Assembly (NCBI GenBank): GCA_016191815.1
Contig: JACPVI010000006.1
Location: 248,001 to 312,000 of the forward strand
Length of the DNA: 64,000 bases
Reading direction: 5' to 3'
DNA from: Myxococcales bacterium
Lineage (GTDB): Bacteria > Myxococcota > Myxococcia > Myxococcales > Myxococcaceae
A program made the translations under genes and the position numbers. The first letter of the stretch is position 1; each line of letters starts with the position of its first letter. Of the stretch, positions 1-64,000 are shown piece after piece. The notes under the pieces are model-generated. The model searched no databases. It was not told the DNA's origin and was given only the letters and a program-made list of their open reading frames with translations.

Positions 1-3000
1 GACGAGCTTGTGCACGTCGGAGGCGGGGCGGGTGGCCAGCGGGGCGAGGGTGGGGTTCGAGGTGAGCGCGTTCTCCAGGTAGGAGAGGGCGAACAGCTCC
101 TCCTTGCCGGCGAGGATGTCCCCCAGGTTGTAGGTGTCGGCGCGGTTGGCCAGCATGTCCGGGATGCGGAACCGCTCCCCTGACTCGGTGTAGGGATTGC
201 CGGCCATCACCACGCAGAACTTCTTGCCGCGGAAGTCGTAGGTGCGCGTCCGGCCTCCGTAGACGCCCTCCACCCTCCTCTGGGCGTCGCAGAGCGAGAT
301 GAACTTCTGCAACAGCTCGGAGTGGGTGTGCTGGATGTCGTCGAGGTAGAGCATCACGTTGTTGCCCAACTCGAAGGAGAGGTTGATGCGCTCCACCTCC
401 TGGCGGGCGGTGGCGTTGGGCGCCTCGGCGGGATCCAAGGAGCGCACCTCGTGGCCGAGCGCCGGGCCGTTCACCTTCACGAAGGCGAGCCCCAGCCGGC
501 TCGCCACGTACTCCATCAGGGTGGTCTTCCCGTAGCCGGGCGGGGAGATGAGGAGCAGCAGCCCCATCCGGTCGGTGCGCTTGCCCTCGCCGGCCGCGCC
601 GAGCTGCTTGGCGAGGTTGGCGCCGATCACCGGCAGGTACACCTCGTCGATCAGCCGGTTCCGGACGAAGGTGGAGAGCACCTTGGGCGAAAGCTCCTCG
701 AGCCGGAGCTTCCCCCGCTCGCGCTCGACGACCTCCCGGATGCGCTCGCGGTAGGCGCGGAAGGCGGGAACCCGCACCGTGGCGAACTCGGTCAGGCGCG
801 CCACCATCTCGTCCAGCCGGACGGTCAGCCCTCCGCCGGCGATGCGCGGGTGCTGCCCGAGCAGTCCCTGCACCTCGCCGGAGGTGAGGGCGGTGGCGAC
901 ACCTCGGTCCAGCCGCCGCTCATCGGCCAGCACCAGTACCGCCGCCTCGTCCAGCGCGTCGCGGTGCGCCGAGGCGGCGGCCTTCGACTCTGCGAAGGCG
1001 GTGAGCCAAGCCCGGACCAGGCGGAAGCGCTCCGAGAGCGCCTTCGGACCTGAAATCGCGCGCAGGTCCTCCTCCAGTGCTGCCCGAGCGCCGGAAAGCT
1101 CGAGCGCGCTCCACAGGCCGGCGCGGAGCGCGGAGGCGCCGGCGCTGGTCACGAAGCGCGGGTGCTCGCCCGACAGCTCCTCGGCGAGGTACCGGCCCGC
1201 GAGAAGGGCGTCGGAGCCCGAGTGCTCTAGCCCCGCGGTGGCAAGGAAAGAGTCGATGCGCTCGCCCAGCTCCGCGCCGAGCGCGGCGGCCTCGGCGCTC
1301 TGGGAGAAGGACTCGCGCAGCCTGCGGAGGCTTCTGGCCCTGTGGGCGAAGGAGGCCCTGGCCGCCTCGTCGGCGAGCTCGGACCAGAACAGGCACCCCC
1401 AGGCGCGCGGGGTGGGGGCGTAGCGGAGCAGCCCCGCTCCCTCGCGGAGGGAGAGCAGCTTCTCCAGTATCGCCGCGGCATCGGCGTCGTGCAGGCCGCG
1501 GTCGTAGCCCTCGTCGTAGCGCTCGGCGGCGAAGGAGCGGACCAGCGCGAGGAGGCCATCGCCCGAGCGCGCGGCCTCCTGGAGCCTCCCAAGGCTCAGC
1601 CCTTCTCGGCCCTCCTCGGCGGCGAAGAGGATGGAGGCGGCCAGGTGCTCGCCCCGGTACACCTCGGGGGACTCGGAGACCAAGGTCTGCTCCCAAAGCC
1701 CCTTCGCCTTCTCCAGCTCCGGGTCCTCGAGCCTCAGTTGAAAGTCGGTGCCGGACAGGTGCAGCCAGAGCGCCCCGTCGCGGGGCACCACCGTCAGCTC
1801 CAGCGGTTGGGCGTTGACGTTGAAGCGGAAGGGGCCGAGCTTGATGACCTGGGCGCCCTCCTCGAAGAGGTCCAGCCGGTCCCGCAGGCTCCGGAGCGCG
1901 TCCTGGCGGGCGGCCTTGAGGCGCGACTCCACCTCGTCGGCCTTGACGCTGTCGCCCAGAGAGAGCAGCTGCCCGGCGAGGGCGCGGAGCTTCTGCACCA
2001 TCGGGTCCGCGGCGAAGTAGGCGTTCAGCTCGTCCTCGCTCGAGAAGCCCTTGGTCCGCCTGGAGACTCCCTGGAGGATCCGCTCGGCGGCGCCGAAGAG
2101 GTTCTGCGCCCGCCTCTGCCGCTCGTCGAGCAGCGCCTGCTTCTTGGCTCCGAAGGCCTCGAGCAGCTCCTCCCGCTTGTCGGCGAGCTGGCCGAGGAAG
2201 TCGTCCAGCTCGGAGAAGTGCCCCTCCATCTCCTCGAGCTGCACTTGCAGCCGCGAGAGCTGTTCGTCGCACTTCTCCGGCGCGTCGCAGACCGCCAGCG
2301 CGCTCTCGATGCTCTGGGAGAGCAGCTTGAACTGGGCGCCGAACTCCGCCCGCCGCTCCCTGCGGAGCAGCTCCTTCCGCCGGCCGACGACGGTGGCGCG
2401 CACCCGGTTGAGGCGGGCGAACACGTCGGAGATTCCCTCAAGGATGCGCGCCCGGTCGGCGGGGTCTCCCACCTGCAGCCCGCCCACCACCTCCGCCACC
2501 AGGTCCAGCCCCTGGGAGGTTTGCTCGAGGTCCTCCTGGATGGGGGCAATCTCCGAAGTGCGGGTGACCGGCGCCAGCTTGGCGAGGACCGCGTCCATCC
2601 GCTCGGCGAGCGGCTTGAGCGAATCGGGCCGGAGGAGGAACTCCACGCAGGCGGCGCTGGCGCGCTCGAAGGCGGCGGCGGCGTCGGCCTCCAGCTTCTC
2701 GAGCTTCTGGAGGTCGACGTAGCGGACCTCCTTGAGGGTGATGAGGTGACCACGCTGCTTGCGCAGCGCGGTGAGGGCGCCCAGGTAGGCATCCACCGAA
2801 GAGAGCTGCTCGGGGCTGAGCGAGGCGGCGAGCCGCTCCTGCTCTGCGGCGGCGCTGGCGATCGCCTCCTCGGCGCGGCGAGTGAGCGCCTGCACCTTCT
2901 CGAACTCGTCGATGATCAGCTCGGCGGTCTTCCGCAGCTCCTCGACGAGCTGGAGCAGGCCCACCTCCTGGTGCCCCAGCCAGTGGTAGGCGTCGGCGGT

Positions 3001-4428
3001 GCGGGTGGCGTAGGAGACGAGGTCCTCGTAGGTCCGCCGGGTGGGTCGCACGCCCTCGACCATTCGCTTGAGGGTGTAGGCGTCGGAGATGCCGCGCACC
3101 AGGTCGGCGTTCCCCACCTTCCCCAGGAAGGACGCCGGAGGAGGAGTGGCGGCGGCGAACTCCGCGGAGACGAACGGGGTCTGCCACACCTGCATCGGGT
3201 GGACCCGGGTGGTCTCTTCCCCGGCGCGGAAGACCACCATCTTGCCGTCGGCGAACAGCGAGTAGCCGTGGCAGAGGATGGGGTTCTGCACCTCCTTGCG
3301 CACGAGGTTGTACGGCAGGAGCACGTACTTTCCCTGGTCCCGCTCGTGGAAGACGTAGAGCACGTCCTCGCCGTTGGGAGAGCGCACCGCCCGCTCGTAC
3401 TCCAGCCCGGCGGTGGGCCCCTCGAAGACCTTGTAGTCGCCGGTCTGGAGGTAGTAGCCGCCGGGGAAGATGACGCCCTGATCCTCGGGGAGCTGGACGC
3501 AGGCCTGCCCGATGGGGTCGATGCGCACCACGTGCTTGGTGCGGGTGTTGAACACCAGGGTGCGGTAGGCCTCCTCCCGGAACGGCAAGACCTTGAGGAG
3601 GATCAGCACCCCCACCTTGGCGAAGTGGATCTCCGCGTCGTCCAGGGACTGGTCGGGGTCCTCCACCGGCTCGCGGTAGATGCCCAGCCCATCCTCGGTG
3701 TTGTTCTCCACCTTGACGGTCAGGTCTCCCTTCACCGTCTCCACGAACACCTCATCGAGGATGTTGACGTGGGGGTGGCGCCCGAGGACGAAGCGCTCCC
3801 TGGTGGCGAGCGTCCACTCGAAGTCGTGGGAGGCCGGCCGCACCCAGTCGCCCTCGCCGCGGTTGTCGATGTAAGTGCCGTTGCCCTCGGGGTCGAGGCT
3901 GAAGCGGAGGACCTTGGTGTCGCGCGCGGTGACCCCGGCCTGGAAGATGGCGAGCAGGCGCGACTCGGTGCGGCGGAACTGCAACAGCCGCGAGTCCTTG
4001 TAGTAGCGGTACAGCTCCGCGAAGTCCTTGGCCAGCCTTCCGTCGCGGAAGCAGCCCCCGCACGAGTCGAGTCCCGACGCCGGCAGCTCGAACCCCTCAG
4101 CGGCCTTCTCGAGGCTATGGAGAGCGAAGACGTCGGCGATCGCCGTCTCTTTCTTGAGCCCGATGAATACGTTGAAGCCGAAGAGCAGGTGGGTGCCGAT
4201 GGCGACGATGTCGCGGGGGACGCAGTTGTTCTCGGTGCGCACCCGCAGATTGCCGGCGATGGCCAGCTCCTGGCCCCCGAAGAGCTGTCGCCGGCGCGCG
4301 TTCAGCTCGTCGGCCTTCCGCCCCAGCTCGGCGGCGCGCTCCCGCAGCCGGGCGCGAATGACCTCGTAGCTCCCGCCCTCCATCGCGGGAGATGGCGCAG
4401 CGTCCTTCGCGGACTCTGGCGTGCCCAT
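1..4428 (-). CDS. DUF3686-type 'DNA repair ATPase' with C-terminal AAA domain, 3' end outside window
   Basis: 1476 codons are visible and the frame is still open at base 1, so the C-terminus is missing. The first ~600 residues are a soluble region with a conserved Cys pair (DSCGGCF, near residue 120) and beta-rich stretches. The middle (~600-900) is strongly charged and reads as coiled coil. The C-terminal part is an AAA ATPase: Walker A SPPGYGKTT near residue 1293 and a Walker B-like MLYLDDIQ about 60 residues later. This architecture matches the large bacterial proteins annotated as DNA repair ATPase (DUF3686); a role in repair is family naming rather than shown function. It is the last gene of an operon with YqiJ and YqiK (32-bp gap), which points to a membrane-scaffold-associated machine. 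The ATG at 4428 has purine-rich sequence upstream and no competing in-frame start. Confidence 0.85.
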   Translation of the reverse strand, partial: MGTPESAKDAAPSPAMEGGSYEVIRARLRERAAELGRKADELNARRRQLFGGQELAIAGNLRVRTENNCVPRDIVAIGTHLLFGFNVFIGLKKETAIADVFALHSLEKAAEGFELPASGLDSCGGCFRDGRLAKDFAELYRYYKDSRLLQFRRTESRLLAIFQAGVTARDTKVLRFSLDPEGNGTYIDNRGEGDWVRPASHDFEWTLATRERFVLGRHPHVNILDEVFVETVKGDLTVKVENNTEDGLGIYREPVEDPDQSLDDAEIHFAKVGVLILLKVLPFREEAYRTLVFNTRTKHVVRIDPIGQACVQLPEDQGVIFPGGYYLQTGDYKVFEGPTAGLEYERAVRSPNGEDVLYVFHERDQGKYVLLPYNLVRKEVQNPILCHGYSLFADGKMVVFRAGEETTRVHPMQVWQTPFVSAEFAAATPPPASFLGKVGNADLVRGISDAYTLKRMVEGVRPTRRTYEDLVSYATRTADAYHWLGHQEVGLLQLVEELRKTAELIIDEFEKVQALTRRAEEAIASAAAEQERLAASLSPEQLSSVDAYLGALTALRKQRGHLITLKEVRYVDLQKLEKLEADAAAAFERASAACVEFLLRPDSLKPLAERMDAVLAKLAPVTRTSEIAPIQEDLEQTSQGLDLVAEVVGGLQVGDPADRARILEGISDVFARLNRVRATVVGRRKELLRRERRAEFGAQFKLLSQSIESALAVCDAPEKCDEQLSRLQVQLEEMEGHFSELDDFLGQLADKREELLEAFGAKKQALLDERQRRAQNLFGAAERILQGVSRRTKGFSSEDELNAYFAADPMVQKLRALAGQLLSLGDSVKADEVESRLKAARQDALRSLRDRLDLFEEGAQVIKLGPFRFNVNAQPLELTVVPRDGALWLHLSGTDFQLRLEDPELEKAKGLWEQTLVSESPEVYRGEHLAASILFAAEEGREGLSLGRLQEAARSGDGLLALVRSFAAERYDEGYDRGLHDADAAAILEKLLSLREGAGLLRYAPTPRAWGCLFWSELADEAARASFAHRARSLRRLRESFSQSAEAAALGAELGERIDSFLATAGLEHSGSDALLAGRYLAEELSGEHPRFVTSAGASALRAGLWSALELSGARAALEEDLRAISGPKALSERFRLVRAWLTAFAESKAAASAHRDALDEAAVLVLADERRLDRGVATALTSGEVQGLLGQHPRIAGGGLTVRLDEMVARLTEFATVRVPAFRAYRERIREVVERERGKLRLEELSPKVLSTFVRNRLIDEVYLPVIGANLAKQLGAAGEGKRTDRMGLLLLISPPGYGKTTLMEYVASRLGLAFVKVNGPALGHEVRSLDPAEAPNATARQEVERINLSFELGNNVMLYLDDIQHTHSELLQKFISLCDAQRRVEGVYGGRTRTYDFRGKKFCVVMAGNPYTESGERFRIPDMLANRADTYNLGDILAGKEELFALSYLENALTSNPTLAPLATRPASDVHKLV

Positions 4429-4438
4429 GCTTCGGTCA

Positions 4439-4455
4439 CGCCCCTAGGAGGGGCG
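4439..4455. other. Intercistronic hairpin between yqiK and the ATPase gene
   Basis: CGCCCC, five bases, then GGGGCG: a 6-bp GC stem in the 32-bp gap. It lacks a T-run on either strand, so it is more likely a processing or attenuating hairpin than a complete terminator. Confidence 0.4.
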
Positions 4456-4460
4456 CTCCT

Positions 4461-6650
4461 CTAGCGCTTGTCGTTTTCCTTGCCGCGGGCTGCCGCCTTG
4501 AGCCCCTCCACCACCGGCCCCGGATCCTTGGCGAGCTTGCCGAGCAAGGCGGCCAGGGCCAGGTTCTGCGCGTCCTGGGTCAGCCCCGGCTTGGAGAGGA
4601 TTTCCTTCAAGTCCGAGGGGAGGCTGGCGTTCCCTTGCAGGTAGTCCTTGAGGATCACCCGCAGGGACTCGCTGCTGTGGATGACGCCGTCCACCGAATG
4701 GCCCAGGGACACCGCCTTGACGAACTGGTCGAAGAAGGCGCCGTCGCCGCCGACGATGTTGATCTTCGCGTTCTGGAAGGCCTCGGCCAAGACCTTCGCC
4801 TGGGACTCGGCCACCCCCAGCCGGATGCGCAGCGCCTCCAGGTCGACCTCTTTCTCCTTCTGCAGCCGGAGCCGGAACTCCTCGTGGCCCCGGCTGGCCT
4901 CGTCGAGCGCCTTCATCGACTCGGCCTTCTCGGCCAGCCCCCTCGCCTCGGCGAGCAGCTTCTCCTGCACGCCGGTCGCCTCGGCGAGGAGCTTCTGCTG
5001 CGCCCCGGCGGCCTCGGCGAGGCCCTTCTCCTTCACCGCGCTCGCCTCCGCGAGGCCCTGCTTCTCGTAGGCGGCGGCGTTGGCCTCGAGCACCCGGGCG
5101 TGGGCCAGCCCCTTCTGCTGGTCTCCCTCCGCCTCGGCAATGCGCATCTCCCGGGCGATCTTGGCGTTGGCCAGGCCCTGCTTCTCGATGGCCACCGCCT
5201 CGGCCTCGCGGACCCGCACGTTGGCCATGCCCAGCTTCTCGCTGGCAACCGCGTCGGCCTCCTTCACCCGGGCGTGGGCCAGCCCGTCGGCGGCGGTCTC
5301 GGCCTGGGCGCCCTCGGAGAGCCGGATCTTCGACTTGGCGACCCGGTCTGCGGCCTCCAGCTCGGCGTCGGCGAGGGTGAGCCGCCTGCGGGCGTCGTGC
5401 TTGGCGACCTCTTCCTGGGCCTCGGCGAGCTTGACTTCCTTGATCAGCCCCTGCTGGGCGTCGGCCTCGGCGCCGATCACCGCGGCGTCCTTCTTTCGCT
5501 TGGCGTCCGCGAGCACCCGCACGTCCTTGATCGCCTCCTCCTCGAAGGCGACCTTCTTCTCCACCGCAATGCGGGTGCTGATCACGTCGGCGATCGCCTT
5601 GCGCTCCACCTCCAGGGCCTTCTCCTTGCCGATGCGCTGCAGCTCCACCTCGCGCTCGCGGACGATGGCCTCGAGGTTCTTGTCCTTCATCACCCGTTCG
5701 GCCTCGATGCCCACCACCCGCTCGCGGTTCTTCTCGGCGACCTGGACCTGGCGCTGCTTGTTCTGGTCGTTGATGGCGATGTCTTCCTCGGCCTTGATCC
5801 GCGCCAGCTCGGCGCGGGCGCGCTCCTGCTGCTGGATGACGTGGGTCTCGGCGAGCTGCTGGGCCTGGATGGATTCGATCTCCTTCTTCTGCTTGGCGGC
5901 GGCCTCGGCGCGCTGCTTCTCCAGGGCGAAGACCGCCTCGTCGGCCTCGACGTTCTGCTTGGTGATCTGCTTGCGCTCGGTCTGGCGGAAGTCGTTGGTG
6001 AGGACGTTCTGTTGGGTGGTCAGCTCGGTGATCTTCCGGATGCCGCTGGCGTCGAGGACGTTGTCCTTGTCCAGCAGATCGATCGGGGTCTGCTCGAGGT
6101 AGTCGATGGCGGCGTCCTCCAGCATGTAGCCGTTGAGGTCGCTGCCGATCACCCGGACGATCTCGTCCTTGAAGGTCTGCCGCTTGGTGTAGAGGTCCTC
6201 GAAGTCCATCTGCTTGCCGACGGTCTTCAACGCCTCGGAGAACTTGGCCTCGAACAACTCCTGGAGCGTCTTCTCGTCGGAGGCGCGCTCGCAGCCGACC
6301 GCCTGGGCGACCTTGAGCACGTCGTCGACGGTCTTGTTCACCCGGACGAAGAAGCTGACCCGGATGTCGGCGCGGATGTTGTCGGCGCAGATGAGCCCTT
6401 CTTTGCCCCGCCGGTCGATCTCGATGGTCTTCAAGGCGATGTCCATCGTCTCGGCCTTGTGGATGATCGGGATCACCACCGCGCCGGTGAAGGTCACCTT
6501 GGTGCGGGTGAGGGTGTTGACGATCAGCACCTGCCCTTGGGCGACCTGGCGGTAGAGGCGAGCGAGCATCAGCCCGAGGGCGATGACCACCCCGAAGAGG
6601 ATGAGGATGCCAAACCCCACGGTGATGGCCGTGGACTGCAGCGGATCCAT
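4461..6650 (-). CDS. yqiK: Flotillin-like SPFH protein (YqiK family)
   Basis: 729 residues. One N-terminal membrane segment (residues ~6-28, ITVGFGILILFGVVIALGL) is followed by an SPFH/band 7 domain (to ~230). A very long Ala/Glu/Lys-rich coiled coil (~230-640) with repeated 'AEA..KQGLA.A' units and a short globular tail complete it. This is the layout of bacterial flotillins of the YqiK type, which oligomerise on the cytoplasmic membrane and organise microdomains. The ATG at 6650 is preferred over upstream in-frame codons because GGAG lies six bases before it and it places the membrane segment at the N-terminus. It lies 64 bp downstream of the YqiJ-like gene, matching the known yqiJ-yqiK pairing, and is followed by the ATPase gene. 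Confidence 0.93.
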   Translation of the reverse strand: MDPLQSTAITVGFGILILFGVVIALGLMLARLYRQVAQGQVLIVNTLTRTKVTFTGAVVIPIIHKAETMDIALKTIEIDRRGKEGLICADNIRADIRVSFFVRVNKTVDDVLKVAQAVGCERASDEKTLQELFEAKFSEALKTVGKQMDFEDLYTKRQTFKDEIVRVIGSDLNGYMLEDAAIDYLEQTPIDLLDKDNVLDASGIRKITELTTQQNVLTNDFRQTERKQITKQNVEADEAVFALEKQRAEAAAKQKKEIESIQAQQLAETHVIQQQERARAELARIKAEEDIAINDQNKQRQVQVAEKNRERVVGIEAERVMKDKNLEAIVREREVELQRIGKEKALEVERKAIADVISTRIAVEKKVAFEEEAIKDVRVLADAKRKKDAAVIGAEADAQQGLIKEVKLAEAQEEVAKHDARRRLTLADAELEAADRVAKSKIRLSEGAQAETAADGLAHARVKEADAVASEKLGMANVRVREAEAVAIEKQGLANAKIAREMRIAEAEGDQQKGLAHARVLEANAAAYEKQGLAEASAVKEKGLAEAAGAQQKLLAEATGVQEKLLAEARGLAEKAESMKALDEASRGHEEFRLRLQKEKEVDLEALRIRLGVAESQAKVLAEAFQNAKINIVGGDGAFFDQFVKAVSLGHSVDGVIHSSESLRVILKDYLQGNASLPSDLKEILSKPGLTQDAQNLALAALLGKLAKDPGPVVEGLKAAARGKENDKR

Positions 6651-6714
6651 GGTCGGTCTCCTTCGAGGAAGGGACGGTTTGTAGTACGGGCGCGGAAACA
6701 GCCGCAAGCGCGGG

Positions 6715-7548
6715 CTAGCGCACCTTTGCCTTTGCCGACGCGATTGCCGCCGCCCGTGCCGGGTCCTTGATCCCCTCCGCCTCTTCTGGGAGGAGCCAAT
6801 CCACGGGCTCCACCTCGTAGCTGTCCGAGGGCCCGTCGTAGTCGACGATCAGGGCTCGGTCGCCCTTCTTCATCGAGTTCTGCTTGGGGCAGGTCACCTT
6901 GAGGAGGAGGCCGGCGCCGCCGTCGTCGAAGCTGGCGGTGCCGAACTCGCCGTCCACCTTTCCGCTGGTGATGGTGCAGACCCTCCCCATCACCTGGGAC
7001 TTGCGCTCGAGCTCGCGGGTATCGAAGAGGCGATGGAGCGGCCTGACGGTGAGCGAGCTGGCGAGCAGCGCCGCCACGGAGGCGAGCGCGAGCACGAGGA
7101 GCTTGGCGCCCCAGCCGGGCGGATCGGCGATGGCCTTGGCGAGGTGGATGGTGCCGAGGGCGGAGAACAGCCAGCCCCAGAAGGCGATCGCGCTGGCGGA
7201 GACGGTGATGGGCACCTTGCCGAGGCCGAGCCAGGCGAGGATGCCGGCGTCGTGGGCGAGGCCCTTGGCGGCGGCCTCCGACCCATCCGCGGCGGCGTCG
7301 CCCCCGAGGTCCGCGTCGGCGCCACCGAGGTCGACGTCGGCGAGGGCCTTCCCGCCGGCGGTGAGGGCCTTGGCGGCGCCCTCCACGGCCTCTCCGACTG
7401 CCTTGCCGGCGCCTTCGCCTGCGCCCTCGAAGAGGTCGACGCCGAGTGCGCCGACGGTGACGAAGGCCCAGTAGCAGATCACGACGCCCAACAAGACGGT
7501 GAAGGGCACGGTGGGGAACGAGAGGATGACCTGCAAGAACTCTTGCAT
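6715..7548 (-). CDS. yqiJ: YqiJ-like membrane protein with OB-fold (NfeD-related)
   Basis: 277 residues with three hydrophobic segments: near the N-terminus (VLLGVVICYWAFVTVGAL), mid-protein (ITVSASAIAFWGWLF) and LLVLALASVAALLASSLTV. A C-terminal beta-rich domain of about 75 residues begins at GRVCTITSGKVDGEFG and resembles the OB domain of YqiJ (DUF1449). A Gly/Ala/Asp-rich linker separates the first two membrane segments. YqiJ/NfeD proteins are partners of SPFH proteins, and here the gene sits immediately upstream of the flotillin on the same strand. The start at 7548 has no clear Shine-Dalgarno sequence but sets the first membrane helix correctly. Confidence 0.85.
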   Translation of the reverse strand: MQEFLQVILSFPTVPFTVLLGVVICYWAFVTVGALGVDLFEGAGEGAGKAVGEAVEGAAKALTAGGKALADVDLGGADADLGGDAAADGSEAAAKGLAHDAGILAWLGLGKVPITVSASAIAFWGWLFSALGTIHLAKAIADPPGWGAKLLVLALASVAALLASSLTVRPLHRLFDTRELERKSQVMGRVCTITSGKVDGEFGTASFDDGGAGLLLKVTCPKQNSMKKGDRALIVDYDGPSDSYEVEPVDWLLPEEAEGIKDPARAAAIASAKAKVR

Positions 7549-7596
7549 CGCGCAGAGCGAAGTGGAGCACGGCGCTCCGCGGCGGGCAACCGCGGG

Positions 7597-8265
7597 CTAG
7601 ATCCGAGCGCCGATGAAGACGACGAGGTTCAGGCCGGTGAGGTTCCAGGACGCCTGTTCATCGGTGATGGTGATGTTGCCGAACGTGCCTTCGAACTTCT
7701 GTTTGCCGCGGGCGTAGCGGAAGCGGCCCTCGCCGCCGAGGAACAGGGTGTCGCCGAAGAAGACGCGTGCGCCGGCGCCGAGTCCGATGGCGAGGCTGGT
7801 ATCGGTGCCGGTGAGGCTGACTTTCCCGTCGGCGGAGCTGACGCCGGAGCTGACGAGGACGAGGCCGACTTGGCTGAACCCGTAGACATCCAGCTTCTCG
7901 AACCCGCTCATCCGTGGATCGAAGTGGTAGGCGAGTCTTCCGAAGGGCATGAAGTAGCGGACTCCCCACTGCAGTCCGGTGAGGGCATTGAGGACGAGGC
8001 AGGGGATGGTGCAGAAGCCGAACTGGAACTCGCCGCCGAGGGCGATTGTGCCGGGGCCGGCGTGGAGCAAGCCCACGTCGGCGCCGGCGCCGAGATCGAT
8101 GGAGGCGATCGGTGGAGCGGCGTCGCTGTCCATCATCGCGCGCAGGTCGATATTCCCGGGCTTGAGGAGTCGGCTCGACGGCGCAGACGGCGCCGCGGCC
8201 GGCTCCTGGGCCGAAGCGGGGCTGCAGATTGCAACGGTGGCGAAGGCGACGAACGCTCGGGACAC
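7597..8265 (-). CDS. Secreted/outer-membrane beta-barrel protein, function unknown
   Basis: 222 residues. The GTG at 8265 is chosen over the ATG at 8277 because GGAGG lies between them, four bases before the GTG, and this start gives a clean signal peptide (SRAFVAFATVAICSPASAQ). The mature part alternates hydrophobic and polar residues with many Gly and aromatic positions (YFMPFGRLAYHFD, FFGDTLFLGGEGRFRYA) and ends in a strand with terminal Ile, as small outer-membrane barrels do. No named family is certain. It lies 48 bp upstream of yqiJ on the same strand, so it may be co-transcribed. Confidence 0.7.
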   Translation of the reverse strand: MSRAFVAFATVAICSPASAQEPAAAPSAPSSRLLKPGNIDLRAMMDSDAAPPIASIDLGAGADVGLLHAGPGTIALGGEFQFGFCTIPCLVLNALTGLQWGVRYFMPFGRLAYHFDPRMSGFEKLDVYGFSQVGLVLVSSGVSSADGKVSLTGTDTSLAIGLGAGARVFFGDTLFLGGEGRFRYARGKQKFEGTFGNITITDEQASWNLTGLNLVVFIGARI

Positions 8266-8381
8266 GATTCCTCCCATCGAACGCCTGCGAGTCTAGACGA
8301 ACCTCCGAAGCAGCAAGCACCACGCAAGACCACCGAGCTCGACGGAGGGCTCAAGACTCTCGACGGGCTTGACGGGTCGCA

Positions 8382-8409
8382 CTCGACACTCGACCCTCGA
8401 CGCTCGACC
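8382..8409. repeat. Four tandem copies of a 7-bp unit CTCGACN
   Basis: CTCGACA, CTCGACC, CTCGACG and CTCGACC follow one another without gaps in the divergent region between the barrel gene and the next plus-strand gene. Two more CTCGAC words occur just upstream (8338 and 8359). The function is unknown; it could be a protein-binding array or simple slippage. Confidence 0.6.
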
Positions 8410-8504
8410 GGAAAGACTTACTGGTTGCGCCGCCCGTTCCGGGCGAATCGTTCGCTTTCCCGGGCCCCGCGGGTGGCATGGGTCGTGCTCCGCGAGCGCG
8501 TTCG

Positions 8505-8987
8505 ATGTCCGCCTATCAGGCCAGCGTGCGTCGCGAGGGCGATGAATTCGTGGTGAGCCTGTCGGCGCCGGGAGGATTCCTGCTCGAGTATCGCTACCCC
8601 TCGGAGGCCCAGGCCCGTTACTTCGCTGCCGTCTTCGAGCTGGGGCCTTCGAAGTTGCCGGTTCCGTTGCGCGCCGGGGCAGGTCCGTCTCTGTTCGAGC
8701 TGCTACCCTCTGCGGCGAGGGAGGCGGGTTCTGCCGAACCAGGCCCCCTGGCGCTTCCGGTGGACGAGCCGTTGTCCGAGGTCGCACGGCGGATCGGCGC
8801 CATCCTCGCCGAGGCCGTCGATCCGGCGGCGCTGCTGTCGGCCTGGCAGCTCGGAGCCGAAGGCGCACCGATGCCGCCCGAGCTGGCCAAGCTCACCGCG
8901 AGGGAGATCGCCGAAGCCATCGCTCGGCTTGACACCTGCGAGGAGCGCCGCGCCGCGCCCACCGGCTCCCCGGAGGCGGCCGCGTAA
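8505..8987 (+). CDS. Hypothetical protein, family not recognised
   Basis: 160 residues from the ATG at 8505; an in-frame ATG at 8478 would add nine residues, and neither has a good ribosome-binding site. The N-terminal half has a short beta-rich start (YQASVRREGDEFVVSLSA) and then FLLEYRYPSEAQARYFAAVFEL. The C-terminal half is Ala/Glu-rich and helical. There is no signal peptide, membrane segment or known motif. Codon use (strong third-position GC) supports real coding. Confidence 0.55.
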   Translation: MSAYQASVRREGDEFVVSLSAPGGFLLEYRYPSEAQARYFAAVFELGPSKLPVPLRAGAGPSLFELLPSAAREAGSAEPGPLALPVDEPLSEVARRIGAILAEAVDPAALLSAWQLGAEGAPMPPELAKLTAREIAEAIARLDTCEERRAAPTGSPEAAA

Positions 8988-9109
8988 ACGCAGTTCACAC
9001 TCGGCGCAAGAGCCCACCAGATGACCTTGGGCTGTACACCTCGCTCGCCGGAACCACTGGAAACTCCAGATCGCGATCTGGGAACGGAAGTTGCTGCGCT
9101 CGCGTCCCC

Positions 9110-10435
9110 GTGCGTCCGTCGCCCACCGTCGTCGGCCGCGAGGAGCAGCTCTCGCCCCTGTCCGGATACGCCCTGGTGGCGCAGGTGTCGCGCGGGGTGG
9201 GCACCACCGTCTACCGCGGCGCCACTGGCGAGGGCGCCCGGGTAGCGGTGAAGCTGTTCGACGAGGCCCTGCTCTCGGAGCAGATGCCCGGAGTCGCCCG
9301 CGCGCGGCGGCTCTCCGCGCCCACCGCGGTGGAGGTCCTCGACGTCGGGAAGGTGGACGGGCGCCTGGCGGTCGTCTCGGAGTGGGTCGACGGGGCTTCC
9401 TTGGCGGAGCTGTTGGCGGAGCTGGGGAAGACCGGCGTACGGCTCCCGCTCTCGGTGGCGTTGCGCATCGTCGCGGAGGTGGCGCGGGCGCTGGTGGCCG
9501 CGCACGAGCTGGAGGGCGGCGCCTTGGCGCACGGAGCGCTCGAGCCTCGGCACGTGCTGTGCGCCTGGGACGGCTCGGTGAAGGTGTGCGGTTTCGGCGG
9601 GCCGGCGCGGAGGGGGAGGGGCCTGCGGGCCGAGCGCGCCTACGTGGCGCCGGAGGTGCGGAGGGGCGAGTCGGTGGACGTGCTCTCAGACGTGTATTCG
9701 GTCGGGGCGCTCGCCTACCACCTGGTCACCGGGCTCACCCCGGTGCAGGCGGCGGTGAGGATGCCGCTGAGCTCGACGGCGGTGGCTCCGCTGCCAAGCC
9801 GATTGAACCCTGGGCTCGACTCCTCGTTGGACGAGCCCATCCTGGACGCGCTGGATCGCGACCCGGGCCTCAGGCCCCACTCGATGCGGGCGCTCTGCGG
9901 GCAGCTCGACCGCTGTTTCGAGGAGCTGGGCCTCGAGCAGACGCCCTCGGAGCTCGCCCAGCTGGTGCGAGAGCTGTTCCCCGACCGGGTGCCGAAGTCT
10001 CCGCCGAAGGCAGTCGTCTTGCCCCGGCCGGCGGTGCGGGAGCCGCCTGCGCCAATCGTGGAGGACGAAGAAGAGGAGTGGACGGCTGCCGCGCAGCCGC
10101 GCCGGAGCGGTCGCCGGCTGTTGGTGCCGGGAGCGGTGGCCCTGGCAGCGGTGGCTGCGGCTTTCTTCGGTCTGCGCGGGACAGGACAGCCGAGCGCGGA
10201 GGCGGCTTCGGAAAAGCAGGCAGCCGTGGAGCGAGACATCGAGCTTCCGTCTGCGGAGCAAGGCAAGGTCAGCGTGACCCTCCGCCCGGAGACCGCGGTG
10301 GCACCGAAGGCCAACGAGCTGGCGAGGCCTACCTCCGCCACCTCGACACGGGCGGCGGTCGTGAAGAAGGCGGTCCCCTCCAAGCCGGCGAAGAAGGCCA
10401 AGCCGAAGGCCACGCGAGGCAAGCGAGGGCGGTGA
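9110..10435 (+). CDS. Membrane-anchored Ser/Thr protein kinase homologue, probably a pseudokinase
   Basis: 441 residues from a GTG start. Residues ~18-270 have the Hanks-type kinase fold: a degenerate glycine loop (VSRGVGTTVYRG), the VAVK lysine (K48), an APE motif (VAPEVRR, ~181) and the helix F signature (LSDVYSVGALAYHLVTG). The catalytic loop reads AHGALEPRHVL (~140) instead of HRDLKPxN and the metal-binding DFG reads GFG (~162), so both catalytic Asp residues are absent. An acidic patch, a single membrane helix (~338-356, VPGAVALAAVAAAFFGL) and a Lys/Ala-rich tail (AKKAKPKATRGKRGR) follow. It is probably a membrane-tethered signalling scaffold rather than an active kinase. The start codon is uncertain. 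Confidence 0.82.
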   Translation: MRPSPTVVGREEQLSPLSGYALVAQVSRGVGTTVYRGATGEGARVAVKLFDEALLSEQMPGVARARRLSAPTAVEVLDVGKVDGRLAVVSEWVDGASLAELLAELGKTGVRLPLSVALRIVAEVARALVAAHELEGGALAHGALEPRHVLCAWDGSVKVCGFGGPARRGRGLRAERAYVAPEVRRGESVDVLSDVYSVGALAYHLVTGLTPVQAAVRMPLSSTAVAPLPSRLNPGLDSSLDEPILDALDRDPGLRPHSMRALCGQLDRCFEELGLEQTPSELAQLVRELFPDRVPKSPPKAVVLPRPAVREPPAPIVEDEEEEWTAAAQPRRSGRRLLVPGAVALAAVAAAFFGLRGTGQPSAEAASEKQAAVERDIELPSAEQGKVSVTLRPETAVAPKANELARPTSATSTRAAVVKKAVPSKPAKKAKPKATRGKRGR

Positions 10436-10607
10436 GCCGCTCAATCGTCTCGACTTGCCGCTGCTCCAGGCGATCGAGCCGCTCCACCGTCTGATCGAGG
10501 CGCGCGTTGGTCTTCTTCGCCTCGTCCCGGATCTCCCGGAGAATCTGCACCGTGATGTCGGTCGGCTCCACGCGTCCAGCGATATGCCCGCCTACCAGGT
10601 GAATCAA
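10329..10607 (-). pseudogene. Remnant of a small coiled-coil protein
   Basis: A TTG at 10607 (or GTG at 10571) opens a frame whose first ~60 residues are a plausible amphipathic coiled coil (ILREIRDEAKKTNARLDQT, then repeating RLDRLEQR units). Small proteins of this kind are common in myxobacteria. From about 10435 the frame runs antisense into the pseudokinase tail and becomes low-complexity (WPSAWPSSPAWRGPP), so the native 3' end seems lost. It fills most of the 255-bp gap before moxR, where nothing else is visible. Confidence 0.35.
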
Positions 10608-10690
10608 CGCGCCGGGAAATTGCCGCGCGCGCTTGCTGTTGAGGACCCCTCCGGGAGCCCATAGATTGCGCGGCCTTCCAGCGAGGGAAC

Positions 10691-11680
10691 ATGAACGAAG
10701 ACATTCGCGCGCTGACCGAGCAGGTGCATCAGGAGAGCGCCTTCGTCGAGGTGCTGGCCGCCGAGGCGGGGAAGGTGATCGTCGGCCAGCGGCAGATGAT
10801 CGAGCGGGTGCTGATCGGGCTCTTGTGCAACGGCCACGTTCTCCTCGAGGGGGTGCCCGGGCTCGCGAAGACGCTCACCGTCCGCACCTTCGCCGACGCC
10901 ATCGACGCCCACTTCATGCGCGTGCAGTTCACGCCGGACCTCTTGCCCGCCGACCTGATCGGCACCATGGTCTACAACCAGCACTCGGCCAGCTTCACCG
11001 TTCGGAAGGGCCCCATCTTCGCCAACGTCATCCTGGCGGACGAGATCAACCGCGCCCCGGCGAAGGTCCAGTCGGCGCTGCTCGAGGCGATGCAGGAGCG
11101 GCAGGTGACCATCGGCGACCAGAGCTTCCCCTTGCCGAGCCCCTTCATCGTGCTCGCGACGCAGAACCCCATCGAGCAGGAGGGCACCTATCCGCTCCCG
11201 GAGGCCCAGGTCGATCGCTTCATGCTCAAGGTGAAGGTCGGCTACCCCAGCCGCGACGAGGAGAAGCAGATCATGGACCGGATGTCGGGCGAGACGCTTC
11301 CCCAGGCAAGCAAGGTCATCTCTCCCGAGCACATCGCGCGGGCGAGGAGCGTCCTCCACCGGATCTACGTGGACGAGAAGGTGAAGGACTACATCCTGAG
11401 CATCGTCTTCGCCACTCGCGAGCCGGCCCGGTACGGCCTCAAGGACCTCTCGGACCACATCGAGTACGGGGCGAGCCCGCGGGCCACCTTGTTCTTGAGC
11501 CAAGCGGCGAGGGCGCACGCCTTCCTCCGCCACCGCGGCTTCGTCACTCCGGAGGACGTGAAGGCGGTCGGCTTCGACGTGCTCCGCCACCGCATCTCCC
11601 TCACCTACGAGGCGGAGGCAGAGGAGCTGACCCCGGAGAAGATCATCCAGCGCATCTTCGACCGGATCGAGGTCCCGTGA
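10691..11680 (+). CDS. MoxR-family AAA+ ATPase
   Basis: 329 residues, normal for the family. Walker A GVPGLAKT (~54-61), Walker B VILADEIN (~114-121), the sensor ATQNP (~157) and the C-terminal lid domain are all intact. MoxR proteins act as chaperone-like ATPases, typically together with DUF58/von Willebrand A proteins. The DUF58 gene starts 10 bp downstream. The ATG at 10691 is preceded by GAGGGA. The protein is cytoplasmic. Confidence 0.95.
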   Translation: MNEDIRALTEQVHQESAFVEVLAAEAGKVIVGQRQMIERVLIGLLCNGHVLLEGVPGLAKTLTVRTFADAIDAHFMRVQFTPDLLPADLIGTMVYNQHSASFTVRKGPIFANVILADEINRAPAKVQSALLEAMQERQVTIGDQSFPLPSPFIVLATQNPIEQEGTYPLPEAQVDRFMLKVKVGYPSRDEEKQIMDRMSGETLPQASKVISPEHIARARSVLHRIYVDEKVKDYILSIVFATREPARYGLKDLSDHIEYGASPRATLFLSQAARAHAFLRHRGFVTPEDVKAVGFDVLRHRISLTYEAEAEELTPEKIIQRIFDRIEVP

Positions 11681-11690
11681 GGGAGGCGAC

Positions 11691-12572
11691 GTGCTCCCCA
11701 AGGAGCTGATCAAGCGGATCCGCAAGCTGGAGATCGCCACCCGCAAGGCGGTCTCCGATGTGCTCGCCGGCCAGTACCACTCGGTGTTCAAGGGCCGGGG
11801 GATGGCCTTCAGCGAGGTGCGCCAGTACCAGCCGGGCGACGAGATCCGCATCATCGACTGGAACGTCACCGCGCGGATGAACGACACCTACGTGAAGGTG
11901 TTCACCGAGGAGCGGGAGCTGACGGTGATGCTCCTGGTGGACGCCTCGGCGTCGGAGGACTTCGGCTCCACCGAGCGCGCCAAGTCGGAGATCGCCGGCG
12001 AGATCGCCGCGCAGATCGCCTTCAGCGCCATCGCCAACAACGACCGGGTAGGGCTCATCCTCTTCACCGACCGGGTGGAGAAGGTGATTCCGCCCAAGAA
12101 GGGCCGAAAGCACGTCCTCCGGGTGATCAGCGATATCCTCGCGTTCAGGCCCGAGCATCGAGGGACGGACCTCTCCTCGGCGCTCGATTACCTCTCGCAG
12201 ATCGCCAAGCGCAGGTCGGTGACCTTCCTCATCTCCGACTTCTTGGCCCGCGACTACGAGAAGGCGCTGCGCATCGTCGGGCAGAGGCACGATCTGGTCC
12301 CGGTGGTGATCGCCGACCCCTTGGAAGAGAAGTTCGCCAAGCTGGGCCTGGTGCTCCTCGAGGATCCGGAGACCGGCCAGCAGCTCTTGGTGGACAGCAG
12401 CGACTCCTTGGTGCGGGGCCGCTTCGCCGAAGCGGTGAAGAAGGCGAGGGAGGGGCGCCAGCGGCTGTTCAAGAAGCTGGAGCTCGACCACGTCGAGCTG
12501 CGCGCCGGAGAGGACCACGTGAAGGCGCTGGCCCGCTTCTTCCGCGCCAGGGCGAGGCGGATGGCCGCCTAG
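11691..12572 (+). CDS. DUF58 protein with vWA-like fold, MoxR partner
   Basis: 293 residues beginning at a GTG with GGGAGG four bases upstream. The signature RQYQPGDEIRIIDWNVTAR of DUF58 is at ~43-61, followed by a vWA-like domain (LLVDASASEDFG; LILFTDR) with a degenerate metal site. No membrane segment is visible, so this is the soluble short form. It is co-transcribed with moxR. Its stop codon shares the palindromic CTAG with the stop of the convergent gene (12569-12572). Confidence 0.93.
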   Translation: MLPKELIKRIRKLEIATRKAVSDVLAGQYHSVFKGRGMAFSEVRQYQPGDEIRIIDWNVTARMNDTYVKVFTEERELTVMLLVDASASEDFGSTERAKSEIAGEIAAQIAFSAIANNDRVGLILFTDRVEKVIPPKKGRKHVLRVISDILAFRPEHRGTDLSSALDYLSQIAKRRSVTFLISDFLARDYEKALRIVGQRHDLVPVVIADPLEEKFAKLGLVLLEDPETGQQLLVDSSDSLVRGRFAEAVKKAREGRQRLFKKLELDHVELRAGEDHVKALARFFRARARRMAA

Positions 12573-13036
12573 CGTGGCCCGAAGGCCGAGAGCGCGAAGA
12601 AGCCGCGGATCTTGTCGTTCGTCTCCCGCAGCCGTTCGCTGAGCGTGCGCACGAAGGTCCAGAGCACCACGTAGGCCAGCTCCTTGTCGGTGAACATGAG
12701 CTGGTCCAGCTTCTCCCGCGGGATCTCGTACAGCTTGCAGGAGACGTGGGCGATCGCGTCGGCCGAGCGCGGGCCTTCCTCGATGAGCGCCATCTCTCCG
12801 AAGTACTGGCCCTTCTCGAGGATGGCCAGGGCCTCTTCTCCCACCCCTGGCACCTGCTTGGAGATGCGGACCTTGCCTTCCACGATGACGTACATCGCCA
12901 GGCCAGAGTCCCCCTCCTTGAAGATGGGAGCAGAGGCGGGGAACGAACGCTCGCTCGCCAAAGAGCCGATCTTCTGCAGCTGGGACTGGGTGAGCCCCTG
13001 GAAGAGGGCGACGTTTCTCAGGATGGCGGGGTCCAT
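12569..13036 (-). CDS. Stand-alone cyclic nucleotide-binding domain protein
   Basis: 155 residues consisting of a CRP-like effector domain without the DNA-binding helix-turn-helix. The phosphate-binding cassette FGEMALIEEGPRSADA (~80-95) keeps the Gly, Glu and Arg expected for cyclic nucleotide binding. A C-terminal helix (VVLWTFVRTLSERLRETNDKI) may mediate dimerisation. Such proteins act as cAMP/cGMP-sensing adaptors. It is convergent with the DUF58 gene and divergent from trxB (87 bp). Confidence 0.88.
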   Translation of the reverse strand: MDPAILRNVALFQGLTQSQLQKIGSLASERSFPASAPIFKEGDSGLAMYVIVEGKVRISKQVPGVGEEALAILEKGQYFGEMALIEEGPRSADAIAHVSCKLYEIPREKLDQLMFTDKELAYVVLWTFVRTLSERLRETNDKIRGFFALSAFGPR

Positions 13037-13123
13037 GAGCGCGGAGTCAGGCTGGCCGTTATCAGTCGTACCACGCGAAGGGACCCCTCTGGTACCGTCA
13101 CTTTCGCAAGCCAGGAGCGACCC

Positions 13124-14083
13124 GTGCCCGACGTGAACAAGGTGGTCATCATCGGCAGCGGCCCGGCGGGTTACACCGCCGCCATCTACGCCGCGCGCGC
13201 CAACCTCGAGCCGTTGATCTTCGCCGGGGGGCCGGCGGAGGAGGAGCCCTCCCGGGTGGCCGGCGGCCAGTTGATGATCACCACCGACGTGGAGAACTAC
13301 CCCGGCTTCCCGGAGAGGGTCACCGGCCCGGAGCTGATGGAGCGCTTCAAGTCACAGGCCGAGCGCTTCGGCACCCGCGTCCTGGTGGAGAACGTGCTGA
13401 GGGTGGACTTCTCGCGCCCGCCGTTCACCGTGCAGGGAGAGAGCCACACCATCCAGGGCCACACCGTCGTCGTCGCCACCGGCGCCTCGGCCAAGTGGCT
13501 CAAGGTGAAGGGCGAGGACTCCTTCAAGAACCGCGGGGTCTCGGCCTGCGCCACCTGCGACGGCTTCTTCTTCAAGGGACAGGACGTGTTGGTGGTGGGC
13601 GGCGGGGACACCGCGATGGAGGAATCCAGCTACCTGGCGAAGATCTGCCGCGCGGTGACGGTGGTCCACCGGCGGGACAGCCTGCGGGCCTCGAAGATCA
13701 TGCAGGAGCGCGCCTTCGCCAACCCGAAGATCAAGTTTGCCTGGGACTCCGCGGTGGAAGAGATCGTCGGCAACGAGAAGGGCGTCACCGGCGCGGTAGT
13801 GACGAACGTGAAGACCGGCGAGCGGCGGGTGCTCGAGGCGAGCGGCCTCTTCGTCGCCATCGGCCACACCCCGAACGTCTCGCTGTTCAAGGGCTCGCTG
13901 GAGCTCTTGCCGAGCGGCTACGTCAAGGTCGAGCCAGGCAGGACCAAGACCAGCGTTCCCGGCGTCTTCGCTTGCGGCGACGTGGCAGACCCGCACTACC
14001 GGCAGGCGGTGACGGCCGCCGGGACCGGCTGCATGGCCGCCATCGACGCCGAGCGCTGGATGATCGAGCAAGGGCTCGGCTAG
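13124..14083 (+). CDS. trxB: Thioredoxin-disulfide reductase
   Basis: 319 residues. It transfers electrons from NADPH through FAD to thioredoxin in the cytoplasm. The FAD-binding motif IGSGPAGYTAA is at the N-terminus, the redox-active CATC at C142-C145, the NADPH motif VGGGDTAMEE mid-protein and the C-terminal FAD motif GVFACGDV. The GTG at 13124 is chosen because AGGAG lies six bases before it and the protein then starts like other TrxB; the reading frame stays open far upstream without homology. Confidence 0.95.
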   Translation: MPDVNKVVIIGSGPAGYTAAIYAARANLEPLIFAGGPAEEEPSRVAGGQLMITTDVENYPGFPERVTGPELMERFKSQAERFGTRVLVENVLRVDFSRPPFTVQGESHTIQGHTVVVATGASAKWLKVKGEDSFKNRGVSACATCDGFFFKGQDVLVVGGGDTAMEESSYLAKICRAVTVVHRRDSLRASKIMQERAFANPKIKFAWDSAVEEIVGNEKGVTGAVVTNVKTGERRVLEASGLFVAIGHTPNVSLFKGSLELLPSGYVKVEPGRTKTSVPGVFACGDVADPHYRQAVTAAGTGCMAAIDAERWMIEQGLG

Positions 14084-14085
14084 CC

Positions 14086-14113
14086 GCTGGCGGGAGAGGG
14101 CCGGGGTGAGGGT
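14086..14113. repeat. Copy of the dispersed GGGAGAGGGCCGGGGTGAGGG-type repeat
   Basis: The 38-bp convergent gap after trxB contains CGGGAGAGGGCCGGGGTGAG, the core of a dispersed intergenic repeat seen in many GC-rich proteobacteria, recognisable by its antisense translation LTPALSR. A related, rearranged copy lies at 27453-27484. Confidence 0.65.
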
Positions 14114-14121
14114 GCCGCGCC

Positions 14122-14832
14122 TCAGATGTACTGTCCGGCGTCCACGCGGATCACCTCGCCGGTGATCATCCGCGCCGAGTCGGAAAGGAGGAACATCACC
14201 GCCTCCGCCACGTCGCTCGGCTCCGCCAGCCGGTTGAGCACCGTCTCCGCCAGCGCCTTCCGGCGGACCTCCTCCGCGAGCGCCAGGGCCATCTCGGTGA
14301 GCACCATGCCCGGCGCCACCGCGTTCACGGTGATCCCCTTCGGCCCAAGCTCGCGCGCCGCGGTCTTGGTGAGAGCGATCAGGCCACCCTTCGACGCCGC
14401 GTAGTTCGCCTGCCCGAACTTCCCACGCAGGCCGTTGATGGAGCTGATGTTCACGATTCGCCCGTAGCCTGCTTCGCGCATCAGCGGGGCGAGGGCGCGA
14501 ATCATGTGGAACGCCCCGGTGAGGTTGACCTGCAGCACCGCCTGCCACTCCTCGTCGCTCATCTTGAGCAGGCTCTTGTCGCGGGTGATGCCGGCGTTGT
14601 TGACCAAGAGCACCGTGCTCTTGGGGAGCTTCGCCACCGCATCGCCCACGCTCGCCGCGTCCGCCACGTTCGCCTGGTGAAAGGAAAGTCGCGTCCCCGG
14701 CTCACCCGGGGACACGTCGAACACGTGCACCTCGGCCCCCGCTTGCGCGAGCGAGCCGGCGATCGTCCGGCCGATCCCGCGTGCGCCTCCGGTCACCACC
14801 GCCGTCCGGCCTTCGAAGCTCCAGGTCGCCAT
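14122..14832 (-). CDS. Short-chain dehydrogenase/reductase, FabG/PhaB-like
   Basis: 236 residues with the full classical SDR set: TGGARGIG near the N-terminus, NNAG, the catalytic Ser (NISSING) and Y144/K148 (YAASK). NADP(H)-dependent reduction of a 3-oxoacyl thioester (ACP or CoA) is the likely reaction. No acyl-carrier or PHB gene is adjacent, so the substrate is open. The start at 14832 gives the usual N-terminus (WSFEGRTAVVTGG). It is separated by 26 bp from the Memo-AMMECR1 gene upstream. Confidence 0.88.
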   Translation of the reverse strand: MATWSFEGRTAVVTGGARGIGRTIAGSLAQAGAEVHVFDVSPGEPGTRLSFHQANVADAASVGDAVAKLPKSTVLLVNNAGITRDKSLLKMSDEEWQAVLQVNLTGAFHMIRALAPLMREAGYGRIVNISSINGLRGKFGQANYAASKGGLIALTKTAARELGPKGITVNAVAPGMVLTEMALALAEEVRRKALAETVLNRLAEPSDVAEAVMFLLSDSARMITGEVIRVDAGQYI

Positions 14833-14858
14833 GCACCCGGAATGAGAGCGTTCGGTTT

Positions 14859-16322
14859 TCAATGCTCGTCTCCCAGGTATTGGACCGCGTAGGACTGGTA
14901 CTTCGCCGCGGGTTCCCTCCAGCACTCCAGAGGAGAGCCCTGCTTCGCGCAGAGGTGGGAGAGGAACTCCACCGGGTCCGGCAGCTCCTCCCAGACCTGG
15001 GGAAGGAACGTGGAGCGGCGGCCGCCGTATTCGAGGATCAGCCCCGGCTTGGACTGCGCCAGGTGGGAGGGGAGCTGCGCCGCCGGCACCCCCTCCAGGG
15101 GCTTGGGAAGGTCGAGCACCGAGATGGACAGCGAGAGGGAGCCCAGTTCTTCCGGTTTCACCGGAGGGAAGCGCGGGTCCGACACCGCCGCGTTCACGGT
15201 GTTCCGCACCACGTCGAGAGCGAGCGGCTGGATGGGCGAGAGGCTCCCGATGCAGCCGCGGAGCTGGCCTTCCTTCGTCAGGGTGACGAAGGCGCCGCGC
15301 GGAGTGGTGAGCCGCCGGAAGCGAGCGGTCAGCTCGGGAGGGACGTCGATCTCCTTCCCCTCGCGGACTCGCGCTCCCAGCGCGCGCTTCGCAAGCTCGA
15401 CCAGCGCGTTCCCCTCGGCGGCGCTCAGCTCGAAACGCTCCTCGTAGGCGATCGCGCCGTAGCCGACCACCCGCGACTTCTCCCCGGAGGTGTCGCCCGA
15501 GTTGGCGTAGGAGATCAGCCTGGGCGTCAGCGCCCGGATGGACGCAAGCTCGTTCATCAACAGCAGCACCTGCGTTCCATCGGTGTCGCACTTGGCGACC
15601 TCCACCGCATCGGAGCGCGCGAGCGCATCGAGGCACGGCCGGTCCAGCCCCTGGGCCACCTCGTAGGGGTAGTAGTGCGAGAGGTCCACGCTGAAGACGA
15701 ACGCCGTCTTCGGGTCGGCTAACCGGGACAGCTCGCGGGCGGCGAGGCGGATCTGATCGTGGCCGAGCGAGCCGGCGATGAGCGGGACGATCTCGAACGG
15801 CCCAGAGCCGACTGCCCTGAGGAAGGGAAGCTCGATCTCCACCATGTGCATCCCGTGGACCGCCGGCAGGTCCACGAAGCCCGGCCGCGAGAGCAGCTCG
15901 GCGGCGGCCCGCGCGACCGGAACCTCCAGCCCGGGCACCCGGTAGTGAGTGGAGCGGTCCACCGAGATGCCGGCGAAGTGATGGGCTCCGTCGTGGTTGG
16001 CGGCCACGATCACCACCCGCTCGAAGCCGGGCTCGAGTTGCTTGAAGGCGTCTGCGGCGATCCGCCCCGAGTAGGAGAGCCCGGCGTGCGGGGCGAGCAC
16101 CATCCGCACCGGCGCAGCCGCGATCTTCTTCGCGCTCTCGAGGTGGCGGCGGACCTCCGCCTGGAGCGCCGGGGCTTCCGCCGGGTAGAAACTCCCCACT
16201 GCGGCGGGCGGTCGGACAACTTTGGGAGCCGAGCTGGCAACTCCGGCGTCGGTCCCGGACTGCCGCTGGCAGCTTCCGCAAGCGGCGAGGGCGGCGGCGG
16301 AAGCGGTGAGCAGCCATTTCAT
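14859..16322 (-). CDS. AmmeMemoRadiSam system: Memo-AMMECR1 fusion lipoprotein
   Basis: 487 residues. The ATG at 16322 overlaps the stop of the upstream fusion gene (ATGA) and gives a lipoprotein signal (KWLLTASAAALAACGSC, lipobox LAAC). An earlier in-frame ATG (16361) would bury the signal. Residues ~40-290 are Memo-like (system protein B), with conserved His-containing motifs LAPHAGLSYSG and AANHDGAHH and the DLSHY motif. Residues ~297-480 are AMMECR1-like (protein A), with the hallmark LRGCIGSL and DPRFPP motifs. B and A are often separate genes beside a radical SAM enzyme; their function is unknown. Here they form one polypeptide predicted to be outside the cytoplasm. Confidence 0.88.
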   Translation of the reverse strand: MKWLLTASAAALAACGSCQRQSGTDAGVASSAPKVVRPPAAVGSFYPAEAPALQAEVRRHLESAKKIAAAPVRMVLAPHAGLSYSGRIAADAFKQLEPGFERVVIVAANHDGAHHFAGISVDRSTHYRVPGLEVPVARAAAELLSRPGFVDLPAVHGMHMVEIELPFLRAVGSGPFEIVPLIAGSLGHDQIRLAARELSRLADPKTAFVFSVDLSHYYPYEVAQGLDRPCLDALARSDAVEVAKCDTDGTQVLLLMNELASIRALTPRLISYANSGDTSGEKSRVVGYGAIAYEERFELSAAEGNALVELAKRALGARVREGKEIDVPPELTARFRRLTTPRGAFVTLTKEGQLRGCIGSLSPIQPLALDVVRNTVNAAVSDPRFPPVKPEELGSLSLSISVLDLPKPLEGVPAAQLPSHLAQSKPGLILEYGGRRSTFLPQVWEELPDPVEFLSHLCAKQGSPLECWREPAAKYQSYAVQYLGDEH

Positions 16323-19300
16323 GTCTCGAACACCCCCGCGATCGGCTCGCCGCACGGGCATCTCCCATCGGAGAGCTCGAACCGCGTGACGTGGTAGCCC
16401 TTCCGCTCGATGAGCAGCCTCCCGTCCTTCGGGCAGCGCGTGTGGTTCCCCTCGTGGCCGGGGACGTTGCCGAGGTACACGAACTGCAAGCCTTCGTCCA
16501 CCGCCCGCTGCCTGGCCTTCTCCATCTTGGGGATCGGAGTCCAGGGGAGGTGCTCCAGCCGGTGCGCCGGGTGGAACCTCAAGATGTGGAAGGGCGTCGA
16601 CGGACCCAGGGCCTCGGCCACCCAGCGCGCGAACTCGGCGATCTCCCCGGGCTCATCGGAGAGCGAAGGCACCATGAGGAAGCTCACCTCGATCCACACC
16701 CCTTCCTCGCGGAAGACCTCGAGCGCCCGCAGCACCGGCTTGAGCCTGCCTCCGCTCACCTCGCGGTAGAAGGACTCGCGGAAGGCCTTCACGTCCAAGG
16801 TCACCGCGTCGATGTGGCGGCACAGCTCCCGGAGCGGGCGCTCGTTGATGTATCCCGCGGTGACCAAGACGTTCTTGATGCCCTTCTCCCGCGCCAGCTC
16901 CGCCGCGTCGCGGACGTACTCGTAGGAGACCAGCGGCTCCGAGTAGGTGTAGGCGATCGCCGGCGCCTTGCTCTCGGTGGCGAGCCTCACCAGGTCTTCC
17001 GGCATGGCCTCGATCGAGGCGACCTCGTGCGGACGGGCCTGGGAAATCTCCCAGTTCTGGCAGTTGAGGCAGCGAAGGTTGCAGCCCCCGATGGCCACCG
17101 AGAGGATCGGCGAGCGGGGCATGAAGTGGTAGAGCGGCTTCTTCTCCATCGGGTCCATTGCCGCCGAACAGAGATTTCCGTAGGCCACCGAGTGGAGCTT
17201 CCCGCCCTTCACCACCCGAGTGCGGCAGAACCCGCGATCGTTCTCTCCGAGGATGCAGGCGTGCGGACAGAGGACGCACTGGAGCAAGTGTCCCTTCTCG
17301 ATGGACCAACTGGCCGGCCGGGAGAAGCGGTCCAAGGTGCCGGGCGCGTCGTTGCGGAAGCCCACTCCCAGCCCGGGCTCGGCAGACCGCAGGCCAAATT
17401 CCTCGACGCCCTGGGCGCCCAGGATGAGCACTCCGCAGCCGGCGGCGGAGCGGCGGAGGAAGAGCCTCCGGTCGGTCTTTTGGGGCGCCAGTGTCGCGAC
17501 TTCGCCGCGCGAGCCCGCCAAAGCGGAGCTCTCCCGTTCCTCGGCGGGAGCCGGCGGTGGCCGCCGCTCGAGGTCTGGTCCGACTCGCCGCTCGAGCTTT
17601 CCGAGCGCCTGGGAGGCCGCGCCGATGGGGCAGAGCGCCTCGCAAAACGGGCGCCTGACGAACAGCGAGAACAGTAGTAGCGCCGCAGCGGAGGCGAGCA
17701 CCCACAAGGACGGGGAGAAGGCGTTCTTGAAGAAGAAGGAGAAGAAAGGACCGCCCTCCACGCCCTCGCCCCGGTCCTGCCGGGCGGCGAAGTAGGCCAC
17801 GGCCACGAACAGGAGGACCGCCAGCCGGGGCACCCACAGACCGGCGATGCGCCTTGCCCGTCGGCCCGCCAGCCGCTCGCAGGCGCCTTGCAACGTTCCC
17901 AGCGGGCACAGCCGCTCGCAGAAGCGTTGCCCGTGGAGGTTCGCCAACAGCCCGGCGGTGACCGCGTATGGCCGGAGGACACCGAAGACGCAGGGCCTGG
18001 GGCACACATGGCAGAAGAGGTAGGGAACCCGGAAGTAGCAGCGGGCGAGCGGGAAGGCGGCCACCGGCAAGAGCAAGGCGTAGTGCGCGAGCGTTCCCAG
18101 GTTGGCGCCCGTCCACTCGCGGACCCCCGAGAGCCGCCGCGCCAGTTGGACGGTGGCCCGGCGGAGGAGCATGGGTTCGAACGCCGCGGCCGCGGCCCAG
18201 AAAAAGAGGAGCAGCGCCAGGACTTGGTAGGGGACCAGGAAGGTGAACGCGTACAGCGGCACCTGGGTGCGGTCCGCGGCGGCGGCGAGGACGAAGGCGG
18301 CGAAGGCGAGGGGCAAAAGGGGCGCCAGCTGGCGCGGGGGGGCTGCGCACTCCTCGGCGGCAGGCAGCAGCAGCGCGGCTGCGCTCAGGGCCTTGATCGC
18401 CGCGAGCGCCAGCACGGCGCCGGAGAGCCCCAAGGCCGGCACGGCCACCGTGAGCATCAACAGGGCGGCCACCGCCGCGCCGACGAGGTCGGTGGCGTAG
18501 AGCGAGCCGGCGATCCCCGGCCTGTGCGCGAGGGCGCGCGCCGCCACCGCGAACTGGGCGCCAGGCAATAGCCCCGCGAGCACGGTGGCCGTGAAGCACA
18601 GCGCCCGGGCGGCTCCCGGCTGTGCGCCGGCAATTGCCGGCAGCGTGGCCCACAGCGCGAGGAGAAGCCCAATCTGGGCGGCGTCGAGGACCAACACCGC
18701 TCGCCTCGACGCAGTCCAGCGCGCCGCGAGGGCCGAGCCGGCCGCGGCCCCGACCATGAAGCCGGCGAGCAAGAGCCCCAGCTCCCGGTACAGAGCTCCG
18801 GCGGCGATCTGGTAGGCGAGCATCAGGGCGAGCTGGGCGGAGAGCCCGCTCGCGCCGCTGGTCATCACCGCCAGGTGGATCGGCCGCCGCCGCGGGCCCA
18901 GCACCAGCAGCGCCCCGGCAGCCAGCGCCGCGGCCACCAGCGCCAGAGAGGTGACTCCCAGGTCTCCGAACTCTGCGAGCAGCCGGTCCAGGGCGAGCCG
19001 GAAGGTAGTGGGGTGGAGGTCACGGTTGATCGCCTCATCGAGGGAAGCCCAGCGCGAGGCGTCGGCCATCCGCCGTGGGGAGAAAAGATGCGCGAGCGCG
19101 GCTTCGCCGAGGTGTGCTGGCGCGATCCGGCGCGCCGCCAGGGCCGCCGAGACTTGCTCCGCGCCTCCGGTCAGCTTTCGCCCTTTGGCTGTGAGGTAGA
19201 AGGTGCGATCCGCGGGGAGGATGTGCACCCCCCCCATCACCGAAGCCAGAGTGGCCCGCACCGACGAGTGCAGCCGCCGGCTGTGCTCGCCGGCATAGGC

Positions 19301-20485
19301 GGCGTGGCCGGGCATGGAGACGGCCAAAAGCCCACCCGGGTTGAGCGCGTCCCGGGCAGCTTCGTATAGCTCCGCGGTGAAGAGGCGGTTGAGCTGAGCG
19401 GAGGTCGGCTCGCTGGAGACGAGGAGAATCGCGTCATAGGCGGCAGGACGTGAAAAGAGCCACCGGCGCGGGTCCGCCGCGCGGAGCGACAGGCGCGAGT
19501 CCGAGAGGTCTCCGAAGGCCCGCTCGATGGTGGAGAGGAGCGCCCCGTCTTCTAGCACGTAGTCGATCCGCTCCACGCCGTGGCGGAGCACCTCCCTGGC
19601 GGTGCCGACCGGCGCCACGCCGATGATGGCCACCGCGCGGGGCGAAGGGTGGAACGCGAGCGGGAGGTGGGCGGACTCTTCCGCCGCGGACTGGTCCGAA
19701 TGAGTGGCGACCGGCATCCGGTCGACGAGCACGGTGGCTTGCCCGGCGGGCCCGGAGACGACGATCGACGCGTAGGCGGAGTCGCGGCGCTCCCGGACCT
19801 CCAGGTGCGGCGCCTGGAGCGACACCGTCCACTCGTCCAGGGGCATCACGCAAAGCGCGGCGGCGACTGCCGCTGCCACGGCAAGGGCAGGTGCCGCCGC
19901 CTTGCGTGAAAAGCCCAGCACCGCCGCGAAGGTCGAGCACAGGAGGATTCCCGCCGCGATGCCGGCGGGCGGGGCGTTTCCGAGCACCACAAGGCTGAGG
20001 GCCGCCCCGGCAGCGGCCGAGCCGACCGATTCGAGGAGATATGCTCGGGCAGCGCCCTCTCCTGGAGCGCCGGCAGTCGGCTGGGCACGCGCGGATAGCC
20101 ACGAGAAGCACGCCCCAGAGAGAAGGCAGCACGGGGCGGCGAGCGCCGCGGCAGCGAGGAACGCGAACGCCACCCCAGGCGGCGAGCCGGCCGGGAAGAG
20201 GCGCGGCAGAACCCGCGCGGCGAACAGCGTGGCGAGTGCGAGTGGACCGTAGAGGAGCAGCGCCAGCGAAAGAGGGCCCTCCCTCGCGCCGGTTCTGCCC
20301 AGCCAGGCCCCCGCCGCGGTGAGCAACAGCCAAGGGCCGAGGAGCGCCGCGAGCACCGCTTCGTTTCCCGAGAAGGCCGCCAAAAGCTCGCGCCCGAGGA
20401 GCGTCTGGAACGCCGCGGTGCAGGCGCCCGCCAATAGAAGGCGCGCCCACCCAAGCCGCACCGGGGAGGTCGGGGCGGGAGTCAT
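16319..20485 (-). CDS. Fusion: polytopic spermidine synthase-like / membrane polyferredoxin / AmmeMemoRadiSam radical SAM enzyme
   Basis: 1388 residues in one uninterrupted frame. Residues 1-225: about seven membrane helices. Residues 225-400: spermidine synthase-like soluble domain (VLVDRMPVATHSD; DYVLEDGALLSTIERAFG; AYDAILL). Residues ~500-790: a second helical block as in SpeE-MFS proteins. Residues ~800-980: NapH/CcoG-like polyferredoxin with CHVCPRPC (~824), CERLCPLG (~855) and CEALCPIG (~947). Residues ~1003-1030: a twin-Arg segment (DRRLFLRRSAAGCGVLILG). Residues ~1060-1388: AmmeMemoRadiSam-type radical SAM domain with an N-terminal Cys set (CVLCPHAC) and CX3CX2C at C1135/C1139/C1142. 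The next gene encodes Memo-AMMECR1 with an ATGA overlap. The ATG at 20485 is preferred over a GTG at 20521; neither has a clear ribosome-binding site. Confidence 0.88.
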   Translation of the reverse strand: MTPAPTSPVRLGWARLLLAGACTAAFQTLLGRELLAAFSGNEAVLAALLGPWLLLTAAGAWLGRTGAREGPLSLALLLYGPLALATLFAARVLPRLFPAGSPPGVAFAFLAAAALAAPCCLLSGACFSWLSARAQPTAGAPGEGAARAYLLESVGSAAAGAALSLVVLGNAPPAGIAAGILLCSTFAAVLGFSRKAAAPALAVAAAVAAALCVMPLDEWTVSLQAPHLEVRERRDSAYASIVVSGPAGQATVLVDRMPVATHSDQSAAEESAHLPLAFHPSPRAVAIIGVAPVGTAREVLRHGVERIDYVLEDGALLSTIERAFGDLSDSRLSLRAADPRRWLFSRPAAYDAILLVSSEPTSAQLNRLFTAELYEAARDALNPGGLLAVSMPGHAAYAGEHSRRLHSSVRATLASVMGGVHILPADRTFYLTAKGRKLTGGAEQVSAALAARRIAPAHLGEAALAHLFSPRRMADASRWASLDEAINRDLHPTTFRLALDRLLAEFGDLGVTSLALVAAALAAGALLVLGPRRRPIHLAVMTSGASGLSAQLALMLAYQIAAGALYRELGLLLAGFMVGAAAGSALAARWTASRRAVLVLDAAQIGLLLALWATLPAIAGAQPGAARALCFTATVLAGLLPGAQFAVAARALAHRPGIAGSLYATDLVGAAVAALLMLTVAVPALGLSGAVLALAAIKALSAAALLLPAAEECAAPPRQLAPLLPLAFAAFVLAAAADRTQVPLYAFTFLVPYQVLALLLFFWAAAAAFEPMLLRRATVQLARRLSGVREWTGANLGTLAHYALLLPVAAFPLARCYFRVPYLFCHVCPRPCVFGVLRPYAVTAGLLANLHGQRFCERLCPLGTLQGACERLAGRRARRIAGLWVPRLAVLLFVAVAYFAARQDRGEGVEGGPFFSFFFKNAFSPSLWVLASAAALLLFSLFVRRPFCEALCPIGAASQALGKLERRVGPDLERRPPPAPAEERESSALAGSRGEVATLAPQKTDRRLFLRRSAAGCGVLILGAQGVEEFGLRSAEPGLGVGFRNDAPGTLDRFSRPASWSIEKGHLLQCVLCPHACILGENDRGFCRTRVVKGGKLHSVAYGNLCSAAMDPMEKKPLYHFMPRSPILSVAIGGCNLRCLNCQNWEISQARPHEVASIEAMPEDLVRLATESKAPAIAYTYSEPLVSYEYVRDAAELAREKGIKNVLVTAGYINERPLRELCRHIDAVTLDVKAFRESFYREVSGGRLKPVLRALEVFREEGVWIEVSFLMVPSLSDEPGEIAEFARWVAEALGPSTPFHILRFHPAHRLEHLPWTPIPKMEKARQRAVDEGLQFVYLGNVPGHEGNHTRCPKDGRLLIERKGYHVTRFELSDGRCPCGEPIAGVFET

Positions 20486-20610
20486 CGGACGCGAGTATAC
20501 GGGCAGGGACAGCCGCCCCACGGCGCGGTCGACCCCGGACCCCCCTTTCCCGGGCGTCCCCAGCCTCGGCGCGACTGGCCGAGGGCTTTGCTGCTAAAGA
20601 GCCCCGGCCG

Positions 20611-21051
20611 GTGAACCCGAAGACGCTCGCCATCCACGCCGGGGCTCGCCCACCCCCTTCACGGGCGATTCCGCTCTCGCCGCCTTTGTGCGTCGCGGCC
20701 GTGTCCGCCCTCGGTTCCCACCCGCACCATGAAGTGGCCCGGCGGGTGCTCGACGTGGAGGCCGCCGGCTTCGGCGGAGTGCTGGCGTTCGAGCTTCGGG
20801 GGGCGACGCGGAAGGAGGCGTTCTCTTTCCTCGAGCGCGTCAAGCTGGCGCGAGCCGCTCCGTCGCTGGGCGACGTGGCCACCCTGGTCATGCACCCCGC
20901 GACGGCCAGCGCACGGAAGCTCACTCCCGAGGAGCGAGCCGCCGCCGGGGTGACCGAAGACATCATCCGCGTGTCCGTGGGCCTGGAGGATCCCGCCGAG
21001 GTGGCCGAGGACATTCTCCAGGCGGCGGCCGGCGCGCTGGGGCGAACATGA
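20611..21051 (+). CDS. Internally deleted Cys/Met-metabolism PLP enzyme-like protein
   Basis: 146 residues from a GTG. Residues 1-28 (NPKTLAIHAGARPP, IPLSPPL) match the start of cystathionine gamma-synthase/O-acetylhomoserine sulfhydrylase. From ~33 on the sequence matches the last ~115 residues of that family (SHPHHEVARRVL, GFGGVLAFEL, SLGDVATLVMHP, IIRVSVGLED). The middle ~240 residues, including the PLP-binding lysine, are absent without loss of frame. It cannot be a normal PLP enzyme; it could be a decaying gene or a retained mini-protein. Its stop overlaps the moaC start (ATGA), so moaC translation may depend on it. Confidence 0.75.
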   Translation: MNPKTLAIHAGARPPPSRAIPLSPPLCVAAVSALGSHPHHEVARRVLDVEAAGFGGVLAFELRGATRKEAFSFLERVKLARAAPSLGDVATLVMHPATASARKLTPEERAAAGVTEDIIRVSVGLEDPAEVAEDILQAAAGALGRT

Positions 21052-21494
21052 AGATGATCGACGTGAGCCAGAAGGAGCGAACCGAGCGGGTGGCGGTGGC
21101 GACCGCCCGGGTGCGGATGCTCCCACAGACCCTCGAGCGCATCCGGCGGGGGAAGGTCGAGAAGGGCGACGTGCTGGCCGCGGCCAAGCTCGCCGCGGTG
21201 ATGGCCGCCAAGCGCACGCCGGACATCATCCCGCTCTGCCACCCGATCTCCCTCTCCTCCGTCCAGGCCGACGTCCGGCCAGCTCGCCGTGGCGTCGAGA
21301 TCCGCGTGGAGGTGAAGACGGTCGACCGCACCGGAGTGGAGATGGAGGCGCTCACCGCCGCTTCCGCCGCCGCCCTCACCGTCTACGACATGCTCAAGTC
21401 GGTGGACCGCGGGATGGTGGTGGAGTCGGTCCAACTCGAGCACAAGAGCGGCGGCCGCTCGGGCACCTGGACCCGCCGTCCTAGGAAGGGGTGA
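21048..21494 (+). CDS. moaC: Cyclic pyranopterin monophosphate synthase
   Basis: 148 residues, a few short of the usual ~160 because the N-terminus begins directly at MKMIDVSQKERTERVAVA. MoaC converts the MoaA product (3',8-cyclo-7,8-dihydro-GTP) to cPMP in molybdenum cofactor synthesis. The conserved IIPLCHPISLS, VEVKTVDRTGVEMEAL and YDMLKSVDRGM motifs are intact. No other moa/mob/moe gene is in the window. It is translationally coupled to the truncated PLP-enzyme gene. Confidence 0.95.
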   Translation: MKMIDVSQKERTERVAVATARVRMLPQTLERIRRGKVEKGDVLAAAKLAAVMAAKRTPDIIPLCHPISLSSVQADVRPARRGVEIRVEVKTVDRTGVEMEALTAASAAALTVYDMLKSVDRGMVVESVQLEHKSGGRSGTWTRRPRKG

Positions 21495-21536
21495 TCGTCC
21501 GCGGGCCGCGTTGGGCTATCGTCTTACCTGTAGCCA

Positions 21537-22937
21537 ATGGACGCGCCCAGCACCTACGACTTCGCCGTCCTCACCCACGCCACCATCGACTTCGGCGCCA
21601 TCCCGGAGCTGCTCTCCGCGCTTCAGAGGGACTTCGGACCCCAGGGCCTGAGGCGGGTCGAGCTCTTGGGGAGGCCCGACCGGGGCGAGGTGGCGCTGCT
21701 CTATCGCTTCGGCTTCTCGGCCTACTCCTCCATCCTCCGCAAGCGCATGGAGCAGGAGAACCAGCGGCTCAAGGGCCGGCTGGTGGAGATGAACCTGCTC
21801 GCCGAAGGGGAGCGCGCCAAGCTCGAGCTGCGCTTCGCCTCCTATGAAGCCCGCGCCGAGCTGTTGCCGGAGGCCAGCTTGGCCATCAACGACTTCCGTG
21901 GCCGGATGGGACTGGGAGCCCCGGCGGCGGAGCACCCGGTGGCGCAGGTCCGCTACGAATCGGCGGACGAGATCCTCGCCGCCTACGCTCGGCACGTGAC
22001 GGAGGGGGGACTCTCCATTCCCACATCGCGGCCGATGCCGCCGGGAACGGAGCTTCGGGTTCTCTTCATCGTTCCCGGGCTCGAGCCCCTGGAGGCGAAG
22101 GCCCGAGTGCTCGAGGTGGGCGCCGGCGATCGGCCCTTCGTGAAGGCCAGCCTCGAGCCCGGTGAGGCGCTGCGGGCCTTCGTGGCCAAGGAAGCGTTGA
22201 AGCTGCGCGCCGGCCGCGTGCAGACGCCGGACGGCGGGCGGAGGAAGTTCGAGCGTTACGAGACCTGCCTACAGGTTCAGCTCAGGAACTACCCCGACCT
22301 CTTGATCGAGTACGCCTCCAACATCAGCCGCGGGGGGTTTTTCGCCCGCACCCTCCAGCCCCCGCCCGCCCGCTCCCGGGTGCGGCTCACACTCGAGCTG
22401 CCCGACGGCGAGGGGGTGGAGACCGAGGCCGAGGTGGTGCACGTGGTCACCCCCGAGGAGTCCCAGGCCACCGGCCGGCCCCCCGGGGTCGGGCTCTCGT
22501 TTCTCACCAACGACCCACAGTTCGACGGCCGCATCGCCGCGCTGATCGAGCAGTACCGCGCCCGAAAGCCCAAGGTGCTCCTGGTCGACGACGACGCCTT
22601 CTTTCGCCGGGTGCTCACCGACGCGCTCACCGAGGCCGGGATGGAGGTGGTCTCGGTCTCCGACGGCCACGAGGCGATGGAACAGCTCACCGACTTGCTC
22701 TTCCGCCTGGACCTGATGGTGCTCGACCTGAACCTCCCCGGCCTCGACGGGTTGTCCCTGCTGTGGAGGATCCGCAAGCTCGGCGGAGAGGCCGACCTGC
22801 GGGTGGTGGTGCTCTCCGGGCGGCCGGCGGCCGAGCTCGAGGTGCTCACCGGGCCGAGCGGCGCCAACGCGGCGCTCTCGAAGGAAGCGCCGATGGAAGA
22901 GGTGGTGGACCGGATAAAGCACCTGCTCGGTCGCTGA
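21537..22937 (+). CDS. PilZ-receiver hybrid signalling protein
   Basis: 466 residues. An N-terminal helical region is followed by a first PilZ-like domain (~140-215, lacking the RxxxR motif). A second PilZ domain (~235-335) carries RKFERYETCLQVQ and NISRGGFFA, close to the RxxxR and D/NxSxxG c-di-GMP motifs. A C-terminal receiver domain (~342-466) has the acidic pair LVDDD, the phospho-acceptor D397 (MVLDLNLPG) and the conserved Ser (VVLSG). The Lys position reads ALSKEAP. PilZ domains of this branch are numerous in myxobacteria. It probably couples a two-component input to c-di-GMP-dependent motility or biofilm output; no kinase is adjacent. Confidence 0.88.
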   Translation: MDAPSTYDFAVLTHATIDFGAIPELLSALQRDFGPQGLRRVELLGRPDRGEVALLYRFGFSAYSSILRKRMEQENQRLKGRLVEMNLLAEGERAKLELRFASYEARAELLPEASLAINDFRGRMGLGAPAAEHPVAQVRYESADEILAAYARHVTEGGLSIPTSRPMPPGTELRVLFIVPGLEPLEAKARVLEVGAGDRPFVKASLEPGEALRAFVAKEALKLRAGRVQTPDGGRRKFERYETCLQVQLRNYPDLLIEYASNISRGGFFARTLQPPPARSRVRLTLELPDGEGVETEAEVVHVVTPEESQATGRPPGVGLSFLTNDPQFDGRIAALIEQYRARKPKVLLVDDDAFFRRVLTDALTEAGMEVVSVSDGHEAMEQLTDLLFRLDLMVLDLNLPGLDGLSLLWRIRKLGGEADLRVVVLSGRPAAELEVLTGPSGANAALSKEAPMEEVVDRIKHLLGR

Positions 22938-22959
22938 CCGGACGGGCCGAGCCGCGGCC

Positions 22960-23511
22960 TCACCGACCGCCTAAGCGCAGGCGTTCGAAGAGGAACGCCA
23001 CCAGCACCAGCGCGTGGGTGATCGCTCCCTCGCGCAAGAGCCGCTCCAGCTCGTCACGGGTGACCAACTCGAGGGCGATGTCTTCGCCGGGGTCCTGCCG
23101 GCCCTCGTGCACCCTCTCGCAGCCGAGGGCGAGAAAGGAGTGGGTCCGGTTGGTCTGGATGGCGGGGTTCGGGTGGCAGACGCCCAAGGGGACCAGCTCT
23201 GCCGCCCGGTAGCCGGTTTCCTCCTCGAGCTCACGCGCCGCGGCGCCTTCGGGCGGCTCCCCGGGCTCTGCCATTCCGCCGGGAATCTCCAGGGTGTTGG
23301 CCCAGACCCCGAAGCGGAACTGCCGAACGAGGAGCAGCTTGCCTTCTCGGGTGACCGGGATGACGTTCACCCAGTCCGGAGCCTCGACGAGGACCCGCGG
23401 GTGCTCCGAGCCGTCGCGCGGATCCTCCACGCGGATCCGGCGCACCTTCAACACGCCATAGTCCGCCGGCTCGCCGTCGGCGACACGCTGCCACGCCCGA
23501 GGGTGTCTCAT
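22960..23511 (-). CDS. Nudix hydrolase, ADP-ribose pyrophosphatase-like
   Basis: 183 residues from the ATG at 23511. The Nudix box GGMAEPGEPPEGAAAREL followed by EEETGY (~76-99) is complete. The flanking sequence (VIPVTREGKLLLVRQFRFG; PLGVCHPNPAIQTNRTHSFLA) is typical of the ADP-sugar subgroup. It probably hydrolyses ADP-ribose or a related nucleoside diphosphate sugar. It is convergent with the PilZ-receiver gene (22 bp). Confidence 0.9.
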   Translation of the reverse strand: MRHPRAWQRVADGEPADYGVLKVRRIRVEDPRDGSEHPRVLVEAPDWVNVIPVTREGKLLLVRQFRFGVWANTLEIPGGMAEPGEPPEGAAARELEEETGYRAAELVPLGVCHPNPAIQTNRTHSFLALGCERVHEGRQDPGEDIALELVTRDELERLLREGAITHALVLVAFLFERLRLGGR

Positions 23512-23741
23512 GCCCCCAATCAACAGGAGCTGGGGCGCCGAGTAAAGCGGCCGCCGAACGCGCTTGCCCGTCCGTCGTTCGAGCCGTCGCGGTCGCAGTC
23601 AGTCGCACGGCTTCGCGAGTCGGGCGCGCAGCTCGGCCCGCAGCGCCATTTGAGCCGCGAGCAGCCCAGCCAACTTGGCAGGCGCGGAAGCTCTCGAGAG
23701 AGCCGCGAGGCGGCGGTGCGACGCTCGGTGCCGCGGGTTCG

Positions 23742-24095
23742 GTGGCGCTCCTCCCCGGCAGGCCGCACCTTCTCATCGTGGCGTTCGGAATCGGCGAGGA
23801 TCCGGCGCGCTCCATCACGCCGCACCTCGAATCAGTCGACTACCCGGCGAGCCGGGCGGACCTCGAGCAGGCGGCCGAGGACAGCGGCGCCACCCCCGAC
23901 GTGATCAACGTGATCAAGTGCCTCCCACGCGAGCAGTACCCCTCGGAGGTGGACGTGCTGCGCGACCTGGCCGAAGCCGGCCGGCGCTTCGCGCTCGGCA
24001 ACTTCCCCGACCAGGATCTGCCGCAGCGCGATCGCCGGAACATCGGCCGCGACGCGGTCGAAGAGGCCAAACCGCCTCTCACTCGCCACCCCTGA
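23742..24095 (+). CDS. DUF2795-like small protein
   Basis: 117 residues from a GTG; an in-frame GTG at 23778 is an alternative start. Residues ~33-80 (YPASRADLEQAAEDSGA, INVIKCLPREQYPSEVDVL) resemble the small helical DUF2795 domain of unknown function, whose members carry this YPxs..dL...A pattern. The rest is charged and without motif. It precedes the CoA-binding protein gene by 17 bp on the same strand. The ~230 bp upstream (23512-23741) hold nothing else recognisable. Confidence 0.6.
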   Translation: MALLPGRPHLLIVAFGIGEDPARSITPHLESVDYPASRADLEQAAEDSGATPDVINVIKCLPREQYPSEVDVLRDLAEAGRRFALGNFPDQDLPQRDRRNIGRDAVEEAKPPLTRHP

Positions 24096-24112
24096 CGCGA
24101 TAGGGTGCGGCG

Positions 24113-24562
24113 ATGGATTGGCGAGAACAGCTACTCGCGGATGAAGCGGCGATCTTCAGGCTCCTCTCCACGGTGCGCCGGGTGGCCGTGCTGGGCGTCA
24201 AGACCGAGCAGCAGTCGGATCAGCCCGCCTTCTACGTCGCGGCCTACCTCGCCTCGGCGGGGATCGAGGTGGTCCCGGTGCCCACCTACTATCCCGAGGT
24301 GAGGGAGATCCTCGGCCGTCCGGTCTACCGCAGGCTCGCCGACATCCCCGGCGAGGTGGATCTGGTCGACGTCTTCCGCCGGCCCGAGCAGATCGAGGCC
24401 CACCTCGAGGACATCCTGGCCAAGCGGCCGAGGGCGGTGTGGCTGCAGCTCGGCATCCGCCACGAGGCGGCAGCCGAGCGATTGGCCCGCGCAGGGATCC
24501 AGGTCGTCCAGGACCGCTGCCTGATGGTCGACCACAGGCGGTTCCGAGCGGCGAGCGCCTGA
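24113..24562 (+). CDS. CoA-binding domain protein (YccU family)
   Basis: 149 residues forming a single Rossmann-type CoA-binding domain: VRRVAVLGVK (~20-29), VVPVPTYYPEVREILGRPVY, DLVDVFRRPE and the C-terminal QDRCLMVDHRR. This matches the YccU group, which has the nucleotide fold of succinyl-CoA synthetase alpha without its catalytic His domain. It is cytoplasmic and its exact role is unknown. Confidence 0.9.
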   Translation: MDWREQLLADEAAIFRLLSTVRRVAVLGVKTEQQSDQPAFYVAAYLASAGIEVVPVPTYYPEVREILGRPVYRRLADIPGEVDLVDVFRRPEQIEAHLEDILAKRPRAVWLQLGIRHEAAAERLARAGIQVVQDRCLMVDHRRFRAASA

Positions 24563-24647
24563 GGCCGATCCGTCGCAGGGCGCTACCAGGGGACCGGCGG
24601 GGTGGCCGCTCCCCGGGCAAGCAGGCTTTCGGGTAGAGTAGTCGGCC

Positions 24648-26108
24648 ATGCCCGACAGAATCCGAACCAATACTCCTGGCGGCCCGGCGGCCACCACCTC
24701 CTCCCCCGGGACGTACACCGTCCGCCCCGGCGATACCCTCGGCGGGATCGCCGGCCGAAACGGCACTACCGTGGCGGCGCTGGTGGAGGCCAACCGCGCC
24801 CGCTACCCGAGCCTGGCCACCGATCCGGGCCGCATCTCGGTGGGGTGGCAGCTCACCTTGCCTGCAGGCGGCCAGCCTCCGCGCACCGAGGAGCCGCAGC
24901 CCAACCGCGCCTGGCAGCCGCGCTCCAACGACGAGATCCTCTTCCTGGGCATGAACAAGGACTCGCAGCACGAGGTGGATCAGCTCCGGGCCCGAGGCGC
25001 CAAGGTCACCTACGTGAAGGACGGCTTCGCCAACGATCAGATCAAGGTCACCTCGGGAGGGCGGACCACCGCCTACGACCTCTCCACCCCGGAGGGCTCG
25101 AAGTCGTTCGCTCTGACGCTGGGACTGCCGCCGCAGCAGACCGAGCAGGTGGCGCAGGTCATCCACTCCGCGGGCGATGACGCGCGCGACGAGGTGGCGC
25201 AGATCGCCCAGGTGTGGGCGAAGGCGGAGCGCGGCGAGATGATGCCGTCGCGGTTGGTGCTGTCCGGCCACAACGTCGGCAGCGGCGTGTGGGGAGACAA
25301 CAACGGGCGGGTCTCCTTCGACACCTTGGGCGATCTCGCCGCCGCGATGCCGCGCGCCGCCCGGAGCGTCGAGGACCTGCACCTCGCCGCCTGTTACTCG
25401 GGTGGCGTCCACCTGATGGACAAGTACCGGGGGATGTTCCCCAACGTGAAGACCATCTGGGCCTACGCGGGATCGGCGCCGGGCAGCTACAGCGGCGCCA
25501 CCGCGCACGAGTCCCGCTGGGAGTCCGCCACCCGCGGCACCCGCGCCGACCTGGACCGGGAGATCGCCCGCCATACCCGAAAGGGCGAGAACGTGGCGGT
25601 CTGGAGCAGGGACCACGGCTACGTCGACGGCAACCCGCCGGCGGCGCTCGCCGACGTGCGGCGCGAGTACGAAGGCACCCTGCCGGAGTTCGACCGGCAC
25701 TTCAGCGGCGCGAGCCCGGTCACCGATCCCCAGTCGGGCCCCTTGCGCGACTACTACAACCGGCTCCAGCGCGTGCTGCAGCACCCCCAGTTGCCCGCCG
25801 CCGATCGCTCCGGACTCGAGGCCAGGCGTGACACCACCATCCGCCTCATCTTCTACCCGACGATGGTGGCGCCGAAGTTCTCCGAGCACCACCGGGACGC
25901 CATCCGCTCCGGGTTCGACTCGGTCGGGCTTCCGCCGCCCAACTTCGCGTCACTCTCGCGCGCGGACGCGCTGGCGAAGATCGCCGAGTTCGAAGCCAAG
26001 GTGAGCCAGGCCAGGCCGCCTCCCGCTGCGGCCTCCCGGCTGCTCCCGCTGCTGACGGACGGCCTGCGCGACCTCAAGCGGTCGGTCATCCCTGACGGCT
26101 GGGTGTAG
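24648..26108 (+). CDS. LysM-domain protein with putative caspase-like (clan CD) domain
   Basis: 486 residues. After a Pro/Thr/Gly-rich start (MPDRIRTNTPGG) comes a LysM domain (~23-70, TYTVRPGDTLGGIAGRNG ... WQLTLP), which binds peptidoglycan or chitin-like glycans. Residues ~95-340 look like an alpha/beta domain with a hydrophobic strand plus H208 (RLVLSGHN) and, 41 residues on, a second strand plus C249 (DLHLAACYSGG). This is the block-His/block-Cys order of clan CD cysteine peptidases, though HN replaces the usual HG. No classical signal peptide is visible, which is odd for a LysM protein; the N-terminus resembles those of the proteins at 59841 and 61165. The catalytic assignment is inference. 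Confidence 0.7.
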   Translation: MPDRIRTNTPGGPAATTSSPGTYTVRPGDTLGGIAGRNGTTVAALVEANRARYPSLATDPGRISVGWQLTLPAGGQPPRTEEPQPNRAWQPRSNDEILFLGMNKDSQHEVDQLRARGAKVTYVKDGFANDQIKVTSGGRTTAYDLSTPEGSKSFALTLGLPPQQTEQVAQVIHSAGDDARDEVAQIAQVWAKAERGEMMPSRLVLSGHNVGSGVWGDNNGRVSFDTLGDLAAAMPRAARSVEDLHLAACYSGGVHLMDKYRGMFPNVKTIWAYAGSAPGSYSGATAHESRWESATRGTRADLDREIARHTRKGENVAVWSRDHGYVDGNPPAALADVRREYEGTLPEFDRHFSGASPVTDPQSGPLRDYYNRLQRVLQHPQLPAADRSGLEARRDTTIRLIFYPTMVAPKFSEHHRDAIRSGFDSVGLPPPNFASLSRADALAKIAEFEAKVSQARPPPAAASRLLPLLTDGLRDLKRSVIPDGWV

Positions 26109-26120
26109 GCTGCGCCCGTT

Positions 26121-27476
26121 TTGAAGCTGCTGCTCGTCTCGCCACCCTTCGGGGAGAAAGGGCAGACCTCCAAGGGGCTGCCCATCGCTCCGCCCGTGCT
26201 GGAGTACCTGGCCGCGCTCACCCGAGGGCTCCGGCCGGACTGGGAGCTCGAGCTCCTCGACGCCAACCGCGAGCATCTGGTGCCGCAGGAGGTGAGCGCC
26301 GACCTGGTGGGCTTCACCGTGCTCACCCCGCAAGCGCCCTGGGTGTACCGGAAAGCCGACGCGCTCCGAGGGCTGGGGAAGAAGGTGGTCCTCGGGGGCA
26401 TCCATGCCTCCGCGCTGCCGGAAGAGGCCTCCTCCCACGCCGACGCGGTGCTGGTGGGCGAGGCGGAGACGGTCCTCGACGAGCTTTTCCAGGATCTCGA
26501 GCGCGGGAGTCCAAAGCGCGTCTACCACGGCCATTTCCCCGAGCTGGCCGGGCAGCCGCAGCCGCTCACCTCGCTGTGGAAGGCCCGGTACGTGTATGGG
26601 TATTTCCAGACCTCTCGCGGCTGCCCCCACCGCTGCACCTTCTGCTCGGTGCACGAGTTCTTCGGCGGGAAGGCGCGGGTGAGGCCGATCGACGAGGTGG
26701 TGGCCGAGCTGGCTCAAAGCCCCCGCCGGCTCTTCTGGGGCATCGACGACAACATCTGGGGCGTCGACGTGGCGCGGTCGGTCGAGCTCTACGGCGCGAT
26801 GGCGCATGGCGTGCGCGGCAAGTGGTGGTTCGGCTCGGCGGACCTGGTCTCGGTCGAGCACCCGCGCGCGGACGAGCTGTTGAGGAACGCGCGGAGAGCC
26901 GGCCTCACCGCGGTGCTGGTGGGCTGGGAATCGAACAACCTGAAGAGCCTCGAGGAGTACCGCGCCACCAGCAAGCAAGGCAGCCGGCGGAGGGAGGCGA
27001 TCAAGCGCATCCGCGGCCACGGCATCGAGGTGATGCTGTTCATCATGGTCGGCGGGCGGCAGGACCTCCGGGAGGACTTCGACGGGATCGTCCGGCTGTG
27101 CGACGAGCTGAAGGTCTCGGCTCACCCGGTGATGGCCACCCCCTTCCCGGGCACCGAGCTGCGCGAGCAGTACCGGGAGCAGCTCCTCCCGGGTTTGGAG
27201 TGGGACTCCTACGACGGCAACCACGCCGTCTTCGAGCACCCCACCATGTCCAAAGGCGAGCGCGAGGAGCGGCTGATCGAGCTTCGGGCCCAGCTCTTCA
27301 CCCTGCCGAAGATCTTCCAGCGCATGGCCCAGGTCTCCTGGCGCGGATTCCCGATGAGTCACCTCACTTCTTTCATGATCCAGTACCCGCAAGGGAGGGC
27401 CTTCCGCGAGTACGCGCGCCAGCGGCGCCTCCTCGCCGCTCGTGTCCCGTCGCCTCTCCCTCGGGGCGAGGGGTAG
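26121..27476 (+). CDS. B12-binding-domain radical SAM protein
   Basis: 451 residues from a TTG start. Residues 1-140 are the cobalamin-binding-like fold (LLLVSPPFG ... LVGFTVLTPQ ... VVLGGIHAS). The radical SAM cluster CX3CX2C is C168/C172/C175 (SRGCPHRCTFC). The methylthiotransferase-like C-terminal part carries VGWESNN and MVGGRQD. The substrate is unknown; the family includes methyltransferases and ring-forming enzymes. The last seven residues are encoded by the dispersed repeat at 27453-27484, so the C-terminus has been extended or replaced. Confidence 0.9.
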   Translation: MKLLLVSPPFGEKGQTSKGLPIAPPVLEYLAALTRGLRPDWELELLDANREHLVPQEVSADLVGFTVLTPQAPWVYRKADALRGLGKKVVLGGIHASALPEEASSHADAVLVGEAETVLDELFQDLERGSPKRVYHGHFPELAGQPQPLTSLWKARYVYGYFQTSRGCPHRCTFCSVHEFFGGKARVRPIDEVVAELAQSPRRLFWGIDDNIWGVDVARSVELYGAMAHGVRGKWWFGSADLVSVEHPRADELLRNARRAGLTAVLVGWESNNLKSLEEYRATSKQGSRRREAIKRIRGHGIEVMLFIMVGGRQDLREDFDGIVRLCDELKVSAHPVMATPFPGTELREQYREQLLPGLEWDSYDGNHAVFEHPTMSKGEREERLIELRAQLFTLPKIFQRMAQVSWRGFPMSHLTSFMIQYPQGRAFREYARQRRLLAARVPSPLPRGEG

Positions 27477-27484
27477 GGTGAGGG
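27453..27484. repeat. Dispersed CCTCTCCC...GGGGTAGGGTGAGGG-type repeat
   Basis: A relative of the repeat at 14086. It forms an imperfect hairpin (CCTC(T)CCCTCGGGGCGAGGGG) and covers the last codons of the radical SAM gene and its stop. It could act as a transcript-end hairpin. Confidence 0.55.
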
Positions 27485-27593
27485 CCGACCAGTGACGGAG
27501 TAGAACCCCGGTCCCGGTACCGCACCCGGTTGCTCCGCGGCGTCGCAAGTTCTCCACCTCGGGGGCCCGCGCGGTTGCCGGCGCTGGCAAATC

Positions 27594-27614
27594 GACGTAT
27601 GTAGATACACCGAT
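27594..27614 (+). promoter_or_regulatory. AT-rich dyad at the start of the ArsR-methyltransferase gene
   Basis: An AT-rich island in a GC-rich gap, directly against the ATG at 27615. It contains GTAT-GTAG-ATAC (27597-27608) and the overlapping TGTA-GA-TACA (27600-27609), followed by CGATAT. The position suits autoregulation by the ArsR-type protein it precedes. No binding site consensus was checked. Confidence 0.45.
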
Positions 27615-28508
27615 ATGGACGCACTATCGGCCTCATTCCGGGCGCTGGGAGATCCGACTCGGCTGCGGATTCTGCGCCTCTTGGCCGAGGCGCCGCTCAA
27701 CGTCTCGGAGCTGGTGTCGCTGGTGGGGGTGGCGCAGTCGTCGGTGTCTCACCACCTCGCCAAGCTCCGCGGGCTCGAGCTGATCCGCGAGGAGCGGCAG
27801 GCTGGCTACACTTTCTATTCGCTCGCGGTGGGGCCGAAGGACCGCCGCTGGCCGCTCATCCGGCTCGCTCGGGAGGCCGGGGATTCCGGCGGAGACCGCG
27901 CGCGGCTGGCCGACCTGCTCCGCCAGCGCGAGGACCGCCAGGCGCTGAACGAGAAGCTGCTCGAGCCCGGCCAGTCGTGGTTTCTGTGGGCCAACGCGCT
28001 CTCCTCGCTCCTGCCGGCCTTGGAGGTCGCCGACTTCGGATGCGGGACCGGGGTGCTGTCGGTGGCCATCGCCCGCTGGGCGAACCGGGTGGTGGCGATC
28101 GACCGGAACCGCCAGGCCCTCTCGCAGGCCCGGCGCCGGGCCGCCCGAGACCGGCTGAGGAACATCCGCTTCCTCGACGAGGATCTGAGGCGGCTCTCGC
28201 TGCCAGATCAGTCGCTCGATCTGGTGGTCATCTCGCAGAGCCTCCACCACGTGGAGGAGCCGGCGGCGGCGATCGGCGAGGCCTCGCGAATCCTCCGGCG
28301 CGGCGGGAAGGTGGTAGTCCTCGAGCTGATGCCCCACCGCGAGGAGTGGGTGAAGGAGCGCCTCGGGCACCTGCACCTCGGCTTCGATCCGGCCGCGCTC
28401 GAATCCCAGCTCGCCCGCGCCGGCTTCGAGGACGTCGCCCGGGAGGCCCAGGTCAAGAACGGTGTCTCGCAGTTCCGGGTGTTCCTCCTCACCGGAGCGA
28501 AGGCATGA
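27615..28508 (+). CDS. ArsR-family regulator fused to a SAM-dependent methyltransferase
   Basis: 297 residues. Residues ~5-80 are an ArsR winged helix (RALGDPTRLRILRLL; VAQSSVSHHLAKLR). No obvious metal-binding Cys cluster is seen. Residues ~130-290 are a class I methyltransferase fold with motif I VADFGCGTGVLSVA (~138) and the late motif VVISQSLHHVEEP. The gene overlaps metH by ATGA, so the pair is co-translated. ArsR proteins that sense S-adenosylhomocysteine are known to control methionine-cycle genes (SahR of Desulfovibrio). A similar role, with the methyltransferase fold as SAM/SAH sensor, is a reasonable inference here. Confidence 0.9.
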   Translation: MDALSASFRALGDPTRLRILRLLAEAPLNVSELVSLVGVAQSSVSHHLAKLRGLELIREERQAGYTFYSLAVGPKDRRWPLIRLAREAGDSGGDRARLADLLRQREDRQALNEKLLEPGQSWFLWANALSSLLPALEVADFGCGTGVLSVAIARWANRVVAIDRNRQALSQARRRAARDRLRNIRFLDEDLRRLSLPDQSLDLVVISQSLHHVEEPAAAIGEASRILRRGGKVVVLELMPHREEWVKERLGHLHLGFDPAALESQLARAGFEDVAREAQVKNGVSQFRVFLLTGAKA

Positions 28509-31500
28509 ACAGCGACGGAGCTCCGCGCCCGACCCTCACCCCCGCCGAGCGGAGCGCGCGGCGCGCCAGAGTCGAGCTGCTCCGGAAGGCGGTAGGCGAG
28601 CGGATCCTCGTGCTCGACGGGGCGATGGGGACGATGATCCAGTCCAAGGGCCTCCGGGCGGCGGACTTCGGCGGCGCCGAGCACGAGGGCTGCAACGAGC
28701 ACCTGGTGGTGACCCGGCCCGCGCTCATCGAGGGAATCCACGCCGAGTACTTCGGCGCCGGCGCCGACGTCACCGAGACGAACACCTTCGGCGGCACGCC
28801 GCTCGTGCTGGGCGAGTACGGGCTGTCCTCGCAGGCCCACCGGCTGAACCTCCAAGCCGCCCGGCTGGCCCGCGCCGCCGCAGAGCGCTTCTCCGCTGAC
28901 GGGCGGCCCCGGTGGGTGGCCGGCTCGATCGGTCCCACCACCAAGGCCATCTCGGTGACCGGCGGCATCGGCTTCGAGGGGCTGTCGGCGCACTTCGAAG
29001 CGCAGGCGTTCGGCTTGCTCGAAGGCGGCGTGGACTTCATGCTGATCGAGACCTGCCAGGACACCCGCAACGTCAAGGCAGCGGTGCTGGGCATGCAGCG
29101 CGCCTTCGAGCGGGCGGGCGACGAGGTGCCGATCGCCCTCTCCGCCACCATCGAGCCGATGGGCACGATGCTCGCTGGCCAGTCGGTGGAGGCGCTCTAC
29201 GCGTCGGTGGAGCACCTGGAGTTGCTCTACCTTGGGCTCAACTGCGCCACCGGGCCGGAGTTCATGACCGACCACCTCCGCTCGCTGGCACGCCTCTCGC
29301 GCTTCCCGCTTGCCTGCGTCCCCAATGCGGGCCTTCCCGACGAGAACGGCCGCTATCTGGAAACGCCCCAGATGGTGGCCCGGGTGCTCCGCCGCTTCGC
29401 GGAGGCGGGTTGGCTCAACCTGGTGGGCGGCTGCTGCGGCACGCACTCCGGCCATGTCAGGGCGATGGCAGAGGCGGTTCGCGGCCTCGCACCCCGGGCG
29501 GCCGGTGCGCCTCGCCGGTCGATTCTCTCCGGGATCGACTTCGTCGACGTGGAGGAGGCCCGGCCGGTGATCGTCGGCGAGCGCACCAACGTGATCGGCT
29601 CGAAGAAGTTCAAGGAGCTGATCTGCGAGGGGAAGTGGGAGGAGGCCTCGGAGATCGCCCGGGGCCAGGTGAAGCGCGGGGCGCTGGTGGCGGACATCTG
29701 CCTGGCCAACCCCGACCGGGACGAGCTGGAGGACATGCGGCGCTTCCTGGAGGCGGCGGTGAAGAAGGTGCGGGTGCCGCTGATGTTCGACACCACCGAC
29801 GAGCGGGTGGCCGCGGCCGCGCTCACCTACAGCCAAGGGAAGGCGATCATCAATTCCATCAACCTCGAGGACGGCGAGGGGAGTTTCCGGCGGGTGGCGG
29901 CGCTCTCGCGAAAGTTCGGCGCGGCGCTGGTGGTGGGCTGCATCGACGAGGAGGGGATGGCAGTGCAGCGCGAGCGGAAGCTCAAGGTGGCGGAGCGCTG
30001 CTTCGGCCTGCTCACCGAGGCTCTGGGCGTGCCGCCCGAGGACATCTACTTCGATCCGCTGGTGTTCCCCTGCGCCTCCGGGGATGCGAAGTACGCCGGC
30101 AGCGCGGTGGAGACCATCGAAGGCCTGAGGCTCATCCGCCAGCGCTTCCCCCGCTGCCGCACGGTGCTCGGCATCTCTAACGTCTCCTTCGGGCTCCCGC
30201 CGGCCGGGCGCGAGGTGTTGAACTCGGTCTTTCTCTACCACTGCGTCCAGGCCGGGCTGGACTTGGCCCTGGTCAACGCCGAGAAGCTGGAGCGCTACCC
30301 GCAGCTCCCGGAGCTGGAGCGCACCCTCGCCGAGGACCTCCTCTTCGGGCGCGGGGCGGATCCGGCGGCGACCTTCGCCTCCCACTTCCGCGAGCGGAAG
30401 CCGAAGGTGGCCGATCGCAGCTCGCTCCCGCTGGACGAGCGCCTCGCCCGACACGTGGTGGAGGGCTCGCGGGAGGGCCTCTTCGAGGACCTGGAGGAGA
30501 AGCTCCGCACCACGGCTCCGCTGGAGATCATCAACGGCCCACTGATGAAGGGGATGGACGAGGTCGGCCGGCTCTTCGCCTCCAACGAGCTGATCGTCGC
30601 GGAGGTGCTCCAGAGCGCGGAGGCGATGAAGGCCGCGGTGAGCTACCTCCAGCCGAAGATGGGCCAGGGGGCGGGGCCGCAGCGCGGCAAGGTGCTCCTC
30701 GCCACGGTGAAGGGCGACGTGCATGACATCGGGAAGAACCTGGTGGAGATCATCCTCGCCAACAACGGCTTCCAGGTGGTGAACCTGGGCATCAAGGTGA
30801 GCCCGGAAAAGCTCGTGCAGGCGGTGCGGGAGCACCGGCCCGACCTGCTTGGACTCTCGGGGCTGTTGGTGAAGAGCGCCCAGCAGATGGTGTCCACCGC
30901 CGAGGACTTGAGCCGGGCCGGCGTCGAGGTGCCGGTCCTGGTGGGAGGCGCGGCGCTCTCCGGCAGCTTCGTCGACCGGCAGATCGCCCCAGCCTACGCG
31001 GGGACGGTGGCGCACGCCCGTGACGCCATGGCCGGGCTCGAGCTGGCCAAACGGATGGTCGAGCCCGCCTCGCGGGCGAGGCTGGAGAGGGAGCTGGCCG
31101 AGCGGCGTTCCAAGCTCAAGCAGGAGGAACGCGTCCGCCCCCGGCCGCCGTCGGCGAGCACAGCCCGCTCGCCGCACATTCCGATCCTCGGCCGTCTCCC
31201 GGAGCCGCCGGATCTCGAGCGGCACGTCCTCACCCTGGCTCCACTCGAGCACATCTGGCGGTTCGTCAACCCGGTGATGCTCTACGGCCGGCACTTCGGG
31301 GTGAAGGGCTCGGCCGCCCGCGCCCTCGGCACGAAGGAGGAGGGCAGGCTCAGGGGCACCGAGGAGGGAGAGAAGGCGCTGGAGCTCAAGCGAGCGATCG
31401 ACGCGCTCAAGGCCCACCTCAAGGAAAGCGAGCGGATGAAGGCCAAAGCGGTGTTCCGCTTCTTCAAGGCCGCGAGCGAAGGGAACTTCATCCATCTCTT

Positions 31501-32020
31501 CGAGGAGGGAAGAACCAGCCCGGCGGCGAGCTTCGAGTTTCCAAGGCAGGAGGGAGAGCCCAGGGCCTGCCTGTCGGACTTCGTCTCGCCCCTCGAGGCG
31601 CCCCCGAAGGACAGCCTGTGCCTCTTCGTCACCACCGCCGGAGAGGGCGTACGCGAGCTGTCGGAGGAGCTGAAGTCCCGCGGCGAGTTCTTGAAGATGC
31701 ACGCGGTGCAGGCGCTCGCCCTGGAGACGGCCGAGGCCTACGCGGAGATGCTCCACGCGCAGATCCGGAGCATGTGGGGCTTCCCTGATCCGCCGGAGCT
31801 GACCATGCTCGAGCGCTTCCGCGCCGAGTACCAGGGGAAGCGGTACTCCTTCGGCTATCCGGCCTGCCCGCACCTCGAGGACCAGGCGAAACTGTTCAGC
31901 CTGCTCTCGCCCGAGGAGATCGGGGTCTCCCTCACCGATGGCTGCATGATGGAGCCGGAGGCCTCGGTCTCGGCGATGGTCTTCCACCACCCCGGCGCCT
32001 TCTACTTCTCGGTGGCCTAG
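28505..32020 (+). CDS. metH: Cobalamin-dependent methionine synthase
   Basis: 1171 residues, close to the full-length four-module enzyme. Module 1 (homocysteine binding) has the zinc Cys residues C247 and C310/C311 (GGCCGTHS). Module 2 binds methyltetrahydrofolate (IVGERTNVIGSKKFKEL). Module 3 binds B12 with the cap helices and the axial H740 in DVHDIGKN. Module 4 is the SAM-dependent reactivation domain ending RYSFGYPACPHLEDQ. It transfers a methyl group from methyl-THF through cobalamin to homocysteine. The ATG at 28505 overlaps the regulator's stop codon. I see no cobalamin riboswitch upstream. Confidence 0.97.
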   Translation: MNSDGAPRPTLTPAERSARRARVELLRKAVGERILVLDGAMGTMIQSKGLRAADFGGAEHEGCNEHLVVTRPALIEGIHAEYFGAGADVTETNTFGGTPLVLGEYGLSSQAHRLNLQAARLARAAAERFSADGRPRWVAGSIGPTTKAISVTGGIGFEGLSAHFEAQAFGLLEGGVDFMLIETCQDTRNVKAAVLGMQRAFERAGDEVPIALSATIEPMGTMLAGQSVEALYASVEHLELLYLGLNCATGPEFMTDHLRSLARLSRFPLACVPNAGLPDENGRYLETPQMVARVLRRFAEAGWLNLVGGCCGTHSGHVRAMAEAVRGLAPRAAGAPRRSILSGIDFVDVEEARPVIVGERTNVIGSKKFKELICEGKWEEASEIARGQVKRGALVADICLANPDRDELEDMRRFLEAAVKKVRVPLMFDTTDERVAAAALTYSQGKAIINSINLEDGEGSFRRVAALSRKFGAALVVGCIDEEGMAVQRERKLKVAERCFGLLTEALGVPPEDIYFDPLVFPCASGDAKYAGSAVETIEGLRLIRQRFPRCRTVLGISNVSFGLPPAGREVLNSVFLYHCVQAGLDLALVNAEKLERYPQLPELERTLAEDLLFGRGADPAATFASHFRERKPKVADRSSLPLDERLARHVVEGSREGLFEDLEEKLRTTAPLEIINGPLMKGMDEVGRLFASNELIVAEVLQSAEAMKAAVSYLQPKMGQGAGPQRGKVLLATVKGDVHDIGKNLVEIILANNGFQVVNLGIKVSPEKLVQAVREHRPDLLGLSGLLVKSAQQMVSTAEDLSRAGVEVPVLVGGAALSGSFVDRQIAPAYAGTVAHARDAMAGLELAKRMVEPASRARLERELAERRSKLKQEERVRPRPPSASTARSPHIPILGRLPEPPDLERHVLTLAPLEHIWRFVNPVMLYGRHFGVKGSAARALGTKEEGRLRGTEEGEKALELKRAIDALKAHLKESERMKAKAVFRFFKAASEGNFIHLFEEGRTSPAASFEFPRQEGEPRACLSDFVSPLEAPPKDSLCLFVTTAGEGVRELSEELKSRGEFLKMHAVQALALETAEAYAEMLHAQIRSMWGFPDPPELTMLERFRAEYQGKRYSFGYPACPHLEDQAKLFSLLSPEEIGVSLTDGCMMEPEASVSAMVFHHPGAFYFSVA

Positions 32021-32053
32021 TCCAGGGCCGCCGCTCAACCCGTCGCCGGAGGC

Positions 32054-32449
32054 TCAAGGCTCGACGAACCCTTCTTCGCCAAGCAGCGCTCGATCAAAGG
32101 TGGCCACTGTTTCTCCTCCGGCTTCGCGGGCCTGTTCCCGGATGAGGTAGTCGGCGAAATCGCCTCGGCCTCCGGCAAAAGCGTCGATGGCCCGCGCCGC
32201 CGCGTCCCGTGAGGGAATGGCGAGCTGTCTGGCGTGCAGCAGCGCCCGCAGCGTGTCGAGCACCCGGCTCCGGGCCACCTTGTAGGAATAGGTCAGCACC
32301 CATACGAGCTCGCACAGCACGATCTCCGTCACCAGCAGCGATTCCTGCCCGCGGCTGGCACGCTCGATCAAGCGAGCGGCCCGGCGATGCTGGGCCGGAT
32401 CGTCCTCGACGAGGAAACGAACGAGGACGTTGGTATCGAGGGCGATCAC
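32054..32449 (-). CDS. vapC: PIN-domain ribonuclease toxin (VapC family)
   Basis: 131 residues, typical of VapC. The acidic metal-binding residues of a PIN nuclease are present: D5 (IALDTNVLV), E42/E47, D97/D100 and D119 (TFDRALL). VapC toxins are Mg-dependent RNases that cleave tRNA or rRNA and are held inactive by the cognate antitoxin. The start overlaps the antitoxin stop by 4 bp, the usual arrangement. Confidence 0.92.
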   Translation of the reverse strand: MIALDTNVLVRFLVEDDPAQHRRAARLIERASRGQESLLVTEIVLCELVWVLTYSYKVARSRVLDTLRALLHARQLAIPSRDAAARAIDAFAGGRGDFADYLIREQAREAGGETVATFDRALLGEEGFVEP

Positions 32450-32685
32450 CGCCTCTGGACCGCCTTTCCGATCGCCTGCTGCATCTGCTCGACCGAGACC
32501 CCTTTCACCTTCGATTTCACCGCTCCCTTGAGAGAGAGGAGGTCGACGGTCTCTGGCTCGACCACGACAGAGCCGTCTTTGGCCATGCGGAAGGACACTC
32601 GGTCGCCCGGTCGCAACCTGAGCGCTCGCCGCACCTCGATCGGAAGGGTGATCTGGCCTTTGCTGGTGATGGTGGAACTGGGCAT
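32446..32685 (-). CDS. vapB: AbrB/MazE-type antitoxin
   Basis: 79 residues. The N-terminal SpoVT/AbrB swapped-hairpin domain is complete (ITSKGQITLPIEVRRALRL, GDRVSFRM). The C-terminal helix (VEQMQQAIGKAVQRR) would wrap the toxin. It should repress its own operon as a VapBC complex. Its promoter would lie in the 153-bp gap shared with the divergent MerR gene. Confidence 0.92.
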   Translation of the reverse strand: MPSSTITSKGQITLPIEVRRALRLRPGDRVSFRMAKDGSVVVEPETVDLLSLKGAVKSKVKGVSVEQMQQAIGKAVQRR

Positions 32686-32785
32686 TCCTTACTCCAAGAC
32701 GAGTTCCTTACTCACGGTAATCGCCAAGGCTGACGCGGGCAAGTGCCCCATCGTGCCCGCCGAGAGCTCACTCGAACCGGAGGGC

Positions 32786-32831
32786 TTGACTCCGGCTCGC
32801 GAGTTGGTCACTATCATGTGTCGCGTGACAC
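32786..32831 (+). promoter_or_regulatory. MerR-type promoter with 20-nt spacer and dyads
   Basis: TTGACT (32786-32791) and TATCAT (32812-32817) are separated by 20 nt instead of 17. The spacer holds a perfect palindrome CTCGCGAG (32796-32803). Overlong spacers with a central dyad mark promoters that MerR proteins activate by DNA distortion. A second inverted repeat GTGTC-GCGT-GACAC (32818-32831) covers the expected transcription start, 8 bp before the MerR gene. Confidence 0.65.
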
Positions 32832-32838
32832 CCAACAG

Positions 32839-33660
32839 ATGACTGCGCCGCCCCTTCCCAACCCCGCCCGAGCTTTGGGCCGCCCCGGCCTCACCATCCA
32901 GGAGCTGGTGAGGCGCACCGGGGTGACCAGGGCCACCGTCCACCACTACACCAGCGTGGGGCTCCTCGTGCCGCTCTCGCGCCCCAACCGGCGGATGGCC
33001 TACTACGACGCTTCCGCCGTCGAGCGGATCGCCCGGATCAAGCAGCTGCAAGCGCAGCGCTTTCTCCCGCTCACGGTGATCAAGCAGGTGCTCGACCGCG
33101 GGGGAGATCTCGGCGCGGTGGACCAGGCGGTGCTGGAGCAGCTGGGGCCGCCCTCCGGCCGCGAACAGCTGGGGGAGGTGCTCGAGCGCTTCCCGCTGGC
33201 TCCGGCGGTGGTGAAGGCCCTTCGGGGAGCCGGGCTGGTCGGCGATGGGCCGCTCTCGCCGGACGAGGTCTCCGTGGTCGCGGCGGTGCATGCAATGCGC
33301 CAGGCCGGCCTGGACGAGCGGCTGGGCTTCGAGGCGGAGCAGATGCGCTTCTACCGCGAGGCGCTCGAGCAGCTCATCGACGTCGAGCTTGCGGTCTTCA
33401 ACGAGAGGGTGCTGGGGAGAGTCCCGCCCCTGGAAGCGGCGCGGCTGGCGACGGCCGCGATCGACGGCTCATCTAGGCTGTTGTCCGCCTTGCACCGCCG
33501 GCTGCTCCGCGAGCGCCTGGAGGAGATGGGCCAGCCTGCCAAGGAGAGAGGAGGAGGCGATGAAGGAGAGCTTCGACGTGGTGATCGTCGGGGCGGGGAT
33601 CAACGGCCTAGCCTGCGGCGCGTACCTGGCCAAGGCCGGGCTGCGCGTCGCCGTCGCTGA
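32839..33660 (+). CDS. MerR-family transcriptional regulator
   Basis: 273 residues from the ATG at 32839. The MerR winged helix (~22-95) is clear: TIQELVRRTGVTRATVHHY, GLLVPLSRPNRRMAYYDAS and IARIKQLQAQRFLPL. The C-terminal effector region is helical and lacks the His-containing B12 motif of CarH and any Cys metal site, so the ligand is unknown. The last ~33 residues (Arg/Gly-rich) are encoded within the overlapping start of the next gene and look non-native. It is first in the flavoprotein operon and sits behind a MerR-style promoter. Confidence 0.88.
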   Translation: MTAPPLPNPARALGRPGLTIQELVRRTGVTRATVHHYTSVGLLVPLSRPNRRMAYYDASAVERIARIKQLQAQRFLPLTVIKQVLDRGGDLGAVDQAVLEQLGPPSGREQLGEVLERFPLAPAVVKALRGAGLVGDGPLSPDEVSVVAAVHAMRQAGLDERLGFEAEQMRFYREALEQLIDVELAVFNERVLGRVPPLEAARLATAAIDGSSRLLSALHRRLLRERLEEMGQPAKERGGGDEGELRRGDRRGGDQRPSLRRVPGQGRAARRRR

Positions 33661-35212
33661 GAAACGGAACGAGTGCGGGCCGTTCGCGCTCACCGAGGAC
33701 CTCTTCGGAGCGGGGGTGCCGGTCGACACCCACGCCGGGGTCTGCTTCATCACCATGAGCCCGGTGTGGGGAGATCTGGAATTGGGGCGCTTCGGGCTGG
33801 AGATCCTCCTGCCAAAAGTCGCGGCGGGGACGCTCTGGCCACAGAGGAACCTCCTCTACTCCTTCAACCCGATGAAGACCGCCGAGGCGATCGGCCGCTA
33901 TTCGGAGAAGGACGCGAAGACTTTCCTGCATCTCACCGGGCAGTTCGCCCCCAAGATGGTGGAGATCGCCGAGCGGGGCATCTTCCGCGCACCCAGCGAG
34001 GAAGGGGAGGACTACCTCTACTCGCTCGGCCAGCTGGCCGGCTTCGAGCCGCGCGACGTCCGCACCATGAACGGCATCGAGATGCTGGACCTGCTCTACG
34101 AAAACGAGCAGGTGCGGATGAGCATGCTCGGAGTGGCCAACATCGGGGTGTTCGGCGACCCCTCCGAGAAGGGCGAGGGCGCGGTGATGACGCTCCTCAC
34201 CTGGGCGCTGGGCATCGGGGTGCCCCGCGGTGGGATGCACAACCTGGTGCACGCGCTGGTCCGCTGCTTCCGCCACCACGGCGGCACGCTTCTGCTCAAC
34301 GCGCCGGTCGCCAAGGTGACCTGGAGCGGCGGGCGCCCGGACGGGGTGGTGCTCTCCGAGGATTCCGCCTTCGGCCCGCGAGAGCTCAAGGCGAGCAAGG
34401 CGGTGGTGATGCACGTGAGCCCGCCGGTGGCGCTCGAGCTTCTGGGCGGGAGCGAGCTGCGGAAGGGCGACCCCGAGCTGTTGCGCAAGATGCAGGGCTG
34501 GGACATGACCGGCCACTGCGCCTTCACCTCGTACTTCCTCCTCGAGGGCCCGCCGGCCTGGGGCTCGGCGGGGTGGAACCCCGAGGTGAACGCCTGCCCC
34601 TATCCGCTGCGCGCCTGGGACTCGTGGGACCACGCGAAGCGCTCTTTCCAGTACGCGAAGAACGAGGAGCTCTTCGCCGTCGCCGGGGACGTGGGCGAGA
34701 TCTACAACCTCTCGGTGGTCGACCGCAGCCGGGCCGCCCCCGATGGGAAGACCGCGGTGGTCTTCGAGGTGGAGTACCCGGTGAACCTGCGCCGCTACGG
34801 CGGGATGAAGGCCTGGGACGACCGCGCGCTCACCGATCGCCTCCACCAGAAGCACCTCGATGACCTCGAGGCGCTCGCCCCGGGCACCAAGGCCCGGATG
34901 GTGGCGAGCCGCTACTTCACCCCGATGGACAACTGGCGCCGGAACCCCTCCGCGATCTACGGCCACGAGCTGGGCGGCGATGTGAGCGGGGCGCAGTGGT
35001 ACCTCGGCCGGATGCCCAACCGCAGCCGCATCGGTGGGCTCTATTTCAGCCAGGGCGTCTGGCCGGCCTCGCTCACCCACCTCGGCAACGGCTACGTCAC
35101 CGCCTCGTCCGTCGCCGAGGACCTGGGCGTCCGCGCGCAGCCCTGGTGGTGCCACAAGCCGTTCGAGCTGCTCTTCTCGCTGCTGCAGAAGGGAGGTCAA
35201 AGCCATGGGTGA
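33560..35212 (+). CDS. FAD-dependent oxidoreductase, phytoene desaturase/PYROXD2-like (1)
   Basis: 550 residues. The N-terminal dinucleotide motif VVIVGAGINGLACGAYLAKAG has the GxGxxG at 11-16 and is followed by a typical acidic strand end (VAVAEKR). The C-terminus GLYFSQGVWPASLTHLGNG closes the FAD site. Family members desaturate or isomerise isoprenoid or other hydrophobic substrates. GAGGAGG lies just before the ATG. The 101-bp overlap with the MerR frame is unusually long. It is homologous to the next gene, so two related flavoproteins may act in sequence or as a heteromer. Confidence 0.87.
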   Translation: MKESFDVVIVGAGINGLACGAYLAKAGLRVAVAEKRNECGPFALTEDLFGAGVPVDTHAGVCFITMSPVWGDLELGRFGLEILLPKVAAGTLWPQRNLLYSFNPMKTAEAIGRYSEKDAKTFLHLTGQFAPKMVEIAERGIFRAPSEEGEDYLYSLGQLAGFEPRDVRTMNGIEMLDLLYENEQVRMSMLGVANIGVFGDPSEKGEGAVMTLLTWALGIGVPRGGMHNLVHALVRCFRHHGGTLLLNAPVAKVTWSGGRPDGVVLSEDSAFGPRELKASKAVVMHVSPPVALELLGGSELRKGDPELLRKMQGWDMTGHCAFTSYFLLEGPPAWGSAGWNPEVNACPYPLRAWDSWDHAKRSFQYAKNEELFAVAGDVGEIYNLSVVDRSRAAPDGKTAVVFEVEYPVNLRRYGGMKAWDDRALTDRLHQKHLDDLEALAPGTKARMVASRYFTPMDNWRRNPSAIYGHELGGDVSGAQWYLGRMPNRSRIGGLYFSQGVWPASLTHLGNGYVTASSVAEDLGVRAQPWWCHKPFELLFSLLQKGGQSHG

Positions 35213-36824
35213 GGCCTACGACGTGGTGGTGCTCGGTGCGGGGCCCAACGGGCTCACCTGCGCCGCCTATCTCGCCCGCGCCGGGGCCAAGGTGGCGGTG
35301 GTGGAGAGAAACGTGGAGACCGGCGGCGGCCTGGTCACCCAGGAGCTCTCCGGCTTCAAGCTCAACTACCACGCCACCTACATGATGCTGGGCGAGCTGA
35401 TGCCGCCGATGGCCGATCTCGGCCTGCTCGACGGAGGCGTCCGGTTCGTCCGGCCTGACTCGCAGGTCTCCTTCCTCTTCTTGGGCGGCAAGTCGGTCAC
35501 CCTCTTCACCGACCCGGAGAGGTCGATCGCCAGCGTGGCGGCAATAAGCCCGGCGGATGCCGAGCGCTACGGGGCGATGAGGCGCGAGGTGGACCGGCTG
35601 TGCGAGGCCTTCCTGGTGCCGGCGACCTTTGCCCCGGCGGTGGAGCCCATAGAGCAGGTGGAGCTCTTGAAAGGTGCGGGCAAGCTCGGCGAGCGCATCG
35701 CGGAGATCTCCGAGCTGACGCCCCAGGAATACGTCGACTCCTTCGGCTTCTCGGACGGCCGGGTGCGGGCGGCGCTGCTGTACCTGACCGCCATGTTCGG
35801 CCTGGAGCCGGACGAGGGCGGCATGGGCTTCATGGCGCCGGTGTACCTCTCGCGGCTGGTCCAGTCGGCGCTGGTGCGGGGCGGCTCCCACCAGCTCTCG
35901 TCGATGTTGAGGAGGAGGACCGAGGAGGCCGGCGGCTCCGTCGTCGTCGGCCGGGCGGCGCGGAAGCTCCTCACCCGCGGCGGGAAGGCAGTCGGCGTGA
36001 GGCTGGACGACGGCACGGCGCTCGAGGCGAAGGCGGTGGTGAGCACCCTCAACCCCGAGCAGACCTTCCTCCACCTGCTGGAGGGAGAGCGGATCGCGCC
36101 CGAGCTGACCGATGGCGCGAAGAACTACGAATGGGAGAAGTGGAGCCTGTTCGTCGCCAACTGGGGCGTGGTGACCGGGCCGCCGCAGTACCGAGGCTAC
36201 GGCGAGCAGGTGGCCAGCTCGCTCATCGCGGTGATGGGCTACGAGAGCCCCGACGACGTCCTCTCGCACATCGAGGAGGTGAAACGCGGGGATCTCTCCC
36301 GTATGGCCGGACACGGGACGGTGTGCTCGCAGTTTGACCCGCTGATGGCGCCCGGCCACGTTCCCTTCGGTTCGCCGCACACCTTGCGCTGGGAGTCGTG
36401 GGCGCCTTTCGACACGAATTGGCAATCGGAGGCCGGGCCCTATGCGGAGCGGGCGCTGTCGTTCTGGGCGAGCTACGCGCCGAACCTGAAGGACGCGAAC
36501 GTCCGGGTGTCGGTGGCCTGGTCGCCCAAGGACATCGAGACGCACCTGCCGACGATGAAGCGCGGCTCGATCAAGCACGGCTCCTACACCTCGCTCCAGA
36601 TGGGGCACAACCGGCCCTTCCCGGAGTGCTCGAGCTACCGGACGCCTTTGGAGGGCCTGTACGTCGCCGGCGCGAGCGTGCACCCCGGCGGAATGGTCAT
36701 CCTCGGGCCGGGCTACAACGCGGCCCGGGTGGTGGCCTTGGATCTCGGCCTGAACGTCTGGTGGCGCGAGCCGGAGATGGTCCAGCGGGCGCGGCAAGCG
36801 GGTTTCCTGCCCGCGCGAGGGTAG
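35205..36824 (+). CDS. FAD-dependent oxidoreductase, phytoene desaturase/PYROXD2-like (2)
   Basis: 539 residues. The N-terminal VVVLGAGPNGLTCAAYLARAG and the C-terminal GLYVAGASVHPGGMVILGPG are the FAD-binding ends of the CrtI-like superfamily. Start and stop overlap the preceding gene by 8 bp, with GGGAGG seven bases before the ATG. No carotenoid synthase (CrtE/CrtB) gene is nearby, so a carotenoid role is possible but unsupported. Confidence 0.88.
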   Translation: MGEAYDVVVLGAGPNGLTCAAYLARAGAKVAVVERNVETGGGLVTQELSGFKLNYHATYMMLGELMPPMADLGLLDGGVRFVRPDSQVSFLFLGGKSVTLFTDPERSIASVAAISPADAERYGAMRREVDRLCEAFLVPATFAPAVEPIEQVELLKGAGKLGERIAEISELTPQEYVDSFGFSDGRVRAALLYLTAMFGLEPDEGGMGFMAPVYLSRLVQSALVRGGSHQLSSMLRRRTEEAGGSVVVGRAARKLLTRGGKAVGVRLDDGTALEAKAVVSTLNPEQTFLHLLEGERIAPELTDGAKNYEWEKWSLFVANWGVVTGPPQYRGYGEQVASSLIAVMGYESPDDVLSHIEEVKRGDLSRMAGHGTVCSQFDPLMAPGHVPFGSPHTLRWESWAPFDTNWQSEAGPYAERALSFWASYAPNLKDANVRVSVAWSPKDIETHLPTMKRGSIKHGSYTSLQMGHNRPFPECSSYRTPLEGLYVAGASVHPGGMVILGPGYNAARVVALDLGLNVWWREPEMVQRARQAGFLPARG

Positions 36825-36830
36825 GGCGCC

Positions 36831-37178
36831 ATGCGGCTGTCATCGAAAGGTCTCGGCAAGGTGACCTTGCCCTTCCGGCTCGCCGAGGGGCGCATCTCCT
36901 CAGCGGCGGAGTGCCTGGTCCTCGAGGGAGTCATCCGCGAAGGGAAGGTGAACTGGACCTACCGCGCCGAGCTGGAAGACGGCGACATCCTGGCCTTCGT
37001 CCTTTTGGCGCGGCGCCGAAAGATGGTGACCTACCTCGCGGAGAGGCTCGGAGCACGCCTCTTCGTGCACCTCGCGCGCGCGATGCTGCGGCTCCTCTCT
37101 TGGCCGTTCCGCCGCAAGTCGGTTCAAGCCGGCGCCGCAGTGGAGCATGCTCTGGCCGAAAGCAAGGAGGAGCCGTGA
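36831..37178 (+). CDS. Small unknown protein A, paralogue of the next gene
   Basis: 115 residues beginning RLSSKGLGKVTLPF. A central strand-like part (LVLEGVIREGKVNWTYRAEL) is followed by a basic amphipathic segment (LARAMLRLLSWPFRRK). It shares the SKGLGK start and the G-V ... W-x-Y core with the next protein. I do not recognise a family. It follows the second flavoprotein by 6 bp and overlaps the next gene by GTGA, so it is an operon member. Confidence 0.7.
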   Translation: MRLSSKGLGKVTLPFRLAEGRISSAAECLVLEGVIREGKVNWTYRAELEDGDILAFVLLARRRKMVTYLAERLGARLFVHLARAMLRLLSWPFRRKSVQAGAAVEHALAESKEEP

Positions 37179-37531
37179 GGTTCTGGTCCAAGGGGCTCGG
37201 CAAGCGCTGCCTCTCGATGGAGTGCGGCACCGAGTCGGTTCAGCTCGACGGGCCGAAGGTGTTGCTCTCGGGCCGGGTCAAGCCGCCGCTCGACTGGGCG
37301 TACACCATGACCATCGACGAGGCGGACTGGCTCGAGTTCTTCGAGCTGACGCTGCACCCGGTCATCCTCGGGCACCTCTCCCGCAGGGGCCGCCGCGTCC
37401 TCGCCCTGCGCGCCGGGTGGAACCTGGCGCTGCTGCTCCTCGCCTATGTCGGGACGCTCTGCGCCCTCGCCTGCCGCAAGCTCTGGCCGGGGAGGACCGA
37501 GGCCGCATCCGAGGCGCACGATGGCCGATGA
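37175..37531 (+). CDS. Small unknown protein B with C-terminal membrane helix
   Basis: 118 residues from a GTG overlapping the previous stop. The first residues (RFWSKGLGKRCLSM) and VLLSGRVKPPLDWAYTM match protein A. It differs in having a single membrane helix near the end (WNLALLLLAYVGTLCALAC). Together, A and B may form a membrane-associated pair serving the flavoproteins. No known domain is seen. Confidence 0.7.
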   Translation: MRFWSKGLGKRCLSMECGTESVQLDGPKVLLSGRVKPPLDWAYTMTIDEADWLEFFELTLHPVILGHLSRRGRRVLALRAGWNLALLLLAYVGTLCALACRKLWPGRTEAASEAHDGR

Positions 37532-38369
37532 GCGTTCGGCGAGCCGCACCGCCTTGCTCGTGGCTGCCTACCGGGGAAGGGCGAGCGCCCGCGACAATCC
37601 AGTCTGTCGCGATCGGTGGGCGGCGCCGTTGGCGGGCGAGGACGGGCGGCAGTTGACCGAAAGGTTCGACCGGGCCTTCCCCCACATGGAGCTGTGGGTG
37701 GCGGTGCGGACCGCGTACCTCGATGCGCTCGTGGATCGCTGGACGGAGTCGGTCGCGCAGGTGGTGCTCCTCGGAGCGGGCCTGGACACCCGTGCGGCCA
37801 GGCTGGCGCGGAGGGGAGTGCGCTTCTTCGAGGTCGACCGGCCACAAAGCCAAGAGGACAAGCTGCGGCGGCTTCGGGCGGCCCCGGGCTACCCGGTGGA
37901 GGCTGCCGCCTACGTCCGCTGCGACTTCGAGGCGGAGGACTTCCTCGACCGACTCGGCTCCTCGGGCTTCGATCGAAAGCAGCCGGCGCTGATCTTGTGG
38001 GAGGGAGTCATCTACTACCTCACCGAGGACGCCGCTCGGAGGACGCTGCGCCGGATCGCCCAGGGCTGTCACCCCGGCACCCTGCTCGCCTTCGACTACC
38101 TGCGCCGGAAGATGGCGGACGGCAGCGGCCGCGGGAGCCACCAGGCGGCGCGGGCGGAGGTGGAGGATCTCGGCGAGCCGGTGCGTTTCGGCATCGATGA
38201 CCCACTGCCGATGCTCTTCGAGGAAGGGTTCCGGCAAGTCCGCAACTTGTCTTTTGATCAAGCGTGCCTGAGCATCACCGGCACCTACGAGCGGGCGCGA
38301 GAGTTCGCCTTCCAGCACATCGCCCTGGCGATGCCGCGCGCGGACGGCGCGCTGATGCTCGGCGCCTGA
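37521..38369 (+). CDS. Class I SAM methyltransferase of the leucine carboxyl methyltransferase-like family
   Basis: 282 residues from the ATG at 37521, overlapping the previous gene by 11 bp. The family signature is clear: SRTALLVAAYRGRAS, the SAM motif VVLLGAGLDTRAARL (~82-96), FFEVDRP and LILWEGVIYYL. Relatives methylate carboxyl groups of proteins or small molecules, often in natural-product clusters. As the last gene of the MerR/flavoprotein operon it probably tailors that pathway's product. Confidence 0.88.
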   Translation: MADERSASRTALLVAAYRGRASARDNPVCRDRWAAPLAGEDGRQLTERFDRAFPHMELWVAVRTAYLDALVDRWTESVAQVVLLGAGLDTRAARLARRGVRFFEVDRPQSQEDKLRRLRAAPGYPVEAAAYVRCDFEAEDFLDRLGSSGFDRKQPALILWEGVIYYLTEDAARRTLRRIAQGCHPGTLLAFDYLRRKMADGSGRGSHQAARAEVEDLGEPVRFGIDDPLPMLFEEGFRQVRNLSFDQACLSITGTYERAREFAFQHIALAMPRADGALMLGA

Positions 38370-38384
38370 CGAGCTGCCCATGCC

Positions 38385-38408
38385 CGCCGGCGTGAGCACC
38401 AGCCGGCG
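38385..38408. terminator. Hairpin between convergent operons
   Basis: CGCCGGC, ten bases, then GCCGGCG: a 7-bp GC-only stem centred in the 68-bp gap between two converging operons. It has no T-tail, but it is well placed to act as a bidirectional terminator. Confidence 0.5.
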
Positions 38409-38437
38409 TCCGGAACTGGTCGGGCTCGTGAAGGGTC

Positions 38438-39544
38438 TTAGCGAGTCTCCCCGAGCTCTCTCCGGACGAGCCGCGCGCCCTCGGCGAGGGACTTGAGCTT
38501 CTCCCTCGCGCAGGGCCGAGGGAGCTGCTTTAGGCCGCAATCGGTGGTGAGCGTCAACCGCTGGGGAGCGATGTGCCGGAGGACCTTGCGGATCCGCTCG
38601 GCCACAAGCTCGACCGGCTCGACCTCCAGCGTGCGCACGTCGATCACCCCCACCGCCACGCGCTTGTCCTTCGGCAGGTCCGCTAGCAGCTCGGCGTCGG
38701 CCATCTCGCGGCAGGCGAAGTCGAGCACGAATTCGTCGACCGCCACCTCCGCGTAGCGGGGCAAGATGCGCCGGTATCCGCCCTCGGTCATCCCGCGCAT
38801 CCGGTTCCCCCAGGCGTTTCCCAGACAGAAATGCCAGGAGGTTCTGGAGCCGCCGGAAACTGGCCCCTCCGCCGCTACCGTCCGGTTGACGATCTCGCGG
38901 ACCCAGGCGAAATCGCGCTCTCCGCTCAGGTTTGGGATCCAGGCGCCAAGGTCGTCCAGTTGGACGTGCCGGCAGCCTGCGGCGCGCAGCTCCTCGATCT
39001 CCGCGCGGAAGATGTCGCTCAGCGCCTCCGAGAGCTGATAGCGGTCGGCGAGCGGGCCCCCTTTGAAGTGCGCCAGGGTGGAGAGCTGCACCGGGCCCGC
39101 TCCCACACAGGCCTTCACCGGCCGATCGGTATTTCGCTGCGCGATCCGGAACAGCTCGGCGAGCCGCAAGGGCCCCCGCCTCAGCTCGCCGTAGACCGCC
39201 ACTCCTCCCGCCTCATCGAGCGCCCAGGCGTCGGTGCCCTGCGCCTTGTCCCGCGCCGGATGGGGGAGCTTCTCCTTTCCGAAGCCCTCGATCCGCTCGA
39301 ACCAGTACCAGAGGAAGGAGCCGATCCCCATCTGGTAGTCGTCGAACCACATCTGTCCGTCGGTGACGATGTCCAGCCCGGCCAGCTCCTGATCCCGCAG
39401 CGCGACCCGCACCGCGTCTTGGTAGGCCTCCGCGTGGGCGGCGAGCTTGAAGGCCTCCAAGACGTCGCGCCCCAGCAGTTGGTGGTGAAACCAGCTCGGC
39501 CGGGGATAGGAGCCCACCATCGTCGTCGGGAGCAGCGTGCTCAT
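38438..39544 (-). CDS. MetE-like (cobalamin-independent methionine synthase family) protein, catalytic half only
   Basis: 368 residues, equal to the catalytic barrel of MetE without the N-terminal half. Zinc ligands are visible: H238 and C240 (SWHFCLGN) and C336 (TTDCGLKQL). The start GSYPRP is typical. Such short proteins transfer methyl groups to thiols or, like the epoxyalkane:CoM transferase, activate a thiol for another reaction. The ATG at 39544 overlaps the thioesterase stop (ATGA), so it belongs to the acyl-CoA operon rather than to a Met locus. A thiol-transfer step in that pathway is the inference. Confidence 0.85.
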   Translation of the reverse strand: MSTLLPTTMVGSYPRPSWFHHQLLGRDVLEAFKLAAHAEAYQDAVRVALRDQELAGLDIVTDGQMWFDDYQMGIGSFLWYWFERIEGFGKEKLPHPARDKAQGTDAWALDEAGGVAVYGELRRGPLRLAELFRIAQRNTDRPVKACVGAGPVQLSTLAHFKGGPLADRYQLSEALSDIFRAEIEELRAAGCRHVQLDDLGAWIPNLSGERDFAWVREIVNRTVAAEGPVSGGSRTSWHFCLGNAWGNRMRGMTEGGYRRILPRYAEVAVDEFVLDFACREMADAELLADLPKDKRVAVGVIDVRTLEVEPVELVAERIRKVLRHIAPQRLTLTTDCGLKQLPRPCAREKLKSLAEGARLVRRELGETR

Positions 39545-40017
39545 CTCTCCTCCGGGACCTCGATGAATCTGCCCAGCTTCTCGATCGAGAGCGGCTGGTA
39601 GACGCCGCGCGCGGTGGCGTAGAGCTCGCCGCCCTCGCCCGTGAGCGTGGCCTCTGCGACGCGCCTGCGCGGATCCTCTGGACAGGGGCCGGCGTCTCGC
39701 GCCTCGAGGAGGAGCCCCTCTTCCATGGGAACCGGAGCGCGGAAGCGCACCGTCAGCTCTACCGTCGCGGTGAAGGCGCCGACCTCGGTAGCCACGGCCA
39801 TCGCGGTGACCTCGTCGAACAAGGCCGCGATGATGCCGCCGTGCAGAGTCCGGGTGAAGCCGCGGTGGGCCGCCCGCGGGCGGTACTCCGCGCGGACCAC
39901 CGGTCCGTCCCTGACCGGCTTTAGCCCGAGGCCCGCGTCGTTCTCGGTGCCGCAGCCGAAGCAGCTCCTCGTGATGGGGATCTCGTAGGAAGTGTGGCCC
40001 TGCTCGGGCGTGCTCAA
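39541..40017 (-). CDS. Hotdog-fold thioesterase (PaaI-like)
   Basis: 158 residues from a TTG that overlaps the stop of the acyl-CoA dehydrogenase (TTGA). The hotdog motif TLHGGIIAALFDEVTAMA contains the HGG and the catalytic acidic residue. A Cys pair (SCFGCG) near the N-terminus is typical of this subgroup. It would hydrolyse a pathway acyl-CoA or recycle CoA. Confidence 0.85.
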   Translation of the reverse strand: MSTPEQGHTSYEIPITRSCFGCGTENDAGLGLKPVRDGPVVRAEYRPRAAHRGFTRTLHGGIIAALFDEVTAMAVATEVGAFTATVELTVRFRAPVPMEEGLLLEARDAGPCPEDPRRRVAEATLTGEGGELYATARGVYQPLSIEKLGRFIEVPEER

Positions 40018-41318
40018 GGCGCCTCCCAGCCAAGCTCGACTGCGTCCGCCAACACCTCCGCCAGCGCTGCGGGGCCGCCCCAGGCCAGGGTGAGCGCGCG
40101 CGCCTCACGCATCCACTTCTCGACCGGGTGGTCCTTGAGATAGCCGTGCCCTCCGAGGAGCTGCACCGCCCGGTTGGTGAGCAGGAGCGCACTCTCGGAC
40201 GCCTCCGCCAGCGCCGCCGCCGCTGCCCACCGAGCCGCGGGAGTGGAGTCGGCGATTTCCATGCAGGCACGCCAGCTAGCGAGCCGCGCCGCGTCGGCCG
40301 CCATCGCCATCTCCACCACCATGAAGGCGACCGCCTGGTGGTGCGCCAGGAGCCGGCCGAAGGTGACCCGCTCGAGGGTGTAGCGCGCCGCGTACTCGTA
40401 GGCGGCCCGGCACAAGCCGACCAGGAGCGATGCGGCGTAGAGCTGTACCTCTGCGAGCGCGAGGGCGGTGTCCCCAGGGAGCCACTCCCGCACCGGCGCG
40501 CGCTCGAGCCGCAGCTCCACCGCGTCCAGCGCGAGCGAGCGAACCGGGCTCACCCTGACCCCAGAATCCACCTGGGTTGAGCAGCCCTCGCGGGCCCCGC
40601 TGGCCGATCTCATCGGGGGGTTTGCCCCCCCTCGAAAGCGTTGGGGGGAGGCGCCTCGCGCCGTACCACATGGTACTGCCGCTCGGAGCTCCTCGACCTC
40701 GGCCAGCCTGGCCTCGCGATCCCCTGCTCCACCCAGGTGGACTCTGGGGTTAGCTGTGCCGTGCGAGCTCCCTCCCGTCGCAGGCGGTCCGATCCGCGGC
40801 GCATCGCGCCTGGGGGCTTGCTCCCCAGTGGAGGCCCTGGCGGGAAGCTCGTCGGCCTCGGTGACATCCACCACCGCCACGCCGCCTGGCAATATCGCCA
40901 CCACGGAGGAGATGTCCCTTCCGGGGCACCAGGGCGCATGGCCGGTCAGCCGGCGCTGGCCCCCGTCGTCCTCGAGCCGCCATGCATTCGATCGGTCTGC
41001 CCACAGCGCCAGCCGCTCGCAGGGGGCGACCTTCCCGCCCAGCCGCCGAAGCGGGTACCGCGCTGGCCCGGCGGGATCGAGTGCGAGCGAGGCGCCGACG
41101 TCGGCCGCCCCCAGCTCCTCGAGCACCAGCGCCTGCGCCAGCGGGCCCAGCGCCTGGTCCGCCGCGTCGAGGCCCAGCTCCCGCGCCTCGGCCACCAGCT
41201 CGGGTGGAACTCCGGAGCGCTCGTGCTCTCGGATCCGCGGGCGGAGCTTTCGCTCGGCGAACTCCCGGGCGGTCCGCTGGAGGAGCTGCTCCTCGTCGGT
41301 GAGGGCGAAGTCGATCAT
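40014..41318 (-). CDS. Acyl-CoA dehydrogenase (2), reading frame interrupted by an inverted-repeat insert
   Basis: 434 residues. The N-terminal part (IDFALTDEEQLLQRTAREFA) and the C-terminal helical domain (RVTFGRLLAHHQAVAF; VQLLGGHGYLKDHPVEKWMRE) are clear acyl-CoA dehydrogenase. Between residues ~165 and ~255 there is instead an Arg/Gly/Pro-rich stretch without family similarity; much of it is encoded by the element at 40555-40753. The beta-domain that shapes the FAD site is therefore damaged, although the frame stays open. It is probably inactive or altered. It lies 3 bp after the aldehyde dehydrogenase gene. Confidence 0.75.
   Translation of the reverse strand: MIDFALTDEEQLLQRTAREFAERKLRPRIREHERSGVPPELVAEARELGLDAADQALGPLAQALVLEELGAADVGASLALDPAGPARYPLRRLGGKVAPCERLALWADRSNAWRLEDDGGQRRLTGHAPWCPGRDISSVVAILPGGVAVVDVTEADELPARASTGEQAPRRDAPRIGPPATGGSSHGTANPRVHLGGAGDREARLAEVEELRAAVPCGTARGASPQRFRGGANPPMRSASGAREGCSTQVDSGVRVSPVRSLALDAVELRLERAPVREWLPGDTALALAEVQLYAASLLVGLCRAAYEYAARYTLERVTFGRLLAHHQAVAFMVVEMAMAADAARLASWRACMEIADSTPAARWAAAAALAEASESALLLTNRAVQLLGGHGYLKDHPVEKWMREARALTLAWGGPAALAEVLADAVELGWEAP
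40555..40753. mobile_element. MITE-like element with 30-bp terminal inverted repeats
   Basis: The ends 40555-40584 and 40724-40753 are inverted repeats matching at 27 of 30 positions (core ACCCCAGA.TCCACCTGGGT). The 139-bp interior has a G6-TTTG-C6 hairpin (40615-40631) and no open frame for a transposase. A further hairpin CTGGGG...CCCCAG lies just outside (40810-40828), so the inserted segment may be longer. No clear target duplication is visible. A non-autonomous element is the best reading. Confidence 0.7.
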
Positions 41319-41321
41319 CGC

Positions 41322-42788
<1,467 letters not shown>

Positions 42789-42805
42789 CGGGTCCTCGCT
42801 TTCTC

Positions 42806-44029
42806 TCAGGCCTGTGCGCCGTCGTCCTTGAGCCCGAGCAGCTTGCGCGCCATCGCCAGCCGCTGGATCTCCCCGGTGCCCTCCACGATGTCGAGCACCT
42901 TCACGTCCCGGTAGAGCTTCTCCAGGAGCCGGTCCGAGCGGGCGCCGGCGGCTCCCAGCACCTCGATGCCCAGCGAGGCCGCCTCCAGCGCCGCCCGCGG
43001 CGCGTAGGCCTTGGCCATCGAGGCCTCCACCGAGTTCGGCTGGCGGAGATCCGCGAGGTACGCCGCCCTCCAGCAGAGCAGCCGCGCGTGCTCCACCAGC
43101 CTCCGGGCGCGGGCCAGCCGGTCGCGCAGCCGAGCCGCGCTGGCGTCGCGCGAGCCGGCGAGGCCTGCCTCCTTGGCCAGCGCCATCGCCTGGTCGAACG
43201 CGGCTTGCCCCAGCCCCACCGCCATCGCTCCCACCAACGGGCGAGTCACGTCGAAGGTCCGCATCGCCGCCTTGAACCCCCCGCGCTCGCGATAGCGCTC
43301 TTCGCCACCGAGCAGGGCCTCGTCGGGGATGCGGACATCGTCCAGCACCAGGCTGGCCAGCTCGGCCGCGGCCAGGCCCATCTTCTTCTCCACCCGCGCC
43401 ACCGAGAATCCGCTCGTTCCGCGCTCCACCACGAAGGCGCGGTGGCCGTCTCGTCCCAGCGCCGGATCCACCGTGGCCCACACCACCACCCATGAGGCGC
43501 GGGCCCCGTTGGAGATGAACATCTTCTCCCCGTTCAGCACCCAGCCTCCCGGCACCCGCCTGGCGTTGGTGCGGATCCGCGCCACATCGGAGCCGGCGCC
43601 GGGCTCGCTCATCGCGAACGCCGCCCAGCGAGGCTCCTTGGCTTCCTCGAAGATGGAGAGGTAGCGCTGCTGCTGCTCGGCGGTGCCCAAAAGCCTGAGC
43701 GGCGCCCCCGCCAGGCCCGGCCCGGGGAGGGTGGTCGCCATCCCGCGGTCCCAGTAGGCCGCCTCCTCGGCCAGCACCACCGTCCGCCGCGCGGCCCGGC
43801 TCGGCCGGCCGTTCTGCGCCCCCCGCTCCTCGGGAGCGTCCGCCACCGCCGCCAGCCCCTTTCCCCCCAGCCCTAACTCCAGGGCCTGGCGGAAGAACGG
43901 ATGATCCGGCGACAGCGGGGCCCCCGCCGCGTCGCACTCCAGCCCCAAGGGCCGCAGGTAGGTGCGGCCCAGCCACCGGGCCATCTCCCGGAGGGTCCGG
44001 GTCTTCTCGTCCAGCGAGAGGTCGATCAC
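42806..44029 (-). CDS. Acyl-CoA dehydrogenase (1)
   Basis: 407 residues from the GTG at 44029 (IDLSLDEKTRTLREMARW, aligning with other family starts); a TTG at 44041 would add four residues. The FAD/substrate motif AFAMSEPGAGSDVARI and the C-terminal GAAGARSDRLLEKLYRDVKVLDIVEGT are intact. The C-terminal Glu follows the short-chain/medium-chain pattern (VEGTGEIQ). It introduces an alpha,beta double bond in an acyl-CoA and passes electrons to ETF. It is first gene of the minus-strand operon. Confidence 0.93.
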   Translation of the reverse strand: MIDLSLDEKTRTLREMARWLGRTYLRPLGLECDAAGAPLSPDHPFFRQALELGLGGKGLAAVADAPEERGAQNGRPSRAARRTVVLAEEAAYWDRGMATTLPGPGLAGAPLRLLGTAEQQQRYLSIFEEAKEPRWAAFAMSEPGAGSDVARIRTNARRVPGGWVLNGEKMFISNGARASWVVVWATVDPALGRDGHRAFVVERGTSGFSVARVEKKMGLAAAELASLVLDDVRIPDEALLGGEERYRERGGFKAAMRTFDVTRPLVGAMAVGLGQAAFDQAMALAKEAGLAGSRDASAARLRDRLARARRLVEHARLLCWRAAYLADLRQPNSVEASMAKAYAPRAALEAASLGIEVLGAAGARSDRLLEKLYRDVKVLDIVEGTGEIQRLAMARKLLGLKDDGAQA

Positions 44030-44041
44030 TGCCGTCGCCAA

Positions 44042-44067
44042 TTAAAGTGTAAAGTGCTACTTTCTAC
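44042..44067. promoter_or_regulatory. AT-rich divergent operator candidate
   Basis: An unusually AT-rich patch in the 110-bp gap between the divergent acyl-CoA operons. It contains the perfect inverted repeat AAAGT-GCT-ACTTT (44051-44063). The position fits a shared operator, but no dedicated regulator gene is adjacent. Confidence 0.45.
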
Positions 44068-44139
44068 TCTTCATTCTTGGCGCGCGGAGGGCTAGGTTGT
44101 CAAGGCCGGAAGCGCCCAGCGAGGGCGAGGAGGATCGCC

Positions 44140-45699
44140 ATGGGCAGGCGTCACCGCTTCCCCACGGACGTCTTGAGCGAGCAGGCCCGCCTCAGGGCCG
44201 ATCAGCCGGCGGTGGTGGTGGCGCGCGCCGAGGAGCCTGCGCGGGTGATGAGCTTCGCCGAGTGGGAGCGGCGCTCGGACCGGCTGGCGGTGGCGCTAAT
44301 CGAGGCGGGGGTGCGGCGGGGCGACCGGGTGGCGATCGCCTTCGAGAACCGCGACGCCGACCTCTACTACGGGGCATATTTCGCCGCCTTGAAGGCAGGC
44401 GCGGTGGCGGTGCCGGTGGGGAGCCGCCTCACCGCCGAGGAAGTGAGGGGCATCCTGCGTCATGCGGAGCCGGCGGCGGTGATCGCCGGCGAGGGGCCGC
44501 GCTTGGCGTTCCGCGGCGCCCGGCCGCGGGTGTTGGGGCCTCCGGAGTGGAGGGCCGCGCTGGAGCGAGAAGTCCGCCCGCCCGAGGTGGAGCGCTCGGA
44601 GGAGGACGTCTGCGACATCCTCTACACCTCCGGCACCACCGGCGCGCCGAAGGGAGTGGCCTCGACGATCTCCAACGTGATGACCATCCGTCCCGGGGCG
44701 CTCCGGGCGTTCGAGGGGAGGGCGATGCTGCACGCCTCGCCTTTGCACACCTTCGCCGCCACCCACGCGATGCAGTACCTGCCGCTCACCGCGGGGATGA
44801 CCGCGGTGGTGATGGACCGGTTCGACGGCCGCCGCTACCTCGAGCTGTGCGAGCGCCACGAGGCGGCGGTGGCCTACGCGGTGCCGGCGATGCTCCGTCT
44901 CGTCCTGGAGGCGTACGACTCCGTGCAGCCCTCCGGGCGGCCGGACACCTCCAAGCTTTCGCTGCTCTTCTACGGGGCCTCGCCGATGCCCGAGGCGACG
45001 CTCCGCCGCCTGCCGGAGCTGGCCCCCAACGCGGTGCTGGTGAATCTCTACGCCCTGACCGAGAGCGGCAGCGCGGCCTGCGCGATGCCTCCGGGCGAGG
45101 CGGCGAAGCGGCCGGGCTCGGTGGGCCTGCCGGTTCCTCCTGCCGAGGTGCGGATCGTCCTCGAGGAGCCAGGGACGAAGCGGGACGCGGCCGTGGGCGA
45201 AGTGGGAGAGGTGTGGCTCAAGGGAGGGGGCGCCCCGCGCTCCTACTTCCGCGACCCCGAGGCCTCCGCGCGCACCTTCGTGGAGGGCGGCTGGGTGAGG
45301 ACCGGCGACCTCGGCCACCTGGACCGGGACGGTTTCCTCTACCTCGACGGCCGCCTGAAGGAGCTGGTCAACCGCGGCGGGATGAAGGTCTCGGTGGACG
45401 AAGTCGACTGCGCCCTCCAGGACCACCCCGCGGTCCGCGAGGCGGCGGTGACCGGGGTTCCGCACCCGGTCCTGGGGGAAGACGTGCGCGCCTTCGTGGT
45501 GCTTCGGGCCGGAGCGAGCGCCGGGGCAGAGGAGCTTCGGACCTACCTCACCGAGCGCCTGGCGGACTACAAAGTGCCCCGCGCCTACGCGTTCGTGGAA
45601 GAGCTGCCGAGGAACGCGATGGGCAAGGTGGTGCGAAGGCAGCTCCACTCGCTTCCGGTGATGCGGATGGAGTGGGCCAACGAGGGAGGACGGAAGTGA
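44140..45699 (+). CDS. AMP-dependent acyl-CoA synthetase/ligase
   Basis: 519 residues. The P-loop YTSGTTGAPKG (~161-171), the A5-like YALTESG, RTGDLGHLD and the C-terminal lysine region (NAMGKVVRRQL) are all present. It activates a carboxylic acid to the acyl-CoA via acyl-AMP. AGGAGG lies seven bases before the ATG. It is translationally coupled to the enoyl-CoA hydratase (GTGA) and diverges from the dehydrogenase operon, so it probably supplies its substrate. Confidence 0.93.
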   Translation: MGRRHRFPTDVLSEQARLRADQPAVVVARAEEPARVMSFAEWERRSDRLAVALIEAGVRRGDRVAIAFENRDADLYYGAYFAALKAGAVAVPVGSRLTAEEVRGILRHAEPAAVIAGEGPRLAFRGARPRVLGPPEWRAALEREVRPPEVERSEEDVCDILYTSGTTGAPKGVASTISNVMTIRPGALRAFEGRAMLHASPLHTFAATHAMQYLPLTAGMTAVVMDRFDGRRYLELCERHEAAVAYAVPAMLRLVLEAYDSVQPSGRPDTSKLSLLFYGASPMPEATLRRLPELAPNAVLVNLYALTESGSAACAMPPGEAAKRPGSVGLPVPPAEVRIVLEEPGTKRDAAVGEVGEVWLKGGGAPRSYFRDPEASARTFVEGGWVRTGDLGHLDRDGFLYLDGRLKELVNRGGMKVSVDEVDCALQDHPAVREAAVTGVPHPVLGEDVRAFVVLRAGASAGAEELRTYLTERLADYKVPRAYAFVEELPRNAMGKVVRRQLHSLPVMRMEWANEGGRK

Positions 45700-46496
45700 G
45701 CGAGCCTGCAGTCGTCCTCGAGGTGAACGGTCACCTCGCCGAGCTTTCCCTGAACCGGCCGGACCGCGGCAACGCGATGAGCCGGGAGCTTTTGAAGGCG
45801 TTTGCCGGCGCGGTGGAATCGGTTCGCGCGGACGCTTCGGTGCGAGCGTTGCTGGTGCGTGGAAACGGCAAGCACTTCTGCACCGGCGCCGACCTGCGCG
45901 ACGGGGTCCCGGCGCTCGCAGCGGAGCTGGGCGGTGGTCAATCGGCGCTCCGGAGAGCCATCCGCGCCCTCTACGAGCCGTTCCTCTCCATCTGGGACCT
46001 GGACATTCCCACCATCGCGGCGGTGCACGGGGCGGCGATCGGCGGAGGGCTCGGGCTCGCGCTCGCCTGCGACATTCGCCTCTGTGCGAGCGACGCGCGG
46101 CTCCAGGCCAACTTCGTCCGGCTAGGCATCCATCCGGGGATGGCGGTGAGCTGGTTCCTCCCTCGGCTTCTCGGCCCCCAAGCCGCGGCGGAGCTGCTGT
46201 TCACCGGCCGGAAGGTGAGCGGGACGGAGGCAGCGGCGCTGGGCCTCGTTTTGCGGGCGGTCCCTCCGGAGTCGCTGCTCGAGGAGGCAAGGGCGATGGC
46301 AAGGACCATCGCCGAGGGTGCACCGGAGGCGCTGCGGCTGACCAAGTCGTCGCTCCGGCGGGCCGCGGGAGGAGACCCTCATTCCTTCGCCGACGCCGAG
46401 GCGCTGGCGCAGGCGCACTGCGGAGGAATGGCCGACGCGGGCGAAGGAGTGGCCGCCTGGATGGAGAAGCGCTCCCCCCACTTCAGCGGGGCCTGA
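45696..46496 (+). CDS. Enoyl-CoA hydratase/isomerase family protein
   Basis: 266 residues from a GTG overlapping the ligase stop. Crotonase-fold motifs are clear: LNRPDRGNAM, the oxyanion-hole segments GKHFCTGADLRD and HGAAIGGGLGLALACDI. The two Glu residues of classical hydratases (the PE and GGTxR regions) are not at their usual places (ANFVRLGIHPGMAVSWFLPRL). Isomerase, hydrolase or another crotonase chemistry is therefore possible. The last 113 bp recur at 55229-55341. Confidence 0.88.
   Translation: MSEPAVVLEVNGHLAELSLNRPDRGNAMSRELLKAFAGAVESVRADASVRALLVRGNGKHFCTGADLRDGVPALAAELGGGQSALRRAIRALYEPFLSIWDLDIPTIAAVHGAAIGGGLGLALACDIRLCASDARLQANFVRLGIHPGMAVSWFLPRLLGPQAAAELLFTGRKVSGTEAAALGLVLRAVPPESLLEEARAMARTIAEGAPEALRLTKSSLRRAAGGDPHSFADAEALAQAHCGGMADAGEGVAAWMEKRSPHFSGA
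46384..46496 (+). repeat. Left copy of a 113-bp direct repeat (3' end of the enoyl-CoA hydratase gene)
   Basis: It aligns without gaps to 55229-55341; I count six mismatches. The copies end at the same stop codon and are 8845 bp apart. Similarity stops abruptly on both sides. Confidence 0.9.
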
Positions 46497-46503
46497 ACAA
46501 GAC

Positions 46504-47643
46504 TCAATTCTTGGCCGAGCGTCGCTTGGAGTTTGCGGAGAGGAGTTGGCCAGTGCCGGCGTCGATGTCGATCCACATGTCGTAGACGCCAAGTTCCTTG
46601 CGCCGCGCCTTCACTTGAAATCGCGCTTGCCAGACGAGCGGGGTCCCCTCGTACTTGACGAATCGGGAGCCCCCGGGCAGTTCGCCATTGTCGATCAAGT
46701 GATCATGCCACTCGTTGCTCCGGCCGGTATATCTGAGTCGAATGGACTCCAATGCCGGATTGTTGAAGTTTGGCTCGCCGAACCGGAGCCGCGATGCAAT
46801 TTCGCCCCCTACTTTGACGACTATCTTGGTAGCCTCTTCTTTCGAAATACGCGACTTCGAAGCCGGCAGGGGCTTGTCCGGATCGTAGTTGATCCAGATG
46901 TGAGTAGGCCCCAGCTTGGCGTCGAAGGTGCATGAAGCTACATGGTCGGCAGTGGTGAAGCCGTTCGCCGTCCGCCAGAATCGAACGTCCCATTGTGGCC
47001 AGCAAGGGCGGGTGCGGTCGCACCGGACCTCGAGCGCAGAGTAGTTGGGCTTGGGTTCGTCATAGAATGGGCCCTCGACTGCCACCAACTCGGTCACGTC
47101 GTTGAGCAACAGAGTCGAGAGATAGCTGCGGCACTGCTGCTCTGCATCACGCTTGGAAAAAACCCTCTCCGGCATTGGCCCTTTCCGGGCGGCAAAGCGG
47201 TCAAATCGAAACAAGAGATAATGCTCCAGTGACTTGTTCACGAAACCAAACGCTCTGAGTGTGCCGGGCGCAAGATATACGGTCTTTGATCCATTGACTA
47301 GGTGAATGTTCCTCGGGCCCGGTCCGGCGTAGCCTTCTGGTGCCAGGTGCCAGAGAAAGACTGGGCTGCGGGGCGACCGGAAGGGCTTTTTCTCGTCCTC
47401 AGGTCTAAAACCTATGGGCTGGGGCGGCAACTGACCCGGCAGGGATCGCAGCGGGGCCAGTGGAGCCTGCGGACTGTAAGGGTCAAAATCTGGGTACGGC
47501 TTGTCGGCTCCAAGCGTGCCGATCAGCGCTTCATAGCGCCGCAGTAGTTGCTCGTGTTCCGCACGGGACAGCGAACATTTCGCCTCGTCCGCGCCCCCGA
47601 TGGACACGCGCATGAGAGCCACTATGACCAAGCGCAAGGCCAA
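46504..47643 (-). CDS. Secreted protein of unknown family, partner of the giant lipoprotein
   Basis: 379 residues from a TTG at 47643 with AGGGG eight bases upstream; an N-terminal hydrophobic stretch (ALRLVIVALMRVSIGGADEA) reads as a signal peptide. The mature protein has several Cys and Trp residues (CDRTRPCWPQWDVRFWR) and beta-rich segments (THIWINYD; VYDMWIDIDAGTGQLLS). I recognise no family. The GC content is visibly lower than in neighbours (29 of 60 bases at 46801-46860). It follows the giant gene by 11 bp and is probably co-transcribed. Confidence 0.75.
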   Translation of the reverse strand: MALRLVIVALMRVSIGGADEAKCSLSRAEHEQLLRRYEALIGTLGADKPYPDFDPYSPQAPLAPLRSLPGQLPPQPIGFRPEDEKKPFRSPRSPVFLWHLAPEGYAGPGPRNIHLVNGSKTVYLAPGTLRAFGFVNKSLEHYLLFRFDRFAARKGPMPERVFSKRDAEQQCRSYLSTLLLNDVTELVAVEGPFYDEPKPNYSALEVRCDRTRPCWPQWDVRFWRTANGFTTADHVASCTFDAKLGPTHIWINYDPDKPLPASKSRISKEEATKIVVKVGGEIASRLRFGEPNFNNPALESIRLRYTGRSNEWHDHLIDNGELPGGSRFVKYEGTPLVWQARFQVKARRKELGVYDMWIDIDAGTGQLLSANSKRRSAKN

Positions 47644-47654
47644 AGCGTCGACCC

Positions 47655-50600
47655 CTAGTTGATCTCGACGACAACGGGGCAGACCATCGCGTTTGCAGCA
47701 CCCGTGCACTTGGTTCCGAATGCTCTAAGCGTGCTGATCGAGCCAAGCTGCAGTTGTGCTTTGACGACGGCGTCCTCTACGGCCGCGCGTCCTTTGAGAG
47801 CTTTGAGGACTTCGCGAACTGTCCTGTAGCCCTCGTCTTGATTGATGTCTACGTCCCAGCCCAGGTACGCTTCGGCTCCGAACTTCGCCGCAAACTGTTC
47901 GGCGGCGCTTCCCTGTTGTCCCGAGCGGCAGCCGTCAATCCACACAAACCTATACTGAAGCCCCCCAGGCAGGTCATCAGGAGTCAATAGCTGATCCTCG
48001 ACCTTCGAGGAGAAGAACGGCGGGTCGACTGCAATCCCGATGAAGACTTCGTCAGGGACTGCGGAGTGCGTGTCGGTGAGCCACAGGCTGGCTTTCGGCG
48101 CAGCGTCCAGCGCGTCCTGCTTGCTCAGCGATCGATCCTTGATGATCTCGTAGCCAAGTCCCGCTCCTGGGCCCACGAGCGGGATGACCAGATTGTAATT
48201 GCCTTCGGCACGCTTCCGCCCGTCGGGGCTCTCGTAGTAGTAGGCGACGAACGCTGTTCGGTCGCGGCGCCGGGTATCGATAGGCTCGCTCGCAACGAAG
48301 GTCACGCTGATTTCCTCTCCGGCGCTCGGGGTAGTCGAGGAGAGTTCGAAAGCGGTGAAACCTGGCGGCGCGGTTCCCCCAGATTCGATCGCCACGAAAG
48401 GAGTGGATCTAAAAGCGCCATCAGGCTGGCGCGTGACAGTGACTGAACTGCTGCGAACAGGATTCTGGCTCGTGAGCGTGACTGAGAAACTTGCCGCCGC
48501 CTGGTCGGGATCAATCGCGCCAGCCACGAAAGTGGATGCGGACGACGGTGACGCGGGCGCCACGTTCAGCGCCGGTAGTCGTGACCCGCTCCTGAACGCC
48601 AGCGAATTGTTGGCAGTCTCAACGGACGCGACCCGCTCGTTGGCCAACGACGCCGAAACCACAGTGATGTCCCAAACCTGCCAATCGCGGGCGAGCGGGT
48701 CGAACCCAGAGGACGACTGGAGGATCGCCGTGACATTGCCCGTTGGGTCCTGGAACCGTCGGCTGTCTGCCGCCGTTTCCGTAACCGTCACGAGAAGGCC
48801 GGTTCCGCTGAGGGGCGGCACGACGATCATGTCAGCGCGGTCTTCGACCAGAGCGGAGAGCGGCTGGCGGAGATAGGCTTGGACTTCCCCGCCCGAGTCG
48901 TGGAAGAAGCTCGAAGCTGCCCGACTCTCGCGCAGATCGAATCGGGACACGGCGAGGTTCAGGCTTGTGCTCTCGGCGAGCACCCCGGACAGCGATTCAC
49001 TCACCGCGGGATCCAGAGTTGGCGCCGCGGGCAGGGTGACGCGCACCGCCGCGCCGGGGCTCTCGAAGACCAGACTCGTGTTGCTCGTCTCGAGCAGGTC
49101 CCCACTGAAGAGACCGTCCGGACCTGCCCCAAGGGTGACAGAGACTCGGTCCGCCGCAGTGGAGCTGAGCGGCCCAGAGAAGGCTAGGTCCAGCGCCGCG
49201 CCGCCTTCGGGAGGCGGGCCCGCCCCGACACCGCTTTGCGGTACGAACACCGATACCGAACCCGCGAGGGAACCCTCGATGCGTGCTGCGCCTACAGGTT
49301 GTACCGCCACCGCACGGGCGCTCGATGAGACCGTGACTTCGCGCAGAACCTGTGCGCTCGTGCCTGTGGTGGCGCGCACATTGTCGTACTTCAGAACCAG
49401 AAGTTTCCCGTCAAAGCGGGTTGCAAGAATGTGCTCGCCATCTGGCGTGAACGCTATTCCCAACACCCCTTGTTGGAGGCCAGGTTTGGGAGTCGATGCA
49501 GAGTACGTGAGCGTGCTGGCTACCAACGGCTCGCTGATCAGACCCACATTCGATGTCAACTGGTCCATCCCGGCAGCCGCGAGGTGCACCGTTGGCGAGA
49601 AGGCGATGTCGCGAGGCGCGTGAATGTCGGTCCCAATCGCTCCGCCAGTCGCGACCTTCGTGTCGATCTTCCGAACGATCGTGCGAGTTATGGAGTCGAC
49701 CACCTCAATCGCACCCGCCACGGCGGGAGCCACCGTTGTCCCCGAGGCAACAAACAACGTGGGGTTCCCACTTCGTTGCCTGGGCGCGATCCGAACTCGT
49801 CTTGCCGTGGCACCGACGGTGAGCAGCGTCGGTGAGCCAGTGGGAAGGAGAGTGTCCGCGTCAAGGAAAGCGAGCTTGCCCTTGCCAAGAACGAACAGGG
49901 TTTGACCGTCGTGGGAGACCTCAACATCGAACAAGGGAGACGCACCCGAAAGAAGCTGGTTCGCCCCGGTCAACTGCACATCCGCGATCTTGGTATGGAA
50001 AGTCGCAGACCCGGGGCTCGCGTCTAGCACCGCCAGATTGTCCCGGCAGGCGACATATACACGGCGGCCGTCCGGGGAAACCCGCAGGGAGGAGGGGCCC
50101 GTCGGCATCGGAATCAGCGGGCCTTGCGTTGGCGCAGCAGCGGGAACTTGACGGAGATCGAGTATCCCGACTTGATTCGTGCCAAGGAGGCTCATGTAGG
50201 CGTAGTCAGCCTGTGGCCTCAGCGCAATGCTTGTTGGCGACGCGGCAAGCGGAATCGGCGCGCCCACCGTTGTCCAAAGATTGGCATCCGGGTTTCGGAT
50301 GTCGATCGGCTGAACAGAGCTCAGCGCCCCGACGTACGCGTACGGGTGGAGGGCTTTCACAACCTGTAAGCCCGAGCTGGTGCCCCCGGAGGTTGCTACG
50401 GTCACGAGGCCCGTCTGGAAACCGCCTGGCACGGTGGCCGTAATGCTGGTGGGCGACGCCGCAGTCACCTGGGCGGCCACGCCTGGGAAGAACTCGACGC
50501 GGCTTTCCCCGATGACGCTGGAGAAGTTCGCTCCGGTCAAGGTCACGCTGTCGCCAACCTGCAATAGGCTTGGGCTGATGCTCGTGAGCGATGGTGCAGG

Positions 50601-53600
50601 CGGCGGGGTGACGATCGCGGTCTTCGCGAGAGCGAAGGGAGTGTCGGCGTTGCTTGCTACGCCGCCGGTCTCGACGCTGATGGCACCCGAGACAGCGCTC
50701 GCGGGAATCGTCGCTCGCAATTCCGTCGCAGAAACCGCCGTTACCGATGTGGAAGCAATCCCGCCGAACTTGACGACGTTGTTGGAGGACACGGGATCGA
50801 AGCGAGCGCCCAATATCGTGACTACAGTTCCGGGCGGCCCGTGGTCAGGGGAGGCGCTGAGCACCGTGGGCGCGTGTTGCACCGCAAAAGCAAGGGGGTT
50901 GCTCACTTGGCCGGTGACGGCATCAGTCAGTTCGACCGGTCCCGACTGGGCGCCGGGCGGCACCTTTACGTCCAGCGAGGTCGGCGCAGCGGCGAGAACT
51001 GTGGCGAGTCGTCCGCTGAACGTCACCAGGCTATCAGCGGCATTCGTGGAGAATCCGGCGCCGGAGATTGTCACAAGGGCGTTCGGAGGCCCATTGTTTG
51101 GTGTCAGGGCGGTAAGCGTGGGTCCTCCCGACGCGGCCAACACGGTGAACGGGAGCGCGTTGCTTGCCTGACCAAGCCGCGTCACCTGAATGCTCGCTGC
51201 GCCGGCCGGCGCGTTGGGGACAGGAGCGACCAGAAAGGTCGGCGAAACTTCCAAAACCGCGGCGGCGGTTCCGGCGATAGTCACGGTGTTTCCAGCTGGT
51301 GCTGCATCAAAACCGAGGCCGGAGATCGTCACGGTGGCCCCCGGAACCCCTTGGTTGGGGCGCACCGACTGGAGGAGCGGCGCTTGGCGCGTGAATGTCG
51401 CCGTGGCTGAGCCGGCGTTACCCTGATTATCCTTGATGGTGGCCTGTAGAGAATGAGCCCCGACCGAAACGTTGGTCAGCTTCCCGATGATCCGACCGGT
51501 AGGCTGATACATGTTCGTGAGTGCGACCGTCGCTCCATCCAACGCCAGGACAAAAGTCGAACTGTCGATCCCGCTGCTTGGACTGGGATCTGCGTACGTC
51601 ACCTCGACACTCACCGTCGAATCAAAGACGATCGAGCTTGAGGCCGGTGCTACAATTACTACCGTGGGAGGCGCGATGTCCTCGGATGGGTCGCACGCAG
51701 TGCCGACGCCATTCCCGTTGAGATCCTGCTGATTCGGGTTCGCAGCGGTCGGGCAGTTGTCGCAGGTGTCACCGACGCCATCGGCATCTCCGTCAACCTG
51801 ACTCGCGTTGGCGACAAGGGGGCAGTTGTCGGCGCCAGTGCATGCCGCGGCTGTCTGTCCAGGATCGCAAATGCCATCGCCATCATCGTCTGAATCGCAG
51901 GCGTCACCCTGGCCATCGGTGTCACTGTCCCTTTGGTCGGCGTTTGCGACCATCGGGCAGTTGTCGGTGGTATCTGGCTCGCCGTCGTTGTCGTCGTCGG
52001 GGTCGCAGGCATCGCCCAGGCCGTCGGCATCGGTGTCATCCTGGTTCGGGTTGGGCGTCGTCGGGCAGTTGTCCGGACCCTTCACGCGGAAGCCATCTCC
52101 GTTCTCCACACCGTCGGTGTCGAGGTGAGTGTCATAGATGAGGCGCACCCTGTGGTTGGCGGCATCGGCCACGAGGAGGTCGCCGTCCTTCGTGAGCGCC
52201 ACTCCCGTCGGGTCGAAGAAGGCGGTGCCGACCGGATGCCGTCCATCGCCGTCATAGGCGCAGGCGTTGGCCCATAGGTTGGGGAAGATGACGATGCGCT
52301 GCCTGTCGCCGCCCAACTCCGTGAGGCAGCCCGTTTGCCCCGAGCGGACGGAAATACGCTGTTGGAGTCGCTCGGTGAAGTAGATGTCGCCGGTCTTGCT
52401 ATTCACCGCCATGCCGGCCAGATCGCCGAACGGAAAATCCAGGCTGAAGGCGGGTCTGGGAATCGGGGGAAGCAAGGTTTCCCTTTCCCCACCCAGCACC
52501 GTCTTCGCCAAACCGCAGGTGCCGTTCGCCGCGGGCCAGACCGTGACCGGAGAAGAACCCGCCGGCGCGAGATTCACGACCTCAAGCGTCTTGCTTTGAT
52601 TGTCGGCTATGTAGAGGAGCTTCGTCGAAGCCCCGCTCTGCAACCCAGCGGGAGAAACGGCGGCCACGAAGGGCCGACGAGTGAGGCCGCCCTGCGGGGT
52701 GGGACAGATGCCCCCGATGCTCGGAGGCATCGGAGGCAGCGGCACTCGGGTGAAAGGCGGCGCAGCCAGCCTCACCCCGGCGCCGCCAGCAGGCACAACG
52801 AAGTACTGGCTGCCGATGACGTACACGTCCCCGGTGTCCGCATCGACCGCGAGGCCCAGCACCTCGCCCAAGTCGGAAGCCGTCGCGGGCGACACCAGGT
52901 TCGACATGGAAGTGACGGCAGTCGTGCCTCCGCCCGCGTAGGGAGAGGCCGTCCCTCCGGAGATTTTCCACACCTGCTTCCCCACCCTGTCTCCCACGAA
53001 CGCCTCTCCGGCCTTGTTGACGCCCAAGCCGATGCCTCGCACGCCGCTTACGCTGCCCTTGAGCACCAGCCTTTGAGTGGCGGCGTCCAGCTTGTAGACG
53101 CTCGTCTTGGTGCCATCGTAGCTGCTCGCGTAGAAGGAGCCGTCGTCGGCCACCGCGGTCCACTCGGGCGTGGGGAGGGCCGTCTTCCACGCCTCCACCG
53201 TCGTGCTGGTGGTGCCGGAGGTGCCGTCTCCCGCCAAAGTCTCCACCCGAACGTCCGATGGCACGGTGGGCTGGAGGCCGTCTTGGTAGATGGAGAAGCT
53301 CGTGACGCGCGCGTGCATGAGGCCGCCGCTCTCGGATGCTCCGGCCACCTCCCCGAAGACGCCCTGGCCAGAGTCGAGCCGGTACATCCGCACCCTCGAA
53401 ATGTCGCCCCAGACTGCCGGAAGCAGCGTCCGGTCGAAGGGCACCGAGATGGTGACTGGCACGGCGAAGCCCGAGGCGTTCGTCTCGAAGGCCACCGCCG
53501 GGCCGAGCGCCACCACTCCGTCTCCGAGCGGAGGCAGCGAGTCCGCCTCAATCAGCCGAATCCAAACCCACACCTGCTGGGAGACGGCGCCCGGCGGCAC

Positions 53601-55016
53601 CGCCACCGAGGCCCCCAACAGAGGGCCGACTGCCGTCACTGACACGCTCCCACCGCCGGGGCCGATGAGGGCATAGGCGGGCGGCCTTTGGTGGAGGACA
53701 GTCACATCGAAAACCGAGAGGTTGCCAGCCTCGTCCTCGGCCTCCGCGCGAATGAGGTTTTGGCCCTCCGACAGCGTCACCTCGGAGGTGAAGTTGCCCT
53801 GGGCCAGTGCCGCTGCCACCGCGTTGACTCTTACCTCCTTCAGGAGGAAGTCGTCGGCTGCACTGCCCCGCACTTGCACCACTATCTCCTCGGTGGCCGC
53901 ACCGTCTGCCGGCGCCGAGACGACTACCGTGGGCGGAACGCCATCGTGCCGGACGGCGACGGTGGCCTCGGGCCCGGCGTTTCCCGCCAAGTCCACCGCG
54001 GTCGCGCGGAGTTGGTTTTCCACGTTGGGCGCAAGTTGCACTGCCACCGAGAAGTGGCCGGCCGCGTCGGCGACGGTGGAAGCGGGGGAGCTCCCGCCGA
54101 GGACGAAGACAGTGGCGAAGGCCTCGGTGCTGCCTGAGAGGGAGATGGGGGTTTGGTTGGTGGGACTGCGCACCGGCTCCAGGGTGGGGGCTGGCGGCGG
54201 CGTGGTGTCGCCCAGCGCGCGGAGCAACGCGTCGAATTCGGCTTGCTGCCGAGTCACCGAAAGCCATCGCTTGGCCGCCTCCTCCGCTCCCTTAGGAGGG
54301 AAGGCGTCTCGCCCCTTCTGCGCCCCCATGAAGGCGATGAGAAGCTGCTTCACCGGGTTGGCAACTACGGTTGAAGGGGAGCTCACCACGCGGTCGTCCC
54401 CCGGAGCACCCTTGCCGCCAGGCGGTGCAGAGTTGTGGGCCGCAGCGTTGAGGCCCTCGCCCAAGTCGTTGCCCCGCGCTACCTCCCACACCAGGAATTG
54501 CCGCTCAAAGGGAAGCCCCGCCACCTGCGCCGACGACAGCGGAGCGCTGGCGGCCAGATTGACGGCTTGGGCCACCTCCAGCACGGACTTCGGGGCTCCG
54601 TAGGCGAGCCGGCGAAGCTCTGCACAGTTCAGCGCGAAGGTCCCGTGGAGCCGAATCGCCGCGCCTGCCGCCGTCATCCTCCGCTCTGCCGGGCCGAGCG
54701 CCGAGATAGAGGGGTAGACGGCCAGCGGGCCTACCGCTTCGAGGGAGTCGAGCAGGAGGAAGGCCTCGCGCGAGATCTGGCCCAGCGAGAACTCTTCTAC
54801 CGGCCGGCTTGGGTTCGCCGCCTTCAATTCCTCTACGAGGGAGTCGATCGGCAATCCGCAGTTCGCAGCTCCGGGCGTCAGCGGCCCATCGCCTCCTTCG
54901 GGTCGCGCGGCCTCGTCCTTGGATGACGTGCAGCCAAGCGCCGCGAACGCGCATGCGATGATGCCGACAGCGGCCAATCTTGAACGATTCGCGTTCCTCC
55001 AGAGGCGGCTTTGCAT
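47655..55016 (-). CDS. Giant multidomain lipoprotein: Ig-like, NHL, thrombospondin type 3, IPT, beta-propeller, caspase-like C-terminus
   Basis: 2453 residues with a lipoprotein signal ([14 protein letters not shown]). In order: a helical N-terminal part; Ig-like domains (~275-440, [14 protein letters not shown]...); a ZU5-like segment ([14 protein letters not shown] ... VPPGAVS, ~450); NHL-type repeats (~590-970); and calcium-binding thrombospondin type 3 repeats (~976-1112, D-rich, [21 protein letters not shown]). Three or four IPT/TIG domains (~1216-1553) follow, then a YVTN-like propeller (~1560-1900). The C-terminus carries H2317 ([10 protein letters not shown]) and C2363 ([12 protein letters not shown]), spaced as in caspase-like proteases. 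It is probably a surface adhesin or sensor. GGAAGGGGG precedes the ATG. Confidence 0.88.
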
Positions 55017-55228
55017 GGCGAGACCCCCTTCCTTGCCTCCGCGGGATTCTTTTCATGGTACTGGAGCCATGCGGGTGGGCCGCAATCCGCCGCTGTGACC
55101 GCCTGTGCGTGCATCGGTCACGAGGTGCGCATGGTTTTTCGTAAGAGCTGCCTGCTCATCGCGAGTGGCCAGAATTCGAGCCACCAAGGCCAGGTTTCCG
55201 CCCCGCGAATTAGAAGACGTTCCTGGTC
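55017..55228. other. Region between the giant gene and the right repeat; no gene seen
   Basis: About 210 bp of mixed composition, including the promoter region of the giant gene. I see no open frame with coding character, no RNA gene and no clear inverted repeat. The right-hand junction of the inserted module should lie here or at 55229. Confidence 0.5.
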
Positions 55229-55341
55229 CCTTCGCCGACGCCGAGGCGCTGGCGCGGGCGCACTGCGGAGGAATGGCCGACGCGGGCGAAGGAGTGGCCG
55301 CCTGGATAGAGAAGCGCGCTCCCAACTTCACCGGGGCCTGA
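55229..55341 (+). pseudogene. Right copy of the direct repeat: orphan 3' end of an enoyl-CoA hydratase gene
   Basis: It encodes the same C-terminal tail (FADAEALARAHCGGMADAG ... EKRAPNFTGA, stop) as the intact gene at 46384-46496, with 107 of 113 bases identical. No start codon context or crotonase core precedes it, so it is a relic. It lies 18 bp from the clpX stop. Confidence 0.9.
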
Positions 55342-55359
55342 GCGCGGGCGAGAAAGCCC

Positions 55360-56634
<1,275 letters not shown>

Positions 56635-56754
56635 GGTGCCTCGCCCAAGAATGTAGTCAGCGCCGGCCGGGCGCGTCCAATTCCCCTGCTGGGTTTCTAA
56701 CGGCGCGGGCCGGCGTGCGCCCACCCTTCTCCGGGGCGCCCTGACGCGGCGCGG

Positions 56755-57378
56755 CTACTCCTTCTTCTTCTCGTCCTTGGCTGGCCCGGGCTTCTTCTGC
56801 ACCACCACCTCGTCGATGATGCCGTATTGCTTGGCCTCGGTGGCGCCCATGAAGTAGTCGCGCTCGGTGTCCTTCTCGACGCGGTCGAGCGACTGCCCGG
56901 TGTGCTTGACGATCAACTCGTTCAGCCGGGCGCGCATCCTCAGGATTTCCTTGGCGTGGATCTCGATGTCGCTCGCCTGGCCCCTCGCTCCGCCCATCGG
57001 CTGGTGGATCATGATCCGCGAGTTGGGCAAGGCGTACCGCTTGCTCCGGGCCCCGGCGAGCAACAGCACGGCGCCCATCGAGGCGGCCTGCCCGACGCAG
57101 ATGGTGGACACCGGCGGCTTCACGTACTGCATGGTGTCGTAGATCGCCAAGCCCGCGGTCACCGAGCCGCCCGGAGAGTTGATGTAGACGTTGATGTCCT
57201 TGTCGGGGTCCTCCGACTCGAGGAACAAGAGCTGGGCCACCACCACGTTGGCCACGTCGTCGTCGATCTCCGTGCCCAGCATGATGATCCGGTCCTTCAA
57301 GAGCCGGCTGTAGATGTCGTACGAGCGCTCGCCGCGATGAGTCTGCTCGATGACGTACGGGACGGGGAGGTAGGGCAT
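56755..57378 (-). CDS. clpP: ATP-dependent Clp protease proteolytic subunit
   Basis: 207 residues, with the catalytic triad S100 ([11 protein letters not shown]), H125 (MIHQPMGG) and D174. The N-terminus ([24 protein letters not shown]) is the standard ClpP start. It forms the tetradecameric protease chamber used by ClpX. It lies between tig (23 bp) and clpX (120 bp), the conserved order. Confidence 0.97.
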
Positions 57379-57401
57379 GGAGGCTCCCGGCGGGTGAGGG
57401 G

Positions 57402-58682
57402 TCAGGAATACGTAGCCTGGGACTTCAGGAATTCAATCGTCTTTTCCTCTCGGATCCTGGCGGCCAAGTTCCGCCGCTCGTCGGGCCCCTTGAAGCGCTT
57501 GCGGACCTGCGAGAGCGCCTGGCTGCTGTCCTCGGCGAGCTGCTCGAGCTTCTTCTCGATGTCCTCGTCGGTTGCCTGCAAGCCCTCCTGCTCGGCGACC
57601 GCCTCGAGGAGGAGGCTGGCCTTCACCTCGAGCTCCGCCTTGCCGCGCATGTCCTCCCGGAGACGGTCCATGTCCATTCCCATGCTTCTGGGGTCGAGCC
57701 CGCCCCTGGCGAGCATCCGGAAAGCGCCTTCGAGCATCACGTCCAGCGCCCGCTCGACCATCGCCCTGGGCACTTCGATGGGATTCCTCTCGGCGAGGGC
57801 CTTCACCAAAACGTCGCGCTCGTCGGTGGCCGCCCGCGCCTTAAGCGCCCGCTCGAGGTCCGTCCGCACCTTGACCTTCAGCTCCTCGAGGGTCTGCGCG
57901 CCGCCGCCCACTTCCTTGGCGAAGTCGTCGTTCAGCTCGGGGATCACCCGGGCCTTGAGCCCCCTCAGCCGCAGCTTGAAGCGGGCCGTCTTGCCCTTCA
58001 CCTCGGCCACCCGGTAGTCGGGCGGAAACGGGTAGTCGGTTTCCTTCTCCTCGCCGACCTTCATCCCTTCCAGCGCGGCGACGTTGCCCTCGATCAGCTC
58101 GCCGGGGGCGATCTCCACCGTCACGTTCTCGGCCTTGCCTCCGGGGAACTCCTTTCCCTCGCAGGTGCCTTGGTAGTCGATGAGGGCGAAGTCGCCGGCC
58201 TTGGCGACCTCGCGTCCTTCTATCGGCTCGAGGCGAGAGAGGCTGCGCCGTATCTGCTCCAATTGCTCCATCACCTTCTCGTCGGGGACTTTCACCTCGG
58301 CCTGCTTGAGCGCCAGGCCCTTGTAGTCCTTGGGCTCGACCTTCGGTTTCACCTCCACCCGGGCCTCGAAGGCGAAGGGTGCGTCGGCCTTCAGCGGCTC
58401 GTTGGTGACGCGGGGGGCGCCCACCGCCTCGACCTTGTGCTCGTGGATCGCGTCGAAGAACGCCCGCTGCACGAGCTGGTGGATGACGTCGTCTTCCACT
58501 TGCTCCTTGAAGCGCTGCTCCAGGATGCGCCGGGGAACCTTCCCTGGCCGGAAGCCGGCGATCTTCACTTGGCGGGAGAGCGCCTTGTAGGCGCGGTCCA
58601 GCTCCTGAGCCACCACCGCCTGCTCCACCTCGATCGAGAGCTTTCGCTCGATCGGGGAGACCTCCTCTACTCGGACCTTCAT
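57402..58682 (-). CDS. tig: Trigger factor
   Basis: 426 residues: ribosome-binding N-terminal domain with the signature [16 protein letters not shown] (~43-58), an FKBP-type prolyl isomerase domain (~150-240, [17 protein letters not shown]) and a helical C-terminal chaperone domain. It is a cytosolic ribosome-bound chaperone, first in the tig-clpP-clpX operon and directly downstream of the tRNA-Leu gene. Confidence 0.96.
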
Positions 58683-58733
58683 GTTCCCTCGCTTGGCTCC
58701 GCCGTCCGGGGCAGTTGCTTTAGCAGAGTTTCT

Positions 58734-58815
58734 TGGGCGAGGAGGGATTCGAACCCTCAGACCTTTCGGTACCAGATCCTAAGTCTGGCGCGTCTACCAG
58801 TTCCGCCACTCGCCC
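58734..58815 (-). tRNA. tRNA-Leu (anticodon TAG)
   Basis: 82 nt. Acceptor GGGCGAG pairs with CTCGCCC, the anticodon stem-loop is CCAGACTTAGGATCTGG (anticodon TAG), a short variable arm follows, and the T-loop is GGGTTCGAATCCC. CCA is not encoded. Confidence 0.95.
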
Positions 58816-58823
58816 GAAACGAA

Positions 58824-58879
58824 TCGAGGGCCGGGGGTTGAGAGTGAGCCCCGCTCCCCACTCAACCCGCGGCCCTCGA
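58824..58879. repeat. Long inverted repeat between two tRNA genes
   Basis: Arms 58824-58842 and 58861-58879 are complementary at 18 of 19 positions (TCGAGGGCC-GGGGTTGAG type) around an 18-nt loop. It fills nearly the whole spacer between tRNA-Leu and tRNA-Lys. It could be a processing signal, a terminator for tRNA-Lys, or a small dispersed palindrome. Confidence 0.8.
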
Positions 58880-58884
58880 CCCAG

Positions 58885-58957
58885 TGAGAGCGGAGGGAAT
58901 CGAACCCACAACCTATGGATTAAGAGTCCATTGCTCTGCCAATTGAGCTACGCTCCC
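58885..58957 (-). tRNA. tRNA-Lys (anticodon CTT)
   Basis: 73 nt. Acceptor GGGAGCG pairs with CGCTCTC (one G-T pair), the D-loop is GCTCAATTGGCAGAGC, the anticodon loop is CTCTTAA (anticodon CTT) and the T-arm GTGGGTTCGATTCCC. CCA is not encoded. Confidence 0.95.
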
Positions 58958-58985
58958 GAAGAGCCGCGGGCTTTTAGAAGATCGC

Positions 58986-59768
58986 CTAGGGGGTGTCAAC
59001 GACGGCAGGCCCGGCCCGGGGCTTCCCGGCGATCAGCCAGACCCCCACTCCAATCAGGACCACCACGATGATCTGCGCCGGGGTGAAGCCGGCGTAGCGC
59101 TTGTCGACGAAGTCCAGGTCCGAAGCGCGCAGGAAGTCGAGGAAGAACCTCGGCACCGAGTAGCCGATCGCCAAAACGCCCATGAGGAAACCGGGCGGCC
59201 GCCTCTTTCGCGCGAGCGAGTAGAGCGCGACGCAGAGCACCGCGAGCACCAGAGCGTCGTACAGCCCGAGGTCGTGCCTTGCGCCCCCAGGGTAGGCGAC
59301 CGCCAGCGGGAAGCTGGTGAGCACGCCGGGGTGGTCGTGAGCGAAGAAGCAGCCTATGCGGGCCACCGCCCAGCCGGGGGTGGCGCCGACGGCGAGCGCG
59401 TTCAGGTAGGGGCGAAGCTCGATCCGGTTTCGCCGGAAGAAGAGGATGATGCCCGCGAGTGCGCCGAGCACTCCGCCCATCGAGGAGAGCCCGTCCCACA
59501 CCCGCAGGAGCACGACCGGCCCCTCTTTCGCCAATAGCTCGGGGTGGTAGCCGAGCACGTGGAGAAGGTGGGCGCCCAATAGTCCGCCGACGATCGCCCA
59601 GGTCGCCACTCTTCTCAGCGGTTCGTCGTCCCCCGGGCCGATCTTCCTGGCCGCCCGCACGGAGAGGTAGGCGCCGAGGAGCGTCCCCGCCGCCGAGAGC
59701 ACGCCGAAGGCCTCGAGCTTGAGCCCCAAGGGCAAAGGCAGCGATGGAGTGTGGACGTACGGAAGCAC
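58986..59768 (-). CDS. lgt: Prolipoprotein diacylglyceryl transferase-like protein
   Basis: 260 residues with about seven membrane helices. Lgt attaches diacylglycerol to the lipobox Cys of prelipoproteins. The family region is ARIGCFFAHDHPG ... GGARHDLGLYDAL, with the Arg-Gly-containing loop and the later RFFLDFLR motif; it is a divergent member, lacking the exact GRxGN. The GTG at 59768, with GAGG five bases before it, is preferred over starts up to 59801. The window encodes at least two substrates (Memo-AMMECR1 and the giant protein). Confidence 0.82.
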   Translation of the reverse strand: MLPYVHTPSLPLPLGLKLEAFGVLSAAGTLLGAYLSVRAARKIGPGDDEPLRRVATWAIVGGLLGAHLLHVLGYHPELLAKEGPVVLLRVWDGLSSMGGVLGALAGIILFFRRNRIELRPYLNALAVGATPGWAVARIGCFFAHDHPGVLTSFPLAVAYPGGARHDLGLYDALVLAVLCVALYSLARKRRPPGFLMGVLAIGYSVPRFFLDFLRASDLDFVDKRYAGFTPAQIIVVVLIGVGVWLIAGKPRAGPAVVDTP

Positions 59769-59840
59769 GGCCACCTCATAACAGCCGTGGGGGCAGGGCA
59801 CATGCCCGCGGGCCCGAGAGGGATTGCTCGAGGGGCCTCG

Positions 59841-61109
59841 TCACTCCACCGGCCGCCGCTGCTCGCCGACTTTGCGCAGCCGCATCGCCACCGGGAAGTG
59901 GTCGCTGGCGCCTTCCGGATCCACGTGCGCCGGCTGATCGCCGATCCTCGGCAAGAAGAAGCGCCGCGGCCCGCCGGTGGCGGGGTCCCTCAGCCAGTCG
60001 GGCGCGAGCACCGAGGTCGAGCCCGGCACCCACGCCAGCCCTTCTCCGTCCAGCAAGGTGTGCGACACGATGAGGTGGTCGAAGGAGTTCCACTTCTTCT
60101 CGGGCACGTAGAAGTGGGTGCCCAACTGAACGCGCTCGCCCTCCGGCCCGGCGGCGGCCTTCTGCTCCGCGAGAGCGTCGAGCGTGTCGAACACCCGGCG
60201 CTCCTCGAGGGCCTGCGTGGCGCTCGAGGCCTTGCGGAGGCCGTCCCTGATGCCGGCTTCACCCATGCCTTCGTTGAAATCGCCCAGCACCACCACCTCG
60301 CGCCCGGGGTCTTTTTCCAGAATGCCGTCGATCGCGGCCTTCACCGCCTTCGCGGTGGCCGTTCGGTCGGCAGCCACCTTCTGCGGGTCCTGCCCGACGC
60401 GGCTCGCGGGCCAGTGGTTGACCAGCACCGTCAAGGTCCGGCCGTTCACGTCCAGGTCCACCTGCAGGATGCCCCGGAACTTCTTGCCCGCCTCGTTCAC
60501 CACCGGGTGCAGCTTGGGTGCGCCCAAGACCGGGTAGCGGGTGAGCAGCGCCGGCTCGATGCCGCGGGCGTCGGAGTCCTCGACGTGGGCCACCGGCCGG
60601 TAGCCGAGGTCCGCCAGCCCCTCGGTGCGGAGCTTCTCCACCACCGCCGCGTTCTCCACCTCGGTCATCGCCAGCACGTCGGGGCCGCGGCCGCCGTTCA
60701 TCTCCCGGATGACGCGTGAGAGGTTCTGGATGTGGAGCTCGAGCTGTGCCTCGTCGTACTTGGTCGGTCCGGCCGCGGTGAACTGCTGGTCGTTGGTGAC
60801 CGGGTCGTCCACGGTGTCGAAGAGATTCTCCACGTTGTAATGCGCCACCATCAGCTCGTCCGGGCGGCAGGGCTCTCGGGGGTCGATCGGCAGGAGCGGC
60901 AGCTTCCCGCTCACCGAGACCGGCGCCGCTCCGGGCACGCCCAGCGCCCGGCCGACCTGCGAGCCGTCGCGAGGCTCGACGAGCCGGTCGGCCGACCGCG
61001 CCGGCGGCATCAGCGGCGGAGCGACGCTTGGGGTGGACTTCCCTCGCGTGTCCGCGGGCGAGGGAATCGGCGGGGTGACGCCTGGGCGGCCGATGCGGTT
61101 GTCGGGCAT
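59841..61109 (-). CDS. Endonuclease/exonuclease/phosphatase family protein with Pro-rich N-terminus
   Basis: 422 residues. Residues 1-~90 are Pro/Arg/Ser-rich and look disordered (MPDNRIGRPGVTPPIPSP). The catalytic fold follows with all hallmark motifs: YNVENLFD, the metal-binding Glu in MTEVEN, NHWPASR, the catalytic LGDFNE and the terminal SDHFPV. The best match is the secreted nuclease/phosphodiesterase branch. No classical signal peptide is visible. It is divergent (55 bp) from the PLD-like gene. Confidence 0.87.
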   Translation of the reverse strand: MPDNRIGRPGVTPPIPSPADTRGKSTPSVAPPLMPPARSADRLVEPRDGSQVGRALGVPGAAPVSVSGKLPLLPIDPREPCRPDELMVAHYNVENLFDTVDDPVTNDQQFTAAGPTKYDEAQLELHIQNLSRVIREMNGGRGPDVLAMTEVENAAVVEKLRTEGLADLGYRPVAHVEDSDARGIEPALLTRYPVLGAPKLHPVVNEAGKKFRGILQVDLDVNGRTLTVLVNHWPASRVGQDPQKVAADRTATAKAVKAAIDGILEKDPGREVVVLGDFNEGMGEAGIRDGLRKASSATQALEERRVFDTLDALAEQKAAAGPEGERVQLGTHFYVPEKKWNSFDHLIVSHTLLDGEGLAWVPGSTSVLAPDWLRDPATGGPRRFFLPRIGDQPAHVDPEGASDHFPVAMRLRKVGEQRRPVE

Positions 61110-61164
61110 GGCTTTCGGGTAAGTTACCCCAAGACGCACCGCCGGCGCGCGGCAGGAGCCCGAA

Positions 61165-62820
61165 ATGCCCCGCATCCATCGCCCCAGCCCGCCCCCATCT
61201 CCGGCTTCGGTGGACAGCGTCACCCCGGCGGCGCCCGCGAGGCCGGCCGAACCCGCCGCGGTCGATCGGTTCTCCCCGGGCGCGGCCGGCGCGCCCGCGA
61301 TCGAGACCATCTTCACGCCCGGGGACGCGGCGAAGAAGGCGGAGCTGGCGCTGCTCGACGAGATCATCGCCGCGAGGAAGGCCGACCGCCGCACCCTCGG
61401 CGCCTCCGAGAACCCGTACCGGATCGAGTACGCCATCTACAACATGACGGACCCAGAGGTGATCGGCCGGCTCATCGAGGCGGCCCGGGCGGGGGTGAAG
61501 GTCCAGGTGCTGATCGACGCCAACCAGATCGGCCCCCACAAGCCGCACAACACGGTGGTGAACGAGCTGACCTCCGCGGGCTTCACCCACGCCGAATCCC
61601 ACAAGGGCCTCTCGGCCGAGGAGCGGCGCGACCTGCAAGTCATCGAGATCGACATGCCCGGAGAGGGGCTGTTCCATTTCAAGAGCCGCTACTTCGCATT
61701 CCCGGAGGCGAGCGGACGGCTCAAGGAGACCCTGCTCACCGGCTCCCACAACCCGCAGAGCTCGGCGCACAAGAACGACGAGAGCCTGCACAAGATCACC
61801 GAGCCGGCGCTGATCAAGAAGTACGTCGAGGCCTATCGCGCCCTCCGGGACGGCCAGCCGGTGCGGAACGAGTGGAGCGATGGGGCCGCGGTCAACGTCC
61901 TGTTCACCGCTCCGTCCACGCAAGGCCCCAAACCGGTGGACAAGATCTTCGAGCTGATCGACCAGGAACGCGAGCTGGTCTTCCTCACCGTCTTCTCGCT
62001 GCGGAACCTCGAGTCCTCGCGGGGCGAGAAGCTGGTGGACAAGCTCATCGCGGCCAAGGAGCGCGGCGTTCCGGTGGTGGTGGTGACCGACCGAAAATCC
62101 TCGGACGGGGTCGGCCCCGATGGGGCTCCGAGCGCGCACGACGCCGACCCCACCGACGAGCTGCTCGAGCGCGCAGGAATCCCCGTCTACGAGTACACGA
62201 ACAAGGCCGGTCCGCGCACCGCGATGCACCTCAAGTCGGCGGTGTTCGGCCTCACGGACATGAAGGTGGTGACCGACACCGGCAACTGGACCGCCGCCAC
62301 CATGGGCAGCGGCGGCGCCTCGCGCGGGAAGAACGCCGAGAGCATCCTCTTCGTCGACTCCGGGCGGTACGACGGCAATGCGACCGGCCGGGTGTACCTG
62401 GCCGAGTTCCTGAGGGTGATGCGCAAGTACGCCGACCAGAACGCCGGCACCGGCAAGCCGGACGTGGAGCGGTTGATCTCCGAGCTGCAAGCCTCACCCG
62501 GCTGGCCGGAGGTTAAGGTGTCCTTCGACCTGATGGCCCGGGCCATGTCCGGGCGCGAGGTGTATCTCACCGGTCCGCACCCGGCCCTCGCCGGGCGAGA
62601 CGGGGCGCCTGGCCTCAAGCTGGACACCGACCCCGGGACCGCCGCCTTCCGCGCTCGCGCGGACGTCGAGTTGCCGCTGGGAACCCGGCTGGAGTACCGC
62701 TTCGCAAGGCGCGATGACTCCGGGCGCGTCGAGCACACCCCGGGGGAGAGCGCCATCCTCGTCGTCGAGCCCACCGGCAGCCGCGCCGATGCGCTCACCG
62801 TCGGAGGCGAGGTCGGCTGA
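61165..62820 (+). CDS. Phospholipase D-like protein with C-terminal starch-binding-like domain
   Basis: 551 residues. A Pro/Ala-rich N-terminus (MPRIHRPSPPPSP) leads to two PLD half-sites: FHFKSRYFAF (~169) with GSHNPQSS, and MHLKSAVFG (~354) with GNWTAATM. Both keep HxK, but the Asp of the HKD motif is replaced, so activity may be altered. Residues ~450-545 (VKVSFDLMARAMSGREVYL ... EYRFARR) resemble a CBM20 carbohydrate-binding fold. There is no signal peptide despite the likely extracellular role. Confidence 0.8.
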   Translation: MPRIHRPSPPPSPASVDSVTPAAPARPAEPAAVDRFSPGAAGAPAIETIFTPGDAAKKAELALLDEIIAARKADRRTLGASENPYRIEYAIYNMTDPEVIGRLIEAARAGVKVQVLIDANQIGPHKPHNTVVNELTSAGFTHAESHKGLSAEERRDLQVIEIDMPGEGLFHFKSRYFAFPEASGRLKETLLTGSHNPQSSAHKNDESLHKITEPALIKKYVEAYRALRDGQPVRNEWSDGAAVNVLFTAPSTQGPKPVDKIFELIDQERELVFLTVFSLRNLESSRGEKLVDKLIAAKERGVPVVVVTDRKSSDGVGPDGAPSAHDADPTDELLERAGIPVYEYTNKAGPRTAMHLKSAVFGLTDMKVVTDTGNWTAATMGSGGASRGKNAESILFVDSGRYDGNATGRVYLAEFLRVMRKYADQNAGTGKPDVERLISELQASPGWPEVKVSFDLMARAMSGREVYLTGPHPALAGRDGAPGLKLDTDPGTAAFRARADVELPLGTRLEYRFARRDDSGRVEHTPGESAILVVEPTGSRADALTVGGEVG

Positions 62821-62917
62821 CCGAGCGCGCCGGCGAGCCGCCCGCCACTTTCGAATCCTCAACGGAGCAGCAGTCTTTCGGGTCGCGGACCGGCGCGGCG
62901 ATGCGCACCCTCCGGCC

Positions 62918-63832
62918 ATGCTCGAGCTGCTCCGCTGGACCACTCTCCACCCAGCCCTGGTCCACTTGCCGCTGGGAATCTTGCCGCTCGCGGCCCTGGC
63001 CTACGCGATGGCCGTCGTGCGCCGGTCGGAGCGGTGGACCTTCGCCGCGGACATGGCGCTCTTCATCGGCGCCGGTGGCACTGTCCTCGCGGCGGGCTTC
63101 GGCCTGGTCGCCTATCTCGTGCTGGACTGGCCCTCCGGGTGGGCGCCCTGGCCGGTCATCCACTTGGCCTTGGGCGCCAGTTCCACCGCGGCGGTCGTGT
63201 CCGCAGCCGTCTTTCGGGGGCTCACCAGGCGGCGCCGGATGGTGGCCAGCCGCGGCCTTGCGGCCATCTCCTTCCTGCTCGTTTTGGCGGCCGCCGGCAC
63301 CGGCTGGGTCGGCGGCGAGGTGCTCGTCTTCCACGGCGGCGCCGCGGTCAGGGCGGCGGGCGACGGCTTGCTCGCTCCTCCAGTCACCTGGCCAGAAGGC
63401 CCCCCCAGCTCGGTCGCGGACGCGATGGGGCGGCTCCGCTCCACCTGGGCCGCCAACAACGGCGCCCTCACCCGGGTGCTGGTGGACCGCCCCACCGAGC
63501 CCCGCTTCCGCGAAGTCGCGGAGAATGCGCGCCTCATTCAACAGCTGGCCCGCTGGCTGATGCGAGAGGGACCGGAGCTTACTGGAGTCGGAGGCGCCGG
63601 CTTCGATGACGAGGAGGAGGAGGTCGGAGCGGAGCGCAGGCGCCATGGCCGCGGGGCCACCGCCCGGGAGCACCTCCGACAGATGGCCGGCGATCTCCTC
63701 GCCCGCGCGCGCTCCCTCGAGGACGCGGCGCTGCACCAGGACGTGCTCGAGGTGATGCACCGCCAAGGCGAGTTGACCGCCGCCTGCGCCGGATGCCACC
63801 AGCACCTCCGCTGGAACCGAGAGCGCGACTGA
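62918..63832 (+). CDS. DUF2231-like membrane protein with C-terminal CxxCH
   Basis: 304 residues. The first ~160 hold four membrane helices with the family start LHPALVHLPLGILPLAALAY and the GWVGGEVLVFHG motif, which carries the conserved His of DUF2231. The soluble tail ends in a helix with CAGCHQHLRW, a c-type heme site like those of cytochrome c-prime-type domains. It is probably a membrane redox protein. The ATG at 62918 places the first helix at the N-terminus. Confidence 0.82.
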   Translation: MLELLRWTTLHPALVHLPLGILPLAALAYAMAVVRRSERWTFAADMALFIGAGGTVLAAGFGLVAYLVLDWPSGWAPWPVIHLALGASSTAAVVSAAVFRGLTRRRRMVASRGLAAISFLLVLAAAGTGWVGGEVLVFHGGAAVRAAGDGLLAPPVTWPEGPPSSVADAMGRLRSTWAANNGALTRVLVDRPTEPRFREVAENARLIQQLARWLMREGPELTGVGGAGFDDEEEEVGAERRRHGRGATAREHLRQMAGDLLARARSLEDAALHQDVLEVMHRQGELTAACAGCHQHLRWNRERD

Positions 63833-63874
63833 CAGCCTTGACCTGCGCCCACGCGGAGGTCAGATTGGCCCGCC

Positions 63875-64000
63875 TTGACGGAGCTGCTGCAGAGCAACCT
63901 CGCGCTCGCGGGCGCAATCCTGGCCGCAGCCCTCATCGGCGTCCGCGCCGCCTCGAGAGATGCGATCCTGAGGAGGGATCTCGGCGGGGCCATCTACTTC
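63875..64000 (+). CDS. Start of a membrane protein, 3' end outside window
   Basis: 42 codons from a TTG. TELLQSNLALAGAILAAALIGVRAASRD begins with one membrane helix, followed by ILRRDLGGAIYF. Too little is visible to name a family, though the pattern would suit a mechanosensitive-channel-type protein. Other frames here are far less hydrophobic. Confidence 0.45.
   Translation, partial: MTELLQSNLALAGAILAAALIGVRAASRDAILRRDLGGAIYF

Follow-up and report, generated by a model that had tools for sequence, protein, structure and literature searches.

The analysed window, a 64,000-nucleotide stretch of a Myxococcales genome, carries on its minus strand an open frame that runs from an ATG at 20485 to a stop at 16319 and comprises 1388 codons with zero internal stops; the plus-strand reading of 16319-20485 is riddled with stops and was rejected. 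The original prediction described a 1388-residue frame without a stop, gave no strand, and assigned to this single gene a SpeE-like membrane protein, a polyferredoxin and the AmmeMemoRadiSam radical SAM enzyme. Pfam and NCBIfam searches supported this composition, with matches to Spermine_synth (PF01564, residues 271-417, 48.6 bits), Fer4_5 (PF12801, residues 928-969, 34.1 bits), Radical_SAM (residues 1132-1286, 66.2 bits) and AmmeMemoSam_rS (TIGR04337, residues 1060-1387, 327.7 bits versus a cut-off of 220), the last two in agreement with a complete radical SAM domain, as claimed. All features described below lie on the minus strand. The start codon of a second gene (14859..16322, 487 aa) overlaps the stop codon of the fused gene (ATGA). 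This partner opens with a lipoprotein signal peptide, MKWLLTASAAALAACGSC (16269..16322), recognised by a lipobox after a hydrophobic stretch, and continues with a MEMO domain (AmmeMemoSam_B, 15447..16214; TIGR04336, 163.8 bits) and an AMMECR1 domain (AmmeMemoSam_A, 14877..15407; TIGR04335, 174.3 bits), both scoring above the cut-off. The AMMECR1 domain has an intact LRGCIG motif, and the MEMO domain retains candidate metal ligands in APHAG, NHD and KCDTDG, presumably equivalent to those of MEMO1. A TIGR04337 match above cut-off with proteins A and B encoded nearby identifies the locus as an AmmeMemoRadiSam (Memo-Ammecr1) system, all three components being encoded by adjacent genes. The usual members of the family are three small unsignalled proteins, whereas here two components are combined in one lipoprotein and the third is joined to a membrane electron-transfer/transporter-like protein behind a twin-arginine (Tat) motif. 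The same genome holds a canonical cluster of unsignalled MEMO, AMMECR1 and radical SAM genes (C2:81.6-84.1 kb); this second set is the ordinary cytosolic one, so the idea that the host had replaced the usual system altogether was rejected. An SDR gene further downstream (14122-14832) was taken as a neighbour only, since no SDR gene lies beside the system in L037 or L038.

The N-terminal part of the fused protein was modelled with AlphaFold2 (pLDDT 87, pTM 0.88). The predicted model has the 12 helices, arranged in two six-helix halves, of the major-facilitator (MFS) fold, together with two extra helices, TM7 and TM8, that flank the SpeE-like domain. The N-terminal half of the bundle, TM1-6 (19919..20464, residues 8-189), and the C-terminal half (18368..18883, residues 535-706), the latter also defined by loop charges, matched the MFS proteins SV2A (Z 26.4 over 329 residues, rmsd 4.0) and SLC15A4 (Z 20.6 over 364 residues). 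The two polytopic blocks seen earlier are thus present, but as two halves of one predicted major-facilitator fold. Two further helices (18161..18337, residues 717-775), predicted from hydrophobicity and loop charges, link this part to the polyferredoxin. The SpeE-like domain (19010..19810, residues 226-492; PF01564) has the SpeE fold, matching 1uir with a Z score of 28.1 over 284 residues. In up to 18 homologues the loop charges alternate as the positive-inside rule requires for 14 helices with both ends inside, and the SpeE-like domain is predicted to lie outside the cytoplasm. In Thermotoga SpeE we take Asp170 and Asp173 to be catalytic, the GGGDGG loop to hold the cofactor and Glu121 to bind the ribose; the aligned positions in the window protein are V356, E359, GVAPVG and L311, respectively. 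With neither the catalytic aspartates nor the GGGDGG loop, an active spermidine synthase is ruled out. Residues with which spermidine synthases bind and use decarboxylated SAM have been lost, so the sequence gives no support to the original suggestion that this domain links the protein to SAM-like ligands. The predicted combination of MFS and SpeE folds resembles that of the fused MFS/spermidine synthases (NF037959) and the membrane-bound polyamine aminopropyltransferases (PRK03612), and two relatives, L058 and L067, exceed the cut-off of the fused MFS/spermidine synthase profile NF037959 (59 bits versus 40). The window protein differs from these families in having no NF037959 match and no catalytic residues, and in the appended polyferredoxin and radical SAM domain.

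The NapH/NosR-like polyferredoxin (17630..18100, residues 796-952) comprises four predicted helices and was assigned by PF12801 (34.1 bits) and by weak matches to the NapH (18.8 bits versus a curated cut-off of 213) and NosR (23 bits versus 1000) profiles. Two of the three CxxxC(P)-type motifs proposed earlier are CxxxCP (856-861 and 948-953), while the third is CxxCxxxC (825-832), with C816 ahead of it. All eight cysteines are invariant in five homologues. The conserved CYFxxPxxxCHxCPRxC motif falls on the predicted outer face and both CxxxCP motifs on the predicted cytoplasmic face; the loop charges are as expected for inner-face CxxxCP motifs, and the model is of low confidence in this part. 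With two CxxxCP motifs whose predicted position is the inner face, the polyferredoxin resembles the NosR/NapH/RnfG type of extracytoplasmic electron transfer with ApbE flavinylation, although its NosR and NapH scores do not approach the cut-offs and the window protein has no FMN_bind domain. In L050, a wider relative, FMN_bind and a polyferredoxin are attached to the SpeE-like part and ApbE is encoded alongside, a second case of an extracytoplasmic-type electron-transfer unit on the same kind of protein.

The radical SAM domain (16322..17308, residues 1060-1388) contains the CX3CX2C cluster motif of the superfamily (C1135/C1139/C1142) and further cysteines at C1070/C1073/C1077/C1087. Its model (pLDDT mostly >95) has the fold of the pyruvate formate-lyase activating enzyme (3cb8/3c8f, E about 1e-13). 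Between the polyferredoxin and this domain lies an internal twin-arginine motif, DRRLFLRR (1005-1012), with the helix that follows it (17390..17476, residues 1004-1032). The helix (1006-1030) was modelled with low confidence, as was the polyferredoxin part; its best 17-residue hydrophobicity mean is 1.39, with one arginine soon after, and TM1, TM9 and TM18 are equally low or lower. Ahead of the motif we counted 20 helices, a number that itself derives from prediction; an even number of helices followed by an RR motif directly before a helix is the arrangement of Sec-Tat dual-inserted proteins. A precedent is the NapH-NapG fusion MLMS-1 PFD, in which a Sec-inserted four-helix polyferredoxin with inner-face clusters is followed by a Tat motif, a helix and a Tat-exported iron-sulfur domain (Tooke et al. 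2017, PMC5449189). The window protein has the same succession, as judged from sequence and prediction, but a radical SAM enzyme takes the place of the exported NapG-type ferredoxin, and an MFS/SpeE-like module stands ahead, so that the Tat motif follows about 20 predicted helices rather than four. Together with the predicted topology, the Tat motif would position the radical SAM domain on the extracytoplasmic side.

The search for the same architecture in other Myxococcota, proposed with the original prediction, revealed a second fusion in genome G107, a single frame of 1360 codons with 66% identity to the window protein in the polyferredoxin-linker part and 74% in the radical SAM part. The motif is kept there as DRRLFLRRS, and the linker upstream of it is shorter by whole codons. 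The reservation that homologues might always be encoded by separate genes proved half right: within the subclade, the radical SAM enzyme is fused in two of six members and separate in four (L038, L039, L052 and L058), and the SpeE-like part and the polyferredoxin form one gene in all six. Each of the four separate radical SAM genes opens with an N-terminal Tat signal, and in L038, L039 and L058 the SpeE-polyferredoxin gene is followed by a radical SAM gene starting at the Tat motif (MTSRRLFLKRCLAGCG, MRRAFLKKCAAAGG, RRRFLRQLIVGG). Among 195 Myxococcota genomes, the range over which the subclade proved rare, strong matches to the polyferredoxin profile (254-391 bits, next 38) occurred only in the five that hold this radical SAM subclade. 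In one genome (G011) the polyferredoxin, also joined to a SpeE-like part, lies 20 kb from the radical SAM gene on the same contig. Relatives outside the subclade mostly have no polyferredoxin in the same gene. In the literature searched, we found no paper describing the SpeE-like/polyferredoxin/radical SAM architecture, in keeping with the earlier remark that no protein with this order was known.

Co-occurrence was evaluated in about 100 radical SAM loci, 23 Tat-tagged and 77 untagged, the tags being called by regular expression and one locus (L099) being hand-corrected from tagged before the tree and statistics. A SpeE-like membrane gene adjoined the radical SAM gene in 17/23 tagged versus 1/77 untagged loci (Fisher p 2.5e-13). 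MEMO and AMMECR1 were fused in 10/11 tagged versus 1/51 untagged entries (one locus counted twice), and export signals were present on all nine readable MEMO/AMMECR1 neighbours of Tat-tagged enzymes. In G058 the sole MEMO gene lies on another contig, and that MEMO is also a lipoprotein. On the radical SAM tree the Tat label changed three times, versus 21 expected by shuffling. Six tagged loci had no SpeE-like neighbour, the SpeE-like gene being 20 kb away in one of them, and L050 combined SpeE and a lipoprotein MEMO-AMMECR1 with no recognisable Tat signal. A viral collection returned five weak, distant radical SAM matches.

We consider the locus to be the membrane core of an extracytoplasmic AmmeMemoRadiSam system, with a probability of roughly two in three, the localisation being predicted. 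This reading starts from what can be read directly in the DNA, namely the domain content, the gene fusion, the neighbouring lipoprotein gene, the Tat motifs and the co-inheritance of these parts, and is extended by the predicted topology and folds. The radical SAM enzyme would fold and receive its iron-sulfur clusters in the cytoplasm, and the Tat machinery would then move the domain across the inner membrane by means of the twin-arginine motif. Most relatives carry this motif at the N-terminus of a separate protein, as its export signal; here it is internal and follows an even number of helices that Sec would insert. The domain would come to lie on the periplasmic face beside the MEMO-AMMECR1 lipoprotein. 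We infer that the polyferredoxin would pass electrons from the cytoplasm or the quinol pool through the two CxxxCP clusters to the radical SAM cluster, with the third, four-cysteine site on the outer face probably also in the path. The MFS part with its SpeE-like domain may supply or remove a small molecule, the first candidates for transport being SAM or its products, and the substrate would be extracytoplasmic or in the membrane.

The strongest competitor, a serious possibility if short of even odds, keeps the extracytoplasmic complex and denies the MFS/SpeE-like part a role in SAM supply: it would carry the pathway substrate or product, or modify a lipid or polyamine, with the enzyme exported SAM-loaded or obtaining SAM otherwise. 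The replaced catalytic and cofactor residues of the SpeE-like domain favour it, as does the MEMO homologue within archaeal mevalonate operons (PMC3857490), which makes isoprenoids a possible substrate. Against it, the nucleoside-binding motif is better preserved in wider relatives whose enzymes are Tat-tagged (VELD in L059 and L067), and the link to SAM-consuming enzymes is strong across bacteria and archaea. We propose only tentatively, and regard as somewhat doubtful, that the membrane module brings both electrons (through the polyferredoxin) and SAM or its products (through the MFS part and the extracytoplasmic SpeE-like domain) across the membrane, so that two genes would make a complete extracytoplasmic radical SAM machine, of which a less-fused kind occurs in several bacterial phyla and Altiarchaeota.

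It is unlikely that the polyferredoxin withdraws electrons, or serves cluster repair or another enzyme, instead of reducing the radical SAM cluster. A radical SAM cluster cannot be reduced by the quinol pool unless energy is put in, which speaks for such a role; however, two genomes encode the polyferredoxin and the radical SAM enzyme as one protein, and among the Myxococcota the polyferredoxin occurs only in genomes holding this radical SAM subclade. Delivery of electrons to the cluster is the most economical reading, in line with the original suggestion that fusion to a membrane electron-transfer unit hints at how the cluster is reduced. Less probable still is a cytoplasmic radical SAM domain, for which the RR motif would be a relic or membrane anchor and the polyferredoxin an inner-face reductant, while the lipoprotein would work separately outside. 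SAM and the usual reductants are located in the cytoplasm, and the predicted position of both CxxxCP clusters is the inner face, close to the attachment point of the domain, yet conservation at the junction of both fusions is highest in the RR motif while the preceding linker varies, the counterpart of this motif in relatives is a full Tat signal at the N-terminus, and the partners carry export signals whenever it is present. A lost stop or frameshift from sequencing or assembly, to which the separate radical SAM genes of four related genomes might point, has a negligible chance and is refuted as far as assemblies allow, given the independent G107 fusion with its in-frame linker difference and a codon-position composition that stays coding across the junction (GC3 0.78-0.93 in each segment from the polyferredoxin onward), which leaves no sign of the collapsed stop considered earlier.

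In the literature searched we found no periplasmic radical SAM enzyme; the MEMO-context survey of Burroughs et al. 2019 (J Biol Chem), reportedly the main one, may mention exported forms. The larger point beyond the original prediction is the combination of the adjacent lipoprotein MEMO-AMMECR1 gene, the internal Tat motif and the second, cytosolic set. The need for SAM and a strong reductant is why radical SAM chemistry is regarded as cytoplasmic, and no extracytoplasmic pool of SAM is known. If our reading is true, an exported branch served by an electron line of its own would break the cytoplasm-only rule, and the delivery of SAM to the outside would call for an explanation. MEMO and AMMECR1, both linked to human disease and both unsolved, would then be assigned a compartment and partners, and with them a setting for testing their chemistry, and the fused form sets the parts list as one membrane protein and one lipoprotein.

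The fused gene forms a single open frame of 1388 residues on the minus strand, running from an ATG at 20485 to a stop at 16319. Domain searches matched Spermine_synth (residues 271-417), Fer4_5 (residues 928-969) and TIGR04337, the AmmeMemoRadiSam radical SAM enzyme (327.7 bits; cut-off, 220 bits), confirming the original prediction that SpeE-like, polyferredoxin and radical SAM parts share one frame. The partner gene on the same strand (14859-16322) starts within the stop codon of the fused gene, an ATGA overlap seen in the sequence, and its product consists of a lipoprotein signal followed by MEMO and AMMECR1, each above its own cut-off. The complete AmmeMemoRadiSam set is therefore encoded by two genes. 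A second set of the ordinary type, comprising three separate unsignalled genes, was found in the same genome (contig C2, 81.6-84.1 kb), with a radical SAM score of 607 bits. Locus L148 (2263-7004 and 14206-15315; G000, contig C23) holds a further AMMECR1 match, the third and a weak one at 43.8 bits, within a 970-residue protein; approximately 10 kb away lies another radical SAM-like gene, similar in its broad type. Elsewhere in the window, a predicted 2440-residue lipoprotein-like frame (47655-54977, minus strand) lies in a stretch with a G+C content of 0.62-0.64, versus about 0.70 in its surroundings.

Relatives were sought across the phylum (195 Myxococcota genomes) and by a scan of one genome per species, covering 84,980 species. 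At least six members of one radical SAM subclade were obtained: the window protein, genomes G107 (locus L037), G157 (L038), G058 (L039) and G011 (which appears twice among the loci, as L052 and L057), and locus L058. When the architecture of the window protein was sought in other Myxococcota, the full fusion recurred in G107, but the radical SAM gene was separate in L038, L039 and G011; the fusion is genuine but not universal. In L038, L039 and L058, a single gene encodes the SpeE-like part plus the polyferredoxin and is directly followed by the gene for the radical SAM enzyme; neighbouring genes show ATGA-type overlaps in L038 and L039. In G011, the SpeE-polyferredoxin gene is 20 kb off on the same contig. 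The polyferredoxin profile scored 254-391 bits in exactly five of the 195 Myxococcota genomes, those with the subclade, and the next-best match reached 38 bits.

The separate radical SAM enzymes of L038, L039, L058 and G011 begin with a twin-arginine signal (MTSRRLFLKRCLAGCGAAVLG, MRRAFLKKCAAAGGLALLG, RRRFLRQLIVGGCSAILAG and SRRRFIKQVVAGCGAAALG, respectively). The fusions of the window and G107 carry the same motif, but internally (DRRLFLRRSAAGCG and DRRLFLRRSVAGCG), behind linkers of different length. In contrast, canonical AmmeMemoRadiSam radical SAM enzymes start 10-20 residues ahead of the first cysteine motif, without a Tat-bearing extension.

Among 100 loci with long flanks, a SpeE-like membrane protein was present near 17 of 23 Tat-tagged radical SAM genes versus 1 of 77 untagged ones (Fisher p = 2.5e-13); because the loci were gathered by similarity, all counts from them indicate association, not natural frequency, and related loci in them are not independent. 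The tagged loci came from Myxococcota, Thermodesulfobacteriota, Bacteroidota, Aminicenantes and Altiarchaeota, among others. Of 11 tagged entries (including G011 twice, as L052 and L057), 10 had MEMO and AMMECR1 fused, versus 1 of 51 untagged; this one untagged case, L050, itself bears a lipobox. On the tagged side, all nine readable distinct MEMO/AMMECR1 N-termini (excluding L058, whose start is ambiguous) had an export signal, eight lipobox-like and one a signal peptide (L065). Even the MEMO protein of G058, unlinked and single-copy in the genome, starts as a lipoprotein (LLPAVLLFAACSRRE). When the Tat label was mapped onto a tree of 109 radical SAM domains, it required 3 changes versus 21 in shuffles. 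Two Altiarchaeota loci (L059, L067) hold tagged AmmeMemoRadiSam enzymes near SpeE-like membrane proteins, and the putatively exported branch is therefore not only bacterial. DUF362 genes adjoin tagged radical SAM genes at L046 (9513-10553), L076, L118 and L122, the one at L046 having a Tat-like signal.

The structure model of residues 1-790 (pLDDT 87, pTM 0.88) matched spermidine synthase 1uir (Z 28.1), and its helices matched the major-facilitator proteins SV2A (Z 26.4; 329 residues, rmsd 4.0) and SLC15A4 (Z 20.6). The alternation of loop charges in up to 18 homologues fits 14 helices with both ends cytoplasmic, and the SpeE-like domain, between two extra helices, is predicted to lie outside the cytoplasm. 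With six more, 20 helices are predicted ahead of the Tat motif, an even number, as Sec-Tat insertion demands. The polyferredoxin part was modelled poorly and is described from its conserved cysteines, namely the CxxxCP motifs at 856 and 948 and C816, C825, C828 and C832, all invariant in five homologues. For the radical SAM domain (pLDDT mostly >95), the model shows the pyruvate formate-lyase activating enzyme fold. Alignment revealed that neither the catalytic residues of spermidine synthase nor its GGGDGG loop are retained in the SpeE-like domain; the earlier suggestion, drawn from its family, of SAM-like ligands does not follow, and SAM binding is therefore not claimed.

At L050 (11074-16004), a SpeE-like/MFS part is joined in one protein with FMN_bind and a NosR-like polyferredoxin. 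The gene after it encodes ApbE, which attaches flavin to extracytoplasmic carriers. Also adjoining are genes for a lipoprotein of the MEMO-AMMECR1 kind and for a radical SAM enzyme lacking a recognisable Tat signal. Here a membrane protein of this kind has independently been fused to an electron-transfer unit, which provides a hint for the electron route.

The open-access literature searched yielded no periplasmic radical SAM enzyme, the main survey of MEMO contexts being outside its coverage, and no paper naming both spermidine synthase and polyferredoxin. Tooke et al. (2017, PMC5449189) demonstrated folded export by Tat experimentally in a fusion of the NapH-NapG type, and by likeness to it the radical SAM enzyme would be exported in the folded state. 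It would then be positioned at the inner membrane on its periplasmic side, next to the lipoprotein that carries MEMO and AMMECR1, and would probably receive electrons through the polyferredoxin, while the MFS part may move SAM, SAM products or the substrate. Since a MEMO homologue sits in archaeal mevalonate operons (PMC3857490), a membrane isoprenoid is a candidate substrate, which is a reasonable guess and no more.

Follow-up and report, generated by a model that had tools for sequence, protein, structure and literature searches.

We report a gene on the forward strand of the window, the whole 64,000-nucleotide stretch of a Myxococcales bacterium genome analysed here, whose product is probably a leaderless clan CD cysteine endopeptidase from a family unlisted in the libraries, with a LysM domain as an add-on. 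Very probably, the protein is a protease with a His/Cys dyad and belongs to a family of clan CD. In the mechanism that we favour, C249, where the fourth core strand ends, would act as the nucleophile, with H208, where the third ends, as the base, the arrangement that caspases, C11 proteases, legumain and CHAT proteases share. The helical C-terminal domain, which is conserved, may cover or regulate the active site, like the C-terminal region of legumain. LysM, which was added in one clade, would tether the enzyme to peptidoglycan or a different GlcNAc polymer after the enzyme has left the cell or lysis has released it. Proteolysis by the window protein can be expected with good confidence. For the LysM-bearing member, we put the chance that it acts at the wall and not in the cytosol just short of even, and autoregulation by the C-terminal domain is a tentative proposal made by analogy.

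An earlier note, made from the letters alone, had described an open reading frame (ORF) with a LysM domain at this position, and both were recovered, the LysM domain scoring 38.3 bits against the Pfam cut-off of 20.9 (Table 1). Because full-length homologues occur at 41–65% identity and dN/dS was 0.15–0.31 in all six close pairs tested, this ORF is a real gene under purifying selection. The source assembly (6.77 Mb) is 98.8% complete, and the genes flanking the protease gene are ordinary by Pfam: a CoA-binding protein, a radical SAM/B12 protein and an ArsR-methyltransferase. The stop-to-stop frame comprises 488 codons, the sole start codon 5' of the LysM domain is the ATG at 24648 and an in-frame stop precedes it; therefore, a signal peptide could not be gained from a start further upstream. 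At the N-terminus, the sequence MPDRIRTNTPGGPAATTSSP is hydrophilic, and no Sec signal peptide was found in the window protein by hydropathy, which is not a trained signal-peptide predictor. The absence of an export signal, also claimed in the earlier note, was thus borne out for this protein by hydropathy and the single start.

Table 1. Features of the LysM–protease gene, in window positions
Feature	Position	Strand	Basis
Gene for LysM protein with clan CD-like protease domain, 486 aa, stop codon included	24648..26108	+	ORF, homologues, dN/dS
Hydrophilic Pro/Thr-rich N-terminus, residues 1–20, low model confidence, no signal peptide	24648..24707	+	model, hydropathy
LysM domain, residues 23–72	24714..24863	+	PF01476, E 1.2e-9
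Flexible linker, residues 75–87, pLDDT < 50	24870..24908	+	AlphaFold2 model
Predicted caspase-like (clan CD) alpha/beta catalytic domain, residues about 88–324	24909..25619	+	model, fold search, profile comparison
Codon of H208, predicted catalytic His, two residues past core strand 202–206, invariant in 36/36	25269..25271	+	model, alignment
Codon of C249, predicted nucleophile, two residues past core strand 243–247, invariant in 36/36	25392..25394	+	model, alignment
Conserved all-helical C-terminal domain, residues about 327–486	25626..26105	+	homologues, model

The clan CD fold and the geometry of the dyad are strongly predicted by structure modelling. The AlphaFold2 model, built from 26 homologues, reached a mean pLDDT of 87.9, with most of the core above 90. 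Its core strands (97–101, 120–123, 202–206, 243–247, 269–273 and 316–320) follow one another in caspase order, the positions being those of the model. H208 (LVLSGHN) and C249 (DLHLAACYSGG), which the earlier note had singled out as each following a hydrophobic block, do so, and in the model they stand two residues past the third and the fourth core strand, respectively. An excerpted account of clan CD describes a six-stranded sheet in which the His/Cys dyad sits where strands 3 and 4 end (PMC4357240). When the Foldseek candidates were realigned with VIA-align 2, all 50 of the 50 matches listed were clan CD proteins, with Z scores of 8.8–13.1 over model residues 87–324. The best among the matches listed was the SAVED-CHAT protein 8tl0_C (Z 13.1, rmsd 3.0, 163 residues aligned), and others among them were iotapain (11.0), legumain (9.9), GPI transamidase (9.8), caspases (8.8–9.7) and gingipain K (9.1); here, we take CHAT and GPI transamidase to be members of the clan. 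Foldseek against the PDB gave no hit at E <= 0.001, the best being legumain at 4.9e-3 with ketopantoate reductases among the hits ranking next, and the best hit in the Foldseek viral library was a C11 protease (E 1.3e-5). In the C-terminal domain the helices span residues 334–474 with pLDDT mostly 92–98; modelled alone from the single sequence, this domain came out poorly (pLDDT 62.5).

The conservation of the proposed dyad was assessed on 36 distinct rows kept from 55 collected, after the removal of fragments (L031, L032), an off-family hit (L033) and duplicates. Two relatives' genomes with nothing but degenerate pieces (G001/L142; G021/L143, with internal stops) were left out of the counts, as was the weak unrelated match in G098 (L033), while L060 was retained, though its frame ends early and thus lacks the C-terminal domain. 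Both H208 and C249 are identical in all 36 rows, so that neither outcome named in the earlier note as refuting it, another fold or poor conservation of either residue, was observed, and they are among only 13 invariant columns of 399 (E109, D181, A187, E194, S206, G207, H208, G220, P235, A238, C249, F264 and P265) in an alignment whose sequences diverge to under 40% identity. The pair is also kept in a 37th sequence, the second copy in one genome (L077 in G036), and in the most distant row, L139 from G192. The protein encoded there (L139:3002-6715, minus strand) is itself unusual, being a leaderless protein of 1,238 aa with a distant copy of the catalytic domain at its C-terminal end; a peptidoglycan-binding-1-like segment can be made out by eye before that domain, where Pfam gave nothing at E <= 0.1.

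Profile–profile comparison relates the core to the caspases and metacaspases. With hhalign, the 32-row core profile aligned to 25 Peptidase_C14 rows from relatives with a score of 43.6 (probability 73%; E 3.1e-5 for a single comparison), and C249 fell on the C14 Cys, which we take to be the catalytic one; the match is short, covering 32 columns around this residue. None of 120 column-shuffled decoys reached 43.6, the best of them scoring 25.4, and reversed profiles scored at most 17.9. For scale, CHAT against C14, both of which belong to clan CD, scored 44.7, and C14 against C11 just 21.2. The core profile gave no significant match to the CHAT or C11 rows, and the score of 19.7 against DUF4347 (PF14252, five rows to compare) lay within the decoy range and was not significant. 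Because the C14 match is significant and the CHAT, C11 and DUF4347 comparisons are not, the core is assigned by these sequence profiles to clan CD but to no named Pfam family tested.

The profile libraries themselves pass over the domain. In the window protein, residues from about 88 to 486 had no Pfam family match beyond stray hits, and a Pfam scan of 27 family members at E <= 1 returned LysM and stray hits only, without a match to any clan CD model. Peptidase_C14 (PF00656) had no match at E <= 1 in these 27 members, and neither CHAT (PF12770) nor Peptidase_C11 (PF03415) matched the window protein or the 27 members above the Pfam cut-off. Searches of the core against NCBIfam and PHROGs, and against PADLOC with three proteins, likewise returned LysM or stray hits only, and PDB sequence searches with the family found nothing relevant. 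Pfam detected no clan CD family in the 17 distinct window ORFs scanned. The source genome has five Peptidase_C14 (metacaspase-like) hits on other contigs (two on C4 and one each on C24, C19 and C63); CHAT was absent from it at E <= 1e-10 and C11 at the threshold used.

Set against known systems, the window protein shares some features with several clan CD families and differs from them in others. CHAT (PF12770; SAVED-CHAT 8tl0) provides the best structural match among the matches listed, at 18% identity, and likewise places its His and Cys where successive strands end; the profile comparison is not significant, though DLHLAACYSGG of the window protein pairs with LVVLSACDTGRG. Unlike SAVED-CHAT, the window protein has no SAVED or TPR part and carries an extra helical C-terminal domain and a LysM domain. 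The C14 group (caspases and bacterial metacaspases) agrees in strand order and dyad position and supplies the only significant profile match of the core; however, the DxCHSG motif of metacaspases is missing from the window family, which has A/G/N-C-Y/S/N instead. The C11 family (clostripain, iotapain) is alike in that 212 residues of iotapain could be aligned, reaching the C-terminal region, and in that C11 proteases are among the best viral-library hits, whereas secretion is described for the solved C11 matches and the window family is leaderless. Legumain (C13) resembles the window protein in position, with helices following its protease domain, and this C-terminal region of legumain is self-inhibitory according to the excerpt of PMC4357240. 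Caspase homologues with a peptidoglycan-binding domain have been published before: a putative domain of this kind was present in 11 of 671 prokaryotic metacaspases (1.6%; PMC3501461, in the part available). Those proteins resemble the window protein in tying a caspase homologue to the wall and differ from it in belonging to C14 and in having been detected with a C14 model, and LysM goes unmentioned in that part of the source (PMC3501461). What would be new is a leaderless LysM–clan CD family outside the libraries; among the matches listed from the titles and abstract starts of open-licence PMC papers, none dealt with this type of protein.

The family is very probably centred on Myxococcota and absent from Pfam, NCBIfam, PHROGs and PADLOC. 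Matches at E <= 0.001 were found in 28 of 144 relatives' genomes, the source genome included, three of the 28 (G001, G021 and G098) containing fragments or an off-family hit; within the phylum, 30 of 195 genomes matched the family alignment at E <= 1e-5. A single-sequence query of named genome contigs found nothing. The alignment query gave 25 loci, nearly all from Myxococcota or from genomes labelled Deltaproteobacteria, and one labelled Gammaproteobacteria; the named relatives are Myxococcaceae/Archangiaceae. No relative of the protease was found in viral contigs and plasmids, the phage records matching LysM only, as judged by the query range covered.

Across the rows, the catalytic domain and the helical C-terminal domain are constant and the N-terminus varies. 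It consists of a LysM domain in 11 of 36 rows and of a Pro/Thr-rich linker without LysM in 7; in others it is an EF-hand-like segment (L052, L053 and L082; below the Pfam cut-off for L052) or nothing, core-only members such as L048, L050 and L021 beginning directly at the first core strand. In the tree, the LysM rows fall inside one set of 19 rows, so that several losses are needed, some long branches being unsure. Since LysM occurs in a single clade and was lost several times, it is not needed for the function of the core. Seven members without LysM (L042–L046, L049 and L057) nevertheless keep a short Pro/Thr-rich N-terminus of the MPDRV/MSSRI-like type, as if it were functional itself. The gene neighbourhoods are also variable. 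When the window and 24 of the 25 loci (L060 was not used) were compared over flanks of up to 8–9 kb, several of them shortened by contig ends, no neighbour was found to be conserved, such as one for immunity or secretion. Apart from ORFs that overlap the gene out of frame, the best clusters of neighbours covered 5 and 3 of the 25 loci at scattered distances, and a conserved operon was rejected on these counts.

The lack of a leader is a trait of the family. By a hydropathy test (a 12-residue stretch of mean Kyte–Doolittle >= 1.8 in the first 45 residues, again not a trained predictor), 35 of the 36 rows have no hydrophobic N-terminal stretch, and the exception, L055, has a Sec-like signal when read from an alternative start. 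The source genome contains 13 LysM matches in 10 proteins, and LysM usually occurs on wall-facing proteins. Seven of the ten (L174, L175, L178, L182, which is the window protein, L183, L184 and L186) look leaderless, with a hydrophilic N-terminus or with LysM right at the start, leader and start sites being judged by eye. The other six lie on contigs C7, C11, C10, C46, C16 and C25 of this genome (G000), in that order. Four of the seven have Peptidase_C39_2-like domains, that of the L174 protein scoring just below the cut-off; one C39_2-like protein also has a weak SLT match, and another leaderless protein has a phage-tail lysozyme domain. These six further proteins suggest a leaderless set of wall-binding enzymes. 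Because seven of the ten LysM proteins look leaderless, predicted wall-lytic enzymes among them, a non-Sec or lysis route for wall-active proteins in the source genome is plausible. An extended version of this idea, which we put forward as rather unlikely, is that an arsenal of such proteins, defined by a short hydrophilic, often Pro/Thr-rich N-terminus and a LysM domain without a Sec signal, would be released through an undescribed non-Sec pathway or through programmed lysis and remain bound to the peptidoglycan. It would comprise caspase-like, C39 (papain-like), lysozyme and transglycosylase domains, the window protein being the caspase-like member, and the sorting signal could be LysM or the MPxRI-type N-terminus retained after LysM loss.

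The most serious competitor to a wall-bound protease, with a substantial chance that falls somewhat below even, is an intracellular caspase-like protease that never leaves the cell. LysM, where present, would then serve in the cytosol as a scaffold or as a sensor, with muropeptides or GlcNAc oligomers as possible ligands, and activation of the protease would take place inside the cell under stress, in development or in defence, as proposed for its C14 and CHAT relatives. The near-universal lack of a hydrophobic N-terminal stretch fits this explanation, as do the core-only members, which look cytosolic, the EF-hand-like N-termini, which suit a regulated enzyme, and the nearest solved structure among the matches listed, a CRISPR-linked CHAT protease. 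However, the usual wall-facing habit of LysM argues against it, some at least of the leaderless LysM proteins with lysozyme-, transglycosylase- and C39-like domains need access to the wall, the L055 protein can be read with a Sec-like signal, and no signalling neighbour is conserved.

The same data bear on the proposal of the earlier note that the protein could be a cell-wall-targeted effector, which held up in part. The wall connection gains from leaderless LysM proteins, several predicted to be wall-lytic, being common in the source genome, while the minority share of LysM and its repeated loss, the core-only members starting at the first strand and the lack of a conserved neighbour count against the proposal. 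Delivery of a toxin-like effector into or onto prey cells, with LysM aiming it at the wall, is improbable. The pairing of LysM with a predicted protease and the patchy occurrence in myxobacteria (28 of 144 relatives' genomes) would suit it, and caspase-like toxin or processing domains and LysM both occur in polymorphic toxins, according to part of PMC3482391. Nevertheless, the whole core is conserved, unlike a C-terminal tip that is swapped, LysM is repeatedly lost, no viral or plasmid copy was found, and the 25 loci compared share no immunity or delivery neighbour, which makes a toxin–immunity pair unlikely. A caspase-like fold with another job, as a non-peptidase hydrolase or an inactive binding protein, is just as improbable: fold alone is no proof of activity and the closest profile match (C14) is short, but loss of the His or Cys would be expected somewhere in the family if the protein were inactive, and both stand among the few invariant columns of this divergent alignment.

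If the favoured assignment of the core holds, clan CD gains a sequence family that is missed by current profile libraries, and therefore caspase-like proteases would be undercounted in predatory bacteria with complex development. Export of the leaderless LysM proteins, if it takes place, would point to a myxobacterial route of protein release; if it does not, the pairing of LysM with a protease would represent an intracellular glycan-sensing protease, new in another way.

Three further observations concern other parts of the window. The tRNA-Glu called by ARAGORN at 31037-31127 (+) lies within a long ORF on the same strand (27977-32020) and is probably a false call. The ORF at 16322-20521 (-), of 1,400 aa, combines Spermine_synth, Fer4_5 and Radical_SAM domains, which is unusual for one protein, and two or more genes may lie in this frame. 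The 2,453-aa ORF at 47655-55016 (-) encodes a large surface-type protein with Big_6, Glucodextran_B, ZU5, NHL, TSP_3 and TIG domains.
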